From contig NZ_BNEA01000015.1 in NCBI RefSeq assembly GCF_016860525.1, forward strand, positions 4,323,501 to 4,387,500: a stretch of DNA of 64,000 nucleotides. Reading direction: 5' to 3'. The position numbers and the translations under genes are program-made. Under the pieces are notes generated by a model. It was not told where the DNA came from, did no database searches, and saw nothing but the letters and a program-made list of their open reading frames with translations. Source of the stretch: Streptomyces rubradiris. GTDB taxonomy: Bacteria > Actinomycetota > Actinomycetes > Streptomycetales > Streptomycetaceae. Below, one piece after another: positions 1 through 64,000 of the stretch; position 1 is the first letter of the stretch; every line of letters begins with the position of its first letter.

Positions 1-1293
1 ACCTCGCTCGGTTCGCTCCAGGGTCACATCGCGGTCGGACACGCCCGCTACTCGACCACCGGCGCCTCCGTGTGGGAGAACGCCCAGCCGACGTTCCGCG
101 CCACCGCGCACGGCTCCATCGCGCTCGGCCACAACGGCAACCTGGTCAACACGGCGCAGCTCGCCGAGATGGTCGCCGCCCTGCCCAACGACAACAACAG
201 CCGCTCCACCCGGGTCGCGGCCACCAACGACACCGACCTGCTGACGGCCCTGCTGGCCGCCCAGGCCGACGAGGACGGCAAGCCGCTCACCGTCGAGGAG
301 GCCGCCCACGCGGTGCTCCCGAAGGCGCGCGGTGCCTTCTCGCTCGTCTTCATGGACGAGCACACCCTCTACGCCGCCCGTGACCCGCAGGGCATCCGCC
401 CGCTGGTCCTCGGCCGCCTGGAGCGCGGCTGGGTGGTCGCCTCCGAGTCCGCCGCCCTGGACATCACCGGCGCCAGCTTCGTGCGCGAGATCGAGCCGGG
501 CGAGTTCGTCGCCATCGACGAGAACGGCCTGCGCAGCTCGCGATTCGCGGATGCGAAGCCCAAGGGCTGTGTCTTCGAGTACGTGTACCTGGCCCGCCCG
601 GACACCGACATCGCCGGCCGCAACGTGTACCTCTCCCGCGTGGAGATGGGCCGCCGGCTGGCCAAGGAATCCCCGGTCGAGGCCGACCTGGTCATAGCGA
701 CCCCGGAGTCCGGCACCCCGGCCGCCATCGGCTACGCGGAAGCCTCCGGCATCCCCTTCGGCGCCGGCCTGGTGAAGAACGCCTACGTCGGCCGGACCTT
801 CATCCAGCCCTCGCAGACCATCCGCCAGCTGGGCATCCGGCTGAAGCTGAACCCGCTGAAGGAAGTCATCAAGGGCAAGCGCCTGGTCGTTGTGGACGAC
901 TCGATCGTGCGCGGCAACACCCAGCGCGCCCTGGTCCGCATGCTCCGCGAGGCGGGCGCCGCCGAGGTGCACATCCGGATCTCCTCGCCGCCCGTGAAGT
1001 GGCCCTGCTTCTTCGGCATCGACTTCGCCACCCGCGCGGAGCTGATCGCCAACGGCATGAGCATCGAGGAGATCGGCACCAGCCTCGGCGCCGACTCCCT
1101 CGCCTACATCTCCCTCGACGGCATGATCGAGGCGACCACGATCGCCAAGCCGAACCTGTGCCGCGCCTGCTTCGACGGCGAGTACCCGATGGAGCTGCCG
1201 GACCCCGAGCTGCTCGGCAAGCAGCTGCTGGAGACCGAGCTGGCCGCCGGTCCCGCCGCCACGGCCGCGGCCGACGCGATCCGCCGCCCGTAA
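1..1293 (+). CDS. purF: Amidophosphoribosyltransferase PurF (5' end outside window)
   Basis: Catalyses the first committed step of purine synthesis, making 5-phosphoribosylamine from PRPP and glutamine. The frame is open from the first base, so 430 residues are visible and the N-terminal part (including the catalytic Cys of the glutaminase domain) is missing. The glutaminase remainder (GHARYSTTGAS, HNGNLVN) is followed by the phosphoribosyltransferase domain with the PRPP loop VVVDDSIVRGNT (about nt 886-921). The C-terminal CRACFDGEYP matches the CxxC pair that ligates the 4Fe-4S cluster in Bacillus-type PurF. purM follows 36 nt downstream on the same strand, so the two are probably co-transcribed. 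Confidence 0.97.
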   Translation, partial: TSLGSLQGHIAVGHARYSTTGASVWENAQPTFRATAHGSIALGHNGNLVNTAQLAEMVAALPNDNNSRSTRVAATNDTDLLTALLAAQADEDGKPLTVEEAAHAVLPKARGAFSLVFMDEHTLYAARDPQGIRPLVLGRLERGWVVASESAALDITGASFVREIEPGEFVAIDENGLRSSRFADAKPKGCVFEYVYLARPDTDIAGRNVYLSRVEMGRRLAKESPVEADLVIATPESGTPAAIGYAEASGIPFGAGLVKNAYVGRTFIQPSQTIRQLGIRLKLNPLKEVIKGKRLVVVDDSIVRGNTQRALVRMLREAGAAEVHIRISSPPVKWPCFFGIDFATRAELIANGMSIEEIGTSLGADSLAYISLDGMIEATTIAKPNLCRACFDGEYPMELPDPELLGKQLLETELAAGPAATAAADAIRRP

Positions 1294-1329
1294 CACCCCC
1301 CGCAGTACGACACGAAAGCTCTCACAGCC

Positions 1330-2394
1330 ATGTCTGAGACAACTGGTGCCAGCTACGCAGCGGCGGGCGTCGACATCGAGGCGGGCGACCGCGCCGTCGA
1401 GCTCATGAAGGAGTGGGTGAAGAAGACCCGGCGCCCCGAGGTGCTGGGCGGCCTCGGCGGCTTCGCCGGGCTCTTCGACGCCTCCGCCCTCAAGCGCTAC
1501 GAACGCCCCCTGCTGGCCTCCGCCACGGACGGCGTCGGCACGAAGGTCGACATCGCCCGCCGCATGGGCGTCTACGACACCATCGGCCACGACCTGGTCG
1601 CCATGGTCATGGACGACATCGTGGTGTGCGGCGCCGAGCCGCTGTTCATGACCGACTACATCTGCGTCGGCAAGGTCCACCCCGAGCGGGTCGCGGCCAT
1701 CGTCAAGGGCATCGCCGAGGGCTGCGTGCTGGCCGGCTGCGCCCTGGTGGGCGGTGAGACGGCCGAACACCCGGGCCTGCTGGGCGAGGACGACTTCGAC
1801 GTCGCCGGGGCCGGTACGGGCGTCGTGGAGGCCGACCGGCTGCTGGGCGCCGATCGCATCCGCACGGGCGACGCGGTGATCGCCATGGCTTCCTCCGGGC
1901 TTCACTCGAACGGGTACTCCCTGGTCCGCCACGTCCTGCTGGACCGCGCCGGGCTGTCCCTGGAGTCGGAGATCGCGGAGCTGGGCCGCGGCCTCGGCGA
2001 GGAGCTGCTGGAGCCGACGAAGATCTACTCGCTGGACTGCCTGGCCCTCACCCGCACCGCCGAGGTGCACGCCTTCAGCCACATCACCGGCGGCGGGCTC
2101 GCGGCGAACCTGGCCCGGGTGATCCCGGACGGCCTGCACGCGGTGGTCGACCGCTCCACCTGGACCCCGGGCGCGATCTTCGACCTGGTCGGCAAGACCG
2201 GCAACGTCGAGCGCCTGGAGCTGGAGAAGACCCTCAACATGGGCGTCGGCATGATGGCGATCGTCCCGCCGGAGTCGGTCGAGGTGGCCCTCACGACCCT
2301 GGCCGACCGGGGTGTCGACGCCTGGGTGGCCGGCGAGATCACCGAGCGCGGCGAGAAGACGACGGGCGCCGATCTGGTCGGTGACTACGCGTAA
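1330..2394 (+). CDS. purM: Phosphoribosylformylglycinamidine cyclo-ligase PurM
   Basis: ATP-dependent ring closure giving aminoimidazole ribonucleotide, the fifth step of purine synthesis; cytoplasmic. The 354 residues are a normal family length. The N-terminal half carries the PurM signature (TDGVGTKVDIARRMG, then DDIVVCGAEPLFMTDYI and GGETAEHPG), and the C-terminal AIRS domain has SSGLHSNGYSLVR and HITGGGL. It sits 36 nt behind purF and the start ATG at 1330 is the first in frame after the purF stop, supporting a purF-purM operon. Confidence 0.97.
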   Translation: MSETTGASYAAAGVDIEAGDRAVELMKEWVKKTRRPEVLGGLGGFAGLFDASALKRYERPLLASATDGVGTKVDIARRMGVYDTIGHDLVAMVMDDIVVCGAEPLFMTDYICVGKVHPERVAAIVKGIAEGCVLAGCALVGGETAEHPGLLGEDDFDVAGAGTGVVEADRLLGADRIRTGDAVIAMASSGLHSNGYSLVRHVLLDRAGLSLESEIAELGRGLGEELLEPTKIYSLDCLALTRTAEVHAFSHITGGGLAANLARVIPDGLHAVVDRSTWTPGAIFDLVGKTGNVERLELEKTLNMGVGMMAIVPPESVEVALTTLADRGVDAWVAGEITERGEKTTGADLVGDYA

Positions 2395-2494
2395 GGCCGG
2401 GACGCGGGGCCCCGGCCCCGCGACGGCAGCACAAAACCCGGTCCGGTGCTACGGCCCCGGGACCGGGAAAGTGCAATGAAGCCCGCTGCAAGCG

Positions 2495-2740
2495 TTATGC
2501 GCCGCGACGGTGCTGCTGAGGACCCTCGTCCTCCTCGTCGTCGTCCTCATAGAGGTCGGCGTACCGTGCATACAGGTCGTCGTCGTGCTCATCGTCCTCG
2601 AAACGGTCGCCGTTCGGCGACTGGTTCGACGTCGATGCGCCCAGCTCCTCGGCCAGGCGTGAGAGGTCCGTCCCACCGCTGTTGTACTTCAGCTGGCGGG
2701 CGACCTTCGTCTGCTTGGCCTTGGCCCGGCCGCGCCCCAT
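2495..2740 (-). CDS. DUF3073 family small protein
   Basis: An 81-residue actinobacterial protein of unknown function. It starts MGRGRAKAKQTKVARQLKYN, the conserved basic N-terminus of DUF3073, and then turns strongly acidic (EDDEHDDD, EDDDEEDE), giving a basic head and acidic tail. Convergent with purM, as in other Streptomyces genomes. Family assignment rests on the distinctive N-terminus; no catalytic motif is visible. Confidence 0.88.
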   Translation of the reverse strand: MGRGRAKAKQTKVARQLKYNSGGTDLSRLAEELGASTSNQSPNGDRFEDDEHDDDLYARYADLYEDDDEEDEGPQQHRRGA

Positions 2741-3030
2741 GGCTCGACCCCCTCAACGACGGGGCTCGACGGCCCCAGAGTCTGACACGCGTTCATGATC
2801 TGGAACGGACTCTCCGTGGAGAGGCCGGTCCGTAGGGCTTCCACGGTACCTGAGCCCGCGCCCATACGGTACGTCGCCCGCAGCACGCGCGTGTGCCCAG
2901 GACCTTCGAGGCGCCCCGTCCTCGCTGGTCAGTGGCGATTTTAACCACTTATCGGGGAACGACCCGCCGGGGGAAGTGAGAGTTCTCTCGAAGTTCCCGC
3001 CGACGGGTACCGCGCATATGTACGAAACCA

Positions 3031-4137
3031 CTAGCGCGCGGTGCGGCCGGCGCGGGCGTCGGTCATCCGCTGCTCGGCGATCCGGTCGGCCGCGGCGGCC
3101 GGCGGAATCCCGTCTTCCTTCGCACGTGCGAATATGGCCAGCGTGGTGTCGAAGATCTCCGACGCCTTCGCCTTGCACCGGTCGAAGTCGAACCCGTGCA
3201 GTTCGTCGGCCACCTGGATGACCCCGCCGGCGTTCACCACGTAGTCAGGCGCGTAGAGGATCCCGCGGTCGGCGAGGTCCTTCTCCACGCCCGGGTGGGC
3301 GAGCTGGTTGTTGGCCGCCCCGCACACCACCTTGGCGGTGAGCACCGGCACGGACAGGTCGTTCAGCGCGCCGCCGAGCGCGCAGGGCGCGTAGACGTCC
3401 AGGCCCTCGACCCGGATCAGCGCCTCGGTGTCGGCGACGGCCCGCACGCCCTCGGGGTGCTGGTCGAGGATGCGCCGGACGGCGTCGGCGCGCACGTCGG
3501 TGATCACGACCTCGGCGCCCTCGTCCCGCAGGTGCCGCACCAGGTGGTGGCCGACCTTGCCGACGCCGGCGATGCCGACCGTGCGACCGCGCAGCGAGGG
3601 GTCGCCCCACAGGTGCTGGGCGGAGGCGCGCATGCCCTGGTAGACACCGAAGGCGGTGAGCACCGAGGAGTCGCCGGCCCCACCGTTCTCGGGGGAGCGG
3701 CCGGTGGTCCAGCGGCACTCGCGGGCCACGACGTCCATGTCCGCGACGTAGGTGCCGACGTCGCAGGCGGTGACGTAGCGCCCGCCGAGGGAGGCGACCA
3801 TGCGCCCGTAGGCGAGCAGCAGGTCCTCGGTCTTGTCGCGCTCCGGGTCGCCGACGATCACGGCCTTGCCGCCGCCGTGGTCCAGTCCGGCCATGGCGTT
3901 CTTGTACGACATCCCGCGCGCGAGGTTCAGGGCGTCCGCGACGGCCTCGGCCTCGGTGGCGTACGGGTAGAAGCGCGTGCCGCCGAGGGCGGGGCCCAGG
4001 GCGGTGGAGTGGATGGCGATCACGGCCTTGAGGCCGCTGGCGCGGTCCTGGCAGAGCACGACCTGCTCATGGCCGCCCTGGTCGGAGTGGAACAGGGTGT
4101 GCAGGACATCGGCAGGCGCGCCGGTTACGTCGGTCAC
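3031..4137 (-). CDS. vdh: Valine (leucine/valine-type) dehydrogenase
   Basis: NAD-dependent oxidative deamination of branched-chain amino acids to 2-oxoacids, which in Streptomyces feeds nitrogen and acyl-CoA precursors for polyketides and branched fatty acids. Length 368. Catalytic region at residues 76-91: K79 corresponds to the substrate-binding lysine and K91 in [11 protein letters not shown] to the catalytic lysine of the Leu/Val dehydrogenase family. A Rossmann NAD loop GIAGVGKVG lies near residue 188. It is divergent from the gene at 4337, with about 200 nt of shared upstream DNA. The valine rather than leucine preference is inferred from Streptomyces orthologues at this locus. Confidence 0.92.
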
Positions 4138-4336
4138 TGTGGTGACTCCTGTGTACTAGCGGCGAGTGGGGTCGGTCCCCGTACGGGTGGCGGGGAGCCG
4201 TGGCATGAGCGTAGAGCCTCGGCCCCGTCACCATCCGCTCAGTGTTCAGGATCACTCTCCGGGGCCCGCCGCGCACGCATGTCCGTGGCACGATTTGCAG
4301 TGGTTTCGAGCCGGGCCCGATGGGGAGGGAGCAGGC

Positions 4337-5179
4337 GTGCCCAAGGTGTCCTCCGTGGTCGTCCCCTATGCCGCGTACCTGCGTGTGTACGAGCCGCTGG
4401 GCGCCTTCCCGGAGCCGGAGCGCGGCCACTGGGCGCGCTACGCCCGCCGCCCCGACCGTCCCTCCTACCAGGACGAACTGCGGCGTTCCCTGGCCGACTT
4501 GGTGGCCACCCCGCCGATCGCGGTGCCGGTGCACGAGAGCGGCGACGCCTTCGTGCTGGAGGTGGACGGGATCGTCTGCGTGTGCCCCTGGCGGACCCGG
4601 CTGCGCGGCTGGCAGGCCCTGGACGGCCTCGCGGAGGAGCTGCCCCCGCCGGTGCTGGACGCGGTGCTGCCGCCGGTGGTGCGCCGGCAGGCGGCCCAGG
4701 ACTACGAGCGCTGGCTGGCCCGCAACCCCGACGCCCGGCCGTGGATCCGCACGGCGACCTGGCAGGTGCCGCTGAACTGGTTCGTGCTGGTCTCGGACGA
4801 GGAGCGGCGGTACGACAAGGGGACCGCCGACGTGCCCCCGGTGCTGCGCTACCGCACCCCGATGGTGCAGGCCCGGCGCCGGGTGGCGCGGGCGCTGCGC
4901 ACCCTGCGGGACACCGTCGAGGAGGGGCCGCTGGTCGACGGCGTGACGGACGTCGGCCGCTGGCTGGAGGAGTTCCACCCGCGCTCCCTGGTGGAGCTGG
5001 ACTACGGCGGGCTGGTGCACGTGCTGCCGGCGGGCGAGCTGGAGGACGACCACTCGGCGGCGGACGTGGCGGCCGGCATCGAGGCGCTGCGCCGGGGTGA
5101 CGGGGTGGCCGCGGGCGAGGCGTACGGGCGGCTGGTGGAGCGCTGGCGGGCGGTCAGGGACCGGCGTTCCGCGAACTGA
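4337..5179 (+). CDS. Conserved hypothetical protein (SCO4090-like)
   Basis: 280 residues beginning MPKVSSVVVPYAAYLRVYEP from a GTG preceded by GGAGGGAG about 8 nt upstream; an in-frame ATG exists at 4166 but lacks a good ribosome site and would overlap the vdh promoter. Soluble, with no membrane segment or recognised catalytic motif. Its position between vdh and bldC is conserved in Streptomyces from memory. Function unknown. Confidence 0.75.
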   Translation: MPKVSSVVVPYAAYLRVYEPLGAFPEPERGHWARYARRPDRPSYQDELRRSLADLVATPPIAVPVHESGDAFVLEVDGIVCVCPWRTRLRGWQALDGLAEELPPPVLDAVLPPVVRRQAAQDYERWLARNPDARPWIRTATWQVPLNWFVLVSDEERRYDKGTADVPPVLRYRTPMVQARRRVARALRTLRDTVEEGPLVDGVTDVGRWLEEFHPRSLVELDYGGLVHVLPAGELEDDHSAADVAAGIEALRRGDGVAAGEAYGRLVERWRAVRDRRSAN

Positions 5180-5698
5180 GTGGCGCGCGTCACAGTCAAA
5201 CAGGCATCGGAAGACGTACGTTCTACCTCGCTTGACCACCTGACGGGACGTTGGACACGATCTGGACTTTTGTCCCAAGGGTGATGGACCGCACTTACAA
5301 GGCCCTTGCCCTGGATGCCACCCCTCGTGCCAAAATAGGACAAGGAGTCCGGGGAGGGCTCCGTCCGTCCAACTATGCTCCACTATGGTCGGAATCTCAG
5401 CATTGCACGCTTTGGGGGGTCCGGTGACTCCTGAACGCCACTGTGACTGATCGTCACAGTGGAGTAACTGTCCGCTATGGCATGGTCCATCGGCTTCCGT
5501 CGCTGATGAACACCTGGGAGGGCAATTCCATCGGTTTGGCCGACGCGGCTGGACAGATGGTGTAGTTGTAGTGCCGAGGACAAGCCGTTCGTCCTATAAC
5601 CGACTCGACTCGCGTCCGCCATTTCGGGCAACGCGGGTCAAGGTGCAGAATTTAGAGGAAAGAACCGAGAAGGTTCGGTTCTCCCGAGGAGGCCGCTC
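5180..5698 (+). promoter_or_regulatory. Long bldC leader / promoter region with inverted repeat
   Basis: 519 bp without a supported gene upstream of bldC. It holds a perfect 10-bp inverted repeat (arms 5438-5447 and 5453-5462, CCACTGTGAC...GTCACAGTGG, 5-nt loop) and a possible 19-codon reading frame at about 5505-5564 (begins MNTWEGNSIG) without a good ribosome site. The region is less GC-rich than its neighbours, consistent with regulatory DNA. No hexamer pair stands out clearly enough to place a promoter. Confidence 0.45.
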
Positions 5699-5905
5699 AT
5701 GACCGCTCGCACCCCTGATGCCGAGCCGCTGCTGACCCCCGCTGAGGTCGCCACCATGTTCCGCGTCGACCCCAAGACGGTCACGCGGTGGGCGAAGGCC
5801 GGCAAGCTCACGTCCATCCGCACGCTCGGTGGGCACCGCCGCTACCGCGAGGCGGAGGTCCGGGCGCTGCTGGCGGGCATCCCGCAGCAGCGCAGCGAGG
5901 CCTGA
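5699..5905 (+). CDS. bldC: Developmental regulator BldC (MerR-like winged HTH)
   Basis: Small DNA-binding regulator that delays the switch from vegetative growth to sporulation in Streptomyces by binding cooperatively to direct repeats. The 68 residues contain only a MerR-type DNA-binding domain: helix-turn-helix at about residues 12-31 (LTPAEVATMFRVDPKTVTRW), then the wing with TLGGHRRYR. Ribosome site GAGGAGG lies 7 nt before the ATG. Length and sequence match the known BldC family. A strong terminator follows at 6054-6093. Confidence 0.97.
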   Translation: MTARTPDAEPLLTPAEVATMFRVDPKTVTRWAKAGKLTSIRTLGGHRRYREAEVRALLAGIPQQRSEA

Positions 5906-6366
5906 ACAACCGCATAACCGGGCAAGGCGGACGGTCCCCCAACCGTCCGGGGCGCCCGAAACCCTAGCTCCAAGCGACGCGGGTCCTGCCCCAACAGGCC
6001 CCACGCCCAAGCCGATGAGAACGCCGTAGGCATACGGCACAGGGTGCGTCGTCGATCGCGCTGGACTCCGCCGGGTCCAGCGCGATCTTTTTTGTGTGCG
6101 GGCCGGGACCGGGGGCGGCGCTTGTGAGCGTCCTTGTCGGACTCTGGGGAGGCCTGTCGGAACAGCTGTGTGCGAGGCCGGGGCGGAGTGCAATTGCACA
6201 TATTAAATTGACCTGTTGTAGGGAGGGGGTAAGTTCCCCTGTTTCCCGAAGTCGTGCGGTGACTCCCGTCACACTGCGGGACGCTTGCCGCTCGCGGCTC
6301 GCATGGGTTAAAGGGAAGCTTCGGTTCCAGATTCCCACGCCTGTACGGGTGTTGGGGCCCGCGGGG
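5906..6366. other. Intergenic region bldC to small CxxC gene
   Basis: Apart from the terminator at 6054-6093 this stretch holds no supported gene. An AT-rich patch at about 6185-6235 includes a perfect 12-bp palindrome GTGCAATTGCAC (6188-6199). Confidence 0.4.
6054..6093 (+). terminator. Intrinsic terminator after bldC
   Basis: Perfect 13-bp stem (GATCGCGCTGGAC 6054-6066 with 6075-6087), 8-nt loop, followed by six T residues at 6088-6093. A classic Rho-independent terminator, unusually canonical for Streptomyces because it has a T-tract. Confidence 0.93.
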
Positions 6367-6558
6367 TCATCCGCGGCGGCGGTCCTCGGCCTCGGTGGTC
6401 TCCCGCTCGCCCTCCTGGCCCCGCGGGCCGGCGGCCATCGCCAGCCGCAGCAGGTGGTGGCAGACGGGACAGTGGCGGGTGAGGTGCCGGTAGGACGAGG
6501 CGGCCGACAGGTGGGCTCTCAGAAGCGCTCGCGTCTCGTGCCTGACCGACGCCGCCAT
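6367..6558 (-). CDS. Small conserved protein with Cys knuckle (DUF6274-like)
   Basis: 63 residues: a basic, His/Arg-rich helical N-terminus with HLTRHCPVCHHLLRL (CxxCH, possible zinc or metal binding at residues 30-34), and a charged tail. A strong GGAGG lies 7 nt before the ATG. From memory it resembles the DUF6274 family of small Streptomyces proteins found beside bldC/hrpA; that assignment is not verified. Function unknown. Confidence 0.6.
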   Translation of the reverse strand: MAASVRHETRALLRAHLSAASSYRHLTRHCPVCHHLLRLAMAAGPRGQEGERETTEAEDRRRG

Positions 6559-6653
6559 ACGCCACCTCCAGGGGCCGCACAGGAGGAACGGGCCCTGCTC
6601 CCTGGGTACCGGCGGAATGAGGCACCGTCAAGGCCGCACGCCGACACGCGAAA

Positions 6654-6685
6654 CGTGAAGGGCCCCCTTTCGGTGGCCCTTCACG
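6654..6685 (-). terminator. Hairpin downstream of tRNA-Asp
   Basis: 11-bp inverted repeat CGTGAAGGGCC / GGCCCTTCACG (6654-6664, 6675-6685). A second hairpin, GAGGCCCGC / GCGGGCCTC (about 6703-6735), lies closer to the tRNA 3' end. Neither has a T-tract, as is common for Streptomyces terminators. Confidence 0.6.
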
Positions 6686-6746
6686 GCAAGCGGACGCACG
6701 AGTGAGGCCCGCGTCCCTTGCGGGATGCGGGCCTCATAACTCTCTG

Positions 6747-6821
6747 CGGTCCTGACGGGATTTGAACCCGCGGCCTCCACCTTGACAGGGTGGCGAGCAC
6801 TCCAAACTGCTCCACAGGACC
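6747..6821 (-). tRNA. tRNA-Asp(GTC)
   Basis: Complete cloverleaf on the minus strand: acceptor GGTCCTG pairs with CAGGACC, anticodon loop CTGTCAA reads GTC, T-loop TTCAAAT, discriminator G73. CCA is not encoded. A second copy with the same sequence lies at 13377-13451. Confidence 0.97.
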
Positions 6822-6914
6822 TTGCTCGCGGCGCTTGTTCGTGCGTTGCGCTGCGAGAAGGACTGTACAGGAGGGTGAGGCCTCCGGTCGAACTCACCCT
6901 CCGTACCCGGGAGG

Positions 6915-9900
6915 CTACGGCACCGCCGCGTCGATCGCCTTCACGATCCGCTTGTCCGAGACCGGGTACGCCGTGCCCAGCGCGTGGGCGAAGTAGCTGA
7001 CCCGCAGCTCCTCGATCATCCAGCGGATGTCCAGTACCTGCTGCGGCACCGGGCGGCCCTGGGGGAGCTGTTCCAGCAGCCAGGCGTACTCGTCCTGCAT
7101 CTCGTGCACCTTCTCCATGCGCGTGGTGTCCCGCTGCACGTTCGTCGGCATCTGCTGCAGGCGCCGGTCGGCGGCCACCAGATAGCGCATCAGGTCGGGC
7201 AGGCGCCGGATGCCCGCCCAGGTGACGAAGCCGGGCTTCACGAGGGCGTCCAGCTGCTTGCGGACGTCCGTCAGGTTGGCGAGCAGCGCGGGGCTGCGTA
7301 CGGCCTTCAGGCGCCGCTCACAGGCCTGCCAGGCGGCCAGCACCTGCTGCACCTGGGCGACCGTACGGACCGTGGTGTCCACGATCTCCGCGCGCACCTT
7401 GTCGTACAGCTTCCGGTACGACTCCTCGTCCCACACCGGGCCGCCGAAGTCCGCGATCAGCTTGTCCGCCGCCGCCATCGCGCAGTCGTCGAACAGGGCC
7501 TGGATCGAGCCGTGCGGATTCGCCGACAGGGCCAGCTTCTGCTGGTTCGTCAGCTTCTCGGACGCGAACTTCGCCGGGTTCACCGGGATGTTGCGCAGGA
7601 TCAGCCGGCGGGTGCCCTTCCACATGGCCTCCGCCTGCTCCGCCTCGGTGTCGAACAGCCGCACCGAGACCGTGTCGCCGTCGTCCACCAGCGCCGGGTA
7701 CGCCCGCACCGGCTGCCCGGCCCGGCGCGTCTCGAAGACCCGGTTGAGGGTGCCGATCGTCCAGTCGGTGAGGCCCTTGCGCTCCAGGGACTCGCCGCCC
7801 TCGCGGGACGCGGTCGCCGCCGCGGCCTGGGACAGGGCCTTGCGCGCCTTCGGCTTCAGCCGGAGCTTCAGCGCCTCAAGGTCCTTGTCCTCGGCGAGCG
7901 TGCGGCGCCGCTCGTCGACGATCCGGAAGGTGATCTTCAGATGGTCGGGGACCTTCGACCAGTCGAAGTCGTCCGCCTCGAAGGGCACGCCGACCATCCG
8001 CTTCAGCTCGCGGGCCATGGTGACGGTCAGCGGCTCCTGGAGGGGCACCGCCCGCTCCAGGAACGCCTTGGCGTAGTTCGGCGCCGGGACGTAGTTGCGG
8101 CGGATCGGCTTGGGCAGCGAGCGGATCAGCTCCGTCACCACCTCCTCGCGCAGGCCCGGGATCTGCCAGTCGAAGCCCTCGTCCGTGACCTGGTTGAGCA
8201 CCTGGAGCGGGATGTGCACCGTCACGCCGTCGGCGTCCGCGCCCGGCTCGAACTGGTAGGTGACCCGGAACTTCAGGTTGCCCTGGCGCCAGGTGTCCGG
8301 GTAGTCGGCCTTGGTGACCGCCTCCGCGGACTCCCGGATGAGCATCTCCCGCTCGAAGTCCAGGAAGTCGGGCTGCTCGTGCCGCTTGTGTTTCCACCAG
8401 GAGTCGAAGTGCGCGCCGGAAACGACGTGTTCGGGCACCCGCTGGTCGTAGAAGTCGAAGAGCGTGTCGTCGTCGACCACGATGTCCCGGCGCCGGGCGC
8501 GGTGTTCCAGCTCCTCCACCTCGCTGAGCAGCTTGCGGTTGTCGGCGAAGAACTTGTGGTGCGTGCGCCAGTCGCCCTCCACCAGGGCGTTGCGGATGAA
8601 CAGCTCGCGGGAGACCTCGGGGTCGATCCGGCCGTAGTTCACCTTCCGCTGGGCGACGATCGGTACGCCGTACAGCGTGACCTTCTCGTACGCCATCACG
8701 GCGGCCTGGTCCTTCTCCCAGTGCGGTTCGCTGTACGTCCGCTTCAGCAGGTGCCCGGCGAGGGGTTCGACCCACTCGGGCTCGATCTTCGCGTTGACCC
8801 GGGCCCAGAGCCTGGACGTCTCCACCAGCTCGGCGGACATCACGAACTTGGGCTGCTTCCGGAACAGCGCCGAGCCCGGGAAGATCGCGAACTTGGCGTT
8901 GCGGGCACCCAGGTACTCGTTCTTGTTGCCGTCCTTGACGTCCTTCATCCCGATGTGGGACAGCAGGCCGGCCAGGAGGGAGACATGGACCCGGTCGGCC
9001 GGAGCGTCCTCCTCGTTGAGGTGGATGCCCATCTGCTTGGCGACCGTGCGCAGCTGGGTGTAGATGTCCTGCCATTCGCGGATGCGCAGGAAGTTCAGGT
9101 ACTCCTGCTTGCACATCCGGCGGAAGGAGCTGGAGCCGCGCTCCTTCTGCTGTTCGCGGATGTAACGCCACAGGTTCAGATAGGCGAGGAAGTCGCTGGT
9201 CTCGTCCTTGAAGCGGGCGTGCTGCTGGTCGGCCTGGGCCTGCTTGTCGGCCGGGCGCTCGCGCGGGTCCTGGATGGACAGCGCGGCGGCGATCACCATG
9301 ACCTCGCGGACGCAGCCGTTCTTGTCGGCCTCCAGGACCATCCGGGCCAGCCGGGGGTCGACCGGCAGCTGGGCCAGTTTGCGGCCGGTGTCCGTGAGCC
9401 GCTTGCGGGGGTCCTTCTGGGCCGGGTCCAGCGCGCCCAGCTCCTGGAGCAGCTGCACGCCGTCGCGGATGTTGCGGTGGTCCGGCGGGTCGATGAAGGG
9501 GAACTTCTCGATGTCGCCGAGGCCGGCCGCGGTCATCTGGAGGATGACGGAGGCGAGGTTCGTCCGCAGGATCTCGGCGTCCGTGAACTCCGGGCGGGCG
9601 AGGAAGTCCTCCTCGGAGTACAGCCGGATGCAGATGCCGTCGGAGGTACGGCCGCAGCGGCCCTTGCGCTGGTTGGCGCTGGCCTGGGAGACCGGCTCGA
9701 TGGGCAGCCGCTGGACCTTGGTGCGGTGGCTGTAGCGGCTGATCCGGGCGAAGCCGGGGTCGATGACGTACTTGATGCCCGGGACGGTGAGGGAGGTCTC
9801 GGCGACGTTGGTGGCCAGAACGATCCTGCGCCCGGTGTGCGGCTGGAAGACGCGGTGCTGCTCGGCGTGGGACAGCCGGGCGTACAGCGGCAGGACCTCG

Positions 9901-10859
9901 GTGAATCTGTACTTCTTCTTCTCCAGCGCGTCCGCCGTGTCCCGGATCTCGCGCTCGCCGGAGAGGAAGACCAGGATGTCGCCCGGTCCCTCGGCCATCA
10001 GTTCCTCGACGGCGTCGGTGATGGCGGTGATCTGGTCGCGGTCGGCGTCCTCGGAGTCCTCCTCCAGCAGCGGCCGGTAGCGCACCTCCACCGGGTACGT
10101 CCGCCCGCTCACCTCGATGATCGGGGCGTCGCCGAAGTGCCGGGAGAAGCGCTCGGGGTCGATGGTCGCCGAGGTGATGACGACCTTCAGGTCCGGGCGC
10201 CTGGGCAGCAGCTGGGCAAGGTAGCCCAGCAGGAAGTCGATGTTGAGGGACCGCTCGTGGGCCTCGTCGATGATGATCGTGTCGTAGGCGCGCAGCTCGC
10301 GGTCGGTCTGGATCTCGGCGAGCAGGATGCCGTCCGTCATCAGCTTGACGAAGGTGGCGTCCGGGTTCACCTGGTCGGTGAAGCGGACCTTCCAGCCGAC
10401 GGCCTCGCCGAGCGGGGTCTTCAGCTCCTCCGCGACCCGCTCGGCGACCGTCCGGGCGGCGATCCGGCGCGGCTGGGTGTGCCCGATCATGCCGCGTACG
10501 CCCCGGCCCAGTTCCATGCAGATCTTGGGGATCTGCGTGGTCTTGCCGGAGCCGGTCTCACCGGCCACGATCACGACCTGGTGGTCGCGGATGGCGTCCG
10601 CGATCGCGTCCTTCTTCTGGCTGACCGGCAGCTGTTCGGGGTAGGTGACGGCCGGCACGCGCGAGCGGCGTTCGGCCATCCGCCGCGCGGCGCGGTCGAT
10701 CTCGGTCTCGATCTCGGTGAGGACGGCGGCGCGGGCCTCCGGCTTGCGGATCTTGCGCGCGCCCTCCAGCCGCCGCCCGAGCCGGTGCGCGTCGCGCAGC
10801 GACAGCTCGGTCAGACGGGGGGAGAGGGTGCCGAGGGCGGGGGCAGGATGCGTAGACAT
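6915..10859 (-). CDS. hrpA: ATP-dependent RNA helicase HrpA
   Basis: DEAH-box RNA helicase of 1314 residues, full length for HrpA (E. coli about 1300). Walker A GETGSGKTTQ at residues 100-109, DEAH in IIIDEAHERSLNID near residue 200, motif III SATID, motif VI region QRKGRCGR. Helicase-associated/OB domains and a long C-terminal extension (DUF3418-type) follow. In other bacteria HrpA resolves stalled or collided ribosomes; that role here is inferred. It is encoded between tRNA-Asp and a membrane-protein gene and looks monocistronic. Confidence 0.95.
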   Translation of the reverse strand: MSTHPAPALGTLSPRLTELSLRDAHRLGRRLEGARKIRKPEARAAVLTEIETEIDRAARRMAERRSRVPAVTYPEQLPVSQKKDAIADAIRDHQVVIVAGETGSGKTTQIPKICMELGRGVRGMIGHTQPRRIAARTVAERVAEELKTPLGEAVGWKVRFTDQVNPDATFVKLMTDGILLAEIQTDRELRAYDTIIIDEAHERSLNIDFLLGYLAQLLPRRPDLKVVITSATIDPERFSRHFGDAPIIEVSGRTYPVEVRYRPLLEEDSEDADRDQITAITDAVEELMAEGPGDILVFLSGEREIRDTADALEKKKYRFTEVLPLYARLSHAEQHRVFQPHTGRRIVLATNVAETSLTVPGIKYVIDPGFARISRYSHRTKVQRLPIEPVSQASANQRKGRCGRTSDGICIRLYSEEDFLARPEFTDAEILRTNLASVILQMTAAGLGDIEKFPFIDPPDHRNIRDGVQLLQELGALDPAQKDPRKRLTDTGRKLAQLPVDPRLARMVLEADKNGCVREVMVIAAALSIQDPRERPADKQAQADQQHARFKDETSDFLAYLNLWRYIREQQKERGSSSFRRMCKQEYLNFLRIREWQDIYTQLRTVAKQMGIHLNEEDAPADRVHVSLLAGLLSHIGMKDVKDGNKNEYLGARNAKFAIFPGSALFRKQPKFVMSAELVETSRLWARVNAKIEPEWVEPLAGHLLKRTYSEPHWEKDQAAVMAYEKVTLYGVPIVAQRKVNYGRIDPEVSRELFIRNALVEGDWRTHHKFFADNRKLLSEVEELEHRARRRDIVVDDDTLFDFYDQRVPEHVVSGAHFDSWWKHKRHEQPDFLDFEREMLIRESAEAVTKADYPDTWRQGNLKFRVTYQFEPGADADGVTVHIPLQVLNQVTDEGFDWQIPGLREEVVTELIRSLPKPIRRNYVPAPNYAKAFLERAVPLQEPLTVTMARELKRMVGVPFEADDFDWSKVPDHLKITFRIVDERRRTLAEDKDLEALKLRLKPKARKALSQAAAATASREGGESLERKGLTDWTIGTLNRVFETRRAGQPVRAYPALVDDGDTVSVRLFDTEAEQAEAMWKGTRRLILRNIPVNPAKFASEKLTNQQKLALSANPHGSIQALFDDCAMAAADKLIADFGGPVWDEESYRKLYDKVRAEIVDTTVRTVAQVQQVLAAWQACERRLKAVRSPALLANLTDVRKQLDALVKPGFVTWAGIRRLPDLMRYLVAADRRLQQMPTNVQRDTTRMEKVHEMQDEYAWLLEQLPQGRPVPQQVLDIRWMIEELRVSYFAHALGTAYPVSDKRIVKAIDAAVP

Positions 10860-10915
10860 ACGCGATCCAGGATCTCACCCGGGGCGAAAAACACGCGAAC
10901 GATTTGACGAGGGGC

Positions 10916-10965
10916 CGCTCCCGCGCCCCAAAGGGACGCGGGGAACTGCGCGACCAGCCACGATG
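10916..10965. repeat. Dispersed Streptomyces palindromic repeat
   Basis: The spacer upstream of hrpA contains an imperfect palindrome (CCGCGCCC 10921-10928 against GGGACGCGG 10933-10941) followed by GGGGAACTGCGCGACCAGCC, a motif I recognise as recurring in many Streptomyces intergenic regions. A diverged relative occurs near 61915-61950. Confidence 0.55.
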
Positions 10966-11022
10966 CGCCCGCACCCGGCATCCGACAGGCACCCGTTACG
11001 GCGAGATGCCAAGGTGTTCAAT

Positions 11023-12054
11023 ATGCCCGATATGCAACGCTGGGTGGCGTTCCGGGAGTCCCCCTTCCTCCCCGCCACGGTCCTCGTCCTCATCCTCGCC
11101 GCCGCGGCCGGCCTTTTCGCCGGTTCGTACACGTACGCCATGGCCAACCCGACCCCGCACGGCATCCCTACGGCGGTCACCGGCCACTACGGCGACCCGG
11201 CCGCCCGGCGGTTCATCGACGGCATGGAGGAGGCGCTGGACGCCTCGATGCGGCTGCGCCCGTACGGCAGCCGGGACGATGCGGTACGGGCCGTGGACGA
11301 GCAGCGGGTGTTCGCGGTGCTGGACGTGCCCGCCGGCGGCCGGACGATCACCCTGGACGTGTCCGGGGCGTCCGGCGCGACGGTCGCCCAGGTGCTCGGG
11401 CAGGCGGCGCAGCAGGTCGGCGAGGCCACCGGGACCACCGTGGCGGTCCGTGACCTCAAGCCGTTGCAGCCGGGTGACCCGCGCGGGCTGGCCATCTTCT
11501 ACATCACCCTCGCCGCCGTGATCATCGGCTTCGTAGGCGCCATCCAGCTCAGCGTGCACGCGCGGGAGCTGAACCCGCTGGAGCGGATCGCCTACACCGT
11601 CGCCTACTCGGTGCTCGGCGGGTTCACGATCGCCGCGGTGGTCGACTGGTGGCTGGGCGCGGTGCGGCTGCCGTTCGTCGAGTCGTGGGCCATCCTCGCC
11701 TTCACGATGTTCACGTCCGGCATGGTGTTCACGATGTTCAACACCCTGTTCGGCCGGTGGGCCATGCTGCCGACCTGGGGCCTGATGGTGCTGCTGGGCA
11801 ACCCGTCGTCCGGCGGTGCCGTCTCCTGGCCGCTGCTGCCGTCCCTGCTCGGCACCATCGGCCGCTGGCTGCCGCCCGGCGCCTCGGTGAACGCCCAGCA
11901 CACCGCCGTGTACTTCCGCGGTCACCAGCACGCGTTCCCGTTCCTGGTGCTGGCGGGCTGGGCGGCGGTCTCCTGCGCGGTCTTCCTGATCTGGCGCCAC
12001 CGTCACCCGGGCGGGCGCCCGGTCGGGCCGGCCGCGGAGGAGAGCAGGGCTTAG
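11023..12054 (+). CDS. ABC-2/YhgE-type membrane protein
   Basis: 343 residues. One membrane segment at about 14-38, an extracytoplasmic domain of about 120 residues, then five hydrophobic segments, the topology of DUF3533/ABC-2-type permeases of the YhgE/Pip class. No ATPase partner is adjacent. The start ATG at 11023 follows AAGGTG by about 7 nt; a second ATG at 11032 is possible. The stop overlaps the stop of the convergent gene at 12051 by two bases. Substrate unknown. Confidence 0.7.
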   Translation: MPDMQRWVAFRESPFLPATVLVLILAAAAGLFAGSYTYAMANPTPHGIPTAVTGHYGDPAARRFIDGMEEALDASMRLRPYGSRDDAVRAVDEQRVFAVLDVPAGGRTITLDVSGASGATVAQVLGQAAQQVGEATGTTVAVRDLKPLQPGDPRGLAIFYITLAAVIIGFVGAIQLSVHARELNPLERIAYTVAYSVLGGFTIAAVVDWWLGAVRLPFVESWAILAFTMFTSGMVFTMFNTLFGRWAMLPTWGLMVLLGNPSSGGAVSWPLLPSLLGTIGRWLPPGASVNAQHTAVYFRGHQHAFPFLVLAGWAAVSCAVFLIWRHRHPGGRPVGPAAEESRA

Positions 12055-12371
12055 GAGACGCCTTGGGCGGGCGGGGCCGCCGGGGCGGCCTCGGGGTGCC
12101 TGCGGGCCGCGCCGTCGCCCAGCGCGATCGACCTGGCGGTGTTGGAGACGGCCTTGATGCCCAGGTAGGCCGTGGTCAGGCTGGTCACGGCGGTGAACGC
12201 GGCGGTGAGGATGCCGACGATCACGCCCTTGTCCCCGTCGAGCTGCCAGACGCCGACGATCGCGACCACGGCGATCGCGAGATTGCTGGCGATGACCGCG
12301 AACAGTCCGTACCGGGCCCGGACCTTCTCCAGGTCGGTGTCCCGCCCGGCTCTGTCCTCGTTCCGGCTCAT
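12051..12371 (-). CDS. Small two-helix membrane protein
   Basis: 106 residues from the ATG at 12371 (MSRNEDRAGRD), preceded by GGGGGAGA. A charged N-terminus is followed by two hydrophobic segments (about residues 21-40 and 46-66) and a Pro/Ala-rich tail. Convergent with and overlapping the end of the previous gene by two bases. No family recognised. Confidence 0.65.
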   Translation of the reverse strand: MSRNEDRAGRDTDLEKVRARYGLFAVIASNLAIAVVAIVGVWQLDGDKGVIVGILTAAFTAVTSLTTAYLGIKAVSNTARSIALGDGAARRHPEAAPAAPPAQGVS

Positions 12372-12472
12372 GTTCTCTCCCCCGTTCCCGCGCACCCCGC
12401 GCGACGAGGCCGAACGTAGTGCCGGGGCGGGCGCGGTGCCAAGCGGTCACGGCGGGACAGGGCCGGCCCGGG

Positions 12473-13168
12473 TCAGGGCCTCCCGGGCGGCCGGTGCCCG
12501 TCCGCGCCGCTGTCCAGGAGGGCGGCGACGGCCCGGGGCGACCAGTGGCCGTCTGCGCCGGGGCAGGAGGCGACGTAGGAGGCGACCGCCTCGGTGTCCC
12601 ACGCCCCGGCGGAGAGCAGGCCCGCGGCCAGGAAGCGGACGTAGGCGGCGGAGGGGGCGACCCACGGGACGTCGTTCATCCCCCATGGCGCGGTGAACGT
12701 GAGCACGGGCAGACCGTTCACCTGACCGGCGCAGACGAGGGTCTCGTAGCGTCCGTCGCCGAGGACGGAGCGCCCGCGCGTGAGGACCTCCGCCAGGTCC
12801 AGGTCCCCGGCCGGCCGCCGGTACATCTCCTGTGCCGCGATGTCGGCGAACTGCCCGCTCGTCACCAGGTGCGCGCGGGCCAGCACCCGCCCGTCCGCGT
12901 CCGGGTCGTAGAAGGCGCGCCCACCACCCCAGACGGCTGATTCGGTGGCGAAGTACAGCGCACCGGTCAGCTCCACCGGGATCGACCGGGCCGGCATGGC
13001 GGGGTCGCGGCACCCCGGGTAGTCCCGGCCCGCACCGGGCGGACGCCCGCCCTTGATGTAGGCGGCGAGCCGGTCCAGGTGGGTGTTGGAGCCGTACGAG
13101 GTGTACCAGACCCGCTCGGGATACCGGTCGAGCGGCAGCGTGGGGTCGATGCTCGGTAAGGCCTTCAC
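12473..13168 (-). CDS. YGSN-motif protein, gamma-glutamylcyclotransferase-like fold possible
   Basis: 231 residues. WYTSYGSNTHLDRL at 22-35 resembles the YGSN/YGSL phosphate-binding loop at the start of gamma-glutamylcyclotransferase-like proteins; YFATESAVWGGGRAFYDPD follows. Similar Streptomyces proteins have been labelled histone deacetylase, which nothing here supports. Cytoplasmic, no membrane segment. Biochemical role unknown. Confidence 0.6.
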   Translation of the reverse strand: MKALPSIDPTLPLDRYPERVWYTSYGSNTHLDRLAAYIKGGRPPGAGRDYPGCRDPAMPARSIPVELTGALYFATESAVWGGGRAFYDPDADGRVLARAHLVTSGQFADIAAQEMYRRPAGDLDLAEVLTRGRSVLGDGRYETLVCAGQVNGLPVLTFTAPWGMNDVPWVAPSAAYVRFLAAGLLSAGAWDTEAVASYVASCPGADGHWSPRAVAALLDSGADGHRPPGRP

Positions 13169-13227
13169 CGTGGCGGCTCCGTGGGCGTACCGGGGGCTTG
13201 GCGGGTGGCGGGCATGGCGGGTACGAA

Positions 13228-13259
13228 AGAGCCCCTCTCCGCGAACGGAGAGGGGCTCT
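13228..13259 (-). terminator. Terminator of the tRNA-Glu/Asp/Phe cluster
   Basis: Perfect 14-bp stem AGAGCCCCTCTCCG (13228-13241) with 13246-13259 and a 4-nt CGAA loop, placed 20 nt past the 3' end of tRNA-Phe. On the minus strand it is followed by TTTCG. Confidence 0.85.
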
Positions 13260-13278
13260 GCCCTGGTCAGGGCGGTTG

Positions 13279-13352
13279 TGGCTGGGGCCGGGGTCGAACC
13301 GGCGACCTTCCGCTTTTCAGGCGGACGCTCGTACCAACTGAGCTACCCAGCC
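13279..13352 (-). tRNA. tRNA-Phe(GAA)
   Basis: 74-nt cloverleaf: acceptor GGCTGGG / CCCAGCC, anticodon loop CTGAAAA reads GAA, T-arm GCCGG-TTCGACC-CCGGC, discriminator A73. Last gene of a three-tRNA minus-strand cluster. Confidence 0.97.
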
Positions 13353-13356
13353 ACGG

Positions 13357-13372
13357 TGTTTCACGTGAAACA
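13357..13372. other. parS: parS centromere site (ParB binding)
   Basis: TGTTTCACGTGAAACA is a perfect 16-bp palindrome identical to the bacterial parS core (GTTTCACGTGAAAC) used by Streptomyces ParB. It lies in the 24-nt spacer between tRNA-Phe and tRNA-Asp. Streptomyces parS sites cluster around oriC, which fits the core gene content here. Confidence 0.93.
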
Positions 13373-13376
13373 CCAG

Positions 13377-13451
13377 CGGTCCTGACGGGATTTGAACCCG
13401 CGGCCTCCACCTTGACAGGGTGGCGAGCACTCCAAACTGCTCCACAGGACC
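13377..13451 (-). tRNA. tRNA-Asp(GTC), second copy
   Basis: Identical in sequence to the tRNA-Asp at 6747-6821, with anticodon GTC and discriminator G73. Located between tRNA-Glu (upstream) and parS/tRNA-Phe (downstream) on the minus strand. Confidence 0.97.
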
Positions 13452-13487
13452 AAGCGTGCATGCAACAGTGTCGCACACGGTAATGCG

Positions 13488-13560
13488 TGCCCCCAACGGG
13501 ATTCGAACCCGTGCTACCGCCTTGAAAGGGCGGCGTCCTAGGCCGCTAGACGATGAGGGC
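13488..13560 (-). tRNA. tRNA-Glu(TTC)
   Basis: 73-nt cloverleaf: acceptor GCCCTCA / TGGGGGC (one T-G wobble), anticodon loop CTTTCAA reads TTC, T-arm ACGGG-TTCGAAT-CCCGT, discriminator A. First gene of the Glu-Asp-Phe cluster. Confidence 0.97.
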
Positions 13561-13641
13561 TATCGGCCCGCCTGGGCGCTTCTCAGCGCGTCGGGGACGT
13601 GAGAAGCATATGGGATGGCGAGGGGTATCGCCAAAACGGGT

Positions 13642-15162
13642 TTACGGAGAGGCGCTGGGAGGGGTGGCGGAAGGGGAGTCCGAGGGGGCGGTGGCGCCGG
13701 GCTGGTTCTCGTCCACCAGATGGCGGCTGACCTCGGCCGTCGTCAGGCCCAGTCCCCCGAGTTCGATCGCGTCCCAGGCCTGGAGCCGGCGGCTGTCCCG
13801 GTCGAAGTAGAGGATCGAGGCCTGGATCGGGGCGGGGTGCTCGCGCTCCACCGCCCGCAGCCCGCTGCCGCCGGTGGAGCCTTCCCTCCGCAGCCGGGTG
13901 CCGTACGGCAGCATCTGGGTCCCCTCGTGGTGCAGGTGCCCGCAGAGCACCAGCGGCACCTGGCCGTCGGTCTCCTTGGCGGCCGTCGGCTCGTGCGCCA
14001 CCGCCACGTCCACCGGGGTCCCGGCCGCCTGCTGGTCGCGCAGGGCGCTGGCCAGCCGGGCGCCCGCCAGCCGCTCGGCCGCCTCGCCGCCGGGCACCGC
14101 CGAGCGGTCGGGGGTGAACTGCGGGTCCCCGATGCCCGCGAACCGCAGGCCCCCCACCGTCACGGCCCGGCCGTCGTCCAGCACGCGCACGTTCCGCATC
14201 CGCTCCAGGTAGCGCTGGGTGGTCCGGGAATCGTGGTTGCCGCGCACCCACACGTACGGCACGCCCAGGTCCCGGATCGGGTCCAGGAAGCCGTTCTCCG
14301 CCGCCGAGCCGTGATCCATCGTGTCCCCGGAGTCCACGATCACGTTCACCTGGTACTGCTTCACCAGCGAGCCGATGATCTTCCAGCTCGCCGGGTTGAG
14401 ATGGATGTCCGACACGTGCAGAACGCGGATGGTGGTCGGGTCGGGGCGGTAGGCCGGGAGGGTGGACGTGGCGTCGTACAGCTTCGTCACGTTCGTCACC
14501 AGGCGCGCCAGCTCGTGCTGGTAGACGTCGAACTCCGTGACGATGCTGCGGGCGTTGCCGACCACGGACGGCGCCGAGGCCAGCAGCCCGGAGAACCTCG
14601 GCTCCAGGACCGACTTCGGGTTCCAGGTGGCGTACGCCGACGCGCCCGAGGCGGCCAGCAGCGCCAGGGCCAGCCCGCCGGCCGCCAGGGCCCGGCGCGG
14701 GCGGCGGTAGACGGCGAGACCGAGGGCGGTGGCCCCGAGGACCACGGCGACGCAGGAGCGTACGGCCAGGTCCCGGGTGCCGTGCTCGACGTCCCGGACG
14801 ATCTCGTCCTGGAGCCCGGAGATCCGCTCCGGGTGGTCGACCAGGGCCTGGGAGCGCGGTGGGTCCAGCCGGTCCACGTCCACGTCCAGGCGGACCGGGG
14901 CCGCATGGCTGTCCAGGGAGAGCGAGCCCAGCGGGGACACGTCGATCCTCGTGCCGCCGGTGAGGGAGGGCCGCAGCGCCATCGTCGTGTCCACCGGGCC
15001 GACCGGGACCCGGACGGCGCCGACGACGAGCAGGCCCAGCCAGGCACCGGCCAGCACGACGGCGGCCATGCCGAGGACGCGCGCCCAGGGGCGGGGACGC
15101 GCGGCGAGTTCGAGACGGGGGAGCGGTCGGGGGCGGGCGCGGGGCGGGGTCCGGTTCGGCAT
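13642..15162 (-). CDS. Membrane-anchored metallophosphoesterase
   Basis: 506 residues. One hydrophobic segment at about 28-50 and another around 135-165 bracket an extracytoplasmic region; the calcineurin-like domain follows (about 245-470). All metal-binding motifs are present in order: HVSDIHLN, DSGDTMDHG, RGNHDS, VAHEPT and CGHLHHEG. The C-terminal tail is Ser/Pro-rich. The catalytic domain probably faces outward but orientation is not certain. Substrate unknown. Divergent from the small peptidase gene at 15256. Confidence 0.87.
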   Translation of the reverse strand: MPNRTPPRARPRPLPRLELAARPRPWARVLGMAAVVLAGAWLGLLVVGAVRVPVGPVDTTMALRPSLTGGTRIDVSPLGSLSLDSHAAPVRLDVDVDRLDPPRSQALVDHPERISGLQDEIVRDVEHGTRDLAVRSCVAVVLGATALGLAVYRRPRRALAAGGLALALLAASGASAYATWNPKSVLEPRFSGLLASAPSVVGNARSIVTEFDVYQHELARLVTNVTKLYDATSTLPAYRPDPTTIRVLHVSDIHLNPASWKIIGSLVKQYQVNVIVDSGDTMDHGSAAENGFLDPIRDLGVPYVWVRGNHDSRTTQRYLERMRNVRVLDDGRAVTVGGLRFAGIGDPQFTPDRSAVPGGEAAERLAGARLASALRDQQAAGTPVDVAVAHEPTAAKETDGQVPLVLCGHLHHEGTQMLPYGTRLRREGSTGGSGLRAVEREHPAPIQASILYFDRDSRRLQAWDAIELGGLGLTTAEVSRHLVDENQPGATAPSDSPSATPPSASP

Positions 15163-15255
15163 GCTGCTCGGGGCTGCGACGGGGACGCGGGCTATTGATG
15201 CCGTATTCCCACGTCAAGGGCTGGATATGCGGCGTGGTTCCCGGACAATGGCCGT

Positions 15256-15606
15256 GTGCTGGAGATGACGCGCGAGGAGTTCGAGGAACTGGTCGCCGAG
15301 GCGCTGGACCGGATCCCGCCGGAGCTGACGCGGCTGATGGACAACGTCGCGGTGTTCGTGGAGGACGAACCGCCCGCCGACGATCCCGAGCTGCTCGGGC
15401 TCTACGAGGGGACACCGCTGACCGAGCGCGGCGAGTGGTACGCGGGTGTCCTGCCGGACCGGATCACCGTCTACCGCGGGCCGACGCTCAGGATGTGCGA
15501 CAGCCGCGAGGACGTGATCGCGGAGACCGAGGTGACGGTGGTGCACGAGATCGCCCACCACTTCGGCATCGACGACGACCGGCTGCACGCCCTCGGGTAC
15601 GGCTGA
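15256..15606 (+). CDS. Minimal zincin-type metallopeptidase family protein
   Basis: 116 residues from a GTG. The C-terminal half contains HEIAHHFGIDDDRLHALGY, an HExxH zinc site with a downstream Asp, typical of the small DUF1025-type minimal metallopeptidase family found beside housekeeping genes in actinobacteria. No signal peptide, so cytoplasmic. Natural substrate unknown. Confidence 0.85.
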   Translation: MLEMTREEFEELVAEALDRIPPELTRLMDNVAVFVEDEPPADDPELLGLYEGTPLTERGEWYAGVLPDRITVYRGPTLRMCDSREDVIAETEVTVVHEIAHHFGIDDDRLHALGYG

Positions 15607-15763
15607 GCCGCGCGCCGCGCCGTGCGACCGACGGGAGCGCGGGGCGCCCGGGTGAACGTGGGGCGGCGGGTGCCGCCGTGCGCCCGGGGCGTGCGCGTGT
15701 CCTCTTGCGGGCGGCGGGAGTTGGGGAGGTTGACTTTCGTCCCCGCCCCCGGAGGTGGCCGCC

Positions 15764-16309
15764 GTGCGCCCCTTGTCCGTACCCGTCCGTCTGGCCGCCA
15801 CGGCACTGGCCGTCACCGCCGCCGCCGGCTGTGTGAACGTGGGCGACGGCGCGGGCCGGGCCCGCCCCTCCCACTCGGCGGGACAGCCCGCCGGCGAGGT
15901 ACCCGACGGCGGCCCGGCACAAGGCGTGGGCGGACCCGTGGAGGCGGGCGGGACCGGCGGCGGCGAACACGGCCACGGCGGCAGGGCGAAGCCGGGGGAG
16001 TCCGGCCCGGCGGCGCCCGTACCGTCGGGCGAGGGCAGCGCCTCGGGCGCACCGCGGAAGCCGGGCAAGCCGGGGAAGCACGGCGAGCCGGAGGAGCCGG
16101 ACGAGACCGAGGCGCCCGGCGGCCCGGCGCCCACCAAGGCGCCGCCCACGCCCCCGGCCGGCTCCGCCCCGCCCGTACCGCCGGCCACCACGGAGCCGCC
16201 GCCCGCCACGGAGCCGCCGTCGGCCGAGCCGTCCTCGTCGGCGCACGAGGAGACCGGGCCGCAGCTGGTCCAGCGGGAACCGGCGCCCGCGGCGGGCGTG
16301 GCGGTGTGA
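15764..16309 (+). CDS. Pro/Gly-rich lipoprotein
   Basis: 181 residues from GTG 15764, with GGAGGT about 7 nt upstream. A short basic n-region and hydrophobic helix end in the lipobox TAAAGC with the modified Cys at about residue 23. The mature part is almost entirely low-complexity Pro/Gly/Ala/Glu with no folded domain visible; it could act as a wall spacer. Function unknown. Confidence 0.65.
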   Translation: MRPLSVPVRLAATALAVTAAAGCVNVGDGAGRARPSHSAGQPAGEVPDGGPAQGVGGPVEAGGTGGGEHGHGGRAKPGESGPAAPVPSGEGSASGAPRKPGKPGKHGEPEEPDETEAPGGPAPTKAPPTPPAGSAPPVPPATTEPPPATEPPSAEPSSSAHEETGPQLVQREPAPAAGVAV

Positions 16310-16554
16310 CGCCGTCCGCTCCGCCGGTCCCGGTCGGCCACTGTGACGTGCGTCTATGCCACCCGGTTTGCCTTCGAGGGGGGTGGGTGCGTATGGTGGT
16401 AGATCGTTTGATCCCATTTGCCCGGCGCCACCACAGAGCGCGCCGTGTGGCGCGTACTCTCCTTTGCCGTGGCGGACCGCATCGAGGCGGTCGTGAGCGA
16501 ATCACGGAGTTGACGGGCGCGTGCCGACGAGACTCCGGAAGGTTTCGCATTCGC

Positions 16555-18714
16555 ATGTCCGTGTCCAGTACTGACCAGATCGTCATGTCCGAGAACGAGA
16601 ACGAACTCGACGTGACGAACGAGGTCACCGAGGCCCCCGAGGCCGCTGACACCACCCCCCAGACCACCTTCGCCGACCTCGGCCTCCCCGAGGGCATCGT
16701 GCGCAAGCTCGCGCAGAACGGCGTGACGACCCCCTTCCCGATCCAGGCCGCGACCATCCCGGACGCCCTGGCCGGCAAGGACATCCTCGGCCGTGGCCGC
16801 ACCGGCTCCGGCAAGACCCTCTCCTTCGGTCTGCCGACCCTGGCCCTGCTGGCCGAGGGCCGTACCGAGAAGAAGCGGCCCCGCGCCGTCATCCTCACCC
16901 CGACCCGCGAACTGGCCATGCAGGTCGCCGACGCCCTCCAGCCCTACGGCGACGTCCTGGGCCTGAAGATGAAGGTCGTCTGCGGCGGCACGTCCATGGG
17001 CAACCAGATCTACGCCCTGGAGCGCGGCGTGGACATCCTCGTCGCCACCCCGGGCCGGCTGCGCGACATCATCAACCGCGGCGCCTGCTCCCTGGAGGAC
17101 GTGCGGATCGCCGTCCTGGACGAGGCCGACCAGATGTCCGACCTGGGCTTCCTGCCCGAGGTCACCGAGCTGCTCGACCAGGTCCCGGCCGGCGGCCAGC
17201 GCATGCTCTTCTCCGCCACGATGGAGAACGAGATCCAGACCCTGGTCGACCGCTACCTGAAGGACCCGGTCTCCCACGAGGTGGACGCGGCCCAGGGCGC
17301 GGTGACGACCATGTCGCACCACATCCTCATCGTGAAGCCCAAGGACAAGGCGCCGGTCACCGCCGCGATCGCCTCCCGCAAGGGCCGCACGATCATCTTC
17401 GTCCGCACCCAGCTGGGCGCCGACCGCGTCGCCGAGCAGCTGCGCGACGCCGGGGTGAAGGCCGACGCGCTGCACGGCGGCATGACCCAGGGCGCCCGCA
17501 CCCGGACCCTGGCGGACTTCAAGGACGGGTACGTGAACGTGCTCGTCGCCACCGACGTCGCCGCCCGCGGCATCCACGTCGACGGCATCGACCTGGTCCT
17601 GAACGTGGACCCGGCCGGCGACCACAAGGACTACCTGCACCGGGCCGGCCGTACCGCCCGCGCGGGCCGTACCGGCACCGTCGTCTCGCTCTCCCTGCCG
17701 CACCAGCGGCGCCAGATCTTCCGCCTCATGGAGGACGCCGGCGTCGACGCGGCCCGCCACATCATCCAGGGCGGTGCCGCCTTCGACCCGGAGGTCGCCG
17801 AGATCACCGGCGCCCGCTCGATGACCGAGGTCCAGGCCGAGTCCGCCGCCAACGCCGCCCAGCAGGCCGAGCGCGAGGTCGCCCAGCTCACCAAGCAGCT
17901 GGAGCGCGCCCAGCGCCGCGCGACCGAGCTGCGCGAGGAGGCCGACCGGCTGGTGGCCCGGGTCGCCCGCGAGCGCGGCGAGGACCCGGAGACCGCGGTG
18001 GCCGAGGCCCAGGCGACGGCCGCGGAGCAGCTCGCCGTGGCCGAGGAGCCGGCGGAGCGCGAGACCGAGCGCGAGGAGCGCCCGGCGGCGGCACCGTACG
18101 AGCGCCGGGAGCGGCGCGGTTCCGAGCGCCGTGACGACCGTCGCGAGGACCGTGGCGACCGCCGTTCCTTCGACCGGGACCGTGGTTTCGAGCGCCGTGA
18201 CGACCGCGGTGGGCGTGGTTTCGAGCGCCGTGACGACCGGGGCGACCGCCGTCCCTTCGACCGTGACCGTGACCGGGACCGTGGTTTCGAGCGCCGTGAC
18301 GACCGCGGTGGCCGTGGTTTCGAGCGTCGCGACGACCGGGGTGGCCGTGGCTTCGAGCGCCGGGACGACCGTCGTGACGACCGGGGCGACCGCCGCCCCT
18401 TCGACCGTGACCGTGACCGGGACCGTGGTTTCGAGCGCCGTGACGACCGGGGCGGCCGTGGCTTCGAGCGCCGGGACGACCGCCGGGACGACCGGGGCGG
18501 CTTCCGCCGCGACGACCGGCCGGGCTTCCGCCGTGACGACCGTGGCGGGCACCGGGGCAGCGACCGTCCGTTCAACCGCGACCGCCGCGACGACCGCCCG
18601 GGCTTCCGCTCCGGCGGCCACGACCGCCCCTACGGCCGTCGTGACGACCACCGCGGCACCGGCGGCTCCTTCGGCCGCCGCGAGGACAAGCCGCGCTGGA
18701 AGCGCAACGGCTGA
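16555..18714 (+). CDS. DEAD-box RNA helicase with Arg/Asp-rich repeat tail
   Basis: ATP-dependent RNA helicase of 719 residues. Q motif FADLGLPEGI...PFPIQ (Q64), Walker A GRTGSGKT (81-88), PTRELA, DEAD at 189-192, SAT, and HRAGRTARAGRTG motif VI. After a coiled-coil-prone Glu/Ala/Arg stretch, the last 200 residues are tandem RRDDRG, GRGFERRDD and FDRDRDR units, a disordered RNA-binding or phase-separating tail. Start chosen at ATG 16555; ATG 16585 is an alternative. DEAD-box proteins of this type act in cold adaptation and RNA decay; the specific role is inferred. Confidence 0.93.
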   Translation: MSVSSTDQIVMSENENELDVTNEVTEAPEAADTTPQTTFADLGLPEGIVRKLAQNGVTTPFPIQAATIPDALAGKDILGRGRTGSGKTLSFGLPTLALLAEGRTEKKRPRAVILTPTRELAMQVADALQPYGDVLGLKMKVVCGGTSMGNQIYALERGVDILVATPGRLRDIINRGACSLEDVRIAVLDEADQMSDLGFLPEVTELLDQVPAGGQRMLFSATMENEIQTLVDRYLKDPVSHEVDAAQGAVTTMSHHILIVKPKDKAPVTAAIASRKGRTIIFVRTQLGADRVAEQLRDAGVKADALHGGMTQGARTRTLADFKDGYVNVLVATDVAARGIHVDGIDLVLNVDPAGDHKDYLHRAGRTARAGRTGTVVSLSLPHQRRQIFRLMEDAGVDAARHIIQGGAAFDPEVAEITGARSMTEVQAESAANAAQQAEREVAQLTKQLERAQRRATELREEADRLVARVARERGEDPETAVAEAQATAAEQLAVAEEPAERETEREERPAAAPYERRERRGSERRDDRREDRGDRRSFDRDRGFERRDDRGGRGFERRDDRGDRRPFDRDRDRDRGFERRDDRGGRGFERRDDRGGRGFERRDDRRDDRGDRRPFDRDRDRDRGFERRDDRGGRGFERRDDRRDDRGGFRRDDRPGFRRDDRGGHRGSDRPFNRDRRDDRPGFRSGGHDRPYGRRDDHRGTGGSFGRREDKPRWKRNG

Positions 18715-18734
18715 CACCGAGTGAGCTGACGCGA

Positions 18735-18766
18735 GGGCCCGTACGACACCGGTCGTACGGGCCCTT
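18735..18766 (+). terminator. Terminator after the DEAD-box helicase
   Basis: Perfect 13-bp inverted repeat GGGCCCGTACGAC (18735-18747) with 18752-18764, 4-nt loop, followed by TT. Lies 20 nt past the helicase stop. Confidence 0.85.
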
Positions 18767-18822
18767 CCGCATGCCTGCCGAGTGGCGCATATCACACCGG
18801 CGGACAGGGAATTGCTGGGGAC

Positions 18823-20340
18823 ATGGCAGACGACGCGCGTGTGACCGGACAGCGGGCGGCGCCCGGCCCGTCGGACGAGGAGCGGCTGGCCCAGCTCGGC
18901 TACACCCAGGTGCTCGCCCGCCGGATGTCGGCGTTCTCGAACTACGCCGTCTCCTTCACGATCATCTCGGTCCTCTCCGGCTGCCTGACCCTGTACCTCT
19001 TCGGCATGACCACGGGCGGCCCCGCGGTGATCACCTGGGGCTGGGTCGCGGTCGGCCTGATGACGCTGTTCGTGGGCCTGTCGATGGCCGAGATCTGCTC
19101 GGCGTACCCGACCTCGGCGGGCCTGTACTTCTGGGCCCACCGGCTGGCGCCCGCGCGGTCGGCGGCGGCCTGGGCGTGGTTCACGGGCTGGTTCAACGTG
19201 CTGGGCCAGGTGGCGGTGACCGCGGGCATCGACTTCGGCGCGGCCTCCTTCCTGGGCGCCTACCTGAACCTCCAGACCGGGTTCGAGGTGACCCCGGGCC
19301 GCACGGTGGCGCTGTTCGCGGCGATCCTCGTCCTGCACGGCCTGCTGAACACCTTCGGCGTCCGGATCGTGGCGTTCCTGAACGCCGTGAGCGTGTGGTG
19401 GCACGTCCTCGGGGTCGCGCTGATCACCGGCGCGCTGGCGCTGGTCCCCGACCACCACCAGCCGGCGTCCTTCGTCTTCACGCGCTTCGTCAACGAGACG
19501 GGCTGGGGCAGCGGCCCGTACGTGGTCCTGCTGGGGCTGCTGATGGCCCAGTACACCTTCACCGGCTACGACGCCTCCGCCCATATGACCGAGGAGACCC
19601 GGGACGCCGCCACGGCGGGCCCGAAGGGCATCGTCCGCTCGATCTGGACGTCCTGGATCGCCGGCTTCGTGCTCCTGCTCGGCTTCACCTTCGCCATCCA
19701 GTCCTACGAAGCGGAACTCGCCTCGCCCACCGGCGCCCCGCCCGCCCAGATCCTCCTGGACGCCCTCGGGGCCACCGCCGGCAAACTGCTCCTGCTGGTG
19801 GTGATCGGCGCCCAGCTGTTCTGCGGCATGGCCTCCGTCACCGCCAACAGCCGCATGATCTACGCCTTTTCCCGGGACGGCGCGCTGCCCTTCTCCCGCG
19901 TCTGGCACACGGTCAGCCCGCGTACCCGCACCCCCGTGGCGGCGGTCTGGCTGGCCGCGCTCGGCGCGCTGGCCCTCGGCCTGCCCTACCTGATCAACAC
20001 GACGGCCTACGCGGCGGTGACGTCGATCGCGGTCATCGGCCTGTACATCGCCTACGTCATCCCGACCTTCCTGCGGGTCCGCAAGGGCGCCGCGTTCGAC
20101 CGCGGCCCCTGGCACCTGGGCCGCTGGTCCGGGGTGATCGGAGTGGTCTCGGTGACCTGGGTGCTGGCGATCACGGTCCTGTTCATGCTGCCGCAGGTCT
20201 CCCCGGTCACCTGGAAGACCTTCAACTACGCCCCGGTCGCCGTCCTGGCCGTCCTCGGCTTCGCCGCGACCTGGTGGCTGGCGTCGGCCCGCCACTGGTT
20301 CCTGACCCGCCGACCGGCCCCCACACCGGCCGAAAAGTGA
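18823..20340 (+). CDS. APC-superfamily amino-acid permease
   Basis: 505-residue inner-membrane transporter with about 12 hydrophobic segments. Family features: FSNYAVSFTIISVLSG in segment 1, GLSMAEICSAYPTSAGLYFW in segment 2, and FTGYDASAHMTEETRDA in the middle, typical of the amino-acid/GABA/choline permease branch. The protein begins 55 nt past the helicase terminator and probably has its own promoter. Substrate cannot be told from sequence. Confidence 0.9.
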   Translation: MADDARVTGQRAAPGPSDEERLAQLGYTQVLARRMSAFSNYAVSFTIISVLSGCLTLYLFGMTTGGPAVITWGWVAVGLMTLFVGLSMAEICSAYPTSAGLYFWAHRLAPARSAAAWAWFTGWFNVLGQVAVTAGIDFGAASFLGAYLNLQTGFEVTPGRTVALFAAILVLHGLLNTFGVRIVAFLNAVSVWWHVLGVALITGALALVPDHHQPASFVFTRFVNETGWGSGPYVVLLGLLMAQYTFTGYDASAHMTEETRDAATAGPKGIVRSIWTSWIAGFVLLLGFTFAIQSYEAELASPTGAPPAQILLDALGATAGKLLLLVVIGAQLFCGMASVTANSRMIYAFSRDGALPFSRVWHTVSPRTRTPVAAVWLAALGALALGLPYLINTTAYAAVTSIAVIGLYIAYVIPTFLRVRKGAAFDRGPWHLGRWSGVIGVVSVTWVLAITVLFMLPQVSPVTWKTFNYAPVAVLAVLGFAATWWLASARHWFLTRRPAPTPAEK

Positions 20341-20440
20341 CCAACACGCCCGCCCCACCGCCCCGCGACGCGGCCGTGTCCCCGATACCCGATCGGCGAC
20401 ACGGCCCCGTCCGGCTATGCTCGGACAAGCAACATCGCCC

Positions 20441-20513
20441 GGGCCCTTAGCTCAATTGGCAGAGCAGTGGACTTTTAATCCATTGGTTGTGGGTTCGAGT
20501 CCCACAGGGCCTA
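20441..20513 (+). tRNA. tRNA-Lys(TTT), integration target
   Basis: 73-nt cloverleaf: acceptor GGGCCCT / AGGGCCT with one G-T pair, anticodon loop CTTTTAA reads TTT, T-arm TGTGG-TTCGAGT-CCACA, discriminator A; CCA is encoded at 20514-20516. Its 3' half from 20469 is repeated exactly at 34204-34249, marking it as the attachment site of the 13.7-kb island to its right. Confidence 0.97.
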
Positions 20514-20514
20514 C
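20469..20514 (+). repeat. attL: Left attachment repeat (within tRNA-Lys)
   Basis: 46-bp sequence from the anticodon stem to the first C of CCA, identical to 34204-34249. The tRNA stays intact at this end. Confidence 0.92.
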
Positions 20515-20955
20515 CAGCGGCGGGGGAGGGGAACACCCTCTGACCTGCTACGCAGCGTCCAGGTCGGCTTCGGTCGGCTCGGGCGCTGCGGCGTTTTCGG
20601 GACTCTGCGTGAGCGATGCGTGAGCGGATGTTCGATCAGAGCCGCACGTTTGGTGGTGCTGACAAGATCCCTCGCGGGTTCGTCTGCGAGGCTTCGCAGC
20701 GACGCGGCGCCTCTCGCCCCCAGGGTTGCGGTAGCCGACAGACCGGCCGCAGCCGAAGCACACTAGCTCATCCGTCGTTTTCTCAGCCTGCAATGTCAGA
20801 GCAGCAGCCCACGCCCTCCCACTCGTCTGCCATGGCTGAAGGCAGTCGACTCAACACCAGACTTCAGTGGACCACTGCGTGCGGGACAGCCTGATCCCAC
20901 GCAGCTTTAGGCTTGGGCACGTGCACAACGCTTAAGCACGAGAGGGCTCCTGCTG
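20515..20955. other. Left end of the island, no supported gene
   Basis: About 440 bp without a convincing gene. Contains the 25-bp end repeat (20606-20630). A minus-strand open frame at 20548-20793 with a CFGC motif runs through that repeat and lacks homology I recognise, so I do not call it. Confidence 0.4.
20606..20630 (+). repeat. Island end repeat, left copy
   Basis: 25 bp containing two GCGTGAGCG units in tandem; identical and in the same orientation at 34072-34096. Its position just inside both attachment repeats suggests arm-type binding sites for the lost integrase or its accessory protein. Confidence 0.7.
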
Positions 20956-21525
20956 ATGGCCAAAGAGATCACCGATGCTGTGACACGCTGGGACATCTCA
21001 GCGGCAGATCTTCCCGAGACGGTGCTGACTGCACCAACGGGCGACCGCGTGTTTCTGCTCCCCGACTCAAGCATCGACGGGATGGCCGTCTACCGAGACG
21101 ACGTGGCTGGCCTGATCAAGACACTGCGACACCGTGGCGTGGACATCGACTTCGCATGCGCGCGAGAAGACCGCCGCTATCTCAGTGAGTACGGGGCCAC
21201 CGAGGTGGTGGCCACCATCGGCATCGCTGTGGCCACCACGCTCACCACCGAACTGGTCAAGAGCATCGTCCTGACTGCCTGGCAGCGGGCACGCTCCTCA
21301 CTGGGGCCCAGCTGTCCTGATGAGGAGGTCGATGAGGCGCGTGTGACGGTCAAGATCGCTGAGATTGTACGGACCGAGAACGAAACGGCCATCCGGGGGC
21401 TGGAGATCACCAGTCGGCTGGCAGACATCGAGAACCTCATCCAAGCGGCCGTGTCCGACCCGGCACGTGCCGAGCTTCCCCCAGTAGACCCGGACGATGC
21501 CGCTCCGGAGGACACCACCGGATGA
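20956..21525 (+). CDS. Unknown protein with a central hydrophobic helix (operon gene 1)
   Basis: 189 residues from ATG 20956, ribosome site AGAGGG about 9 nt upstream. An N-terminal alpha/beta-looking domain of about 85 residues, a moderately hydrophobic helix (about 93-112, VVATIGIAVATTLTTELV), a charged beta-like segment and an acidic Pro-rich tail. No family recognised. Its TGA overlaps the ATG of the next gene (ATGA), so the two proteins are translationally coupled and probably act together. Possibly membrane-associated. Confidence 0.6.
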   Translation: MAKEITDAVTRWDISAADLPETVLTAPTGDRVFLLPDSSIDGMAVYRDDVAGLIKTLRHRGVDIDFACAREDRRYLSEYGATEVVATIGIAVATTLTTELVKSIVLTAWQRARSSLGPSCPDEEVDEARVTVKIAEIVRTENETAIRGLEITSRLADIENLIQAAVSDPARAELPPVDPDDAAPEDTTG

Positions 21526-22547
21526 GAGTCTCCGGCCTCGTCATTCGCACCGGGGTACCTTTGCCCCCGGCATCAGGCCCTGTGCGCCTGGCCATGATGC
21601 ACCAGGACGGCGTAACAGCTCTGCGGGAATCCATGCGCCTGTACGGGCAGTGCTGTCGCAGCATCTCCCTCACCTGGGGCCTGTCCCTGGCCCACCTTCC
21701 CTCCTGGACATCGACGACAGAGGAGATCCACCGCCGCGGACTGTGGACGATGAGCGCACAACGGGACTTCCTTATCCACGTGTGGTCGCAAGCCCGGCGC
21801 CAATTACGAGCCAACATCGCGGCGCGCGCCCTGTTCTCTCCATGGCCTAGCGGTCAGCCCATTTCCGACCGGCGGGGCCACCGACAGTACCTGGCGATGG
21901 CGCGTTCTCTGCACCTGCCGCGCGACACGTCCCAGCTCACCGATCCGTGGAGTGACCTGGAAGCGGCAGCACACATCTCGCTCGCCCGTGCAGTGGACGC
22001 CTACAACTTCCTTGAGGACAGCGAGCTTTCCGAACTCGCTCACCGACACGCTCACCACGTCGCAGCCCTCGTAGGCGGACTCTTCGGCTGCAGCATCGAG
22101 TACTCCGACGACACTTACTGGGACGTATGCCGACTCTCGCTCATGCACAGCAGATGGGGCATGTCTGCTGGCTTCACCGCGACTCGCAATTGTTCCTTGT
22201 GCGGGCAGGACATCGATTCCTGTCCGCACCTGCTCGATACCCGATACGACATAACCGTGCGGCGTGACGCTGACAGTGCGTGCAACGTTTGCGGTCGGCT
22301 CAGCTGTCCACACACCGATGGTGAGACCGTCTCCGCCTTCCCGCGGCCCGTTATGTCCCAGTTGCAGCTCCACGAAGTGAGTTTGGTGTCCCGGCCCAGA
22401 GACCCTCTGGCCCGCCTCGCCAAGATTGAGTTGAGCCGAGACGACCTCCGGCGCGGCTTGGGAGAAGACCCGATGGGGAGAGACGTTTGTTGCTACCGAT
22501 GCCTACACCCCTGCAGCGGATTTAGTCAGCTGCCGAACCGGGACTAG
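21522..22547 (+). CDS. Unknown Cys/His-cluster protein (operon gene 2)
   Basis: 341 residues starting in an ATGA overlap with the upstream gene. The C-terminal half has CSLCGQDIDSCPH, CNVCGRLSCPH and a final CCYRCLHPC, three clusters that look like zinc sites. The first 200 residues are helical and contain HRHAHHVAALVGGLFGC. No enzyme motif recognised; nucleic-acid or protein binding through zinc ribbons is a reasonable guess. Codon use is less GC-rich than in the flanking core genes. Confidence 0.6.
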   Translation: MRVSGLVIRTGVPLPPASGPVRLAMMHQDGVTALRESMRLYGQCCRSISLTWGLSLAHLPSWTSTTEEIHRRGLWTMSAQRDFLIHVWSQARRQLRANIAARALFSPWPSGQPISDRRGHRQYLAMARSLHLPRDTSQLTDPWSDLEAAAHISLARAVDAYNFLEDSELSELAHRHAHHVAALVGGLFGCSIEYSDDTYWDVCRLSLMHSRWGMSAGFTATRNCSLCGQDIDSCPHLLDTRYDITVRRDADSACNVCGRLSCPHTDGETVSAFPRPVMSQLQLHEVSLVSRPRDPLARLAKIELSRDDLRRGLGEDPMGRDVCCYRCLHPCSGFSQLPNRD

Positions 22548-22781
22548 GACCTGTCCTGTGTGGAACCCACGGCACAAATAGACGCCGCCTCAGCGGTTGC
22601 CCTGGTGGCCGAAGCGCCCTCGTCGGCGCGATCGGAGTGATGGAGATCCATGTGCGGTTGAGGGGCCCCAGCAGCTCCAATCGGTGGCAGCTTCGGATGC
22701 GGCGGTCGACGTGTCCGTCCCACACCAGAACCGTGTAAGCCATCCGGCGGCGCAGGTCGGGAAGATAGGGACCCGCCAGCG

Positions 22782-24011
22782 CTATTGCGCAGGGCCGACA
22801 GGGGAGGGAGGCGCTTCCAGAAGCTCCTCGATGGCCGCTACAGCGTCGGTAAGCCGACGGTAGACCTGTGCCGAGCGTCCCATGCGCTTCAAGCCGCGCT
22901 GCAATGGGTCGCGCATGTGCTTCTCGCAGACAACGAAGTCCGCGTACCCGGCTGCACAGGACAGGTAGACCATGTCCGTCAGATCATTCCGTCGCCACGT
23001 GGTGCCCTTGTTGAGGTGCCGGCTCTGCAGCATTTCCCGGAAGAGGCCGACGGCCGGAGCCTCTCCGATGGCGCGCACCCATCCCTTGAAGCCCCACTGG
23101 TGGAACAGCTCCTTAGGAACGCCTGCCGCAGCAGCCTCTTCAGCCAATTCCTGCTGTAGGTCCTTCACGAGGTGGATGTCGATGGCCCTGCGCTTCTGCT
23201 GTGAGTCCTGATCCAGCTCGTCCAGCCAGTCACTGAAGCGCTGGCTCGCCGCCATCCACCCGGTGTCCGGTCCCTCCTCGACCCGCTGGGTGTCGAGCAT
23301 GGCATCAATGGAAACGCAGGCAGTGAGCAGCGCCTTGGTTTGGAAAGCCAAGCGATTCTGTGGCGTTGGCGTTTGCGCAACACCAGCCCACCGGGTGGGG
23401 GCGTATAGGGCGTCCGGGTCGAGAGTGAAGACCGGGGCGGAGCATACTCTGCCGGGCCGGTCCATTAGGTGGCAGAAGGCATCGTGAAGCTCGTTCCGCC
23501 GGACCTGCAACGGATCACGCATCTGCCAGCCGCGGCTGTACTGCAAGATCGTTAGTCCGAGGTCGTAGCGCTTGTCCGTGCTGAACCGCTTGCTGGTCTC
23601 GAAGTAGTGGCCAGCAGAGGCAGGTAGGACGATTCGACGTTGGTCCACCCACTTCTTGAGCTTTTGGGCAGCGACCCGGTCCACCTCGCTGCTCTTCTCT
23701 GCGCCGCGATCGGCGTTGCTCAGCAGGCTCCACTGGTTCTGGTCGAGGTACACGACGAGCCGTCTTGCCAGCTGATCACCGGCCCCTTCCAGCGGCATCT
23801 CAAAGAGGGCCTGATCGCCGCTCAGAGTGGTGGCGAGGAGTGCTCCGTAAGCCGGGGTGAAGTCGAGCCGGGATAGGACGCTCGTGTCTTCGAACGGGGA
23901 CGGGTCCAACGGAAGCCGGGCCTCCTTCCCGTCCGAACGGGTGAAGATGGTGCACGCCGCCGCGCGGTCCATCGTGATCAGGGTGATGGACGGGTTGCTC
24001 TCGTTTTCCAT
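22782..24011 (-). CDS. PIN-like domain protein
   Basis: 409 residues. Acidic residues are spaced as in PIN-type metal-dependent RNases: VVYLDQNQW (D90), FETSKR (E138), RRNDLTDMVYL (D343, D346) and AGYADFVVCEKHM (D358, E363). A long helical insert (about 150-335) separates the halves, as in the larger PIN-like families rather than VapC toxins. No antitoxin-like gene is adjacent. A nuclease role in defence or stress is inferred from island context only. Confidence 0.68.
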   Translation of the reverse strand: MENESNPSITLITMDRAAACTIFTRSDGKEARLPLDPSPFEDTSVLSRLDFTPAYGALLATTLSGDQALFEMPLEGAGDQLARRLVVYLDQNQWSLLSNADRGAEKSSEVDRVAAQKLKKWVDQRRIVLPASAGHYFETSKRFSTDKRYDLGLTILQYSRGWQMRDPLQVRRNELHDAFCHLMDRPGRVCSAPVFTLDPDALYAPTRWAGVAQTPTPQNRLAFQTKALLTACVSIDAMLDTQRVEEGPDTGWMAASQRFSDWLDELDQDSQQKRRAIDIHLVKDLQQELAEEAAAAGVPKELFHQWGFKGWVRAIGEAPAVGLFREMLQSRHLNKGTTWRRNDLTDMVYLSCAAGYADFVVCEKHMRDPLQRGLKRMGRSAQVYRRLTDAVAAIEELLEAPPSPVGPAQ

Positions 24012-24035
24012 GACAGCAATGCTGCGCGGTTCTTC

Positions 24036-24330
24036 TCATGATGTGGCCTGATTATTTTCTGCGACCTTGCCAGGGCGGGCGCGTGGCACTAGTCGGACCG
24101 CTGCTTCAGCTGCTGCCTGGTCGACCTCAGGGAGCAAGCTCGTGTACGTGTCCGAGGTCAGCGTGATCGTGGAGTGGCGAAGCGTTTCCTTGATCGTGTG
24201 GAGGTCGCCGCCACCGCCATGGGTGAGGGTTGCCGACACGTGACGTATATCACGAAGGGTTATTGGCGGTAGGTCAGTGCGGGCCAGGATCTGCCGGAAG
24301 GTCTCCGACGCGGTCTCGGGGCGGAGCCAG
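24036..24330 (-). pseudogene. Tyrosine recombinase (integrase), C-terminal fragment
   Basis: Only about 98 residues of the catalytic domain remain: PPITLRDIRHVSATL with the family HxxR (IRHVSA), then IKETLRHSTITLTSDTY with the H/T and tyrosine nucleophile, ending in a Lys/Asn-rich tail. The first catalytic Arg and all N-terminal DNA-binding parts are missing. Reading stays open upstream but the sequence stops looking like an integrase near 24330, where it meets the head of the truncated lanB running the other way. Confidence 0.82.
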
Positions 24331-24348
24331 GCGCCCGACCGCGACCGC

Positions 24349-25929
24349 ATGACCGCCGCGTACGCCGCACTGCCGACATTGGCAGCCGGAGCGGTACGCG
24401 GACAGGTGTCCAGCCCGCCCCTGCGACTGCCGACCCGCAACGTCGGCCGTGCTCCGGCCGTCGTGCCGCACGTGCTCTCGATCGGCGAGCACAACCCGGA
24501 CGCCATCCTCGACCTGGACGACCTCGGCGTCATCGCCGACTCCCGACGCTTCTACCTGGTGTCACTGTCCACCGGCCGGCTGATCGAGCCGACGGTCATG
24601 AACGCGGTGGAACTCAGCAGCGCCACCCACCCACTGGTCCGCTTCGTCTGCGAACTGCACCGCTCCCACACCACCATCCTCACCCCCTTCGCCTGGGGCG
24701 CGGCGGGCCGGCTTCCGTTCCTGCCCGAGATCCGCGTCGGCCGCACCATCTTGTCCGCCGCCTGCTGGCGGCTGCGCGCACGCGACCTGCGCGAAGAAAG
24801 TGACGACGGACGGGACTGGCTGTTCCGCTTCACCGACTGGCGCATCCGCAACGGCGTTCCCCGCACCGTGTACGTCGGCGGCAACGACCAACAGCTCCGG
24901 CTGGACCTCGACACCCCCACCCACCAGCAGCTCCTGCGCATGGAACTGGAGCGCCACCCATCCGTGGTGCTGCAGGAAGCGCCGGACGAGTCCGCGTTCG
25001 GCTGGCTGGGCCGCGCCCACCAGGTCACCGCATCCTTCGCCTCCGACCAGGAGCCCTCCCCAGCCTCCGTCTGCCGTGCTTCGGTCGTCGTGAGCCGGTA
25101 CTCCGGTCGGCTGCCCGGTGCCACCGAGTGGGCGTACCTGAAGCTGTACTCCAACGCCGATCGGGCACCCGAGATCCTGATCGTGCATCTTCAGCGCCTT
25201 CTTGCCGACTGGGGAGACGAAGCTCCGGCATGGTGGTTCACCCGCTACGCCGACCCCGACAGCCACCTGCGACTACGGCTCCGCCTGCCAAACCAGCACG
25301 CCTTCGGCGACGCCGCAAAGCGCGTCGCCACATGGGCAACAGAGATGCGCGCCGAGGGCCTGCTACACCGCGTGCAGTGGGACACCGACGAGCCGGAGAC
25401 CGGACGCTACGGCACCGGCCCCGTCCTGGCAGCCGCCGAACGCTTCTTCGCCGCCGACTCCGCCGCCGCCGTCGCGCAGATGGCCCTTCCCCTCCCCGAC
25501 AGCCTGCGGCCTGCCCTCACCGCCGCCAGCTTCGTGGACATCTCCGACGCCTTCCTCGGCTCCCCAGCAGCCGGCCGGACCTGGCTGACGACGAACCTTC
25601 TGAAGAGCGACGGCGCCGCCGCCTCACGCGACGTACTCGCCGAAGCTATCCGCCTTACCAGCCCAGGCCGTGACTACGCCGCCTTGCTGGCCCTGCCCGA
25701 TGGCGACGACGCCGCCCTGTCCTGGACCCTGCGCCGAGACGCCCTGACCGCGTACCGCCAGTCCCTCAACGCGATCGGCGCCGACCCGGCCGATGTGCTG
25801 CCGTCCTTCCTGCACATGCACCACAACCGCACCGCCGGCATCGACCCCGACGGCGAAGCCACCTGCCGCCGCCTCGCCCGCGCTGCCGCCCTGTCCTGGA
25901 CCGCCCGTACCCAGGGAGCACTGCGGTGA
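24349..25929 (+). pseudogene. Class I lanthipeptide dehydratase LanB, 5'-truncated
   Basis: Encodes the C-terminal 526 or so residues of a LanB: the end of the glutamylation domain (YAALPTLAAGAVRGQV, RLPTRNVGRAPAVVPHVLSIGEH) followed by the SpaB-C/glutamate-elimination domain (VSRYSGRLPGATEWAYLKLYS, WWFTRYADPDSHLRLRLR). Full LanBs are about 1000 residues, so the front half is gone. The frame is open further back to 24277 but residues before about 24349 belong to the reverse strand of the integrase fragment. The stop overlaps the lanC start. Probably inactive as a dehydratase. Confidence 0.85.
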
Positions 25930-26993
25930 CCACCGCCCCGCCCGTTCCCGCCACCGACCTCGCCACCCGGCAGTCCCTCGCGCACGGCCCCCTCGGCCCC
26001 CTGCTCGACGGAGACCGCGCGAGCCTGTTCCTCGGCGCCCCCGCGATGGCGTACGTCCTGCACCTGGCCGCCGCCGACAGCGAGCGCTACGCCGAAGCCC
26101 TGAACACCCTCGACCACGTCGTGGCTACGCACACCCGCCGTCGGCTGGCAGCCGCCCACGCCCGCATCGACCAAGGCCGCTACGCCAGCTTCGCCGAGTA
26201 CGACCTGTTCCGGGGTCTTACCGGGCTCGGCACCCTGCTGCTGCGTCGCCGACCGGACAGCGAAGACCTGAAGGCCATCCTGGAGTATCTGGTGCGACTC
26301 ACCGAACCTGTGGCCGGGCCCATCGGGCAGCCGCGGCTCGGCTGGTGGGTCGGGCACGCCCCCGCCAACCACAAAGCGGCAACGCCTGGCGGCCATGCCA
26401 ACGTCGGCCTCGCCCACGGGATCACCGGCCCACTCGCCCTGCTTGCCTTGGCCAAGCGCCGCGGTGTCACCGTGGATGGCCACGACACCGCCATGGTCCG
26501 CATCTGCCGCTGGCTGGACCGCATCCGCCACAGTGACCACCGCGGGACTCGCTGGCCGCGCTGGATCACCGAGACCGGCCCCGCACCCCTGCAACCTGCC
26601 GCACCGTCCTGGTGCTACGGCACCCCCGGACTGGCCCGTGCACAACAGCTCGCCGGGCTCGTCCTGGCCGACGCGGACCGCCAGCGCATGGCCGAACGCG
26701 CCCTTCTGTACTGCCTGGCCGACTCACACCAGGTCGACCAGCTCGTCACCCGTGGCCTGTGCCACGGAGCCGGCGGACTCCTGCGCACCGTCCAACGCGT
26801 CGCCGAGGACGCCCAGACCCCCACCGCGTTCACCGACCGGCTCCCCGAACTCCGCGACCGTTTCCTCGCCCTTCCCGCTCCGGAAGCGCCCGGCTTTCTC
26901 GAAGGAGCGGCCGGAGCGACCCTGGCCTTCCAGAGCGCCGAACCGGGCTCCGGGCCCGCCACCGACTGGGACGCCTGCCTGCTCCTGTGCTGA
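25926..26993 (+). CDS. Lanthionine cyclase-like protein LanC
   Basis: 355 residues, alpha-toroid LanC family. Zinc ligands are intact: C230 in WCYGTPG, and C279-H280 in LCHGAGG. The repeated helical motif NVGLAHGITGPLALLALA is also present. The reaction is Michael addition of Cys thiols to dehydroamino acids in a precursor peptide. The ATG overlaps the lanB remnant stop by 4 nt, keeping the ancestral operon order. Without a full LanB or a visible precursor peptide it probably has no native substrate here. Confidence 0.88.
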   Translation: MTTAPPVPATDLATRQSLAHGPLGPLLDGDRASLFLGAPAMAYVLHLAAADSERYAEALNTLDHVVATHTRRRLAAAHARIDQGRYASFAEYDLFRGLTGLGTLLLRRRPDSEDLKAILEYLVRLTEPVAGPIGQPRLGWWVGHAPANHKAATPGGHANVGLAHGITGPLALLALAKRRGVTVDGHDTAMVRICRWLDRIRHSDHRGTRWPRWITETGPAPLQPAAPSWCYGTPGLARAQQLAGLVLADADRQRMAERALLYCLADSHQVDQLVTRGLCHGAGGLLRTVQRVAEDAQTPTAFTDRLPELRDRFLALPAPEAPGFLEGAAGATLAFQSAEPGSGPATDWDACLLLC

Positions 26994-27005
26994 AGGGACG
27001 ACGAC

Positions 27006-27962
27006 GTGAACCCTGCGGATCCCATCACACTGGAGGACGCCATCCTGTGCGTCCTCACCGGAACACCCGTCGAACAGGCCGCCACCAAGGCGCGCACGTC
27101 TCCGGCCCGACTGGCCGACGCGGCCGAGCGCTACCGCGCCGCCGGCCGGGCCACACTCGACGCTCGGCCCGACAGCTGGCACCAGGTGAACATGGAGTTC
27201 GCCGACTACCCCACCGCGGAACGCGCGTTCCGCGCCTACGTCCTGCCGGCCCTGCGTACAGGACCGGTCGGGGCATGGTGGTTCGTGCGCAAGTACCCCT
27301 GCTGGCGACTGCGCGTCCGTCCCGGTCCGGACGCCCAGAGGGAGGACGCCGTTGAGCACCTCACCGAAGCCCTCGCCAGCACCCGGGCTTGTGGTGTGGC
27401 CGAGCGATGGTGGCCCTCCCGATACGAACCTGAAACCATCGCCTTCGGCGGCCCTCACGGCATGGTGCTCGCCCACACCCTGTTTCACACCGACAGCACC
27501 GGCGTCCTCGCCTACTACCAGCACGCCACCGACGGCACCAGCGGGCTCCTGGGCGCCAAAGAGACCTCCCTGCTCGTCACCAGCTTGTTCCTGCGCGCCG
27601 CTGGGCTGGAATGGGGCGAACAGGGAGACGTATGGGGGCAGATCGAGGTCAGACGGCCCTTGCCCGACGACGTGTCCCCCGACCAGGTCAGCGGCATGGT
27701 GGACCCATTGCGGCGGCTCCTGACGGTGGACGCCGGCCCCCTGCTCACGCACGGTCCCCTGACGCCCCTGCGGACCTGGATCACCGGCATGGAGCGCAGC
27801 GGCTGCACCCTCGCAGATGCCGCACGCGCGGGCAACTTCCAACTCGGCCTGCGCGGCATCCTGGCCCGCCACATCCTCTTCCACTGGAACCGCATGGGCT
27901 TAACCACCCGCCAACAGGCCATCTGGGCACGCGCCGCACGGGAGGCAACCCTCGGCCGCTGA
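27006..27962 (+). CDS. Thiopeptide-type bacteriocin biosynthesis (SpaB-C domain) protein
   Basis: 318 residues from a GTG, 12 nt after lanC, GGGACGACGAC upstream. Stand-alone elimination-type domain: WHQVNMEFADYPTAERAFRAYVLP, WWFVRKYPCWRLRVRP and the C-terminal HILFHWNRMGL. A second SpaB-C protein beside LanB and LanC is the arrangement of FxLD-type lanthipeptide clusters in Streptomyces, which I infer as the origin of this remnant. Confidence 0.82.
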   Translation: MNPADPITLEDAILCVLTGTPVEQAATKARTSPARLADAAERYRAAGRATLDARPDSWHQVNMEFADYPTAERAFRAYVLPALRTGPVGAWWFVRKYPCWRLRVRPGPDAQREDAVEHLTEALASTRACGVAERWWPSRYEPETIAFGGPHGMVLAHTLFHTDSTGVLAYYQHATDGTSGLLGAKETSLLVTSLFLRAAGLEWGEQGDVWGQIEVRRPLPDDVSPDQVSGMVDPLRRLLTVDAGPLLTHGPLTPLRTWITGMERSGCTLADAARAGNFQLGLRGILARHILFHWNRMGLTTRQQAIWARAAREATLGR

Positions 27963-28392
27963 TGCGTTATTGCGCACAGGCCAGGACGATGAACCTTTCA
28001 GTTCGGTGCGTGGTATCTCGCTGAGTGCCACCCTTGACAGCCTCCGGCTGTCCTTCTTCCTTGAAGGGCTGATCCTCGAACTGGAACGCCAGGTTTTGCA
28101 TGGCACCAAGGTGCATGAGGAGCAGGCGGCCTCTCGTTCTTGGTTTCAGGGCATAGCGTCGACGCCGACCGGAGTTCGATGAGACCGGAACATTGCGAGG
28201 CAGACGGTGGCGAACCGGCTTCGGCAAGGACTTGGTGTGGTGGTGGAGGAAGTCCTTGGACTTGGGCTTGCAGTGAGGACGCCCGCACCGCATGGGTAAT
28301 GGCACGACTGGCGCGGCATCCCGAGGAGCACGTGTACGCGGTGCGGCACTTGGACAGCGAGGAGAGCGATGGCTGATCAAGGCGAGTCAGAG
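27963..28392. other. Gene-free stretch after the lanthipeptide remnant
   Basis: About 430 bp. Short open frames exist on both strands (for example 27970-28182 plus, TTG start) but have no ribosome site, family resemblance or codon bias. No FxLD-like precursor peptide could be found here or upstream of the lanB fragment. Confidence 0.4.
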
Positions 28393-28427
28393 AAAGGGGT
28401 GCTGCCTCATCGAGGCAGCACCCCTTT
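28393..28427 (-). terminator. Terminator of the 5S rRNA gene
   Basis: Perfect 16-bp stem AAAGGGGTGCTGCCTC (28393-28408) with 28412-28427 and a 3-nt loop, 11 nt beyond the 5S 3' end on the minus strand. Strong and symmetric, so it could stop transcription from both directions. Confidence 0.92.
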
Positions 28428-28438
28428 AAAAAGCTTCC

Positions 28439-28555
28439 CGGCGGCGACCTACTCTCCCACGAGGTCCCCCTCGCAGTACCATCGGCGCAATCAGGCTTAG
28501 CTTCCGGGTTCGGAATGTAACCGGGCGTTTCCCTGATGCTATAACCACCGAAAAC
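28439..28555 (-). rRNA. Orphan 5S rRNA
   Basis: 117-nt 5S rRNA: conserved core CCCGGTTACATTCCGAACCC, GGAAGCTAAGCC, GCGCCGATGGTACTGC, and GTGGGAGAGTAGG are all present. Helix I pairs fully (CGGTGGT with the terminal CGCCGCCG). Helix II uses GCATCAGG / CCTGATTGC and helix IV GCGAGG / CCTCGT, both fully compensated, so the fold is intact though it differs from the usual Streptomyces 5S as I remember it. No 16S or 23S sequence lies within the island. It sits 157 nt downstream of the restriction gene on the same strand. Confidence 0.95.
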
Positions 28556-28712
28556 TGTGCGGCATAGCGTTCCCGCCAGCGCCTTCGTGGAGATGATACA
28601 CGGTTCACCGAGCCGCGCGTCGGGAGGCTACGGGTGGTGCCCGTCTCCGTATGGCCCGGTGTAGCGCGACGGCTGGTCCCTATGGCGTTACGGACCTCAC
28701 CACGGACGGCTA

Positions 28713-29816
28713 TCAGGCTTCGCCCGCGCCCGGCATCACCTCGTACCAGGCCAGTTCGTGGAGCGGCTCCGCGGCAAACCAAGCCCACGTGCCGGAGGCG
28801 AGGTCCTTGAGGCGTCGCCTCGCCGCATCAGAATTGCGTGACTCGAACGCTGTGAGGAATGAGCAACGGCCTTCCGCAATATTCTGTTTCGCGGCCCATT
28901 TAAGGAGCGCTGCCCGCCTAGCCGCCGTGACGACCCCGTCTGAAGCGGCAACCTCAATGATCCAAAACTGGACCGGATCTGCGCCGATATCGGCCATGAT
29001 GACGTCAGGGAGAACATTCTTGACATCAATTGTGATACCGAGGCCCTGCAAGGCTATCTCCTCGCCGAGATGAACCTTGTCTCCCGGCTCAGAGATGGCA
29101 AGGACGACGGGCTTCTGCATCCGAGCGTCGGCCCAAGTTTCCACGACACCTTTGACGATCAGGGAAGCCGTGCCCGGTTCGAGCGTGCGAGTAGCCCCTC
29201 CGCTGTTGGGAAGAAGCACAGTGACGGCATGTTCGGCGGCCTCAGCCTTCAGCGCGAATGCCGCCTTCAACCTGGCTCCCGCATCCAAGTGCTTGTCGCG
29301 CCAAGCGTTCGCCGCCTTCTCGAAGTCCTCGTCGGACAGGTCTGGATCAAAGAGGTCGGCGAAGTGGTCGAGAAGCGCCCAGCTGGGCTGGCTGCTCGCA
29401 GTCGGCAGGCCGGCGCGCTTGCGGATGGCGGCGTGAGAGCGCCACTCCCTGAAGGTCTCGTCTCGCAGCGTTTCCCGTGAGTTGTCCCTGTAGGACGGTT
29501 GAAATGGCTCGTTCCACGTCTGCTCGTGGAGGGCGGCTACGTGCTTGTTGCCCTTCGCCGCGGCCGTCCGCCAGGCTATGCGGTCGGCGTCCTCAGAACG
29601 AGCCAAGGCGCCCTTGGACATCCACAGCACGGTCGTTGGGCGTGCCCACTGAACGGCGTCCGTTGGGTCATCAGCGCTGCAAACGGCGTCGACGTAGATC
29701 AGAGCCGACACGGCCATCGCAGCGAGCGGCGAGGAGAACACCGGGTCGAACGCAGCCCTCGGGAAGACCACTTGAAGTCGCCTCTCGGCTTCCTCTGGAC
29801 TGATGAGCTTCCTCAA
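28713..29816 (-). CDS. BsuBI/PstI-type restriction endonuclease
   Basis: Type II restriction enzyme of 367 residues. The C-terminal domain matches the BsuBI/PstI family: LPDVIMADIGADPVQFWIIEVAASDG (here in two halves, near residues 258-285) and GRCSFLTAFESRNSDAARRRLKDLASGTWAWFAAEP in segments. The start is TTG at 29816, two bases after the methylase stop, with AGGAG about 8 nt upstream, so expression follows the methylase. Members cut CTGCAG; that specificity here is inferred from the family. Confidence 0.88.
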   Translation of the reverse strand: MRKLISPEEAERRLQVVFPRAAFDPVFSSPLAAMAVSALIYVDAVCSADDPTDAVQWARPTTVLWMSKGALARSEDADRIAWRTAAAKGNKHVAALHEQTWNEPFQPSYRDNSRETLRDETFREWRSHAAIRKRAGLPTASSQPSWALLDHFADLFDPDLSDEDFEKAANAWRDKHLDAGARLKAAFALKAEAAEHAVTVLLPNSGGATRTLEPGTASLIVKGVVETWADARMQKPVVLAISEPGDKVHLGEEIALQGLGITIDVKNVLPDVIMADIGADPVQFWIIEVAASDGVVTAARRAALLKWAAKQNIAEGRCSFLTAFESRNSDAARRRLKDLASGTWAWFAAEPLHELAWYEVMPGAGEA

Positions 29817-29818
29817 CT

Positions 29819-31582
29819 TCAGGCTCCTGTGGGTCGGTAGGCGGCGGCGACCGCTGCTTCGAGTGCATCTCCCTCAAGGTCATTCCACTTCCGCACTATC
29901 TCGCGGTGCGGCATGGGGATGGACTCAAGCTCGTAGGCGCTGAGCGCAACCGAGCCGGAGATGCAGCGGACAACCTTGTCCATCGTCTTGGTGGCAAGCA
30001 AGCGAGTCATGGCATCAGGCGTCAGCACGGAATCAGCACCGGCAGAGCACCGCAGCACGTTTACGTGGTTCTCGACAGTGACTCGGCCGTCGCGGGCGTC
30101 CAGATCTGCCTGACTGAGATGTGCGGCAACGAGCCGACGTGATTGTTCCGGGGCCGTGGTGCGCTGGACCAGCACGGCAGGGCTATCTAGCACCATCACC
30201 TTGAGGTCAGAGGCGGCGGTGAGGGCCAGGAACCGCATGGCATCCCGCGCAGGATCACGATGTAGGACTCCGCCGTCTAGGTCCGCAGCCCAAATCACAT
30301 GCGAACGATTGGGACCGCCGGACGGGTACAGGTCGCTGCTGCGTCGATTCCACACGAGCGGGCCTGTGGAGGCGCGCCAGCCCAAGGACCCCAGAGACTC
30401 TTCCATGGCTGATGCTGCGGCAGCGATGGGCGCATCGTCGGAACGGCGTGGAAGAACCCAAGGTTGCTCTGTCCTCTGGGTCTTAACACTGGCGATGGTG
30501 GTCTCGGAGCTGCCAAGACTGCTGATCCTGGTCTTCCTGCGCTTCCGCCTCTCGAACGTAGCCAGGCATGTTTCTTGAAGCACAGATGTGAACACGCCGC
30601 TGCGGTCCTCCACGAACGCCACAGCGCTCATGGCCGCCTCTTGGCTTATGTGATCGCGCAGTTTGCTGAAGTAGCGTCCGCTGGTGAAGCTGGTCGGAAC
30701 CAGCGCGGCTAGGACACCCTCACCGTCCAGGGCATCGATAGCCCTAGCCATGAAGAGCCCGTACAGGTTTGCGTGTCCGTATAGGACGTGGGCATAGCGC
30801 TCGCGCTCAGCAGGAGAAAGCCGCACGCGACCATATGGCGGGTTCATCACCACAACGCGCACAGCGCCTGCAGGCATGTCCAGGCCGTCACCAACGTGGG
30901 CGAGTGCGGGTAGTGGCTTGCGAACAGATGCAGGGACTCGGGCAAGAGTCGGCAACATCTCCGCTGCTAGCACCACGTTGGCAACCCACACTGCAGCTTC
31001 GTCGGCGTCCACCCCGCGAAGGAGGTTGGGCAGGCCGGCCAACGTGAGCGCAGGATCGACATCGAAAGCTGCCCGCAGGTGTTCCCGCAAGGCTGGCAGT
31101 AGAAGGGCGCCGCCGCCGCAGGCGGGGTCAAGCACTAGACCCGTAAGCATTCGGTTGCTGGGGGGCAGGCCAAGGCTGTCACGAGCCATTCCCCACAAAT
31201 GGACGGCGAGCTCGCGTGGCGTGTAATGGCGACCATGGCGCGCCCGCGTTGCTGCCGACAGGGCTTCCACGTACGCCGCACCCACCTGCTCTGGCCCGAG
31301 CGTCGACAGGTCGGCTGGCTCCACGGAGCCATCCATGATCGCAGCGGGCGGACGCGCCTGGAGGGCCTGTTCGATATCCAGCCACGCCCCGTCGAGCCCA
31401 GCTGCGGAAGCACGCGACTTCCACCATGCTGCAAGGCCGGCGAGCACTGCTGCAGCGCTGGAAGTCAGCCCTGCTGGCCGGTCCGTCACCTCGTCTCGGG
31501 AACCTCGGGAACCCAAGGGCCGCGCCGTAGCGTTGCTCACCTTGGCTTCCGGCAGCGCTGCGGCAGCGAGCAGTTCCGGCAT
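29819..31582 (-). CDS. N6-adenine DNA methyltransferase of the PstI-like system
   Basis: 587 residues. SAM motif LDPACGGGALLLP at 151-163 (motif I), catalytic NPPYGRV at 247-253 (motif IV, N6-adenine type), and a C-terminal target-recognition region of about 250 residues. GRHYTPRELA at 118-127 is typical of gamma-class M.PstI/M.Eco57I-like enzymes. Transcribed first in the pair, protecting host DNA before the endonuclease is made. Start ATG 31582 with GAAGGAG upstream. Confidence 0.9.
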   Translation of the reverse strand: MPELLAAAALPEAKVSNATARPLGSRGSRDEVTDRPAGLTSSAAAVLAGLAAWWKSRASAAGLDGAWLDIEQALQARPPAAIMDGSVEPADLSTLGPEQVGAAYVEALSAATRARHGRHYTPRELAVHLWGMARDSLGLPPSNRMLTGLVLDPACGGGALLLPALREHLRAAFDVDPALTLAGLPNLLRGVDADEAAVWVANVVLAAEMLPTLARVPASVRKPLPALAHVGDGLDMPAGAVRVVVMNPPYGRVRLSPAERERYAHVLYGHANLYGLFMARAIDALDGEGVLAALVPTSFTSGRYFSKLRDHISQEAAMSAVAFVEDRSGVFTSVLQETCLATFERRKRRKTRISSLGSSETTIASVKTQRTEQPWVLPRRSDDAPIAAAASAMEESLGSLGWRASTGPLVWNRRSSDLYPSGGPNRSHVIWAADLDGGVLHRDPARDAMRFLALTAASDLKVMVLDSPAVLVQRTTAPEQSRRLVAAHLSQADLDARDGRVTVENHVNVLRCSAGADSVLTPDAMTRLLATKTMDKVVRCISGSVALSAYELESIPMPHREIVRKWNDLEGDALEAAVAAAYRPTGA

Positions 31583-32009
31583 GAAAGCGGTGCTCCTTCA
31601 GAGGTAGGGCTCGACGCAACAGTAGCGACCTGGAACAGGTGTGTCCGGGAAAGGCTTGTGCTACCAGTGCCAACTACAGGCAACCGAGACTACTGCGATG
31701 CGCCAGCGTTATGGCTCGGTTATGTCTAGTTCGATTGGGGACGGGTGGGGCCGGGAGCTGCGGTGGCCGGCGAGGCCAGCCGGCGCTGCTCACCTGTTGG
31801 GTTCATGGCCAGAGGTCTCCCTCTCACCGCTGTCCGTTAGCGGGTGGTGCATCCAGCGAGGTTCCGCACGTCAGCGGGTCAAAACCGGCCAACTGGTAGC
31901 CGGTTATGGCGCATAGCCAGCCGCTGGTCCTATGCAGACTTGCGGGTGGCTACGCTGCGTGCCTAGAAGATCTCGAAGAGTGGGCAGATCTGGACAAGAA
32001 GGAGGACGC
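31583..32009. other. Divergent promoter region, no gene supported
   Basis: 427 bp between the divergently transcribed methylase and the GHKL gene. Short open frames are present but without coding features. Ends in AAGGAGG (31999-32005) directly before the TTG start at 32010. Confidence 0.4.
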
Positions 32010-34034
32010 TTGAGCACTCATCTGCGCTTTGCACCGGAGATCCTGATTCGCCTGGGTGAGGAGCTCATCCCCCACCCAGATCTCGGCGTGATCGAGTTGG
32101 TGCGCAACGCATACGACGCGGATGCGACGAAGTGCATCGTCCAGCTGCACAATGCCAGTCAGCCGGGCGGGACCCTCGTTGTTGAGGACGACGGCGACGG
32201 TATGACCGTTGAGGACATCCGGGATGGGTTCCTACTCATCGGGAGGTCATCGAAGCTTGGTGCCCCGGACAGTCGATCCAACCGCCGACGGATTGGCGAG
32301 AAGGGCCTGGGGCGGTTGGCAGCCCTACGCCTTGGTCGCCGAGTCGAGGTGATCACGAGACCGCGTAGCGAGCCGGGCCTGGAGCACGTGCTTGTCATCG
32401 ACTGGTCTGACTACGAGTCGGTTACGTCGGTCGAAGATGTTGAGCTGGCAGTCTCCACCCGATCAACGTCAAAGCCTCCGGGTACCTCGTTGACCGTTCA
32501 CCGGCTAATGGAAGGGTTCGACAACGAACAGATGGAGCGGCTTGCACGCGCCATGCGGCTGCTGACCGGGTTTTTCAATGACGAAGACACGGGCTTCGCT
32601 GCCACGCTCATCGCTCCTCAGTTCGAGAGAATCTCGGAGGCGGTTAATCGGGGCTTCTTCGACGAGTACGAGTACAAACTCGAAGCCCACCTGGATGAGC
32701 AGGGATACGCCAGTACGATCCTGTACGACTGGAAAGGGAATGTGGTCACAAGGGGTGAGCATATTGATGTAGTGCCCGATCGCCGCAGAGGGCGTCTGCA
32801 GCCTCCTTTGCGATACCAGGCGCCACCAGCATCTTTCGAGCTGTGGATGTTCTTGCTCAGCAAGCGCGCCTTTGACCTCCGTGGATCAAAGCGACGGTAC
32901 GTTGAACTACGTCCTTGGCTAGCGGTGGTGGGTGGTGTCCACGTGTTCCACCGTGGGCTTCGCGTTCATCCGTATGGTGACCAAGGATCAGACTGGCTAG
33001 ACCTCAACCTTCACCGGTCGCGCAGTCCGGAGCTGCGACCCTCTACTAACACCAGCATTGGTCGGCTTTCGGTAGAGGATCCGGATGGGATGCTTCTCCC
33101 TAAGACGGATCGAATGGGGTTCCAGGAGAATGCTGCCTTCATTGAGCTAAGGCAGTTTGCCGCAAGTGCTACAGACTGGGCAGCGCGTGAACGGAAGAGG
33201 ATGCGAGATCGTGAGCAGCTAGCGGGTCTTGCTCCGACTCGTCGCGCCGATCAAAGTCTTGCTTACAGACAGAAGACGGAATCCGAGGAGACTTTAGAGG
33301 GCGGGTCTGCGGGGCTTGGGCCGCAGGATCAACCGCCGACGCCGGAGCCGCCTCTGCCCAAGCAGCGACAGAAGCTGGCGTTGCCGGCGGTGCTGCCTGA
33401 GCGTTTAGCCTATCGGGCACTCGCCACAGCCGGGATCTTGTCTGTCGCGTCCGTACGTGAGTCCGTCGCGGTTGGTGACGCCGGCAGTTTGGCTGCCGAC
33501 GGAGCAGCCGAGTGGGTTGCCCTCGGGGCACGGGCGGCGCATCCGGATAAGTTCCGGGTTGCGGCACGTGACCTCAATGAGGCTATCGGCGACGCGTTGG
33601 GCGCAGTGCGCGGCCAGCTGGAGCGTCACGGGGTCTCTCTCACGCTAGACCTCTGGGGGGAGCCGGTTCGGGTCGCCGCGGCCGCTTCGGATCTGGAAGC
33701 GATCGTTTTTAACCTCTCTCTGAACGCCGTCAAGTCGTTTGAGCGAGCTGGTGAGATGTTGGGTGGGCGCGCCGTGTTGGTGCGAACCCACGTTGATGGC
33801 GGGCAGGCAGTCGTCGACTTCTCGGACTCGGGTCCGGGTGTCGACGACGTTGACCTGGTTGAGATGTGGCGACCGGGCGTGGTCGGCCGGGCATCAGACA
33901 GCACTGGGCTTGGGCTGACGATCGTTCGGGACGCCGTCGCTGACATGCGTGGCACACGATCCGTGGATGCCCACGGAGAGCTGGGGGGCGCGACCTTTCG
34001 CATTCGACTGCCCTTGTGGCCCGACCAGGACTGA
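32010..34034 (+). CDS. Protein with two GHKL ATPase domains
   Basis: 674 residues from TTG 32010 (AAGGAGG 5 nt upstream; an in-frame ATG at 31932 has no ribosome site). The N-terminal Hsp90/MORC-like ATPase has E29/N33/D36 in ELVRNAYDAD, DDGDGM at 60-65 and the lid GEKGLGR at 96-102. A middle region (about 200-480) is unlike known kinases. The C-terminal histidine-kinase-type ATPase has FNLSLNAVKSF near 566, DSGPG near 605 and GLGLT near 633, but no clear phospho-acceptor His box or sensor. Probably a defence-type or DNA-topology ATPase; role inferred from neighbouring restriction genes. Confidence 0.75.
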   Translation: MSTHLRFAPEILIRLGEELIPHPDLGVIELVRNAYDADATKCIVQLHNASQPGGTLVVEDDGDGMTVEDIRDGFLLIGRSSKLGAPDSRSNRRRIGEKGLGRLAALRLGRRVEVITRPRSEPGLEHVLVIDWSDYESVTSVEDVELAVSTRSTSKPPGTSLTVHRLMEGFDNEQMERLARAMRLLTGFFNDEDTGFAATLIAPQFERISEAVNRGFFDEYEYKLEAHLDEQGYASTILYDWKGNVVTRGEHIDVVPDRRRGRLQPPLRYQAPPASFELWMFLLSKRAFDLRGSKRRYVELRPWLAVVGGVHVFHRGLRVHPYGDQGSDWLDLNLHRSRSPELRPSTNTSIGRLSVEDPDGMLLPKTDRMGFQENAAFIELRQFAASATDWAARERKRMRDREQLAGLAPTRRADQSLAYRQKTESEETLEGGSAGLGPQDQPPTPEPPLPKQRQKLALPAVLPERLAYRALATAGILSVASVRESVAVGDAGSLAADGAAEWVALGARAAHPDKFRVAARDLNEAIGDALGAVRGQLERHGVSLTLDLWGEPVRVAAAASDLEAIVFNLSLNAVKSFERAGEMLGGRAVLVRTHVDGGQAVVDFSDSGPGVDDVDLVEMWRPGVVGRASDSTGLGLTIVRDAVADMRGTRSVDAHGELGGATFRIRLPLWPDQD

Positions 34035-34071
34035 TCTTGGGCCACGCAGGAGGGGCTCTTCCCGAGCAGTT

Positions 34072-34096
34072 TGCGTGAGCGATGCGTGAGCGGATG
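34072..34096 (+). repeat. Island end repeat, right copy
   Basis: Identical to 20606-20630, two tandem GCGTGAGCG units, 107 nt inside the right attachment repeat. Shortly after both copies the sequence AGCCGCACG recurs. Confidence 0.7.
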
Positions 34097-34203
34097 ATGC
34101 GGCACGAGCTGTCACGAGCCGCACGCATCACGTCGCATGCACTCTGACCAGATGATTCCGGACGCCGAAGAACCGTCCGGAACCACCCGGCAAGCTTTGG
34201 CCA

Positions 34204-34249
34204 GGACTTTTAATCCATTGGTTGTGGGTTCGAGTCCCACAGGGCCTAC
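34204..34249 (+). repeat. attR: Right attachment repeat (tRNA-Lys 3' half copy)
   Basis: Exact 46-bp copy of 20469-20514. The 5' half of a tRNA is absent in front of it, so it is not a functional tRNA gene. Confidence 0.93.
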
Positions 34250-34349
34250 GGTTCGCGGTCGGGTCGAGTCCAGCCTGACCCGCGGTACGGCGCCCGCGTC
34301 GGCTTCGGCCGGCCGGGCGCCGTCTCGTTTCCAGGACGGGCCGCGCCCG

Positions 34350-35036
34350 TCACCCCGCCCGGTACGCCCGCAGGAACGCCGATACCCCGCCCGTGATCAG
34401 ACGGTCCTGTTCCGCGGGGGGCAGGGGCTGTACCCCGTAGTGGGTGAAATGGACGATCATGTGGGAGACCAGGGCCATGAAGTGGTCCGCCGCCAGTGGT
34501 GCGTCGCCGTGCAGGTCGAGCAGGCCGGCGTCCTCCAGGCGGGCCAACGCCTCGGTGAGCGCCCGGCCGACCGGTGCCGGCCCGGCCTCGTGCCAGGCCG
34601 TGAGGACCTCGGGCGGCACGTGGTCGGCCTCCGCGTGGATGTGGCGGACCAGCGCGAAGTGGTACGCGTAGTCGGCCATGAGCCGGATGAGCCCGCGGGC
34701 CAGTGAGACCAGGTCGCGTTCGAGGTCCTCGGGGTGCGGCGGGCGCTCGGGGTCCAGCGCGGCGCGCAGGCGGGCCAGTTGGGCGTCCCGGACCTCGCTC
34801 GACGTCCAGGTGACGACCGCCTGGAAGAGCTGTGCCTTGCCGCCGGGGAAGTGGTTGTAGAGCGTGCGCGTGGAGACGCCGGCCGCCGCGGCCAGCGCGT
34901 CGACCGAGGCGCGCGCGTAGCCCTCGCGGCCGAAGACCGCGCAGGCGGCGCTCGCGATGTCCTGGCGCTTGCGCAGCTTGCGCGGCGACACCTCGCCCCC
35001 CGCCCGCTCCCGCCGGGCCTCGTTCGTCTCGCCCAT
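34350..35036 (-). CDS. TetR-family repressor
   Basis: 228 residues from ATG 35036 (MGETNEARRERAGG). TetR_N DNA-binding domain at about 17-65 with the recognition helix VSTRTLYNHFPGGKAQLF. The C-terminal ligand domain is AefR-like. Divergent from the FMN-reductase gene; the shared 147-bp spacer contains a large double palindrome at 35081-35119, the likely operator for both directions. Confidence 0.9.
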   Translation of the reverse strand: MGETNEARRERAGGEVSPRKLRKRQDIASAACAVFGREGYARASVDALAAAAGVSTRTLYNHFPGGKAQLFQAVVTWTSSEVRDAQLARLRAALDPERPPHPEDLERDLVSLARGLIRLMADYAYHFALVRHIHAEADHVPPEVLTAWHEAGPAPVGRALTEALARLEDAGLLDLHGDAPLAADHFMALVSHMIVHFTHYGVQPLPPAEQDRLITGGVSAFLRAYRAG

Positions 35037-35080
35037 CCGCGCCTCCCTGGCTTCCGCGTGACCAGCCGACTCTATCCGAA

Positions 35081-35119
35081 GTACAACGACCGTTGTAATT
35101 TTTACAACGGTCGTTGTAC
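35081..35119. promoter_or_regulatory. Double TetR operator
   Basis: 18-bp arms (35081-35098 and 35102-35119) form a perfect inverted repeat around TTT. Each arm is itself a dyad of the form ACAACGnnCGTTGT, so two overlapping-scale operators are nested. Placement in the divergent spacer fits repression of both the tetR and the reductase/MFS genes. Confidence 0.85.
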
Positions 35120-35183
35120 TTTGACGGCGGGGCGCTCGCCGGACGCGGTCGCCCGCCATCGCATCGCTCAGAGGGGGACAGTC

Positions 35184-35816
35184 GTGTCCGTCACCGATCC
35201 CGTCACCGTGGCCCGCGCCGCCGAGGACTCGCCGCTCCGCGTCGCCGTGATCGTCGGCAGCGTGCGGGAGGGACGTCAGGGCCGCGCGGTCGCCGACTGG
35301 TTCCTCGCCACCGCCGCCGAGGCCGGCCCCGACCTCGCCTTCGACCTGATCGACCTCGCCGAGGTGGACCTGCCGCTGGTGCTGCCGGGCTGGGGCGGCA
35401 CGCCCGCCCCCAAGGCCGCCGCCGTGCTGCGCGAGGTCTCGCCGAGGCTCACCGCCGCCGACGCGTTCGTGGTCGTCACGCCCGAGTACAACCACAGCTT
35501 CCCGGCCGTCCTGAAGAACCTCCTGGACTGGCACCTGCGCGAATGGCAGGCCAAGCCGGTCGGCTTCGTGTCGTACGGCGGTCTCGGCGGCGGCCTGCGC
35601 GCGGTCGAGCAGCTCCGGCTGGTCTTCGCCGAACTGCACGCCGTGACCGTCCGCGACTCGGTCAGCCTGCACGGCCCCTGGTCCGGGCTCGGCGAGGACG
35701 GCGTCCCGCGCGACACCGAGGTGTGCGCGGGCGCCGCCAAGGGCATGCTGGGCCAGCTCGCCTGGTGGGGCCGCGCGCTGCGCGCCGCGCGTGCCGAGCA
35801 CCCCTACTCGGCCTGA
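35184..35816 (+). CDS. NADPH-dependent FMN reductase family protein
   Basis: 210 residues from GTG 35184, GAGGGGG upstream. Flavodoxin-like fold with phosphate loop VIVGSVREGRQG, flavin loop TPEYNHSFPAVLKNLLDW and GFVSYGGLGGG. Such enzymes reduce FMN or quinones/azo compounds with NAD(P)H. The MFS exporter starts 19 nt downstream, suggesting a two-gene TetR-regulated response to an electrophile or drug. Confidence 0.88.
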   Translation: MSVTDPVTVARAAEDSPLRVAVIVGSVREGRQGRAVADWFLATAAEAGPDLAFDLIDLAEVDLPLVLPGWGGTPAPKAAAVLREVSPRLTAADAFVVVTPEYNHSFPAVLKNLLDWHLREWQAKPVGFVSYGGLGGGLRAVEQLRLVFAELHAVTVRDSVSLHGPWSGLGEDGVPRDTEVCAGAAKGMLGQLAWWGRALRAARAEHPYSA

Positions 35817-35835
35817 GGGGCGGCGGACACAACAG

Positions 35836-37260
35836 ATGCGTACCGTGCGCTCCGCGAAGTCCGGTCCGGCCCGCGCCGAGGCGCCCGCCGCGTCGGCCGC
35901 CGCCCTCTATCGCGTCGTCATCGTCGTGGTCCTCGGCACCGTCATGTCCGTGCTCGACATGACGATCGTCAACGTCGCGCTGCGCCCCCTCTCGGAGTCC
36001 TTCGGCGCCCCGCTGGAAACCATCCAGTGGACCGCGACCGCGTACACGCTCGCGCTCGCCGCGGTCATCCCGGTCGCCGCCTGGGCGATGGCCCGGATCG
36101 GGGCCAAACGGACCTACGTGCTCGCGCTCGGCCTGTTCACGCTCGGCTCGCTGCTCGCCGCCTGCGCCTGGGACGCGGCCAGCCTGATCGCGTTCCGCGC
36201 GGTGCAGGGGCTGGGCGGCGGACTGCTCCAGCCGGTCGGCATGGCGATGGGCATGCGGGTCGCCGACCGGGCCCGGCTCGGCCGCGCGATGGCCCTGCTG
36301 GGGCTGCCGGTCCTGGTCGGCCCGGTCGCCGGCCCGGTGCTCGGCGGTTGGCTGGTCGACGCCGCCTCCTGGCACTGGATCTTCCTGATCAACCTGCCCG
36401 TCGGCGCCCTGGCCCTGTTCCTCGCGGCCCGACTGCTGCCGACGGACGCCCCGCACGCCCCCGGTACCGACCGGCCCCGGCTGGACCTCCTCGGTCTGCT
36501 GATGCTCTCCCCCGGCCTGGCCCTGCTCCTGTACGGCCTCTCGCGCGGTGGCGAGCGCGGGGACTTCACGGCCCCCGGCGCGCTGGTGCCGACGCTCGCC
36601 GGTGCGGTGCTCGTCACGGCCTTCGTGCGGCGGGCGCTCACCGTCCGCGCGCCGCTGCTGGACCTGCGGCTGCTGCGGGACCGTACCTTCGCCGCCGGCG
36701 TCGCCACGCTCGCCCCGTTCACCTGCGGTTACTTCGGCTCGATGCTGCTCGGCCCGCTGTACTGGCAGCAGGAGCGGGGCCTGAGCGCCACGGCGGCCGG
36801 GCTGCTCGGCGCGCCGGTCGGGCTCGTGGTCGGGACGACGATGCAGATCGCCGCGCGGCGGGTCGACCGGGTCGCTCCGCGCCTGCTGATCGCGGCGGGG
36901 TGCGCGGTGGGCGCCCTCGGCATGGCCCTGCTGGCCTGGCAGACCGGGACGCCCGGGGCCGCGTCGTGGCGGATCGTCGTCGCGGGCATGGTGATGGGCG
37001 TGGGCGCCGGGATGACGCTGATGCCGGCGATGACCACCGCGAGCCGCGATCTGCCCGCGGACCGGCTGGCCGGGGCGAGCACCGCGCTGAGCATCAACGC
37101 CCAGCTGGCCGCGTCGGTCGGTACGGCCCTGCTGTCCGTGCTGCTCGGGGCGGCCGGCCCGGACCCGGCCGGCTTCCGGCTCACCTACGCCGTGGCGGCG
37201 GCACTGCTCGCCCTCGCGGTACCGGCCGCGCTCCGCCTCCCGGGCGGACGGCAGGGCTGA
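35836..37260 (+). CDS. MFS drug exporter (DHA2/EmrB-QacA type)
   Basis: 474 residues, about 14 membrane segments. The DHA2 signature VLDMTIVNVALRPL lies in the first segment and motif C-like GPVAGPVLGGW in segment 5. ATG 35836 chosen since the frame upstream overlaps the reductase gene. Proton-driven efflux of a small hydrophobic compound, presumably the inducer of the adjacent TetR protein; substrate not predictable. Convergent with ribA. Confidence 0.9.
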   Translation: MRTVRSAKSGPARAEAPAASAAALYRVVIVVVLGTVMSVLDMTIVNVALRPLSESFGAPLETIQWTATAYTLALAAVIPVAAWAMARIGAKRTYVLALGLFTLGSLLAACAWDAASLIAFRAVQGLGGGLLQPVGMAMGMRVADRARLGRAMALLGLPVLVGPVAGPVLGGWLVDAASWHWIFLINLPVGALALFLAARLLPTDAPHAPGTDRPRLDLLGLLMLSPGLALLLYGLSRGGERGDFTAPGALVPTLAGAVLVTAFVRRALTVRAPLLDLRLLRDRTFAAGVATLAPFTCGYFGSMLLGPLYWQQERGLSATAAGLLGAPVGLVVGTTMQIAARRVDRVAPRLLIAAGCAVGALGMALLAWQTGTPGAASWRIVVAGMVMGVGAGMTLMPAMTTASRDLPADRLAGASTALSINAQLAASVGTALLSVLLGAAGPDPAGFRLTYAVAAALLALAVPAALRLPGGRQG

Positions 37261-37273
37261 GCCCGGCCGCCGG

Positions 37274-37909
37274 TCAGCCCGCCGTCAGCTCCGTGAGTTC
37301 GGTCAGCGGCAGGGTGTGCCGGGTCTGGAGGGCCTTGGCGCGCAGGTAGCGGATGTTGTGGGCGGTGGTGAAGACGCCGGTGGGCACGCGGTCCCGGACG
37401 GCGATGCCCAGCGCGCGCAACTGGGCCGCCTTGTCGGGGTTGTTGGACAGCAGGTCCAGTTCCGTGACGCCGAGGGCGGTGAGCATCTGGGCGGCGGCCG
37501 TGTAGTCGCGGGCGTCCTCCGGCAGGCCGAGGGCGGCGTTCGCCGCGTAGGTGTCGAGCCCCTCGTCCTGGAGGGCGTACGCGTCGAGCTTGTTGTAGAG
37601 ACCGATGCCCCGGCCCTCCTGGCGGAGGTACAGCAGGATGCCGCCGCGCTCGGCGATGCGCTCGACCGCCTCGCGCAGCTGCGGTCCGCAGTCGCAGCGG
37701 GCCGAGCTGAAGACGTCCCCGGTCAGGCACTCGGAGTGCAGCCGCACCAGCGGGACGGGGCCCGGGTCGCCCAGGACGATGGCGAGGTGCTCCCGGCCGT
37801 CGGCGAGGCCGTGGAAGGTGACGAGTTCCGCGTCGGCGCCGTAGCCGTCGGCGAACCGCAGCGGTACCCGGACGCGGGCGCGCGGGGTGGCGGTGGGGAT
37901 GTCGGGCAT
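37274..37909 (-). CDS. ribA: GTP cyclohydrolase II
   Basis: First step of riboflavin synthesis: GTP to the diaminopyrimidine phosphate with loss of formate. 211 residues; zinc ligands C61, C72 and C74 in HSECLTGDVFSSARCDCG, catalytic RQEGRGIGLYNKLDAY. Y111 matches E. coli Tyr105, the residue changed to Met in the Streptomyces paralogue that releases a formylated product, so a normal product is expected. GGAGG precedes the ATG. The upstream spacer has two operator-like repeats shared with the neighbouring marR. Confidence 0.93.
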   Translation of the reverse strand: MPDIPTATPRARVRVPLRFADGYGADAELVTFHGLADGREHLAIVLGDPGPVPLVRLHSECLTGDVFSSARCDCGPQLREAVERIAERGGILLYLRQEGRGIGLYNKLDAYALQDEGLDTYAANAALGLPEDARDYTAAAQMLTALGVTELDLLSNNPDKAAQLRALGIAVRDRVPTGVFTTAHNIRYLRAKALQTRHTLPLTELTELTAG

Positions 37910-37930
37910 GCGGGTCCCTCCGGAGCATGT

Positions 37931-37988
37931 GCTTCAGACTTGAAGCAGTGGCACGCGGGGACCCTACCCCATGCTTAAAAGTTGAAGC
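37931..37988. promoter_or_regulatory. MarR-type operator pair upstream of ribA
   Basis: GCTTCAGACTTGAAGC (37931-37946, 6-bp arms) and GCTTAAAAGTTGAAGC (37973-37988) lie in the ribA promoter region. A related sequence, TTTAAAACTTGAA, occurs at 38541-38553 in front of marR and the ribD-like gene, suggesting one MarR regulon. Confidence 0.65.
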
Positions 37989-38012
37989 AATGGATCTGAG
38001 GCCGGGAGCAGG

Positions 38013-38522
38013 TCAGGAGCAGGACGAACGGCGCCGCCAGGGGAGGTCGTCCGTACCCGCCCCGGCCCCCTCGCCCTGCAATCCGCGCGCGATCCCCGTG
38101 CAGATCTCCTCCAGCTGCCCCACCTGCTCCTCGGTGAGCCGGTCGAACAGCATCGAGCGGACGGTCTCGACGTGCCCGGGCGCCGTACGCTCCAGTACGG
38201 CCATCCCCTCGTCCGTCAGCACTGCGAGGGAGGCCCGCTTGTCGGCGGCACAGTTCTCCCGGCGCACCAGGCCGTCCCGCTCCAGCCGGTTCACCACGTA
38301 CGTCAGCCGGCTGCGGGTGATCTTCAGCGCCTCGGCGAGGTCGGTCATGCGCAGCCGCCGGCCGGGGGCGTCGGAGAGACCGGCCAGCACCGAGTAGAAC
38401 AGGTGTGACATGCCGCCCGCCTGCTGGAGCTGCCGGTCGACCGCGTCCTCCAGGAGGCGGGAGGCGGCGATGTAGGCGCGCCAGGCGCGCTGCTCCTCGG
38501 GCGTGAGCCAGCGGGTCGTCAT
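38013..38522 (-). CDS. MarR-family regulator
   Basis: 169 residues. Winged helix at about 45-110: RRLRMTDLAEALKITRSRLTYVVNRLERDGLVRRE and the wing KRASLAVLTDEG. Located between ribA (same strand) and the reductase-deaminase gene (divergent); operator-like repeats lie on both sides, so it probably represses ribA, itself and the divergent gene. Ligand unknown, possibly a flavin or pteridine-type compound. Confidence 0.88.
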   Translation of the reverse strand: MTTRWLTPEEQRAWRAYIAASRLLEDAVDRQLQQAGGMSHLFYSVLAGLSDAPGRRLRMTDLAEALKITRSRLTYVVNRLERDGLVRRENCAADKRASLAVLTDEGMAVLERTAPGHVETVRSMLFDRLTEEQVGQLEEICTGIARGLQGEGAGAGTDDLPWRRRSSCS

Positions 38523-38534
38523 GACGCCAGTGTA

Positions 38535-38555
38535 GGTTTGTTTAAAACTTGAACC
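38535..38555. promoter_or_regulatory. MarR-type operator between marR and the ribD-like gene
   Basis: Imperfect dyad beginning GGTTTG and ending TTGAACC, with the central TTTAAAACTT shared with the ribA upstream sites. It lies 13 nt before the marR start and 53 nt before the divergent gene. Confidence 0.6.
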
Positions 38556-38607
38556 AAGCCGCTCGCGGCCCCGCCCCGCCCGTCCGCCTCCACAGGAAAG
38601 AGCGCCG

Positions 38608-39741
38608 ATGCCCCTGCCGTACGTGCTGCTGTCCGCCGCCGTCTCCCTCGACGGCTACCTGGACGACACCGGCCCCGAGCGGCTCCTGCTGTCCGGCCCG
38701 GCCGACTTCGACCGGGTCGACGGGGTACGGGCCTCGGCCGACGCCATCCTGGTCGGCGCCGGCACGATCCGCTCCGACAACCCCCGCCTGCTGGTCGGCT
38801 CGGCCGAGCGGCGCGCGGCCCGGCGCGCGGCGGGCCGGCCGGAGTACCCGCTGAAGGTCGCCGTCACCGGTTCCGGCGACCTCGACCCGGCGGCGCGCTT
38901 CTGGCACACCGGCGGCGACAAACTCGTCTGCACCACCGACCAGGGCGCCGTACGGGCCGCGCGCCTGCTCGGGAACACCGCCGACGTCGTCCCGTTCGGC
39001 CCCGTGCTGGACTGGCGGGCCCTGCTGGAGCACCTGCACGACGTGCGCGGTGTGCGGCGGCTGATGGTCGAGGGCGGCGGCACGGTCCACACCCAGCTGC
39101 TCCGGCAGGGCCTGGCCGACGAACTCCAGCTGGCCCTCGCCCCGCTGTTCGTGGGTGATCCGGCGGCACCGCGGCTGTTCGGGCCGGGCCCCTACCAGGG
39201 CGGACGCCTGCGCCTGCTGGAGACCCGGCGGATCGAGGACGTGGTCCTCATGCGGTACGCGCCCACGGCTCCCGGCTCCGGTCCGGACGCCACCGCCGCC
39301 GACCGCCACTGGCTGCGCACCGCCTGCGAACTGGCGGCCCTGTGCCCGCCTTCCCGGACGGCGTTCAGCGTGGGCGCGGTGGTGGTCGCCGCCGACGGCA
39401 CGGAACTGGCCCGGGGCCACTCGCGCGAGGGCGGCGACCCGGTGGTGCACGCGGAGGAGGCGGCGCTGGCGAAGACCGACCCGGCCGACCCGCGGTTGTC
39501 CGGCGCCACGGTGTACTCCAGCCTGGAGCCGTGCGCCCGCCGTGCCTCCCGGCCGGCGCCCTGTGCCGAGCTGATCCTGCGGGCCGGGGTGCGCCGGGTG
39601 GTCACCGCCTGGCGGGAGCCGGACACGTTCGTCGAGGCGGCCGACGGGACGGGGGTGCTGACGGCGGCGGGGGCGCGGGTCGTCGTACTGCCGGAGCTGG
39701 AGGAGCTGGCGAAGGCGCCGAACGCCCATCTGCCGGGCTGA
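38608..39741 (+). CDS. Reductase-deaminase fusion, RibD-like with domains in reverse order
   Basis: 377 residues. Residues 1-218 are a RibD-C/DHFR-like reductase (LSAAVSLDGYLDD, VGAGTIRSDNPRL, VEGGGTVHTQLL). Residues 230-377 are a cytidine/riboflavin-deaminase-type domain with zinc ligands H281 (HAEE), C309 and C319 (EPCARRASRPAPC). Standard RibD has deaminase first, reductase second. Together with ribA and marR it could supply or modify a pyrimidine intermediate for riboflavin or a specialised deazapurine/pteridine-like metabolite. Confidence 0.87.
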   Translation: MPLPYVLLSAAVSLDGYLDDTGPERLLLSGPADFDRVDGVRASADAILVGAGTIRSDNPRLLVGSAERRAARRAAGRPEYPLKVAVTGSGDLDPAARFWHTGGDKLVCTTDQGAVRAARLLGNTADVVPFGPVLDWRALLEHLHDVRGVRRLMVEGGGTVHTQLLRQGLADELQLALAPLFVGDPAAPRLFGPGPYQGGRLRLLETRRIEDVVLMRYAPTAPGSGPDATAADRHWLRTACELAALCPPSRTAFSVGAVVVAADGTELARGHSREGGDPVVHAEEAALAKTDPADPRLSGATVYSSLEPCARRASRPAPCAELILRAGVRRVVTAWREPDTFVEAADGTGVLTAAGARVVVLPELEELAKAPNAHLPG

Positions 39742-39762
39742 GACGCCCTGGGTGCGTATACA

Positions 39763-39799
39763 CCCAGGGCCCGGAATCCTTGGGATTCCGGGCCCTGGG
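39763..39799. terminator. Bidirectional terminator
   Basis: Perfect 17-bp stem (39763-39779 with 39783-39799), 3-nt loop, between the ribD-like gene and the convergent initiator tRNA. No T-tract. Confidence 0.88.
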
Positions 39800-39806
39800 C
39801 CTTCAG

Positions 39807-39880
39807 TAGCGGGGACAGGATTTGAACCTGCGACCTCTGGGTTATGAGCCCAGCGAGCTACCGAGCTGCTCCACCCCGCG
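39807..39880 (-). tRNA. Initiator tRNA-fMet(CAT)
   Basis: 74-nt cloverleaf with anticodon CAT. Initiator features: unpaired first position (C1 opposite T72) and three G-C pairs (GGG/CCC) flanking the anticodon loop CTCATAA. CCA is not encoded. Confidence 0.95.
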
Positions 39881-40194
39881 TCGTTGTGACTCCAGTGTAC
39901 GCCATGCGCGGGGTGCTTCGCACACCGGTTTCCGCGGGCCTCCCGGCGGGCCCCCTGGCGGGCCTTCCCGAGGGGTGGTCGAGCGGGGGTCACGCGCGGT
40001 GACCGGGCGAGCGCACACGTATAACAACTGAGTCACCATCAAAATCGCGAGTGACTGCTGACCGCTTCTGAGTGCTGGTCAAATTGCCCGTTCTAGCGGG
40101 ATAGTTACCGATAACTCCACCGGTGAAAACGTTAATGATCAAGGGGACCGGCTTGGAAAGTGACTGTCAGGTCTATTAACGTTCGATAACGCAG
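39881..40194. other. Promoter region of the riboswitch-controlled peptidase gene
   Basis: No gene supported. The half nearest the riboswitch is AT-rich for this genome and contains an imperfect dyad ATTAACGTTCGATAAC (about 40176-40191), plausible promoter territory, but no hexamer pair is convincing. Confidence 0.4.
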
Positions 40195-40382
40195 CGCGGT
40201 CGTCCCAGCCGTCACAAGAGGCGGCTCCGTGCGCACGCGCCGAATCCCGCGAGGGAACCGGGGAACCACCACCTTGGGGTGAATCACGCGGATACCGTCG
40301 TGTACTCACGCGAGTCCACGACCGGTATACGCGCGTAGGAGACCTTCCTGCTCCGAACCCGTCAGCTAACCCGGTAGGCGGA
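40195..40382 (+). ncRNA. ydaO/yuaA cyclic di-AMP riboswitch
   Basis: Conserved ydaO blocks appear in order: CGCCGAATCCCGCGAGGG, GGGGAACCAC, TTGGGGTGAATCACGCGG, GTAGGAGACCTTCCTGCTCC, and the closing GAACCCGTCAGCTAACCC followed by GGTAGGCG. These define the c-di-AMP aptamer. It lies just before the M23 peptidase start; in Streptomyces this riboswitch class controls wall-lytic enzymes. Edges are approximate. Confidence 0.92.
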
Positions 40383-40404
40383 GGAAGGAAAGGAGTACGC
40401 CCGC

Positions 40405-41472
40405 GTGGCGTCCAACCGGCCTGGCCCCGAAGCCCCGTCCATACCGGCACAGCGCGAGTCCGAGCCCGAGACCTTCGGCTACGGCGCCTACCGCGCCGAC
40501 GAGGGCCCGTGGGAGGAGTGGAACCCCACCGAGGAAACCGTCGCCCCGGTCCGCGGCCGGCACCGGGTCGCCAAGCAGCGCGGCGGCTTCGCGCGCAGCT
40601 CCACGGTCCTCGGCGTCGGCGTCATGGCCGCGGTCGGCGCGGGCGGCATGGCCAGCGCCAACACCGGCAAGCCGCCGGTCTCCATCTCCATGCCGGACCT
40701 GCCCTCGGTCGGCTCCCTCTTCCAGGACGGCTCCGGCGACGACCGGCCCGCCGAGGCGGCCGGCACCACCACGCTCGCCACCGTCGCCGTGGCCTCCGAC
40801 GCGGGCCAGGACACCGCCGACGCGGGCGAGGTGCTGCGCAACCGGATCATGGCGCAGGCCGAGCAGCAGCAGGGTCAGGCCGACAGCAAGGCCGCCGCGG
40901 CCGCGCTCGCCGCCGCCGAGAAGCAGACCGCCGAGGCCGCCGCCCAGGCCGAGGAGGAGGCCGCCGCCAAGGCCGCCGCCGCCAAGGAGAAGGCGGAGGC
41001 CGAGGCCGAGAAGGCGGCGGCCGAGGCGAAGCGGGCGGCCGAGGAGAAGCGGCTGGCCGAGCTCGCCAAGCAGTACGCGCTGCCCACCTCCTCGTACACG
41101 ATCACCTCGACGTTCGGGCAGGCCGGCTCGATGTGGTCCTCCGGCCACCACACCGGTCTGGACTTCGCCGCCCCCACCGGCACCCTGATCAAGGCCGTGC
41201 ACAGCGGCACGATCACCGAGGCGGGCTGGGCCGGAGCCTACGGCTACCGCACCATCCTGACCCTGGACGACGGCACCGAGCTGTGGTTCTGCCACCAGTC
41301 GTCGATCAACGTCACGGCCGGCCAGAAGGTCAGCACCGGCGAGGTCATCGGCCGCGTCGGCGCCACCGGCAACGTAACCGGCCCGCACCTGCACCTGGAG
41401 GTCCACCCCGGCGGCGCGCCCACGGGCATCGACCCGATGGCGTGGCTGCGCGACAAGGGCCTCACCCCCTGA
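40405..41472 (+). CDS. M23 peptidoglycan endopeptidase
   Basis: 355 residues from GTG 40405 with GGAAAGGAG upstream. A membrane or signal segment at about 62-82 (VLGVGVMAAVGAGGMASA), an Ala/Glu/Lys coiled coil (about 135-220), then the LytM/M23 domain: HHTGLDFAAPTG (zinc His and Asp), HSGTI, and GPHLHLEVH (HxH). Cleaves peptide cross-bridges in the wall. Expression is under the c-di-AMP riboswitch directly upstream. Confidence 0.93.
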   Translation: MASNRPGPEAPSIPAQRESEPETFGYGAYRADEGPWEEWNPTEETVAPVRGRHRVAKQRGGFARSSTVLGVGVMAAVGAGGMASANTGKPPVSISMPDLPSVGSLFQDGSGDDRPAEAAGTTTLATVAVASDAGQDTADAGEVLRNRIMAQAEQQQGQADSKAAAAALAAAEKQTAEAAAQAEEEAAAKAAAAKEKAEAEAEKAAAEAKRAAEEKRLAELAKQYALPTSSYTITSTFGQAGSMWSSGHHTGLDFAAPTGTLIKAVHSGTITEAGWAGAYGYRTILTLDDGTELWFCHQSSINVTAGQKVSTGEVIGRVGATGNVTGPHLHLEVHPGGAPTGIDPMAWLRDKGLTP

Positions 41473-41550
41473 CGGTCCCTTTCCGGAAGACCGGGAAAAT
41501 CGGCGCCGGCGGCGGGATGCGATCGGCCCCCGCCGGCGTTGACATGGCGT

Positions 41551-42495
41551 ATGACGTCACTTCGCACACTCGGCTCCTCCGACCTCAAGGTCTTCCCGCT
41601 CGCCCTGGGCGGCAACGTCTTCGGCTGGACGGCCGACGAGCAGACCTCCTTCGCCGTCCTCGACGCCTACACCGCGGCGGGCGGCAACTTCATCGACACC
41701 GCGGACGTGTACTCGGCCTGGGTCGAGGGCAACAAGGGCGGCGAGTCCGAGACCGTCCTCGGCGCCTGGCTCAAGGCCCGCGGCAACCGCTCGGACGTGG
41801 TCATCGCGACGAAGGTCAGCCAGCACCCCGAGTTCCAGGGGCTGTCCGCCGCGAACATCAAGGCCGCCGCCGACGCCTCGCTGCGCCGCCTGGGCACCGA
41901 CTACATCGACCTCTACTACACCCACTTCGACCAGCCCGAGGTGCCGGTCGAGGAGATCATCGGCGCGCTGGACGAGCTGGTGAAGGCCGGCAAGGTCCGG
42001 CACATCGCCGCCTCCAACATCGGCGCCGAGCGCCTGCGCGCGTCCCTGGAGTTCTCCGACCGCGAGGGACTGGCCCGCTACGTCGCCGTCCAGCCGCACT
42101 ACAACCTGGTCTCCCGCGACACCTACGAGGGCCCGCTCCAGGAACTCGTCGCCGCCGAGGGCCTGTCCGCCGTCCCGTACTACGGGCTCGCCTCGGGCTT
42201 CCTGACCGGCAAGTACCGGCCCGGCGCGACGGTGGACAGCGCCCGCGCCGACCGGGTGCGGGACTACGTGGCCTCCGAGCGCGGCCAGCAGGTCCTGGCG
42301 GCCCTGGACGAGGTCGCCGCCGCCCACGAGGCCCCGGTCGCCACGGTCGCCCTGGCCTGGCTGGCCGCCCAGCCGACGGTCACCGCCCCGATCGCCTCCG
42401 CCCGCACGCCCGAGCAGCTTCCGGCGCTGCTCGGTGTGGCGGAGCTGACGCTGACGGACGCGGAGGTCGCGAAGCTGACGGAGGCCTCGGCCTAG
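41551..42495 (+). CDS. Aldo/keto reductase
   Basis: 314 residues, AKR (TIM-barrel) fold. Catalytic tetrad residues appear as GNFIDTADVYSAW (Asp, Tyr), VIATKVS (Lys), and DYIDLYYTHFD (His). The NADPH-binding C-terminus is IASARTPEQLPALLG. Starts at ATG 41551, the first ATG in the conserved reading; an upstream TTG is in frame. Substrate unknown. Confidence 0.9.
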   Translation: MTSLRTLGSSDLKVFPLALGGNVFGWTADEQTSFAVLDAYTAAGGNFIDTADVYSAWVEGNKGGESETVLGAWLKARGNRSDVVIATKVSQHPEFQGLSAANIKAAADASLRRLGTDYIDLYYTHFDQPEVPVEEIIGALDELVKAGKVRHIAASNIGAERLRASLEFSDREGLARYVAVQPHYNLVSRDTYEGPLQELVAAEGLSAVPYYGLASGFLTGKYRPGATVDSARADRVRDYVASERGQQVLAALDEVAAAHEAPVATVALAWLAAQPTVTAPIASARTPEQLPALLGVAELTLTDAEVAKLTEASA

Positions 42496-42564
42496 AAGGA
42501 CGGCCGTACGACGGCCCGCTCCGGCGGTGCCGCCCGCCCGCCCGGCGTCCGGCACGCCCTCCCG

Positions 42565-43860
42565 TCAGGTCCGGTACGGGTTGTAGGGGGAGTACGTCAC
42601 CGCCGGGTATCCGTACGGCGCCGCCGGCCGGTACACCGGGGCCGGAGCGGCGGCCCGGCTCGCGTACTCCAGCGCCGGCCGGGCCACGTGCCGGCGCCGC
42701 CACAGCTCCGCCAGCAGCTCCCGCTCCCGCACGGTGAAGTCCGCCCCGGCCTTGCCCGCGCGTCCGCGCCGGCGCAGGAAGGCGAGCGAGGTGGCGTACC
42801 GCTCGTAGCGGGCCACCTCCCGGGCCGCCGGCCGGCCGTGGTGGTGCCGGGCGTAGTCCCGGGCCATCCGGCGCGCCCGCATCGACCCGAGCGCGAACGG
42901 CTCGCCCGGCCCCAGCCACCCGGCCAGCACATACGCCGGCAGCTCCGCCCGCACGGCGCGCAGCTCCCGCTGCCGGGTCCAGACCGCGAGCCAGGTCACC
43001 AGCCCGAACACGGGCACCATGAAGCCGCCGTAGACGGCGAAGAACCCGTACTGCCCGAAGGTGGCCGAGCCGTTCCAGAAGGCGTGCATGCCCATCGCGA
43101 GCAGCAGTCCGCACACCGGCAGCAGGACCCGCCGGACGGGCCGGCGCTCGGCGGACAGCGCGGCGATGCCGAAGCCGATGCCGGTCAGGACGGTGAACAA
43201 GGGGTGCGCGAACGGGGACATGACGATGCGCACGAAGAAGGTGGCGGCGGTGACGGAGGCGATGCCCCGGTCGCCGGTGAGCTGGTCGGTCCCGAAGGCC
43301 GTACCGAGGTAGAGGATGTTCTCGGTGAACGCGAACCCGGTGGCGGTGGTCCCCGCTATCACCACGCCGTCCACGATCCCGGTGAAGTCGCGTCTGCGGA
43401 AGAGGAAGACCAGCAGCACGGCGGCGGCCTTCGCGGACTCCTCCACGACCGGCGCTATCACCGTGGCCCCGAGGGTGTCGGCGCTCGCCGGGTCGGCGGT
43501 GGAGGTGGCGATCCACTCGGTGGCGAAGCTGTTGGCCACGATGGCTATCAGCGCCGCCGCGCAGGCCCCCCAGGCGAAGGAGAACACCAGGTTCCGCCAG
43601 GGGCCCGGCTCCACCCGGTCCAGCCACCGGAACGCGGCGATCAGCCAGGGCACGGGCAGCACGGCCAGCCCGAGCCCGACGAGGAAGCCGTCCGTGCCGG
43701 TCTGCCGCCGCACGAGCGCGAGGATGACCAGCCCGGACAGCGCGAGCAGCGTGCTCGGCGCCCCGTACCGCACCCACCTGCGCTGCCACCAGTGCGGGTG
43801 GCGGAGCACACCGTCGCCGGGGCTCGGGGGAAGGGTCGGGAACGGAGGACTGGTGGCCAC
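42565..43860 (-). CDS. PrsW-family intramembrane metalloprotease
   Basis: 431 residues from GTG 43860. About eight membrane segments. Family motifs in order: PVVEESAKAAAV (EExxK), FAFTENILYLG (ENxxY), SPFAHPLFTVLTG (H) and MGMHAFWNGSA (HxxxN). PrsW cleaves anti-sigma factors in Bacillus; here the partner is unknown. A long Arg/Tyr/Pro-rich cytoplasmic tail follows the membrane domain. Confidence 0.9.
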   Translation of the reverse strand: MATSPPFPTLPPSPGDGVLRHPHWWQRRWVRYGAPSTLLALSGLVILALVRRQTGTDGFLVGLGLAVLPVPWLIAAFRWLDRVEPGPWRNLVFSFAWGACAAALIAIVANSFATEWIATSTADPASADTLGATVIAPVVEESAKAAAVLLVFLFRRRDFTGIVDGVVIAGTTATGFAFTENILYLGTAFGTDQLTGDRGIASVTAATFFVRIVMSPFAHPLFTVLTGIGFGIAALSAERRPVRRVLLPVCGLLLAMGMHAFWNGSATFGQYGFFAVYGGFMVPVFGLVTWLAVWTRQRELRAVRAELPAYVLAGWLGPGEPFALGSMRARRMARDYARHHHGRPAAREVARYERYATSLAFLRRRGRAGKAGADFTVRERELLAELWRRRHVARPALEYASRAAAPAPVYRPAAPYGYPAVTYSPYNPYRT

Positions 43861-43943
43861 GGCATCGACCCTAACGGTGACGGGACGAGGGGCTGAGCGG
43901 ATTATCGGCCCGGCCGGTTGAGTGGTCCGGGCCCTCCGGTCGG

Positions 43944-44759
43944 CTATCCGTCCTGGCGGTGCGGTACGCGTCGGAACAGCAGATCGTTCACGACGTGTCC
44001 CTTGTCCAGTCCCTGTCCCTCGAAACGGGTCAGCGGCCGGAACTCCGGGCGCGGCGCGAAACCGCCGTCCGGCTGCGTGTTCGCGAAGTCGGGGTGCGCG
44101 GTGAGCACGTCCAGCATCTGCTCGGCGTACGGTTCCCAGTCCGTGGCGCAGTGCAGCAGCGCGCCGGGCTTCAGCCGGGTCGCGGCGAGCGTCAGGAACT
44201 CGGGCTGGATGAGCCGCCGCTTGTGGTGCCGCTTCTTGGGCCAGGGGTCGGGGAAGTAGACGCGCAGCCCGTCCAGCGAGTCCGGGCGGAGCATCTCCCG
44301 CAGCAGGATGATCGCGTCGCCGTTGCCCACCCGGATGTTGGTGAGGCCGTCCCGGTCGGCGAGGCCCAGCAGGTTGCCCTGGCCCGGGGTGTGCACGTCG
44401 ACGGCGAGGATGTTGGTGTCCGGGTCGCCGGCGGCCATCCGCGCGGTGGCCTCGCCCATCCCGAACCCGATCTCCAGGACCACGGGACGGTCGTTGCCGA
44501 ACAGCTCGGCCAGGTCGATCACCCGCTGCCCGTCGATGTCCAGGCCCCACTTGGGCCACAGCCGCTGCAGGGCGTCCGCCTGCCCGGCCGTCACCCGGCT
44601 GCGCCGTGGCTGGAAACTCCGGATCCGCCGCTCGAAGTGCGAACCCGCGGGGTCCGCCTTGGGCCCGTCCGGGAAGCGCGGTTCCCCCTTGGCCCGGACG
44701 GGCCGGACGGGGTCACCGGGGGCGGACGGGACGGCGGGGGAGTTCAGGGAGTCAGACAC
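43944..44759 (-). CDS. trmB: tRNA (guanine-N7-)-methyltransferase TrmB
   Basis: Methylates G46 in the variable loop of tRNAs. 271 residues from GTG 44759. SAM site EIGFGMGEATARMA, the TrmB signature YFPDPWPKKRHHKRRL, and the C-terminal TRFEGQG. The first 55 residues are an actinobacterial basic/Pro-rich extension. Encoded upstream of, and on the same strand as, the prsW gene (83-nt gap). Confidence 0.95.
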   Translation of the reverse strand: MSDSLNSPAVPSAPGDPVRPVRAKGEPRFPDGPKADPAGSHFERRIRSFQPRRSRVTAGQADALQRLWPKWGLDIDGQRVIDLAELFGNDRPVVLEIGFGMGEATARMAAGDPDTNILAVDVHTPGQGNLLGLADRDGLTNIRVGNGDAIILLREMLRPDSLDGLRVYFPDPWPKKRHHKRRLIQPEFLTLAATRLKPGALLHCATDWEPYAEQMLDVLTAHPDFANTQPDGGFAPRPEFRPLTRFEGQGLDKGHVVNDLLFRRVPHRQDG

Positions 44760-45118
44760 AGTAAGCCCAATTTTACGGGTCCGGTCCGCCCAGTCCGGTG
44801 GTCCGGTTTCGGGGCCGGTCCTCCGGAGCCGGTGGGCCGGGTCCGGGGGTGGTTCCAGGGGTTCGGGGGCCTGGTCCCGGGGCCGACTCCACGGGGCTGG
44901 TCTCATGAGTCCGGTGGCCCGGCTCCGGGGGCTGGTGTTCGGGGTGTGGTGGTCCGGTTTCCCGGGGCTGGTGGTCGGTTCCGCGCGGCTGGTCCTGGCG
45001 AGCCCGGCGGTCCGGTCCCGTCTGATCGGTCCTACGGGCCCGGCGGGCGGGTTTCAGGGACCGGTTCCACGGGCCCGGTGGTCCGGGTCCGCGCGGTCGG
45101 TTCCTCGGGGCGGGTGGG
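44760..45118. repeat. G-rich degenerate repeat spacer
   Basis: 359 bp without a gene between lhgO and trmB. From about 44790 it is composed of imperfect units around GGTGGTCCGG, GGGCCGG and GGTTCC, giving a long purine-skewed tract with several G runs on the plus strand. Confidence 0.55.
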
Positions 45119-46330
45119 TCACTCCGGTGAGGTGAGCATGGTCAGTGCCCGGCGTCCGATCTCGCGGCCGATGGGGAGCGAGGCAGTGGCCGCGGGCGAC
45201 GGCGCGTTCAGTACGTGGACCGCCCGCGCCCCCTCCCTGATCAGGAAGTCGTCCACCAGCGTCCCGTCCCGCAGCACCGCCTGCGCCCGCACCCCGGCCG
45301 GGGCCGGCACCAGGTCCCCGGCGTCCACGCCGGGCAGCAGTCTGCGCACCGCCTCCAGGAACGCCCCCTTGGACACCGAGCGGCGCAGCTCACCCGCGCC
45401 GTACCGCCAGTGCCGCCGGGCGATCGCCCACGCGCCGGGCCAGGCCAGGGTCCCGGCCAGCTCCCGGGGCCGTACGACCCCCCAGCCGTACCCCTCGCGG
45501 GCCAGCGCCGGCACCGCGTTGGGGCCGATGTGCACGCCGCCGTCGACGCCCCGGGTCAGATGCACCCCGAGGAACGGGAACGCCGGGTCCGGCACCGGAT
45601 ACACCAGGCCCCGCACCAGCTCGGGCCGGGCCAGCTCGTAGTACTCCCCGCGGAACGGCACGATCCGCATCCCCGGCTCGTCCCCGGTCAGCCGCGCCAC
45701 CTCGTCGCAGCGCAGCCCGGCGCAGTTGACCAGCACCCGCGCGCGGACGACGGCGCCGGCCGCGGTGAGCACGGCCACGCCCCGCTCCGGCCGCCGGTCC
45801 ACCCGTACCACCTCCGCGCCGTACCGGATCTCCGCCCCGGAGGCCCGGGCCAGCTCCCGGGCCACGGCCGCGTAGTCGCACACGCCCGTGGTGCCGACGT
45901 GTATCGCGGCCAGGCCGCGCACCTCCGGTTCGTACTCGGCGATCTGCGCCGGTCCCAGCTCCCGCACCGGGATGCCGTTCTCCCGGCCGCGCTGCACGAG
46001 CGCGTGCAGCCGGGGCAGCTCGGCGCGCTCGGTGGCGACGATCAGCTTGCCGGTGACGGCGTGCGCGATGCCGTACTCGGCGCAGAACTTGACCATCTCG
46101 GCGGCGCCCCGCACCGCGTACCGCGCCTTGAGGGAGCCCGGGCGGTAGTAGATCCCGCTGTGGATGACCCCGCTGTTGCGTCCCGTCTGGTGCCGGGCGG
46201 GCCCGTCCTCCTTCTCCAGCACCGTCACGCGGGTGCCCGGCGCCGCCCGCGTGATCGCGTACGCCGTCGCGAGCCCGACGATCCCCCCGCCGACCACGAG
46301 CACATCACAGTCGTACGCCCCGCCCAGCAC
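45119..46330 (-). CDS. lhgO: L-2-hydroxyglutarate oxidase
   Basis: FAD-dependent oxidation of L-2-hydroxyglutarate to 2-oxoglutarate, at the membrane in E. coli. 403 residues from GTG 46330 with GGAGGTGG 6 nt upstream. FAD Rossmann motif VLVVGGGIVGLATAYAI at the N-terminus, HQTGRNSGVIHSGIYY and VPFRGEYYEL characteristic of LhgO, and a C-terminal NAPSPAATASLPIG. Longer in-frame starts are rejected because they read through the reverse of a regulator gene. Confidence 0.9.
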   Translation of the reverse strand: MLGGAYDCDVLVVGGGIVGLATAYAITRAAPGTRVTVLEKEDGPARHQTGRNSGVIHSGIYYRPGSLKARYAVRGAAEMVKFCAEYGIAHAVTGKLIVATERAELPRLHALVQRGRENGIPVRELGPAQIAEYEPEVRGLAAIHVGTTGVCDYAAVARELARASGAEIRYGAEVVRVDRRPERGVAVLTAAGAVVRARVLVNCAGLRCDEVARLTGDEPGMRIVPFRGEYYELARPELVRGLVYPVPDPAFPFLGVHLTRGVDGGVHIGPNAVPALAREGYGWGVVRPRELAGTLAWPGAWAIARRHWRYGAGELRRSVSKGAFLEAVRRLLPGVDAGDLVPAPAGVRAQAVLRDGTLVDDFLIREGARAVHVLNAPSPAATASLPIGREIGRRALTMLTSPE

Positions 46331-46431
46331 CGAGCACCACCTCCACTCCCGATAGTGCACTGCGCCACTGACAGCGGCTTCAAACGCCCGGCCTGCGGCG
46401 GCCCCCCGGCAGACGCCGAGGCGGCGCGGCC

Positions 46432-47856
46432 CTACGCCGGTGCCATCAGCAGCGGCCGGGCCCGCTCGCGCAGCTCCACCACCCGCGGCTCGTCCCCGTA
46501 CGGCTCCAGCCGGTGCAGGAGATCCTTCACGTACTCGGTGGTCCGCGCCGACGAGATCCGTCCCGCCACCTCCACGGCCCGCACCCCCTGCTCGCACGCC
46601 GCGTCGAGGTTCCCCGACTCCAGCTCGGCCACGGCGGAGACGACCAGCCGCAGCCCGTGCGACCGCACGAACTCCTCCGTCGGCTTCGACAGCGCCTGCT
46701 CGGTGAACCTCCGCACCTGACGCGGTGCCTTCAGATCGCGGTAGCACTCGGCGGCGTCCGCGGCGAACCGGTCGTATCCGTAGAAACCCAGCCAGGAGGG
46801 GTCGTTGTCGCCGGGACGGGACCGCTCCAGCCAGCCCTCCGCCGCCTTCAGCGCCGCGCCGGCCGCCTGCGCGTCGCCCGCGCGTGCGTGGGCCCGCGCC
46901 TCGACCAGCCGGAAGAAGCTCATGGTGCGGGCGGTGGCCAGCCCCCGGTTGCGCTCCAGCGCGGCCTGCGCGAGGTCCACGCCCTCGTCGCCGAAGCCGC
47001 GGTAGGTGGCCTGCAACGACATGGAGGCCAGCACGTACCCGCCGAGGGGGACGTCGGCCGCCGCGCGCGCGAGGCGCAGCGCCTGGATGTAGTACCGCTG
47101 CGCGGCCTCCTGTTGCCCGGTGTCGAAGGCCATCCAGCCCGCGAGCCGGGTGAGTTCGGCGGAGGCGCCGAACAGGGCGCGGCCCACCTCGTCGGAGTAG
47201 GAGCCGAGCAGCAGCGGTGCCGCCTCCACCCGCAGGCACTCCGGCACCATCGACGAACGCCAGTCCCCGCCGCCGTACTTGGAGTCCCAGCGCCGGGCGT
47301 CCTCGGCGGCCTCCCTGAGCTTCTGCACATCGCTGTGGCCGACTTTGAGCGGCGGGCCGGAGCCCTCGGCGGTGCTCGCCTCCCGCGCGACCGAGCTGTC
47401 GGCGGGGGTTATCAGCCAGCGCGAGGCGGGCGTTGCGTATGCGCTCACTGCGAACGATCCGGCGAGGGACTGCCAGATGCCGCCGGAGCCGGCCCGGCGG
47501 CCGGCCAGGTCGAGGCGGTACAGCTCGGTCGCCGACTTCACGGCCTGTGCCACGTCCCGGGGGAAGGCGAGCCCCACCTCCGGCGCGGGATCCGCGTCCG
47601 CCAGGCCGATCTCGTGCAGCGGGACCGGGCGGCCGAGCTTCTGGCCGATGGCGGCGGCGATCAGATGCGGCGCTGCACCCTGCGGCACCATGCCCTTCGA
47701 CACCCAGCGCGCCACGGACGTCTTGTCGTAGCGAAGCGTCAGACCGCGCTGGGCGCCAAGGTCGTTGACGCGCCGGGCGAGTCCGGCGTTGCTGATTCCC
47801 GCGAGGGCGAGAACGGCGCCGAGCTTTTCGTTCGGCCCGCGTTGCTCCCTGGACAT
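46432..47856 (-). CDS. NsdA-like TPR regulator (sporulation-associated)
   Basis: 474 residues from ATG 47856 with GAGGGG upstream. An N-terminal helix-turn-helix-like region (about 10-80, [28 protein letters not shown]) precedes a long helical TPR-type array (about 200-470). This layout matches NsdA/SCO4114-type Streptomyces proteins linked to differentiation and antibiotic control; assignment is from memory. Separated by a 712-bp spacer from the divergent cyclase-like gene. Confidence 0.82.
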
Positions 47857-48568
47857 GCGCCACCCCTCGACACAGACGGCTGCCGCGCTGGCATAACCGT
47901 GCGGCATTCGTAAACCCAGCGTAGTTCGCCGCATCCCAAGCGTTAAGGGGCAATGTTCCGGATGGCGGGATTGTGGTCGGTAGGCGGGCGCGGCCCTGTA
48001 CGCACCGTGCACGGGCTGTCGCGACGTGCCCCCGACCGTGTGGCCGTGCGCCCGCCCGTGCGCTCTTCTCCGGCCACCCGGCGGGCGATTCCATGGCCGT
48101 GCGTGGGTCGGCCCGCTGTACTGGATCCAGTGGGCTGGGGGACACCGCCGCCTTCATCCCCGCGGGTGGCGGACCGGTCCGGGAGGCGTCGTCCGTCTCC
48201 CGGACCGTGCGTATGGGTAAGCCGCCAGGCGCTCCGCAGTCCTGTACGGAGAGTGCTCGATTCCGGTGCGCCGTCACGGATTTGGCTGAAAATAATCACT
48301 CGATCGTGCGGTGGATTTCCTTCGTGACCATGCAACTTGAGGGCGTGAAAGGGGATTTGGGGGAGCGCATTGGGGGCGCGTTCGCGTCGTACCCGTTGAG
48401 CGCAGCCTCCGCCCCACCCGCCCGCCACCCGTCAACTCCCCTTCTCCGGCACCGCGTACATCCCTCGGTCGAAGGCGGCCACGCCGCACCTCCCCGGCCT
48501 GTTCTTCATGGCAGCATGGGGGCCGGTTCGTACGGTGCACTGGTGGTCCACAGCCTGTGGAGGCGTCG
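47857..48568. other. Large divergent intergenic region
   Basis: 712 bp with no supported gene. A comparatively AT-rich patch at about 48285-48350 (GCTGAAAATAATCACTCG) is plausible promoter DNA for the rightward gene, but no clear hexamer pair can be fixed. Several open frames cross the region without ribosome sites. Confidence 0.4.
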
Positions 48569-50644
48569 ATGCGGTGGTTGGTGGGGTGGAGCAGCACCGC
48601 CGCGGGCACCGCCGGGACCGGCACGGCGGGGGCCGTCGGCTACGACGGCGAAACCCTGCAACCGGTCGGCTCCCAGCTCCTGTGGGGCGACCCGGACCCC
48701 CTGTGGGCGGTCGGCGACTGGCGCCCCGACGAGGTGCGCGTGGTGCACGCCGACCCCGAGCACCGCATCGCCGTCCTCGGCATCTGCGGCGCCACCGACG
48801 AGGAACTGCGGCGCGGCCTGTTCACCGCGCGCGGGGGTGCGGTGCGCCACCTGACCACCTGGTCCGGCAGCTACACCGCCGTCGTCCAGGCCGGCCGCCG
48901 CATCACCGTCTGCGGCGACCTCGCGGGCGCCCGGCCGGTCTTCCACACCCCCTGGGAGGGCGGCACGGCCTACGCCACCGCCGCCCTGCCCCTCGCCGAC
49001 CTGATCGAGGCCAATCTCGACTTCACCCACCTCGCCGCCCTGCTCGCCGCCCCGGACGTACCGGCCGCGCTGCGCGACACCACCCCCTACGACGGCGTAC
49101 GGCGCGTTCCGCCGGGGCACGCCCTGGTGCTGCGCGCCGGAGCGCGCGAGATCACCGGGTACGAGCCGGTCGCCTCCCTCGCCGTGGCCGCGCCCCCCGC
49201 CGACCCCGACCACGCCGTGGACGCCGTACGGGACGCCCTGGTGGAGGCGGTCCGCACCCGGCTCGCCGCCCCCCGGCACGTACCCGACCTGGACCCCGGG
49301 CCGGTGCCCGGCATGGGACCTGCCGAGCGGCGCGCCGCGCGCGGGATGCCGGTCCCCGGCGTCGGCGCCGACCTCTCCGGCGGGCCCGCCTCCGGCACCC
49401 TCGCACTGCTGGCCGCCGGGCTGCCCGGCCGGCCCGGCACGCTCCTCGGCCACCGCACCGGCGCCGGCGAACGCCTCCTCGCCGTCACCTTCAACGACCT
49501 GGCCGTGCCCGGCCGCGAGGCCGAACTGGAACGGGCGGCGGCCCTGGCCGCGGGCCCCCGCCTGCACCACGTCGTGGTCACCGGCGGCCAGGAGACCCTG
49601 CCGTACGCCGACCTGGACGGCCCGCTGACCGACGAACCCGGCCCCTGCCTGGTCCAGGCGGCCCGGCACCGGGCGCGGCTCGCCGCCGGCAGCGCCGACC
49701 ACTTCACCGGCCACGGCGCCCGTCAGGTCCTGGACGCCCACCCCGCCCGCCTCGCCGACCTCCTGGTGGACCGCCGGCGGCGCCACCTGGTCCGGCCGGT
49801 CGCCGCGCTGGCCCGCGCCGACGGCTCGGTGTTCGTTACCGCCCGCGTGTACGGCGCGGCCCGGCGCCTGGCCCGCACCCCCTACCGGGCGGGCCTGGAG
49901 GAACTCGCCGAGCGGCTGATGCGGCGCCGCTTCGACGAGCCCCAGGGGGCGGCCGACGCGTCCCTCGCCGCGCTGAGCTGGGCCGGGCCCGGTCCCGCCG
50001 CGCGGTGGCTGACGGGGGAGGCGCTGGCCGAAGTATCGGTTCTGCTCCAGGCGGAGGCCGACCGCTCCGGAACCGGCGTCCAGCGGCCCGGCGACTACCG
50101 CGCACGGGCCGCGCTCGCCCGGCACGCCGCCGACCTCCGCGTCCTGGAGCAGGCCGCGGAGGTCCGCTCCCAGCGACTGCACGCGCCGTTCCTCGACAAC
50201 CAGGTGGTCCGCGCCTGCCGCGGCCTTCCCGAGGCCCTGCGCGTCCGGCCCGGCGCCCGTGCCGCCGTCCTGCGCACGGTCCTGGAGGGCGCCGGCGTCA
50301 CCGGCCTCCCGGCCGGCTGGGGCGCCCCCTCCCACGCCTCCACGGTGGCGACGGCCCGCGCCGGACTGCGGGCCGCGGCCGACCCCCTCCTGGACCTGTT
50401 CGCCACACCGTTGCTCGCCGACGCCGGGCTGGTGGAGGCCCGCGTCGTCCGCGCGGCCCTGCGGGGCGGGGCGGCGGGCGAGCCCCTGCCGCTGGACGGC
50501 CTCGCCGACCTGGTCTCCCTCGAACTGTGGCTACGGCGCCTCCTCGCCCGCCGCGGCACGTGCTGGACGGGAACCCCGTCCCGCTCCCGCGCGGTCCCTT
50601 CGGGAATCCGGCCGAGGCGCGGGGCGCTGGCGCCGGGGGCGTGA
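48569..50644 (+). CDS. Asparagine-synthase/lasso-cyclase-like protein, stand-alone
   Basis: 691 residues from ATG 48569 with GGAGG 5 nt upstream. N-terminal Ntn-like half (about 1-190) lacks the catalytic Cys2 (begins MRWLVG), so it cannot use glutamine. The C-terminal half has the asparagine-synthase fold, but the ATP-pyrophosphatase loop reads LSGGPASGTLALL rather than SGGxDSS, losing the usual Asp. Later RSQRLHAPFLDNQVV matches the family. No RRE, leader peptidase or precursor lies nearby. Function unknown; reduced or altered adenylation is possible. Confidence 0.8.
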   Translation: MRWLVGWSSTAAGTAGTGTAGAVGYDGETLQPVGSQLLWGDPDPLWAVGDWRPDEVRVVHADPEHRIAVLGICGATDEELRRGLFTARGGAVRHLTTWSGSYTAVVQAGRRITVCGDLAGARPVFHTPWEGGTAYATAALPLADLIEANLDFTHLAALLAAPDVPAALRDTTPYDGVRRVPPGHALVLRAGAREITGYEPVASLAVAAPPADPDHAVDAVRDALVEAVRTRLAAPRHVPDLDPGPVPGMGPAERRAARGMPVPGVGADLSGGPASGTLALLAAGLPGRPGTLLGHRTGAGERLLAVTFNDLAVPGREAELERAAALAAGPRLHHVVVTGGQETLPYADLDGPLTDEPGPCLVQAARHRARLAAGSADHFTGHGARQVLDAHPARLADLLVDRRRRHLVRPVAALARADGSVFVTARVYGAARRLARTPYRAGLEELAERLMRRRFDEPQGAADASLAALSWAGPGPAARWLTGEALAEVSVLLQAEADRSGTGVQRPGDYRARAALARHAADLRVLEQAAEVRSQRLHAPFLDNQVVRACRGLPEALRVRPGARAAVLRTVLEGAGVTGLPAGWGAPSHASTVATARAGLRAAADPLLDLFATPLLADAGLVEARVVRAALRGGAAGEPLPLDGLADLVSLELWLRRLLARRGTCWTGTPSRSRAVPSGIRPRRGALAPGA

Positions 50645-51188
50645 GCGGCGGGAGTTCATCGGGCCTGTGTGGTTGGGGTTTGTGGTGGGTTGGTCGGGCC
50701 TGTGTGGTTGGGGTTTGTGGTGGGTTGGTCGGGCCTGCGTGGTCGCGGTTCGTGGTGGCTTGGTCGGGCCTGCGTGGTGAGCCGCACATCGGATACAGCC
50801 CCACGCCCCCGGGGCGGTGCGGTGGCCGTCGCCCGCATCGGCGCCCCCGCGGGCGCGGCGGCGAGTCCGTCTTCCGGGCGGCCGATGTACCGGCTCCGAG
50901 CCCCATAACAAACTTCGCGCCCCAATTCCCCTGCTCCGCCCGGACCCGGTGCGCCGGCGCCGGGCCCAGCGCGGCCGTCGCGCGGTGGCGGCTCGTGGTG
51001 GGCTGGTTGTGTCTGCGTGGTGGAGCCGCGTACCGGGTACGGTGCCGCGCCCCTGTGGGCGTCACCCGTATCGGCGCGCCGCAGGCGCGAGGCGGTGAGT
51101 CCGCCCCGGCCGGGCACCGCACCGCTTCCGACACCCCCGGCGCCGAACCCCCGTGCCCCAGCCCCGAGCCCCCCGCCACAATGGCCGG
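50645..51188. other. Repeat-containing intergenic region
   Basis: 544 bp without a gene. Begins with the 35-bp tandem repeat (50661-50780); related GTGGTGGGCTGG and TGCGTGGTG blocks recur near 50990-51025. The rest shows no coding signal. Confidence 0.45.
50661..50780 (+). repeat. 35-bp tandem repeat (minisatellite)
   Basis: Units start at 50661, 50696, 50731 and 50766 (last one partial), each opening GGGCCTGTGT or GGGCCTGCGT. The first two are identical; the third has several changes. Confidence 0.9.
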
Positions 51189-54100
51189 ATGCGGTACAGA
51201 ATCCTGGGCGTGACCCAAGCGGCGGACGACCAGGGCACTGCCGTACCCGTCGGCGGGCGCCGGCTGCGTACGCTGCTCGCCGCCCTGGCCCTGCGGCCCG
51301 GCCGTACCGCCACCCCCGAGACCCTCATCGACGAGATCTGGGCGGACGCCCCGCCGCAGGACGCCCCCGCCGCCCTCCAGGCCCTCGTCGGCCGGCTCCG
51401 CCGCGCCCTCGGCCGGGACGCCGTCACCTCCACGACGGGCGGCTACCGCCTCGAAGCCGCCCCGGACGATGTCGACCTGCACGTCTTCGAGCGGCTCACC
51501 CACGCCGGCACCGCCGCCCTCGCCGCCGGCGACCCGGCCGCCGCCCACCGCACCCTCACCGAGGCCCTGTCCCTCTGGTACGGCCCCGCCCTCGCCGACC
51601 TGCCCGACCGCACCGCCGCCGCCCGCCCCGAGGCCCTGCGCCTGGAGGCGGCCCGCGCCCGCGCCGCCGCCGCCCTCGGCCTCGGCCGCGCCCAGGAGGT
51701 CGTACCCGAGCTGCGGGAACTGACCGCCGCCCACCCCTACGACGAGCCGCTGCGCGTCCTGCTCATCCGCGCCCTGCGCGACACGGGCCGCACCGCCGAC
51801 GCCCTCGCCGCCTACGAGTCCGCCCGCCGCACCCTCGCCGACACCCTCGGCACCGACCCCGGCCGGGAGCTGAAGGACCTGCACGCGGCGCTGCTCAGAC
51901 AGGAGCACCCCACAGTCCCGCAGTCCCCCACAGTCCCGCAGTCCCCCACAGTCCCGCAGTCCCCCACCACCCCGGAGCGCCCTACCGCGGCGCCCCTCAC
52001 CCGCGCGCACCCGCCCCGCCGCGCCGGGAACCTCCGCCCCCGGCTGACCTCCTTCGTCGGCCGGGGACCGGAACTGGAGGCCATCCGCTCCGACCTGCGC
52101 CGGGCCCGCCTGGTGACGCTCACCGGACCGGGCGGCTCCGGGAAGACGCGCCTGGCCGAGGAGGCCGCCGCGGCCCACCCCTCGGCCTGGCTGGTCGAGC
52201 TGGCCCCGCTCGACCGGCCGGAGGCGGTCCCCGGCGCGGTGGTCAGCGCGCTCGGTCTGCGCGAGACCGTGCTGCTGACCAACGAGCTGGGCCTCCCGCA
52301 GGCCGACCCCACGGCCCTGCTGGTCGAGTACTGCGCCCCGCGCGGCCTGCTCCTGGTCCTCGACAACTGCGAACACGTCATCGGCGCGGCGGCCGCCCTC
52401 GCCGAGACCCTCCTCACCCGGTGCCCGGGGCTCACGATCCTCGCCACCAGCCGGGAACCCCTGGGCGTCCCCGGAGAGTCGGTGCGCCCGGTCGAGCCCC
52501 TCGTCCCGGAGCAGGCGCACCGCCTCTTCGCCGAGCGCGCGCGGGCCGTCCGCCCCGACGCCGACGCGGTGCTCGGTGACACCGAGGCCGTCGCGGAGAT
52601 CTGCCGTCGCCTGGACGGGTTGCCGCTCGCCATCGAGCTGGCCGCCGCCCGGCTCCGGCTGCTGACCCCGCGGCAGATCGCCGACCGCCTGGACGACCGC
52701 TTCCGCCTGCTCACCTCCGGGAGCCGCACCGCCCTGCCCCGCCAGCAGACGCTGCGCGCGGTCGTCGACTGGTCCTGGGACCTGCTGGACGAGCGGGAGC
52801 GGACGGTACTGCGCGAGGTGTCGGTGTTCGCCGGCGGCTGGGACCTCGCGGCGGCCGAGGCCGTGTGCACCGGCCCCGCCGCCGACCTGCTCGGCGCCCT
52901 GGTCGACAAGTCCCTGGTGGTCGCCGCCCCCTGCGCCCCGGACGGCACCGGCACCGGCATGCGGTACCGCATGCTGGAGACCATCCACGAGTACGCCACC
53001 GAGCGCGCGGCCGAACTCCCCGCGGTGCGCGCGGCGGCCGAGCGACGCCACCGCGCCTGGGTGCGCTCGCTGGTGGAGGAGGCCGGCCCGCAGCTGCGGT
53101 CGGCGGCCCAGCTGCCCTGGTTCTCCCGCCTGGAGACCGAGCTGGACAACGTCCGCGCGGCCCTGGACCGCGCGGTCCGCGCGGGCGACGAGGCCGAGGC
53201 CGGCGCCCTGGTGCTGGCCATCGGCTGGTTCTGGTGGCTGCGCAGCCACCGCCAGGAGGCGGTGTCCTGGGTACGGCTGGTGCTCCGCCTGGGCGCCGCC
53301 CTGGACACCCTGCCCGCGGGCGCGCCGACCGCCGGGCTGATGGCCCGGGTGGCGTCCGCCGACCCGGTGGGCGCCTTCCTCGCCGACCCCGACGGCCAGG
53401 CCCGGCACCCGCTGAACGAGCTGCGGACCGACCTGCGCATGCTCGACCTGTTCCTGACCGCGGAGTCGCACGCCGACCACCTTGCGGGCGACGAGCGGGC
53501 CCCGGAGTACGTCGCGCGCGTGCGGCGCGCCTACGAGCGCGGCGGCCCTCAGGCCGCCCGGTTCCCCGGCATCCTCTGGCCGCTGACCACGTACTACCTG
53601 GGCGGCCCGGCCGACGTCCGGCCGAACCTGTCGGCGTCCGTCACCAACGCCCGCAGGTACGGGGGCGACTGGGAACTCGCCGTCGCCCTGATGTACCGCG
53701 CCCACGTCACCGTCGACACCTCGGGCAATCTTGAGGGCGTCGACGAGGACCTGGCCGAGCTGCGGCACCTCGGCCGGCGCGTCGGCGACCGCTGGATGCT
53801 CGCCCAGGTGTGCGGCGCGGCCGGCGAGGCGGCCATGGCACGCGGCCGGTACGACGAGGCACGCGCCGAGTACGAGGAGGGGCTGCGCCTCGCCTACGAG
53901 GTCGGCGCGGACGCCGAGGCGCCGTTCCTGATCGCCCGGCTCGCCGAGATCCACTACCGCTCCGGCGACCGGGACGGCGCGCTGGCCGCCCTGGACGAGG
54001 CGGAGTCGGCCGCCGAACGGTACGCGGTGCCGGAGTCACGGGCCTTCGTCCTGCTGCTGCGCGCCCACATCGCCCGCACGGACGGAGACCTCGACCGGGC

Positions 54101-54566
54101 CCGCGAACTGCTCCGGTCGTCCTGCGCGCTGGTCGGGGACGGCAGCACCGCGCCCCCGCAGTTCGTGGCGGCCCAACGGGTGGTCGAAGGGTTCGTCGTC
54201 GCCGACGAGTCGGGCCTGGCCCAGGGCCTGCGGGTGCTGGCGAAGGCCCTGCGCGAGGCCGTGGACCACCGGTGCGCCGAGGCGGTCACCGCCGGTCTGA
54301 CGGACGCGGCGGCCTGCCTGCTGGCCCGGTACGGCGATCTGGCGCTCGCCGTACGGCTGTTCACCGCCGCGGACCGCTGGCGCGCGGGTGTCCCGCGGCC
54401 CGAGCCGGAGCGCGCCGAGGCCGCCCGGGTGCACGCCGGCGCCCGCGCGGCCCTCGGCCCCGACCGCCACGCCGCCGAGTGCGCCCGGGGCGCCTTGCTC
54501 GACGCGGCGGACGTCCTGCGGGAACTGGAAGCGGCGACGGAGGCGAGCCGTACGGCCGCCGGGTGA
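51189..54566 (+). CDS. AfsR-like BTAD regulator with NB-ARC ATPase and TPRs
   Basis: 1125 residues from ATG 51189. OmpR-type DNA-binding domain (about 1-90), bacterial transcriptional activation domain (95-245), a TVPQSP repeat linker, an NB-ARC/STAND ATPase with Walker A LTGPGGSGKTRLAEE and Walker B LLLVLDNCEH, then TPR-like repeats to the C-terminus. This is the large SARP architecture that activates antibiotic or developmental genes on an unknown signal. Its targets may include the adjacent genes; not shown. Confidence 0.92.
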   Translation: MRYRILGVTQAADDQGTAVPVGGRRLRTLLAALALRPGRTATPETLIDEIWADAPPQDAPAALQALVGRLRRALGRDAVTSTTGGYRLEAAPDDVDLHVFERLTHAGTAALAAGDPAAAHRTLTEALSLWYGPALADLPDRTAAARPEALRLEAARARAAAALGLGRAQEVVPELRELTAAHPYDEPLRVLLIRALRDTGRTADALAAYESARRTLADTLGTDPGRELKDLHAALLRQEHPTVPQSPTVPQSPTVPQSPTTPERPTAAPLTRAHPPRRAGNLRPRLTSFVGRGPELEAIRSDLRRARLVTLTGPGGSGKTRLAEEAAAAHPSAWLVELAPLDRPEAVPGAVVSALGLRETVLLTNELGLPQADPTALLVEYCAPRGLLLVLDNCEHVIGAAAALAETLLTRCPGLTILATSREPLGVPGESVRPVEPLVPEQAHRLFAERARAVRPDADAVLGDTEAVAEICRRLDGLPLAIELAAARLRLLTPRQIADRLDDRFRLLTSGSRTALPRQQTLRAVVDWSWDLLDERERTVLREVSVFAGGWDLAAAEAVCTGPAADLLGALVDKSLVVAAPCAPDGTGTGMRYRMLETIHEYATERAAELPAVRAAAERRHRAWVRSLVEEAGPQLRSAAQLPWFSRLETELDNVRAALDRAVRAGDEAEAGALVLAIGWFWWLRSHRQEAVSWVRLVLRLGAALDTLPAGAPTAGLMARVASADPVGAFLADPDGQARHPLNELRTDLRMLDLFLTAESHADHLAGDERAPEYVARVRRAYERGGPQAARFPGILWPLTTYYLGGPADVRPNLSASVTNARRYGGDWELAVALMYRAHVTVDTSGNLEGVDEDLAELRHLGRRVGDRWMLAQVCGAAGEAAMARGRYDEARAEYEEGLRLAYEVGADAEAPFLIARLAEIHYRSGDRDGALAALDEAESAAERYAVPESRAFVLLLRAHIARTDGDLDRARELLRSSCALVGDGSTAPPQFVAAQRVVEGFVVADESGLAQGLRVLAKALREAVDHRCAEAVTAGLTDAAACLLARYGDLALAVRLFTAADRWRAGVPRPEPERAEAARVHAGARAALGPDRHAAECARGALLDAADVLRELEAATEASRTAAG
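51911..51964 (+). repeat. 18-bp in-frame triplicate inside the BTAD regulator
   Basis: Three exact 18-bp units encoding TVPQSP each, in the linker between the activation and ATPase domains. Length-variable in principle without frameshift. Confidence 0.88.
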
Positions 54567-54573
54567 GCGGGGC

Positions 54574-56493
54574 CTACCGGCAGGTGAACCGGGACTCCGC
54601 CCAGTCCGCCAGCGCCACCCGGCCGAGGCCGTGGTCGTGCGGCTCCACCACCAGCCGTACGGTCCTGCGCCCGGTGAGGTCCACGTGGACGGGGACGGCC
54701 GGACCACGGCCCTTGACCACGCCGGACCGCCACAGCGGGACCCCGTCGGCGTGGACGGAGAAGGAGACCTTGCCGAGCCCGAGGGTCATGTCGTCCACGC
54801 CGGCCCACGCGTCGTACGCGGTGCACTGCCGGTTGAGGTCGACGGTGACGGAGGACTCGCCGTGCACGGTCACCCCGCGCGCGTACGACGTGCCGCCGAC
54901 CGACATGCCGTACCGCTGCCACACCCAGCTGCTCCCGGCCAGCCGGATCTCGGGCTCGGTGCCGTCACCGGAGGCGTCGAAACGCAGGGCGCTCAGCTCA
55001 TAGACGGTCGGCGCGGGTACCGGGGCCCGGGTCGGGGTGGGGGTCGGCTTCGGCGTAGGCGTCGGTTTCGGTTTCGGCTTCGGCTTCGGCGGGGGAACGG
55101 GGGCCGGCGTGGGCTTGGGTTTCGGCGTCGGCGTCGGAGTGGGAGTCGGAGTCGGTATGGGGGTGGCCGGCAGCGGTTCGGGGGCGTCGGCCACCGGCTT
55201 CGGGGACGAGGGCTCGGGCCGGGGCTTCGGGGAAGCGGGCACGGGCGCCGGCGGCTCGGAGCGCAGGACCGGTGCGGACTGCGACGGTCTGGCGGCGGCC
55301 TCCTTCACCGGCCGGTCGTCGTTCACCAGGGCGAGTGCGACGGCGGCGACGGCCACGGCGACCACGCCCGCCACGATGCCGGCCTTCACCGGCGCACCGA
55401 GCCCCTCGGCGGCCGCGGCCCCGCCCGCGCCGCCCGCGCCGCCCGCCCCGGCGGACGAGCCGGTGGCCGCGGCGGCGGCCCCCGCGGCCCCGGCCCCGGC
55501 GCCGCCGGCCACGATCCCGAGCGCCTTGGCGTACCCGGCGGCCCCGAACCAGCCGATGACCGCGACCGGGACGACCGCGGGGATGCCGCTCGCGACCTCC
55601 TCGATCTGCGCGGCGGCCAGCCGGCACCGGGCGCACTGCGCGAGATGCTCGCGCAGTCCCCGCTCGGCCCGGACGCGCAGCTTGCGGCGGGCGTAGGTGC
55701 CGAGCTGGTCGGCGTAGCGGGCGCACTCCTCGTCGGCGGTGAGGGCCGTGCTGACGTGGGCCTGGAGGTAGGCCTGCTTCAGTCCTTCCCGGGCGCGGCT
55801 GGCGAGCACCCGGGTGCCGTTGGCGTCCAGCCCGAACAGGACGGCCACCTCGCTCGGGGACTCGTCCTCCACCTCGGTGTGCCACAGCACGGCCTGCCAG
55901 CGCTCGGGCAGGGAGCGGAAGGCCCGCATGGCCAGGGACTGCTCGGCCTCGTGCAGGGCGCGCACGTCGGCGCCCAGGTCGAGCGCGGCGGCGTCGGACG
56001 CCTCGGCGGCGCGCGCGGCCTGCTGGGCGAAGACGGCGAAGTCGTCGACGAGCTGCTCGCGCCGGGCGGACTTGGCCCAGTGCGCGGCGACGCGGCGTAC
56101 GGAGGTCAGCAGGTAGGCCCGTACGGCGTGCTCGGGCCCGGCGCCGCCGCGCACCGCCTGGAGCATCCGGGCGAACACCTCGGCGGTGAGGTCGTCGGCG
56201 GTGTGGGCGTCCCGGCAGCAGGTCCGCGCGTACCGGCGTACCGCGTCGGCGTGCCGCCGGTACAGCTCCTCGTAGGCGGAGTCGTCACCGGCCCGCATCC
56301 GGCCGATCAGTTCACCGTCGGCGGCCGGCGCCTCCCGGGGCGGCGGCAGCACGCTGCCGTCCCGCTGAGCGGGCACGCCGCCGTCCCCGCGCGCACGGGG
56401 TCCGCCCTGGCTGGGTACGTACGGCGAGGCCGGCCCGCGCGTCTCCGCGCCGCCGTCGTCCCCGCGTGACCCGTCCCACCCGTCAGCGCTCAT
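54574..56493 (-). CDS. ECF sigma factor fused to zinc-finger, membrane and carbohydrate-binding-like domains
   Basis: 639 residues. ECF sigma2 and sigma4 regions at about 60-235 (YEELYRRHADAVRRYARTCC, LTAEVFARML, LPERWQAVLWH). A zf-HC2-like REHLAQCARC at about 285-294 is followed by an Ala/Gly-rich hydrophobic region, a membrane helix (AGIVAGVVAVAVAAVALAL), a Pro/Thr/Lys-rich spacer and an NPCBM-like outer domain (about 490-639). So sigma, anti-sigma-like anchor and wall sensor are in one chain. Convergent with the BTAD gene, 7 nt apart. Confidence 0.87.
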   Translation of the reverse strand: MSADGWDGSRGDDGGAETRGPASPYVPSQGGPRARGDGGVPAQRDGSVLPPPREAPAADGELIGRMRAGDDSAYEELYRRHADAVRRYARTCCRDAHTADDLTAEVFARMLQAVRGGAGPEHAVRAYLLTSVRRVAAHWAKSARREQLVDDFAVFAQQAARAAEASDAAALDLGADVRALHEAEQSLAMRAFRSLPERWQAVLWHTEVEDESPSEVAVLFGLDANGTRVLASRAREGLKQAYLQAHVSTALTADEECARYADQLGTYARRKLRVRAERGLREHLAQCARCRLAAAQIEEVASGIPAVVPVAVIGWFGAAGYAKALGIVAGGAGAGAAGAAAAATGSSAGAGGAGGAGGAAAAEGLGAPVKAGIVAGVVAVAVAAVALALVNDDRPVKEAAARPSQSAPVLRSEPPAPVPASPKPRPEPSSPKPVADAPEPLPATPIPTPTPTPTPTPKPKPTPAPVPPPKPKPKPKPTPTPKPTPTPTRAPVPAPTVYELSALRFDASGDGTEPEIRLAGSSWVWQRYGMSVGGTSYARGVTVHGESSVTVDLNRQCTAYDAWAGVDDMTLGLGKVSFSVHADGVPLWRSGVVKGRGPAVPVHVDLTGRRTVRLVVEPHDHGLGRVALADWAESRFTCR

Positions 56494-57513
56494 CGCGGAA
56501 AGCCCCCGACACCGACCCAGCCCAACCCGTCACCGGCTCAGACTGCCATACCCCACCCCGCCGAGCGCCCCCGCGCATCCCATCCACTCATCCGAGCGCA
56601 CTTACCCACACTCCCCCGAACACCCGTTGCACACCGCAGAGTTACCCCACCAGCACCAGCCCGACTGGCGCTACGTCGACTGGGCGGGGCCGCCCGAAGG
56701 ACTGCCGGTCCAGGGCCGCTGCGGAGCACTGCCCGGCGATCCGTCGTGCTGCGGCGACTGGGGCAGCGTCGCTTGGTGAGCCGCTGCGGCCAAGACCGGT
56801 CGGCAACGCCGTCCAGCCGCTGCGCTACGGCCTCCGGCCTGCTGATGCCCTGCGGCCTTGTCACAGCGCTGTCCGGAAGACCGCTGGGCCACGGTCACTG
56901 GACGACGCCGTCTGGAGGGCTGCCGTGCCGGCGCTGCCCGACGACCCGTCGCGCCACGCCCACTGAGCAACGCCGCCCGAAGGGCTGCCGGTCCAGGGCC
57001 GCTGCGGAGTACCGCCCGACGGGCTGTGGTGCTACGGCGTCGGGGCGGGGCCGTCCGGAGGAGTTGAGCCACGGCCGCTGCGGAGTACCGCCCGGCGGTC
57101 CGTCGTGCTGCGGCGACCGGGGCTGCGCCGACCGGTGAGCCGCTGCTCCAGGACCACCCGGCAACGGCGCGGCGGCTCGCCGCTACCCCCGACCACCGGC
57201 ACCGGTCTTCCCGACCCCCGCCGACCAGCATCCGCCCCTCGGCCCCCAGCGCCGGCACCCGGCATCCGCCTCTCGGCACCCAGCGCCCGCCTCTCGCCTC
57301 CCGGTACCCGGCATCCGCCTTCCGGTACTCGGCATCCGCCTCCCGGCACCCGACCCCGGCAGCGCCGCCCGCGGCTCCCGTATCCGACGCCCGAGCCCCC
57401 GCAGCCGCCGACGGCGAACGCGCCCCACAGGGGCCACCCGCACCCGACCGCGATAGCCGCACGGGTGGTGCGGGTGGGAACACGAATCCGCCGAAGGCGA
57501 AGCCGAGCCGCGC
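56494..57513. repeat. Kilobase repeat-rich spacer between sigma gene and atrA
   Basis: 1,020 bp, no supported gene. Two long imperfect copies of a GC-rich unit (about 56690-56770 and 56980-57140, sharing GAAGGxCTGCCGGTCCAGGG and CCGTCGTGCTGCGGCGAC) and, at about 57240-57355, short tandem units of the form CGGCACCCGGCATCCGCCT with variants. Open frames on both strands run through these repeats and encode Arg/Pro-rich low-complexity sequence only. Confidence 0.6.
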
Positions 57514-58335
57514 TTACGCCGACGCCGACGCGGACGCGGACGCCGACGCCGGCCGCGACCGAAGCCCCTCCAGCAGGATGTCCAGCAACCGGGCCGAAGC
57601 CGCCGCCTGCTGCGCCGCATCCGGCAGGGACGGCGCCGCCGTGGCGATCACCAGCAGCACATCCCCCACCGACACATCCGCCCGCAGCTCACCCGCCGCC
57701 CGAGCCCGCTCCACCAACTGCCCGACCACGTCGAGCAGCGCCCCGGCCCCGGCGTCGTCGGCCCCCAGCGGGGACTCGTCCGGCACCAGCCGCAGCTCAC
57801 CGTTCCCCGGCTGCACCCGCTGCTGAGGCACCCGAGCCTCCTCGCCCGACGCTCCGGACGCGTCAGACGTACCCGCCGCCCCCGACCCGTCCGAACCGGC
57901 GGAGCCGACCCGGAGCACCTGCGGCGGCAGCAACCGCCCCGCCCCCGACGCCACCGATGTCCGCAGGAACCGCGACAGCGCCGACCACGGCTCGTCCTCC
58001 TGCCCGAGCGCGGCCCGCGCCTGCTCGGTCAGCCGGGCGGTCTCCTCCTCGGCGATCCGCCGGACCAGCACGTCCTTGCTGGGAAAGCGCCGGTACACCG
58101 TGCCGACCCCGACCCGGGCGCGCCGCGCCACGTCCTCCATCGGCGCGCCGTACCCCAGCTCGCCGAACACCTCACGCGCCGCGCGCAGCACGTGTTCCAG
58201 ATTGCGCTGCGCGTCGACCCGCAGCGGAGTGGTCCGCGCCCCGTCCGCGCGTCCCGTGCCCGCCGCCGTACTCATCGTTCTGCCGCCGGGTGCGATGGCG
58301 GTAGCCGATGCCCAATGCGTGTCCTGAACATGCAT
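57514..58335 (-). CDS. atrA: TetR-family regulator AtrA
   Basis: Global activator of antibiotic and development genes in Streptomyces (actII-ORF4 in S. coelicolor). 273 residues from ATG 58335 (MHVQDTHWASA), GGGGGA upstream. TetR_N domain at about 40-90 with MEDVARRARVGVGTVYRRFPSKDVLV; a Ser/Gly/Ala-rich insert lies near 150-180. Identity as AtrA is supported by the divergent NADH-dehydrogenase neighbour, the same arrangement as SCO4118/SCO4119. Confidence 0.87.
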   Translation of the reverse strand: MHVQDTHWASATAIAPGGRTMSTAAGTGRADGARTTPLRVDAQRNLEHVLRAAREVFGELGYGAPMEDVARRARVGVGTVYRRFPSKDVLVRRIAEEETARLTEQARAALGQEDEPWSALSRFLRTSVASGAGRLLPPQVLRVGSAGSDGSGAAGTSDASGASGEEARVPQQRVQPGNGELRLVPDESPLGADDAGAGALLDVVGQLVERARAAGELRADVSVGDVLLVIATAAPSLPDAAQQAAASARLLDILLEGLRSRPASASASASASA

Positions 58336-58678
58336 GTGTTTCCCCCGGTAATGACGTCTCCCCCCGGAGACTCCCCGCCACTGGCTGCGAAGCGCGCGGA
58401 ACGGGCATCGGTTCCGACCGGATCCGCCCGTCGCGGGCCCGTTCGACCACATTCCCTACACTCCGTCGACACACGAACATAGTTGAGAGGCAGTCAATTC
58501 AGAAGGGGCAGGTTCCGTACAGTGCGCCCCCCGATCGGAGTACGGGACGTGTACGTCCCGATTCCCTCCCTTCCCGCCCACTCGCCCGCCCCCGCTGACC
58601 TGCCCCGTTTTCTCCCGACCGGGCACCCCGGCCGGTCCCGCGCGCACCCGGCCGCCGGTCACACAAATTGCCGGGCCT
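58336..58678. promoter_or_regulatory. atrA-ndh divergent promoter region
   Basis: 343 bp. Contains the inverted repeat GGAACGGGCATCGGTTCC (58398-58415, arms GGAAC/GTTCC), a candidate AtrA site given that TetR regulators often control a divergent gene. A half-match GGTTCC recurs at about 58512. Promoter hexamers not assigned. Confidence 0.5.
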
Positions 58679-60085
58679 GTGGACAAACACCAGCGGCGGG
58701 TGCGTCATGGGATGGTGAAGGAACGTGCGCGCATTCTGGTTGTCGGCGGCGGCTACGTCGGGATGTACACGGCCCTGCGTCTCCAGCGGAAGCTGAAGGC
58801 CGAGCTGAACAGGGGCGAGGCCGAGATCACGGTCGTCACCCCCGATCCCTACATGACGTACCAGCCGTTCCTTCCCGAGGCCGCCGCCGGCTCGATCTCC
58901 CCGCGCCACGTCGTCGTACCGCTGCGCCGCGTCCTCGACCGGTGCCACGTCGTCGTCGGCGAGGTGACCTCCATCGACCACGCGGTGCGCACGGCCGCCG
59001 TCAGCACGCTCGCCACCGCCGACCGGGGCGGCTCCGCCGAGCTGTTCGGCTACGACGAACTGGTGCTCGCCCCCGGCTCGGTCTCCCGCGTCCTGCCCAT
59101 CCCCGGCCTCGCCGAGTACGGCATCGGTTTCAAGACCGTCGAAGAGGCCATCGGCCTGCGCAACCACGTGATCGAGCAGATGGACATCGCCTCCTCCACC
59201 CGCGACCCCGCGCTCCGCGACGCCGCCCTCACCTTCGTCTTCGTCGGCGGCGGCTACGCGGGCGTCGAGGCCCTCGGCGAACTGGAGGACATGGCCCGCT
59301 ACACCGCGCGCCACTACCACAACCTCCGCCCCGAGGACATGAAGTGGATCCTCGTGGAGGCCACCGACCGGATCCTGCCGGAGGTCGGCCCGGAGATGGG
59401 CCGCTACACCGTCACCCAGCTACGCCGCCGAAACATCCAGGTGCTGCTGAACACCCGCCTGGAGTCCTGCGCCGACCGGGTCGCCGTCCTCAGCGACGGC
59501 CAGCGCTTCCCGACCCGCACGCTCGTGTGGACGGCCGGCGTCAAACCGCACCCGCTGATCGCCGCCACCGGCCTGCCGCGCACCGACCGCGGCCGGCTCC
59601 GCTGCACTGCCCAGCTCACCGTCGACGGCGCCGAGCACGCCTGGGCCGCGGGAGACGCCGCCGCCGTCCCCGACGTCACCGCCGCCGAACCCGGCGCCGA
59701 GACCGCGCCCAACGCCCAGCACGCGGTCCGTCAAGCCAGGGTGCTGGGGGACAACATCGCGCACGCGCTGCGCGGCGAGCCCCTGGAGACGTACGCCCAC
59801 CGGTACGCCGGCTCCGTCGCCTCCCTCGGCCTGCACAAGGGCGTCGCCCAGGTCTACGGCCGGAAGCTGAAGGGCTACCCGGCCTGGTTCATGCACCGCG
59901 CGTACCACCTCAGCCGGGTGCCCACCGTCAACCGCAAGGCCCGGGTGCTCGCCGAATGGGCCCTCGCCGGGCTGTTCAAACGGGAGATCGTCTCGCTCGG
60001 CTCGCTCGAACATCCCCGCGCCGAGTTCGAACTGGCGGCCGGTGGAAAGCCTCCCCACAGCCCCTCCGACGACCCGAAGGGGTAG
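58679..60085 (+). CDS. Type II NADH dehydrogenase (NAD(P)/FAD-dependent oxidoreductase)
   Basis: 468 residues from GTG 58679; ATG 58712 is an equally possible start. Single-subunit NDH-2 type: FAD motif RILVVGGGYVGMYTA, NADH motif VFVGGGYAGVEALGELE, and AAGDAAAVPD for FAD. C-terminal basic/hydrophobic region (KLKGYPAWFMHRAYHL) resembles the membrane-associating part of NDH-2. Transfers electrons from NADH to quinone without proton pumping. Divergent from atrA. Confidence 0.9.
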   Translation: MDKHQRRVRHGMVKERARILVVGGGYVGMYTALRLQRKLKAELNRGEAEITVVTPDPYMTYQPFLPEAAAGSISPRHVVVPLRRVLDRCHVVVGEVTSIDHAVRTAAVSTLATADRGGSAELFGYDELVLAPGSVSRVLPIPGLAEYGIGFKTVEEAIGLRNHVIEQMDIASSTRDPALRDAALTFVFVGGGYAGVEALGELEDMARYTARHYHNLRPEDMKWILVEATDRILPEVGPEMGRYTVTQLRRRNIQVLLNTRLESCADRVAVLSDGQRFPTRTLVWTAGVKPHPLIAATGLPRTDRGRLRCTAQLTVDGAEHAWAAGDAAAVPDVTAAEPGAETAPNAQHAVRQARVLGDNIAHALRGEPLETYAHRYAGSVASLGLHKGVAQVYGRKLKGYPAWFMHRAYHLSRVPTVNRKARVLAEWALAGLFKREIVSLGSLEHPRAEFELAAGGKPPHSPSDDPKG

Positions 60086-60221
60086 TCCTGACCGGTCCCG
60101 GGAACTCCGCGCACCGTCGAGGCGTCTGACGGTTGTCGCCGTGGTCCGCCCCCCTGCCAGACTGCCCACGTCCCCGGACGAGCCCCCGCCCGCCCACAGC
60201 ACCCACGAGGCTTTTCCCACA

Positions 60222-61865
60222 GTGAACTTCACGCGCTGGAGCGCCCGGCTCCCCGGAACGCAGCGCCGCGCCGCCGCGCGGACCGAGTCGGCGGTCTCCC
60301 CGGACCGGCGGGGCGACGGCTCCGTGCCCGCGGCCCGCGCCGAACGGTCCGCCGACGGCCACCCGGTGCCCGCCGTCGACGTACTGCCCGCGCGTGACGT
60401 CCTGGACCGTGTCCCGGCCCTCGTCGCCCTCGTCCACGGCCCCGACCACCGCATCGGCTACGTCAACGACGCCTACACCACGGCGTTCGGCACCCGCCCC
60501 ACCGGCGTCCCCGCCCGCGACGCCCTGCCCGAACTCGCCGAACTGGGCCTGCTCCCGCTGCTCGACCAGGTGCTGCGCAGCGGCAGACCCCGCACCCTGA
60601 AGTCCCGCAAGGCCGTCGACGGCCGCTCGTACACCTTCACCTGCACCCCCGTCACCGAGGACGGCGACCGGGACGCGGGCGTCCTCGTCTTCGCCACCGA
60701 TGTCACCGACCACGCCGAGGCCGCCGAACGCCTGCGCGCCAGCGAGCGCCGCCAGCGCGAGACGGCCGTCACCCTCCAGCGCTCCCTGCTCCCGCAGGAA
60801 CTGGAACAGCCCGACGACCTGCGCATCGCCGCCACCTACCACCCCGGCGGCACCGAGGCCGCGGTCGGCGGCGACTGGTACGACGTGATCACCCTCGGCG
60901 GCGGCCGGACCGCCCTCGTCATCGGCGATGTCATGGGCCGAGGGGTGCGGGCCGCCGCCGTCATGGGCCAGCTCCGCACGGCAGTCCGCGCCTACGCCCG
61001 CCTCGACCTGCCCCCGCACGAGGTGCTCCAGCTACTCGACGGCCTGGCCGCCGAGATCGACGCCAACCAGATCGCCACCTGCGTCTACGCCATCCACGAC
61101 CCGAACGAGGGCCGCCTGGTGTACGCGTCGGCCGGTCATCTGCCGATCCTGGTCCGCGACGAGAACGGCGTGGTCTCCCGCGCCGACGAACCCACCGGCC
61201 CGCCACTCGGCACCGGCGGCTGGATGCACTCCTCCGGGTGCGTCGCCCTCGGCCCCGGCGCCACGGCCGTCCTCTACACCGACGGCCTGGTGGAGCGCCG
61301 GGACGCCGACCTGGACGAGGGCATCGCCGCGCTCGCCGGCGCCCTCGCCGGCGCCACCGGCACCCCGCAGGTCGTCTGCGACCGCCTGGTCCGCTCGGCC
61401 GGCGTCACCGCCGACCACGACGACGACGTGGCCGTCCTCGTCCTCCAGCACCCGGCGCGTACCGGCCCCGACGGCGACCTCTTCCGCAACGCGGCCCTGG
61501 AACTCCTCGGCGGCGTCGAGGCGGCGCCCCGCGCCCGGGCGTTCGCCTCCGGCGTGCTGACCAGCTGGCGCTTCCCCGCCGAACTGCACGACCTCGGCGT
61601 CCTCGCCACGAGCGAGCTGGTCACCAACTCCCTCCAGCACGGCACCCCGCCCATGCGGCTGCGCCTGCGCCGCACCGACCGCCGCCTGATCATCGAGGTC
61701 ACGGACGGCGACGACCACCTGCCGCGCCGACGGCGCGCGGAACCGGGCGACGAGTCCGGCCGCGGCATCGCCATCGTGGCGACGATCGCCTCCAACTGGG
61801 GCTGCCGCCGCACACCGGGTGGCGGCAAGGCGGTGTGGTGCGAGTTCGTCCTGCCGAAGGGGTGA
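60222..61865 (+). CDS. PAS-SpoIIE phosphatase-HATPase signalling protein
   Basis: 547 residues from GTG 60222. PAS domain at about 60-170, SpoIIE/PP2C phosphatase at about 185-395 (GGDWYDVITL, GDVMGRG, YTDGLVERRD, DHDDDVAVLVL: metal-binding acids present), and a C-terminal RsbW-like ATPase (ELVTNSLQHGTP N-box; DESGRGIAIV). Such proteins both phosphorylate and dephosphorylate anti-anti-sigma factors controlling stress sigma factors. Cognate partner not in the window. Confidence 0.92.
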   Translation: MNFTRWSARLPGTQRRAAARTESAVSPDRRGDGSVPAARAERSADGHPVPAVDVLPARDVLDRVPALVALVHGPDHRIGYVNDAYTTAFGTRPTGVPARDALPELAELGLLPLLDQVLRSGRPRTLKSRKAVDGRSYTFTCTPVTEDGDRDAGVLVFATDVTDHAEAAERLRASERRQRETAVTLQRSLLPQELEQPDDLRIAATYHPGGTEAAVGGDWYDVITLGGGRTALVIGDVMGRGVRAAAVMGQLRTAVRAYARLDLPPHEVLQLLDGLAAEIDANQIATCVYAIHDPNEGRLVYASAGHLPILVRDENGVVSRADEPTGPPLGTGGWMHSSGCVALGPGATAVLYTDGLVERRDADLDEGIAALAGALAGATGTPQVVCDRLVRSAGVTADHDDDVAVLVLQHPARTGPDGDLFRNAALELLGGVEAAPRARAFASGVLTSWRFPAELHDLGVLATSELVTNSLQHGTPPMRLRLRRTDRRLIIEVTDGDDHLPRRRRAEPGDESGRGIAIVATIASNWGCRRTPGGGKAVWCEFVLPKG

Positions 61866-61965
61866 GCGCCGAGCGGGCGCGGCGCCGCTGCCCGGGTGCG
61901 GGCGGTCCATGGCCGGCCGTGTGGTTCCCCACGCCCCTGCGGGGCATCACACCCGCGGCGCGGCC

Positions 61966-63255
61966 CTACGCCTCGGCCGTCACCGGCTCCGCAGCCGCCT
62001 GGCCCCGGCTCACCACCCGGCTCTCCCGCCCCGTCCACGGACGGTCCTGCACCGCGGTGAGACGCCGTCCCAGCCGCAGGGCCAGCACGGTGATCGACAG
62101 CGAGAACAGCAGGAAGGTCACGATGTACGGCGCGTGCAGGGAGGCGCCCAAGGGGCCGCCCACGGCCGGACCGACCGCCAGCGCCAACTGCTTGACCAGC
62201 GCGAACGCCGAGTTGTACTGCCCGGCCAGCCCCTCCGGCGCCAGATCGGCGACCAGCGGCGCGACCGTCGGCGACAGCATCGCCTCACCCAGCCCGAACA
62301 GCGCGTACGTCGACACGAAGGCGGCCGTGGCCATCTCCTGGCTGCCGTGTCCCAGCCCCGCGTACCCGGCGGCCAGCCAGGCGACGGCCCAGATCAGGCC
62401 CACCGCGGCGATGACCCGGGACCGCCGGCGCCGCTCCACCAGCTTCAGCACGGCGAACTGGGCGACCACGATCATCAGCGTGTTCGCGGCCAGCGCCGTG
62501 CCCAGCGCGGACGTGGATATCCCGGCCGCCTCCACGCCGTAGGCGCTCAGACCCGACTCGAACTGGCCGTAGCAGGCGAAGAAGAGCACGAAGCCCAGCA
62601 CGCACAGCTGCACCATCGCCCGGTTCCCGAGCAGCTGCTTCCAGGCGCCCTTGGCCGACCGCGCCGGGGCGTCCGCCATCCGGGGCGAGTGCGGCATCCG
62701 CACGGTCGCCATCACCCCGACCAGCAGCAGGAACATCAACGCCTCGATCGCGAACAGCAGCGTGAACGAGGACACGCGCGTGGTGTCGACCAGATGGCCA
62801 CCGATGAGGCCACCGACACCGAGCCCCAGGTTCTGCAGGAAGAACTGCATCGCGAACGCGCGCGAGCGGGTGTCCGCCGAGGAGCAGTCCACGATCATCG
62901 TCGCCAGCGCCGGCTGCATCACGGCCTGTCCGGCGCCGAGCGCGGCGGCGGACAGCAGCACGGACGCGGCACCGCCCGCCAGACCGAGGCTCAGCGCGCC
63001 CAGAGCGGCGAGGACCAGGGCGGCGAGCAGGACCGGCAGCGGGCCGCGCCGCACGATCGCCCGGCCGGCGAACGGCAGGACGATCAGCGCGGCCACGGCG
63101 AAGACGGCGAGCACGAGCCCCGCCGTCATGGCTCCGAGTCCTCGCACCTGCGCCACATAGACGTACAGGTACGGGACGGTGAAGCCGAGCCCGAACGCGC
63201 TGAGTGCGTTGCCCACGTGGATCCGGCGCATCGCTGCGCCCATCGCCCTGGTCAC
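61966..63255 (-). CDS. MFS transporter
   Basis: 429 residues from GTG 63255 with AGAGGTGA upstream (GTG 63270 also possible). Twelve hydrophobic segments; N-terminal LSAFGLGFTVPYLYVYVAQV, segment 4-5 region LGLGVGGLIGGHLVD. Probably an efflux pump regulated by the divergent MarR protein, whose operator-like repeat lies in the 110-bp shared spacer. Confidence 0.88.
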   Translation of the reverse strand: MTRAMGAAMRRIHVGNALSAFGLGFTVPYLYVYVAQVRGLGAMTAGLVLAVFAVAALIVLPFAGRAIVRRGPLPVLLAALVLAALGALSLGLAGGAASVLLSAAALGAGQAVMQPALATMIVDCSSADTRSRAFAMQFFLQNLGLGVGGLIGGHLVDTTRVSSFTLLFAIEALMFLLLVGVMATVRMPHSPRMADAPARSAKGAWKQLLGNRAMVQLCVLGFVLFFACYGQFESGLSAYGVEAAGISTSALGTALAANTLMIVVAQFAVLKLVERRRRSRVIAAVGLIWAVAWLAAGYAGLGHGSQEMATAAFVSTYALFGLGEAMLSPTVAPLVADLAPEGLAGQYNSAFALVKQLALAVGPAVGGPLGASLHAPYIVTFLLFSLSITVLALRLGRRLTAVQDRPWTGRESRVVSRGQAAAEPVTAEA

Positions 63256-63286
63256 GTTCACCTCTCTCACTAGTTAGATCTGAAGA

Positions 63287-63307
63287 CTTCAAAGCTAAAG
63301 TTCGAAG
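63287..63307. promoter_or_regulatory. Candidate MarR operator between MFS and marR
   Basis: Inverted repeat CTTCAAA (63287-63293), 7-nt spacer, TTCGAAG (63301-63307), in an otherwise AT-rich divergent spacer. GCTAAAG also recurs directly at 63294 and 63306. Confidence 0.55.
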
Positions 63308-63365
63308 CTAAAGAGTACACAGTCAAGGACTTCAAGGCAAAGGGGTCGCGTGCGATACTGCGGCC

Positions 63366-63914
63366 ATGGCCGACACCCCCGGCGTCACGGAGCCGACACT
63401 CGAAGAACAGATCGCCGCCTACCAGCGCGAGTTCCAGGATCTGGACCCCCAGGTCGAGAAGATCGTGTCGGCGCTGTCCCGGCTGAACCGCCGGATGAAC
63501 GTCGCGTACGGCCGCCAGACCGCCGCCCTCGGCATCAGCAACGCCGAGTGGGAGGTCCTCAAGGCACTGGTCCTCTCCGGTGCGCCCTACCGCATGGGCC
63601 CGAGCGACCTGGCCAAGCGGCTCGGCCTCACCCCGGCCGCGATGACCCACCGGATCGACCGCATGGTGGCCGAGGGGCTGGTGACCCGGGAGCGGGACGA
63701 GTCCAACCGGGTGCGCGTCATCGTGGAGCTGACCCCCGAGGGCCGGGAGAAGTGGCTGGAGGCCATGCGCCTGGCGACGGTCTTCGAGGAGGATCTGCTC
63801 CAGGACCTCACCCCCGCCGAGCGCGCGGTGCTCGGCGAGGTCCTGACCCGGCTCCTGCGCCGGGTCGAGCACGCGCAGCCGGACGCCGGCGGCCGGCTCA
63901 CCGACCTGGACTGA
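63366..63914 (+). CDS. MarR-family regulator
   Basis: 182 residues from ATG 63366. A helical N-terminal extension precedes the winged helix (about 60-140: MGPSDLAKRLGLTPAAMTHRIDRMVAEGLVTRE, wing SNRVRVIVELTPEG). Divergent from an MFS exporter, the classic MarR/efflux arrangement. Ligand unknown. Confidence 0.92.
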   Translation: MADTPGVTEPTLEEQIAAYQREFQDLDPQVEKIVSALSRLNRRMNVAYGRQTAALGISNAEWEVLKALVLSGAPYRMGPSDLAKRLGLTPAAMTHRIDRMVAEGLVTRERDESNRVRVIVELTPEGREKWLEAMRLATVFEEDLLQDLTPAERAVLGEVLTRLLRRVEHAQPDAGGRLTDLD

Positions 63915-63942
63915 GGCCCGGCCCGGGGCCACAGAAAAGATC

Positions 63943-63984
63943 TTGACAGGGGGTGTTGACACGCCCCTGTCCGAACCGTAAAGT
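63943..63984 (+). promoter_or_regulatory. Strong consensus promoter at the window edge
   Basis: TTGACA at 63956-63961, exactly 17 nt, then TAAAGT at 63979-63984. A second TTGACA lies at 63943-63948. TAAAGTTCTTCGGGTTG resembles upstream regions of Streptomyces rRNA operons, so an rrn operon may begin just past the window. Confidence 0.75.
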
Positions 63985-64000
63985 TCTTCGGGTTGCCGCG

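Follow-up and report, generated by a model that had tools for sequence, protein, structure and literature searches.

The closest described counterparts of the locus analysed here lie among the GHKL ATPases, the restriction-modification (R-M) systems and the 5S rRNA genes of bacterial rrn operons. MORC and paraMORC ATPases, as presented in Iyer et al. 2008 (PMC2292703), combine an N-terminal GHKL domain with a position beside R-M genes, and the ATPase of our locus resembles them in both respects, with PF13589 at its N-terminus and R-M neighbours in all five loci of its close clade. In contrast to these ATPases it has a second, histidine-kinase-type domain, and no helicase is present among the scanned genes of its island. 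HATPase_c_3 together with a C-terminal HATPase_c, and a link to type II R-M, are likewise features of the HEF_HK/Response_reg_2 systems of Bellieny-Rabelo et al. 2021 (PMC8011034), however the ATPases scanned here (P0001, G078, G282) show no HEF_HK (PF19191) at Pfam E values up to 0.01, and the neighbouring gene at a related locus (L123) shows no match to Response_reg_2. The R-M genes of our locus are of the BsuBI/PstI/SdaI type, assigned on the restriction endonuclease (RE) domains and an adjacent adenine DNA methyltransferase (MT) gene, and differ from the described systems in being accompanied by a 5S gene and a double-GHKL ATPase. A single annotated 5S gene, with no 16S or 23S annotated in 6.1 kb, is also found among the phage genes of the Bacteroides phage LoVEphage (OY731433.1, L139:3004-3109), which is a phage rather than an ATPase and R-M module, belongs to an unrelated host group and shows 71.9% identity in its 5S. 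The word “rrna” returned no occurrence in PMC2292703 or PMC8011034, and a literature search covering few subscription journals gave, among the matches listed, no paper connecting a 5S gene with R-M, paraMORC ATPases or defence.

The locus lies in a 64,000-nucleotide stretch of the Streptomyces rubradiris genome (G000), referred to here as the window. An earlier note on this DNA had reported a complete 5S rRNA gene without 16S or 23S; the gene is real, with its limits at 28436-28552 rather than 28439-28555, a shift of 3 nt (Table 1). Its match to RF00001 is full length (model positions 1-120 of 120, E 1.6e-22) and scores 107.1 bits, far from the poor covariance score that had been named as a possible objection, against a gathering score of 38 and 106.7 bits for the other six 5S copies of the host. 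The lone gene is therefore on par with the host rrn copies in score, and resembles bacterial rrn 5S genes in fold and core, whilst differing from them in its lack of 16S and 23S, its own hairpin, its probable promoter, its mobility and its type of helix IV. Seven 5S matches are present in the genome (9.05 Mb, 22 contigs), of which the six rrn copies have one and the same 117-nt sequence and are each preceded by a 23S 3′ end. No 23S 3′ end lies upstream of the lone 5S, which is the sole rRNA of the window, with no 16S or 23S detected there at gathering scores. The lone copy differs from the six rrn copies at 14 of 117 positions, which disposes of the concern that it might be a duplication artefact identical to the host 5S.

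Table 1. Coordinates of the lone 5S gene, its flanking signals and the associated island features in the window.
Feature	Position	Strand	Basis
Standalone 5S rRNA gene, 117 nt, variant helices II and IV	28436..28552	-	RF00001 covariance model
Perfect 16-bp hairpin, 3-nt loop, probable 5S terminator, without long T tract	28393..28427	-	Sequence and fold
5′ leader hairpin between candidate promoter and 5S	28561..28583	-	Predicted fold, weak
TGTATCAT, candidate -10 region of 5S promoter	28593..28600	-	Inferred, no scan match
BsuBI/PstI-family type II restriction endonuclease (RE)	28713..29816	-	PF06616 E 7.8e-24, PF17728 E 8e-10
N6-adenine DNA methyltransferase (MT), Eco57I/N6_Mtase type, RE partner	29819..31582	-	PF07669 E 1.8e-10
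Double-GHKL ATPase	32010..34034	+	HATPase_c_3 (PF13589) N-terminal, histidine-kinase-type HATPase_c C-terminal
C-terminal tyrosine integrase fragment	24036..24533	-	PF00589 E 4.8e-4, profile 95-168/172, below Pfam cut-off
attL-like repeat in tRNA-Lys 3′ part (tRNA 20441-20516)	20469..20514	+	Exact repeat
attR-like 46-bp copy of tRNA-Lys 3′ part, right border	34204..34249	+	Exact repeat

We put at slightly better than even the chance that the lone 5S is a real, independently transcribed accessory gene of a mobile module of Streptomycetaceae, made up of a paraMORC-like double-GHKL ATPase and a BsuBI/PstI-type R-M pair. This reading starts from features observed in the sequences themselves, namely the gene and its hairpin within the island, the recurrence of the association, the common variant of helix IV and an evolution as slow as that of rrn copies; the role of the RNA, whether as ribosomal 5S, as a decoy or as an RNA partner of the ATPase, is what we infer from them.

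The paired changes in helices II and IV noticed earlier are borne out by four both-sided exchanges between the lone and host 5S, at 16-63 and 18-61 in helix II and at 81-92 and 82-91 in helix IV, all of them Watson-Crick. Three of these four pairs are unpaired in the Rfam structure line, and the pairs were therefore assigned by hand. In the Rfam structure the window's lone 5S has one non-standard pair (25-53), which is common to the host 5S, and the related lone genes of three other genomes (G077, G078 and G780) show U opposite U in the terminal pair and, close to loop C, two pairs of non-standard type, to which G077 adds one more non-standard pair. The covariance scores of these relatives are 92.0, 98.5 and 97.1 bits, giving a range of 92.0-107.1 bits across the four loci, and the lone genes differ from the host 5S in both the terminal pairs and helix IV.

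The description of the surroundings as a mobile island holds, with direct repeats of the 3′ part of tRNA-Lys at both borders: the island spans 13.7 kb at tRNA-Lys between two exact 46-bp repeats. The integrase fragment is the only integrase-like match, with no intact integrase among the scanned island ORFs. A second exact direct repeat, of 25 nt (20606-20630 and 34072-34096), lies just inside both borders and consists of two near-copies of TGCGTGAGCG; these repeats are possibly integrase arm sites. PADLOC reports the R-M pair as REase_II and MTase_II (MTase_II E 2.4e-113). The TTG start of the ATPase is inferred from its homologues, with the longest ORF beginning at 31932. Positions 24277-27962 contain what is apparently a partial lanthipeptide cluster, with a piece of a dehydratase, a gene resembling LanC and, apart from these, a Lant_dehydr_C gene. 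Three further predicted island proteins have no Pfam match. An 89-bp stretch at 28277-28365 is 86.5% identical to DNA downstream of the RE gene of G183 (L070:9343-9431), where no 5S was found, and is apparently the end of a gene common to the window and G183. Outside the island, the window contains a c-di-AMP riboswitch before an M23 peptidase gene (40228-40395) and the Streptomyces RNA Scr4115 (48101-48209).

The association of a lone 5S with such genes recurs. A search with the RE (E up to 1e-10) gave matches in 7 of 392 genomes of the genus, the window's own included, and led to G077, in which a lone 5S adjoins a divergent RE (28% identity) and an ATPase gene like that of the window. Searches with the ATPase gave 13 matches in the 392 genus genomes at E up to 1e-30, and 5, of which 3 were new, in 389 family genomes at the stricter E of up to 1e-150, for a total of 16 ATPase loci examined, 5 in a close clade and 11 more distant. 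The close clade, defined by at least 66% full-length identity to the window's protein and by the tree, comprises G000, G077, G078, G780 and G815; G782 falls outside it at 60% identity over the full length, though 70% over the matched part. Lone 5S genes are present at four of the five close-clade loci, including that of G780, which belongs to a genus other than the window's; G815 has none. By contrast, none was found at the 11 more distant loci, ten of which were read by motif search and cmscan over the matched segment with 1.5-kb flanks, margins that may stop short of the end of the ATPase gene for partial matches. One of these ten, G282, was scanned over 19 kb as well, and the eleventh locus, G782, was scanned over 19 kb. 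Whole-genome 5S lists for eight of the ten genomes place no 5S beside the ATPase gene, and two of these eight show no 5S. Nor was a lone 5S found at the five RE loci in genomes without an ATPase match (G313, G315, G186, G183 and G079), of which G079 has RE fragments only and G313 a contig that ends near its R-M genes.

A BsuBI/PstI-type R-M pair adjoins the ATPase gene in all five close-clade loci. The gene order is MT-RE-5S-ATPase in G077, G078 and G780; G815 and G000 have the order RE-MT-ATPase, with the 5S of G000 lying beyond the RE. In the window the 5S thus adjoins the RE, and the ATPase gene, which the earlier note did not link to the 5S, is 3.5 kb away. The R-M pair between them is of a different kind, as the RE and MT of G000 share only 25-28% identity with their counterparts in G077 and G078. 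Of 49 5S loci read, 27 have 23S upstream, 19 lie at contig ends and are unclassable, and 3 are lone; the lone 5S of G078 was read separately, outside this set, and 30 of the 46 5S rows in the whole-genome lists were given loci. The association rests on four lone-5S loci, and the 392 genus genomes were searched for 5S genes with specific patterns. The presence of close relatives beside similar ATPase and R-M genes in three other genomes argues for a selected part of a probable defence module, and not a stray copy. Two ATPase relatives without 5S (L123:9600-13484 and L122:4405-8323) belong to a three-gene unit with partners of 234-240 aa and 356-358 aa; in L123 the first partner has no Pfam match and the second matches metallo-beta-lactamase/ComEC-like models, with the L122 genes alike by eye, and this unit is possibly a separate defence unit.

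All four lone 5S genes have the same helix IV, CGAGG/CCUCG. This helix is absent from the other 26 5S types in our collection, whose 85 entries include some copies more than once, from 20 relatives of G078 examined by pattern search, and from 33 loci obtained in an open-helix-IV pattern scan of 84,980 species, a pattern that would itself miss the three related lone genes. In a GTR tree the four lie on one side of a branch (support 86/86); removal of the helix IV columns loses this clade without leading to its rejection (p-AU 0.17), and a K2P tree does not recover it. A common origin of the four genes is therefore likely from the sequence comparison, and rests largely on helix IV. The helix II variant of the window occurs in only this genome among 392 of the genus; four other genomes match in a pattern search, all of them at exactly 3 mismatches and with a different helix II. 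In 394 genomes of the class, one other lies within 2 mismatches, with three copies and a different loop C, GGTCCCATT. Loop C of the lone 5S, GGTTACATT, is that of 25 of the 26 other types. The gene thus looks like a streptomycete 5S lineage, with its donor not found among the genomes searched. The different actinobacterial source that had been suggested is, in the sense of a distant source, not supported. A donor outside Streptomycetaceae was considered and set aside, as pattern searches in the 392 genus genomes and the 394 class genomes and two exact-pattern contig scans found no donor. Neither a relative of the ATPase nor an exact match to the pattern for helix IV or to the core of the streptomycete 5S was found in IMG/VR, and among plasmids and phages the best 5S match (89.6%) lies in an unannotated region of a Streptomyces plasmid, with the others more distant.

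The perfect 16-bp stem 3′ of the gene, which had been called a terminator, is confirmed as a hairpin, with a 55-nt piece around it folding at -32.2 kcal/mol and a 14-bp hairpin at the corresponding site in the three relatives; as a terminator it is less secure, as a long T tract is lacking and a strict terminator scan reported nothing at 28393-28427. A sigma-70 consensus scan of the window found no promoter for the lone 5S, in agreement with the earlier observation that no strong promoter is visible. At each of the four loci the 120 nt preceding the 5S contain a single TGTAT, which begins 48-52 nt from the gene and may mark a promoter. Leader folds are predicted in all four loci from differing sequences, with z scores of -0.89 for the window and -2.07, -0.93 and -1.59 for the relatives. 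A common promoter sought by upstream alignment is weakly supported for G078 and G780, where 2 and 6 of 300 shuffles respectively score as high as the similarity to the window, and is not supported for G077, which shows no similarity (206 of 300 shuffles score as high). The 5S of the window does lie just past the RE gene on the same strand, as the earlier note described, at a measured 160 nt from the RE gene end (28713) rather than 157 nt. Transcription by read-through of the R-M operon, proposed on this basis, is unlikely as a general mode, with TGTAT upstream in four of four loci and the wrong orientation in three: in G077, G078 and G780 the 5S and the RE converge and the 5S and the adjacent ATPase gene diverge, which excludes read-through there. 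The window's own 5S may still be made in this way.

The lone 5S genes of G077, G078 and G780 differ from one another at 3, 4 and 3 of 117 positions in pairwise comparison, whereas the MT, RE and ATPase genes of the same three loci differ by 15-27% at the DNA level. Between G077 and G078 the divergence is 26% for the MT, 24% for the RE and 26% for the ATPase, against 3/117 for the lone 5S. The probability of 3 or fewer differences in 117 independent sites is 6e-12 at 26% divergence and 9e-7 at 17%. The rrn 5S genes of G077 and G078 differ at 3 or 4 of 116 positions, so the lone 5S changes no faster than ribosomal 5S. Among the three relatives the 150 nt upstream align only partially, at about 72% where aligned for two pairs, and the 100 nt downstream, which include the hairpin and the RE end, are 82-89% identical. 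Within genomes, the lone and rrn 5S differ at 14-19 positions in the three comparable genomes (15-19 in G077 and G078), indicating that rrn copies are not correcting the lone gene; G780 was left out of this comparison, as its assembly shows the lone copy only.

These data bear on the idea, raised in the earlier note, that the 5S is a passenger, a functionless copy taken once from an rrn operon. Standalone 5S genes do exist elsewhere, mobile islands take up unusual genes, the G815 locus lacks a lone 5S, and the 100 nt downstream are fairly well conserved too. Set against the divergence of the surrounding module genes, however, the near-constancy of the lone 5S disfavours a relic, as do its compensatory changes, the hairpin and TGTAT retained at all four loci and the absence of correction by rrn copies, and we regard this explanation as improbable. 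No support was found for a recombination target, which had also been suggested; a swap-in 5S, the third suggestion, may still apply. The main rival reading, rather unlikely in our judgement though less so than a passenger, is that the RNA is not chiefly ribosomal and instead regulates the double-GHKL ATPase as its partner. As a mimic of 5S it would hold the ATPase inactive or report an attack on the ribosome, and would be freed or altered on infection. This would account for a 5S that stays with the ATPase clade even where the R-M pair differs, as in G000, and that in three loci lies beside the ATPase gene in divergent orientation. Evolution like that of rrn 5S with the ribosomal core kept is harder to reconcile with such a role, as is G815, which has the ATPase without the 5S; moreover, the close-clade ATPases (674-688 aa) are no longer than their nearest relatives without 5S (704 and 712 aa), which does not suggest an added RNA-binding domain.

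The lone 5S might instead be a restriction-proof spare, which has lost CTGCAG by paired changes and is thus uncuttable by the module's own enzyme, for which CTGCAG is a candidate specificity. CTGCAG is the site of BsuBI and PstI. It is present in the rrn 5S of G000 (in helix IV), G077 and G078, and absent from all four lone copies. The 50.2 kb of chromosome flanking the island contain few such sites (3 against 9.6-16.1 expected). CTGCAG is not scarce within the island (8 against 4.7-7.8 expected), nor depleted from the five modules together (7 against 7.5 expected), and an rrn stretch of G000 contains two more CTGCAG sites in the 16S region and one upstream of it. Additionally, 11 of the 26 other 5S types also have no CTGCAG. 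The site of SdaI is CCTGCAGG. No relative of the G078 enzyme with a solved structure was found other than SdaI, and CCTGCAGG was not found in two rrn stretches, one of them partly masked. The restriction-site idea, though attractive, is therefore weak, and we consider it very improbable.

If the lone 5S is, as we favour, an independently transcribed accessory gene of the module, its transcription would start at a promoter of its own, some 50 nt upstream, and the RNA would then be processed, yielding a mature 5S competent to enter 50S subunits. Most likely, the module would in this way supply the ribosome pool with its own 5S, in which helix IV is altered and the terminal pair weaker. The least certain step is the last, in which the variant would escape recognition by phage factors acting at 5S, or would serve as a reserve when rrn genes are damaged. 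A precedent for 5S as a phage contact point is PhiKZ014 (PMC10914614, in Pseudomonas numbering). That a dedicated variant 5S serves the module as a functional component in anti-phage defence or self-protection, blunting 5S-acting factors from within ribosomes or as a decoy or ATPase ligand, is a tentative proposal, plausible though on balance doubtful.

If the favoured reading is correct, a core ribosomal RNA, equipped with signals of its own and a variant form of helix IV, would have become a selected accessory gene of a mobile ATPase and R-M module. Further cases may be sought by a simple rule, that of a 5S without 23S beside a double-GHKL ATPase. Such genes would link the composition of the ribosome to phage defence, and would offer a natural handle on what 5S rRNA does.
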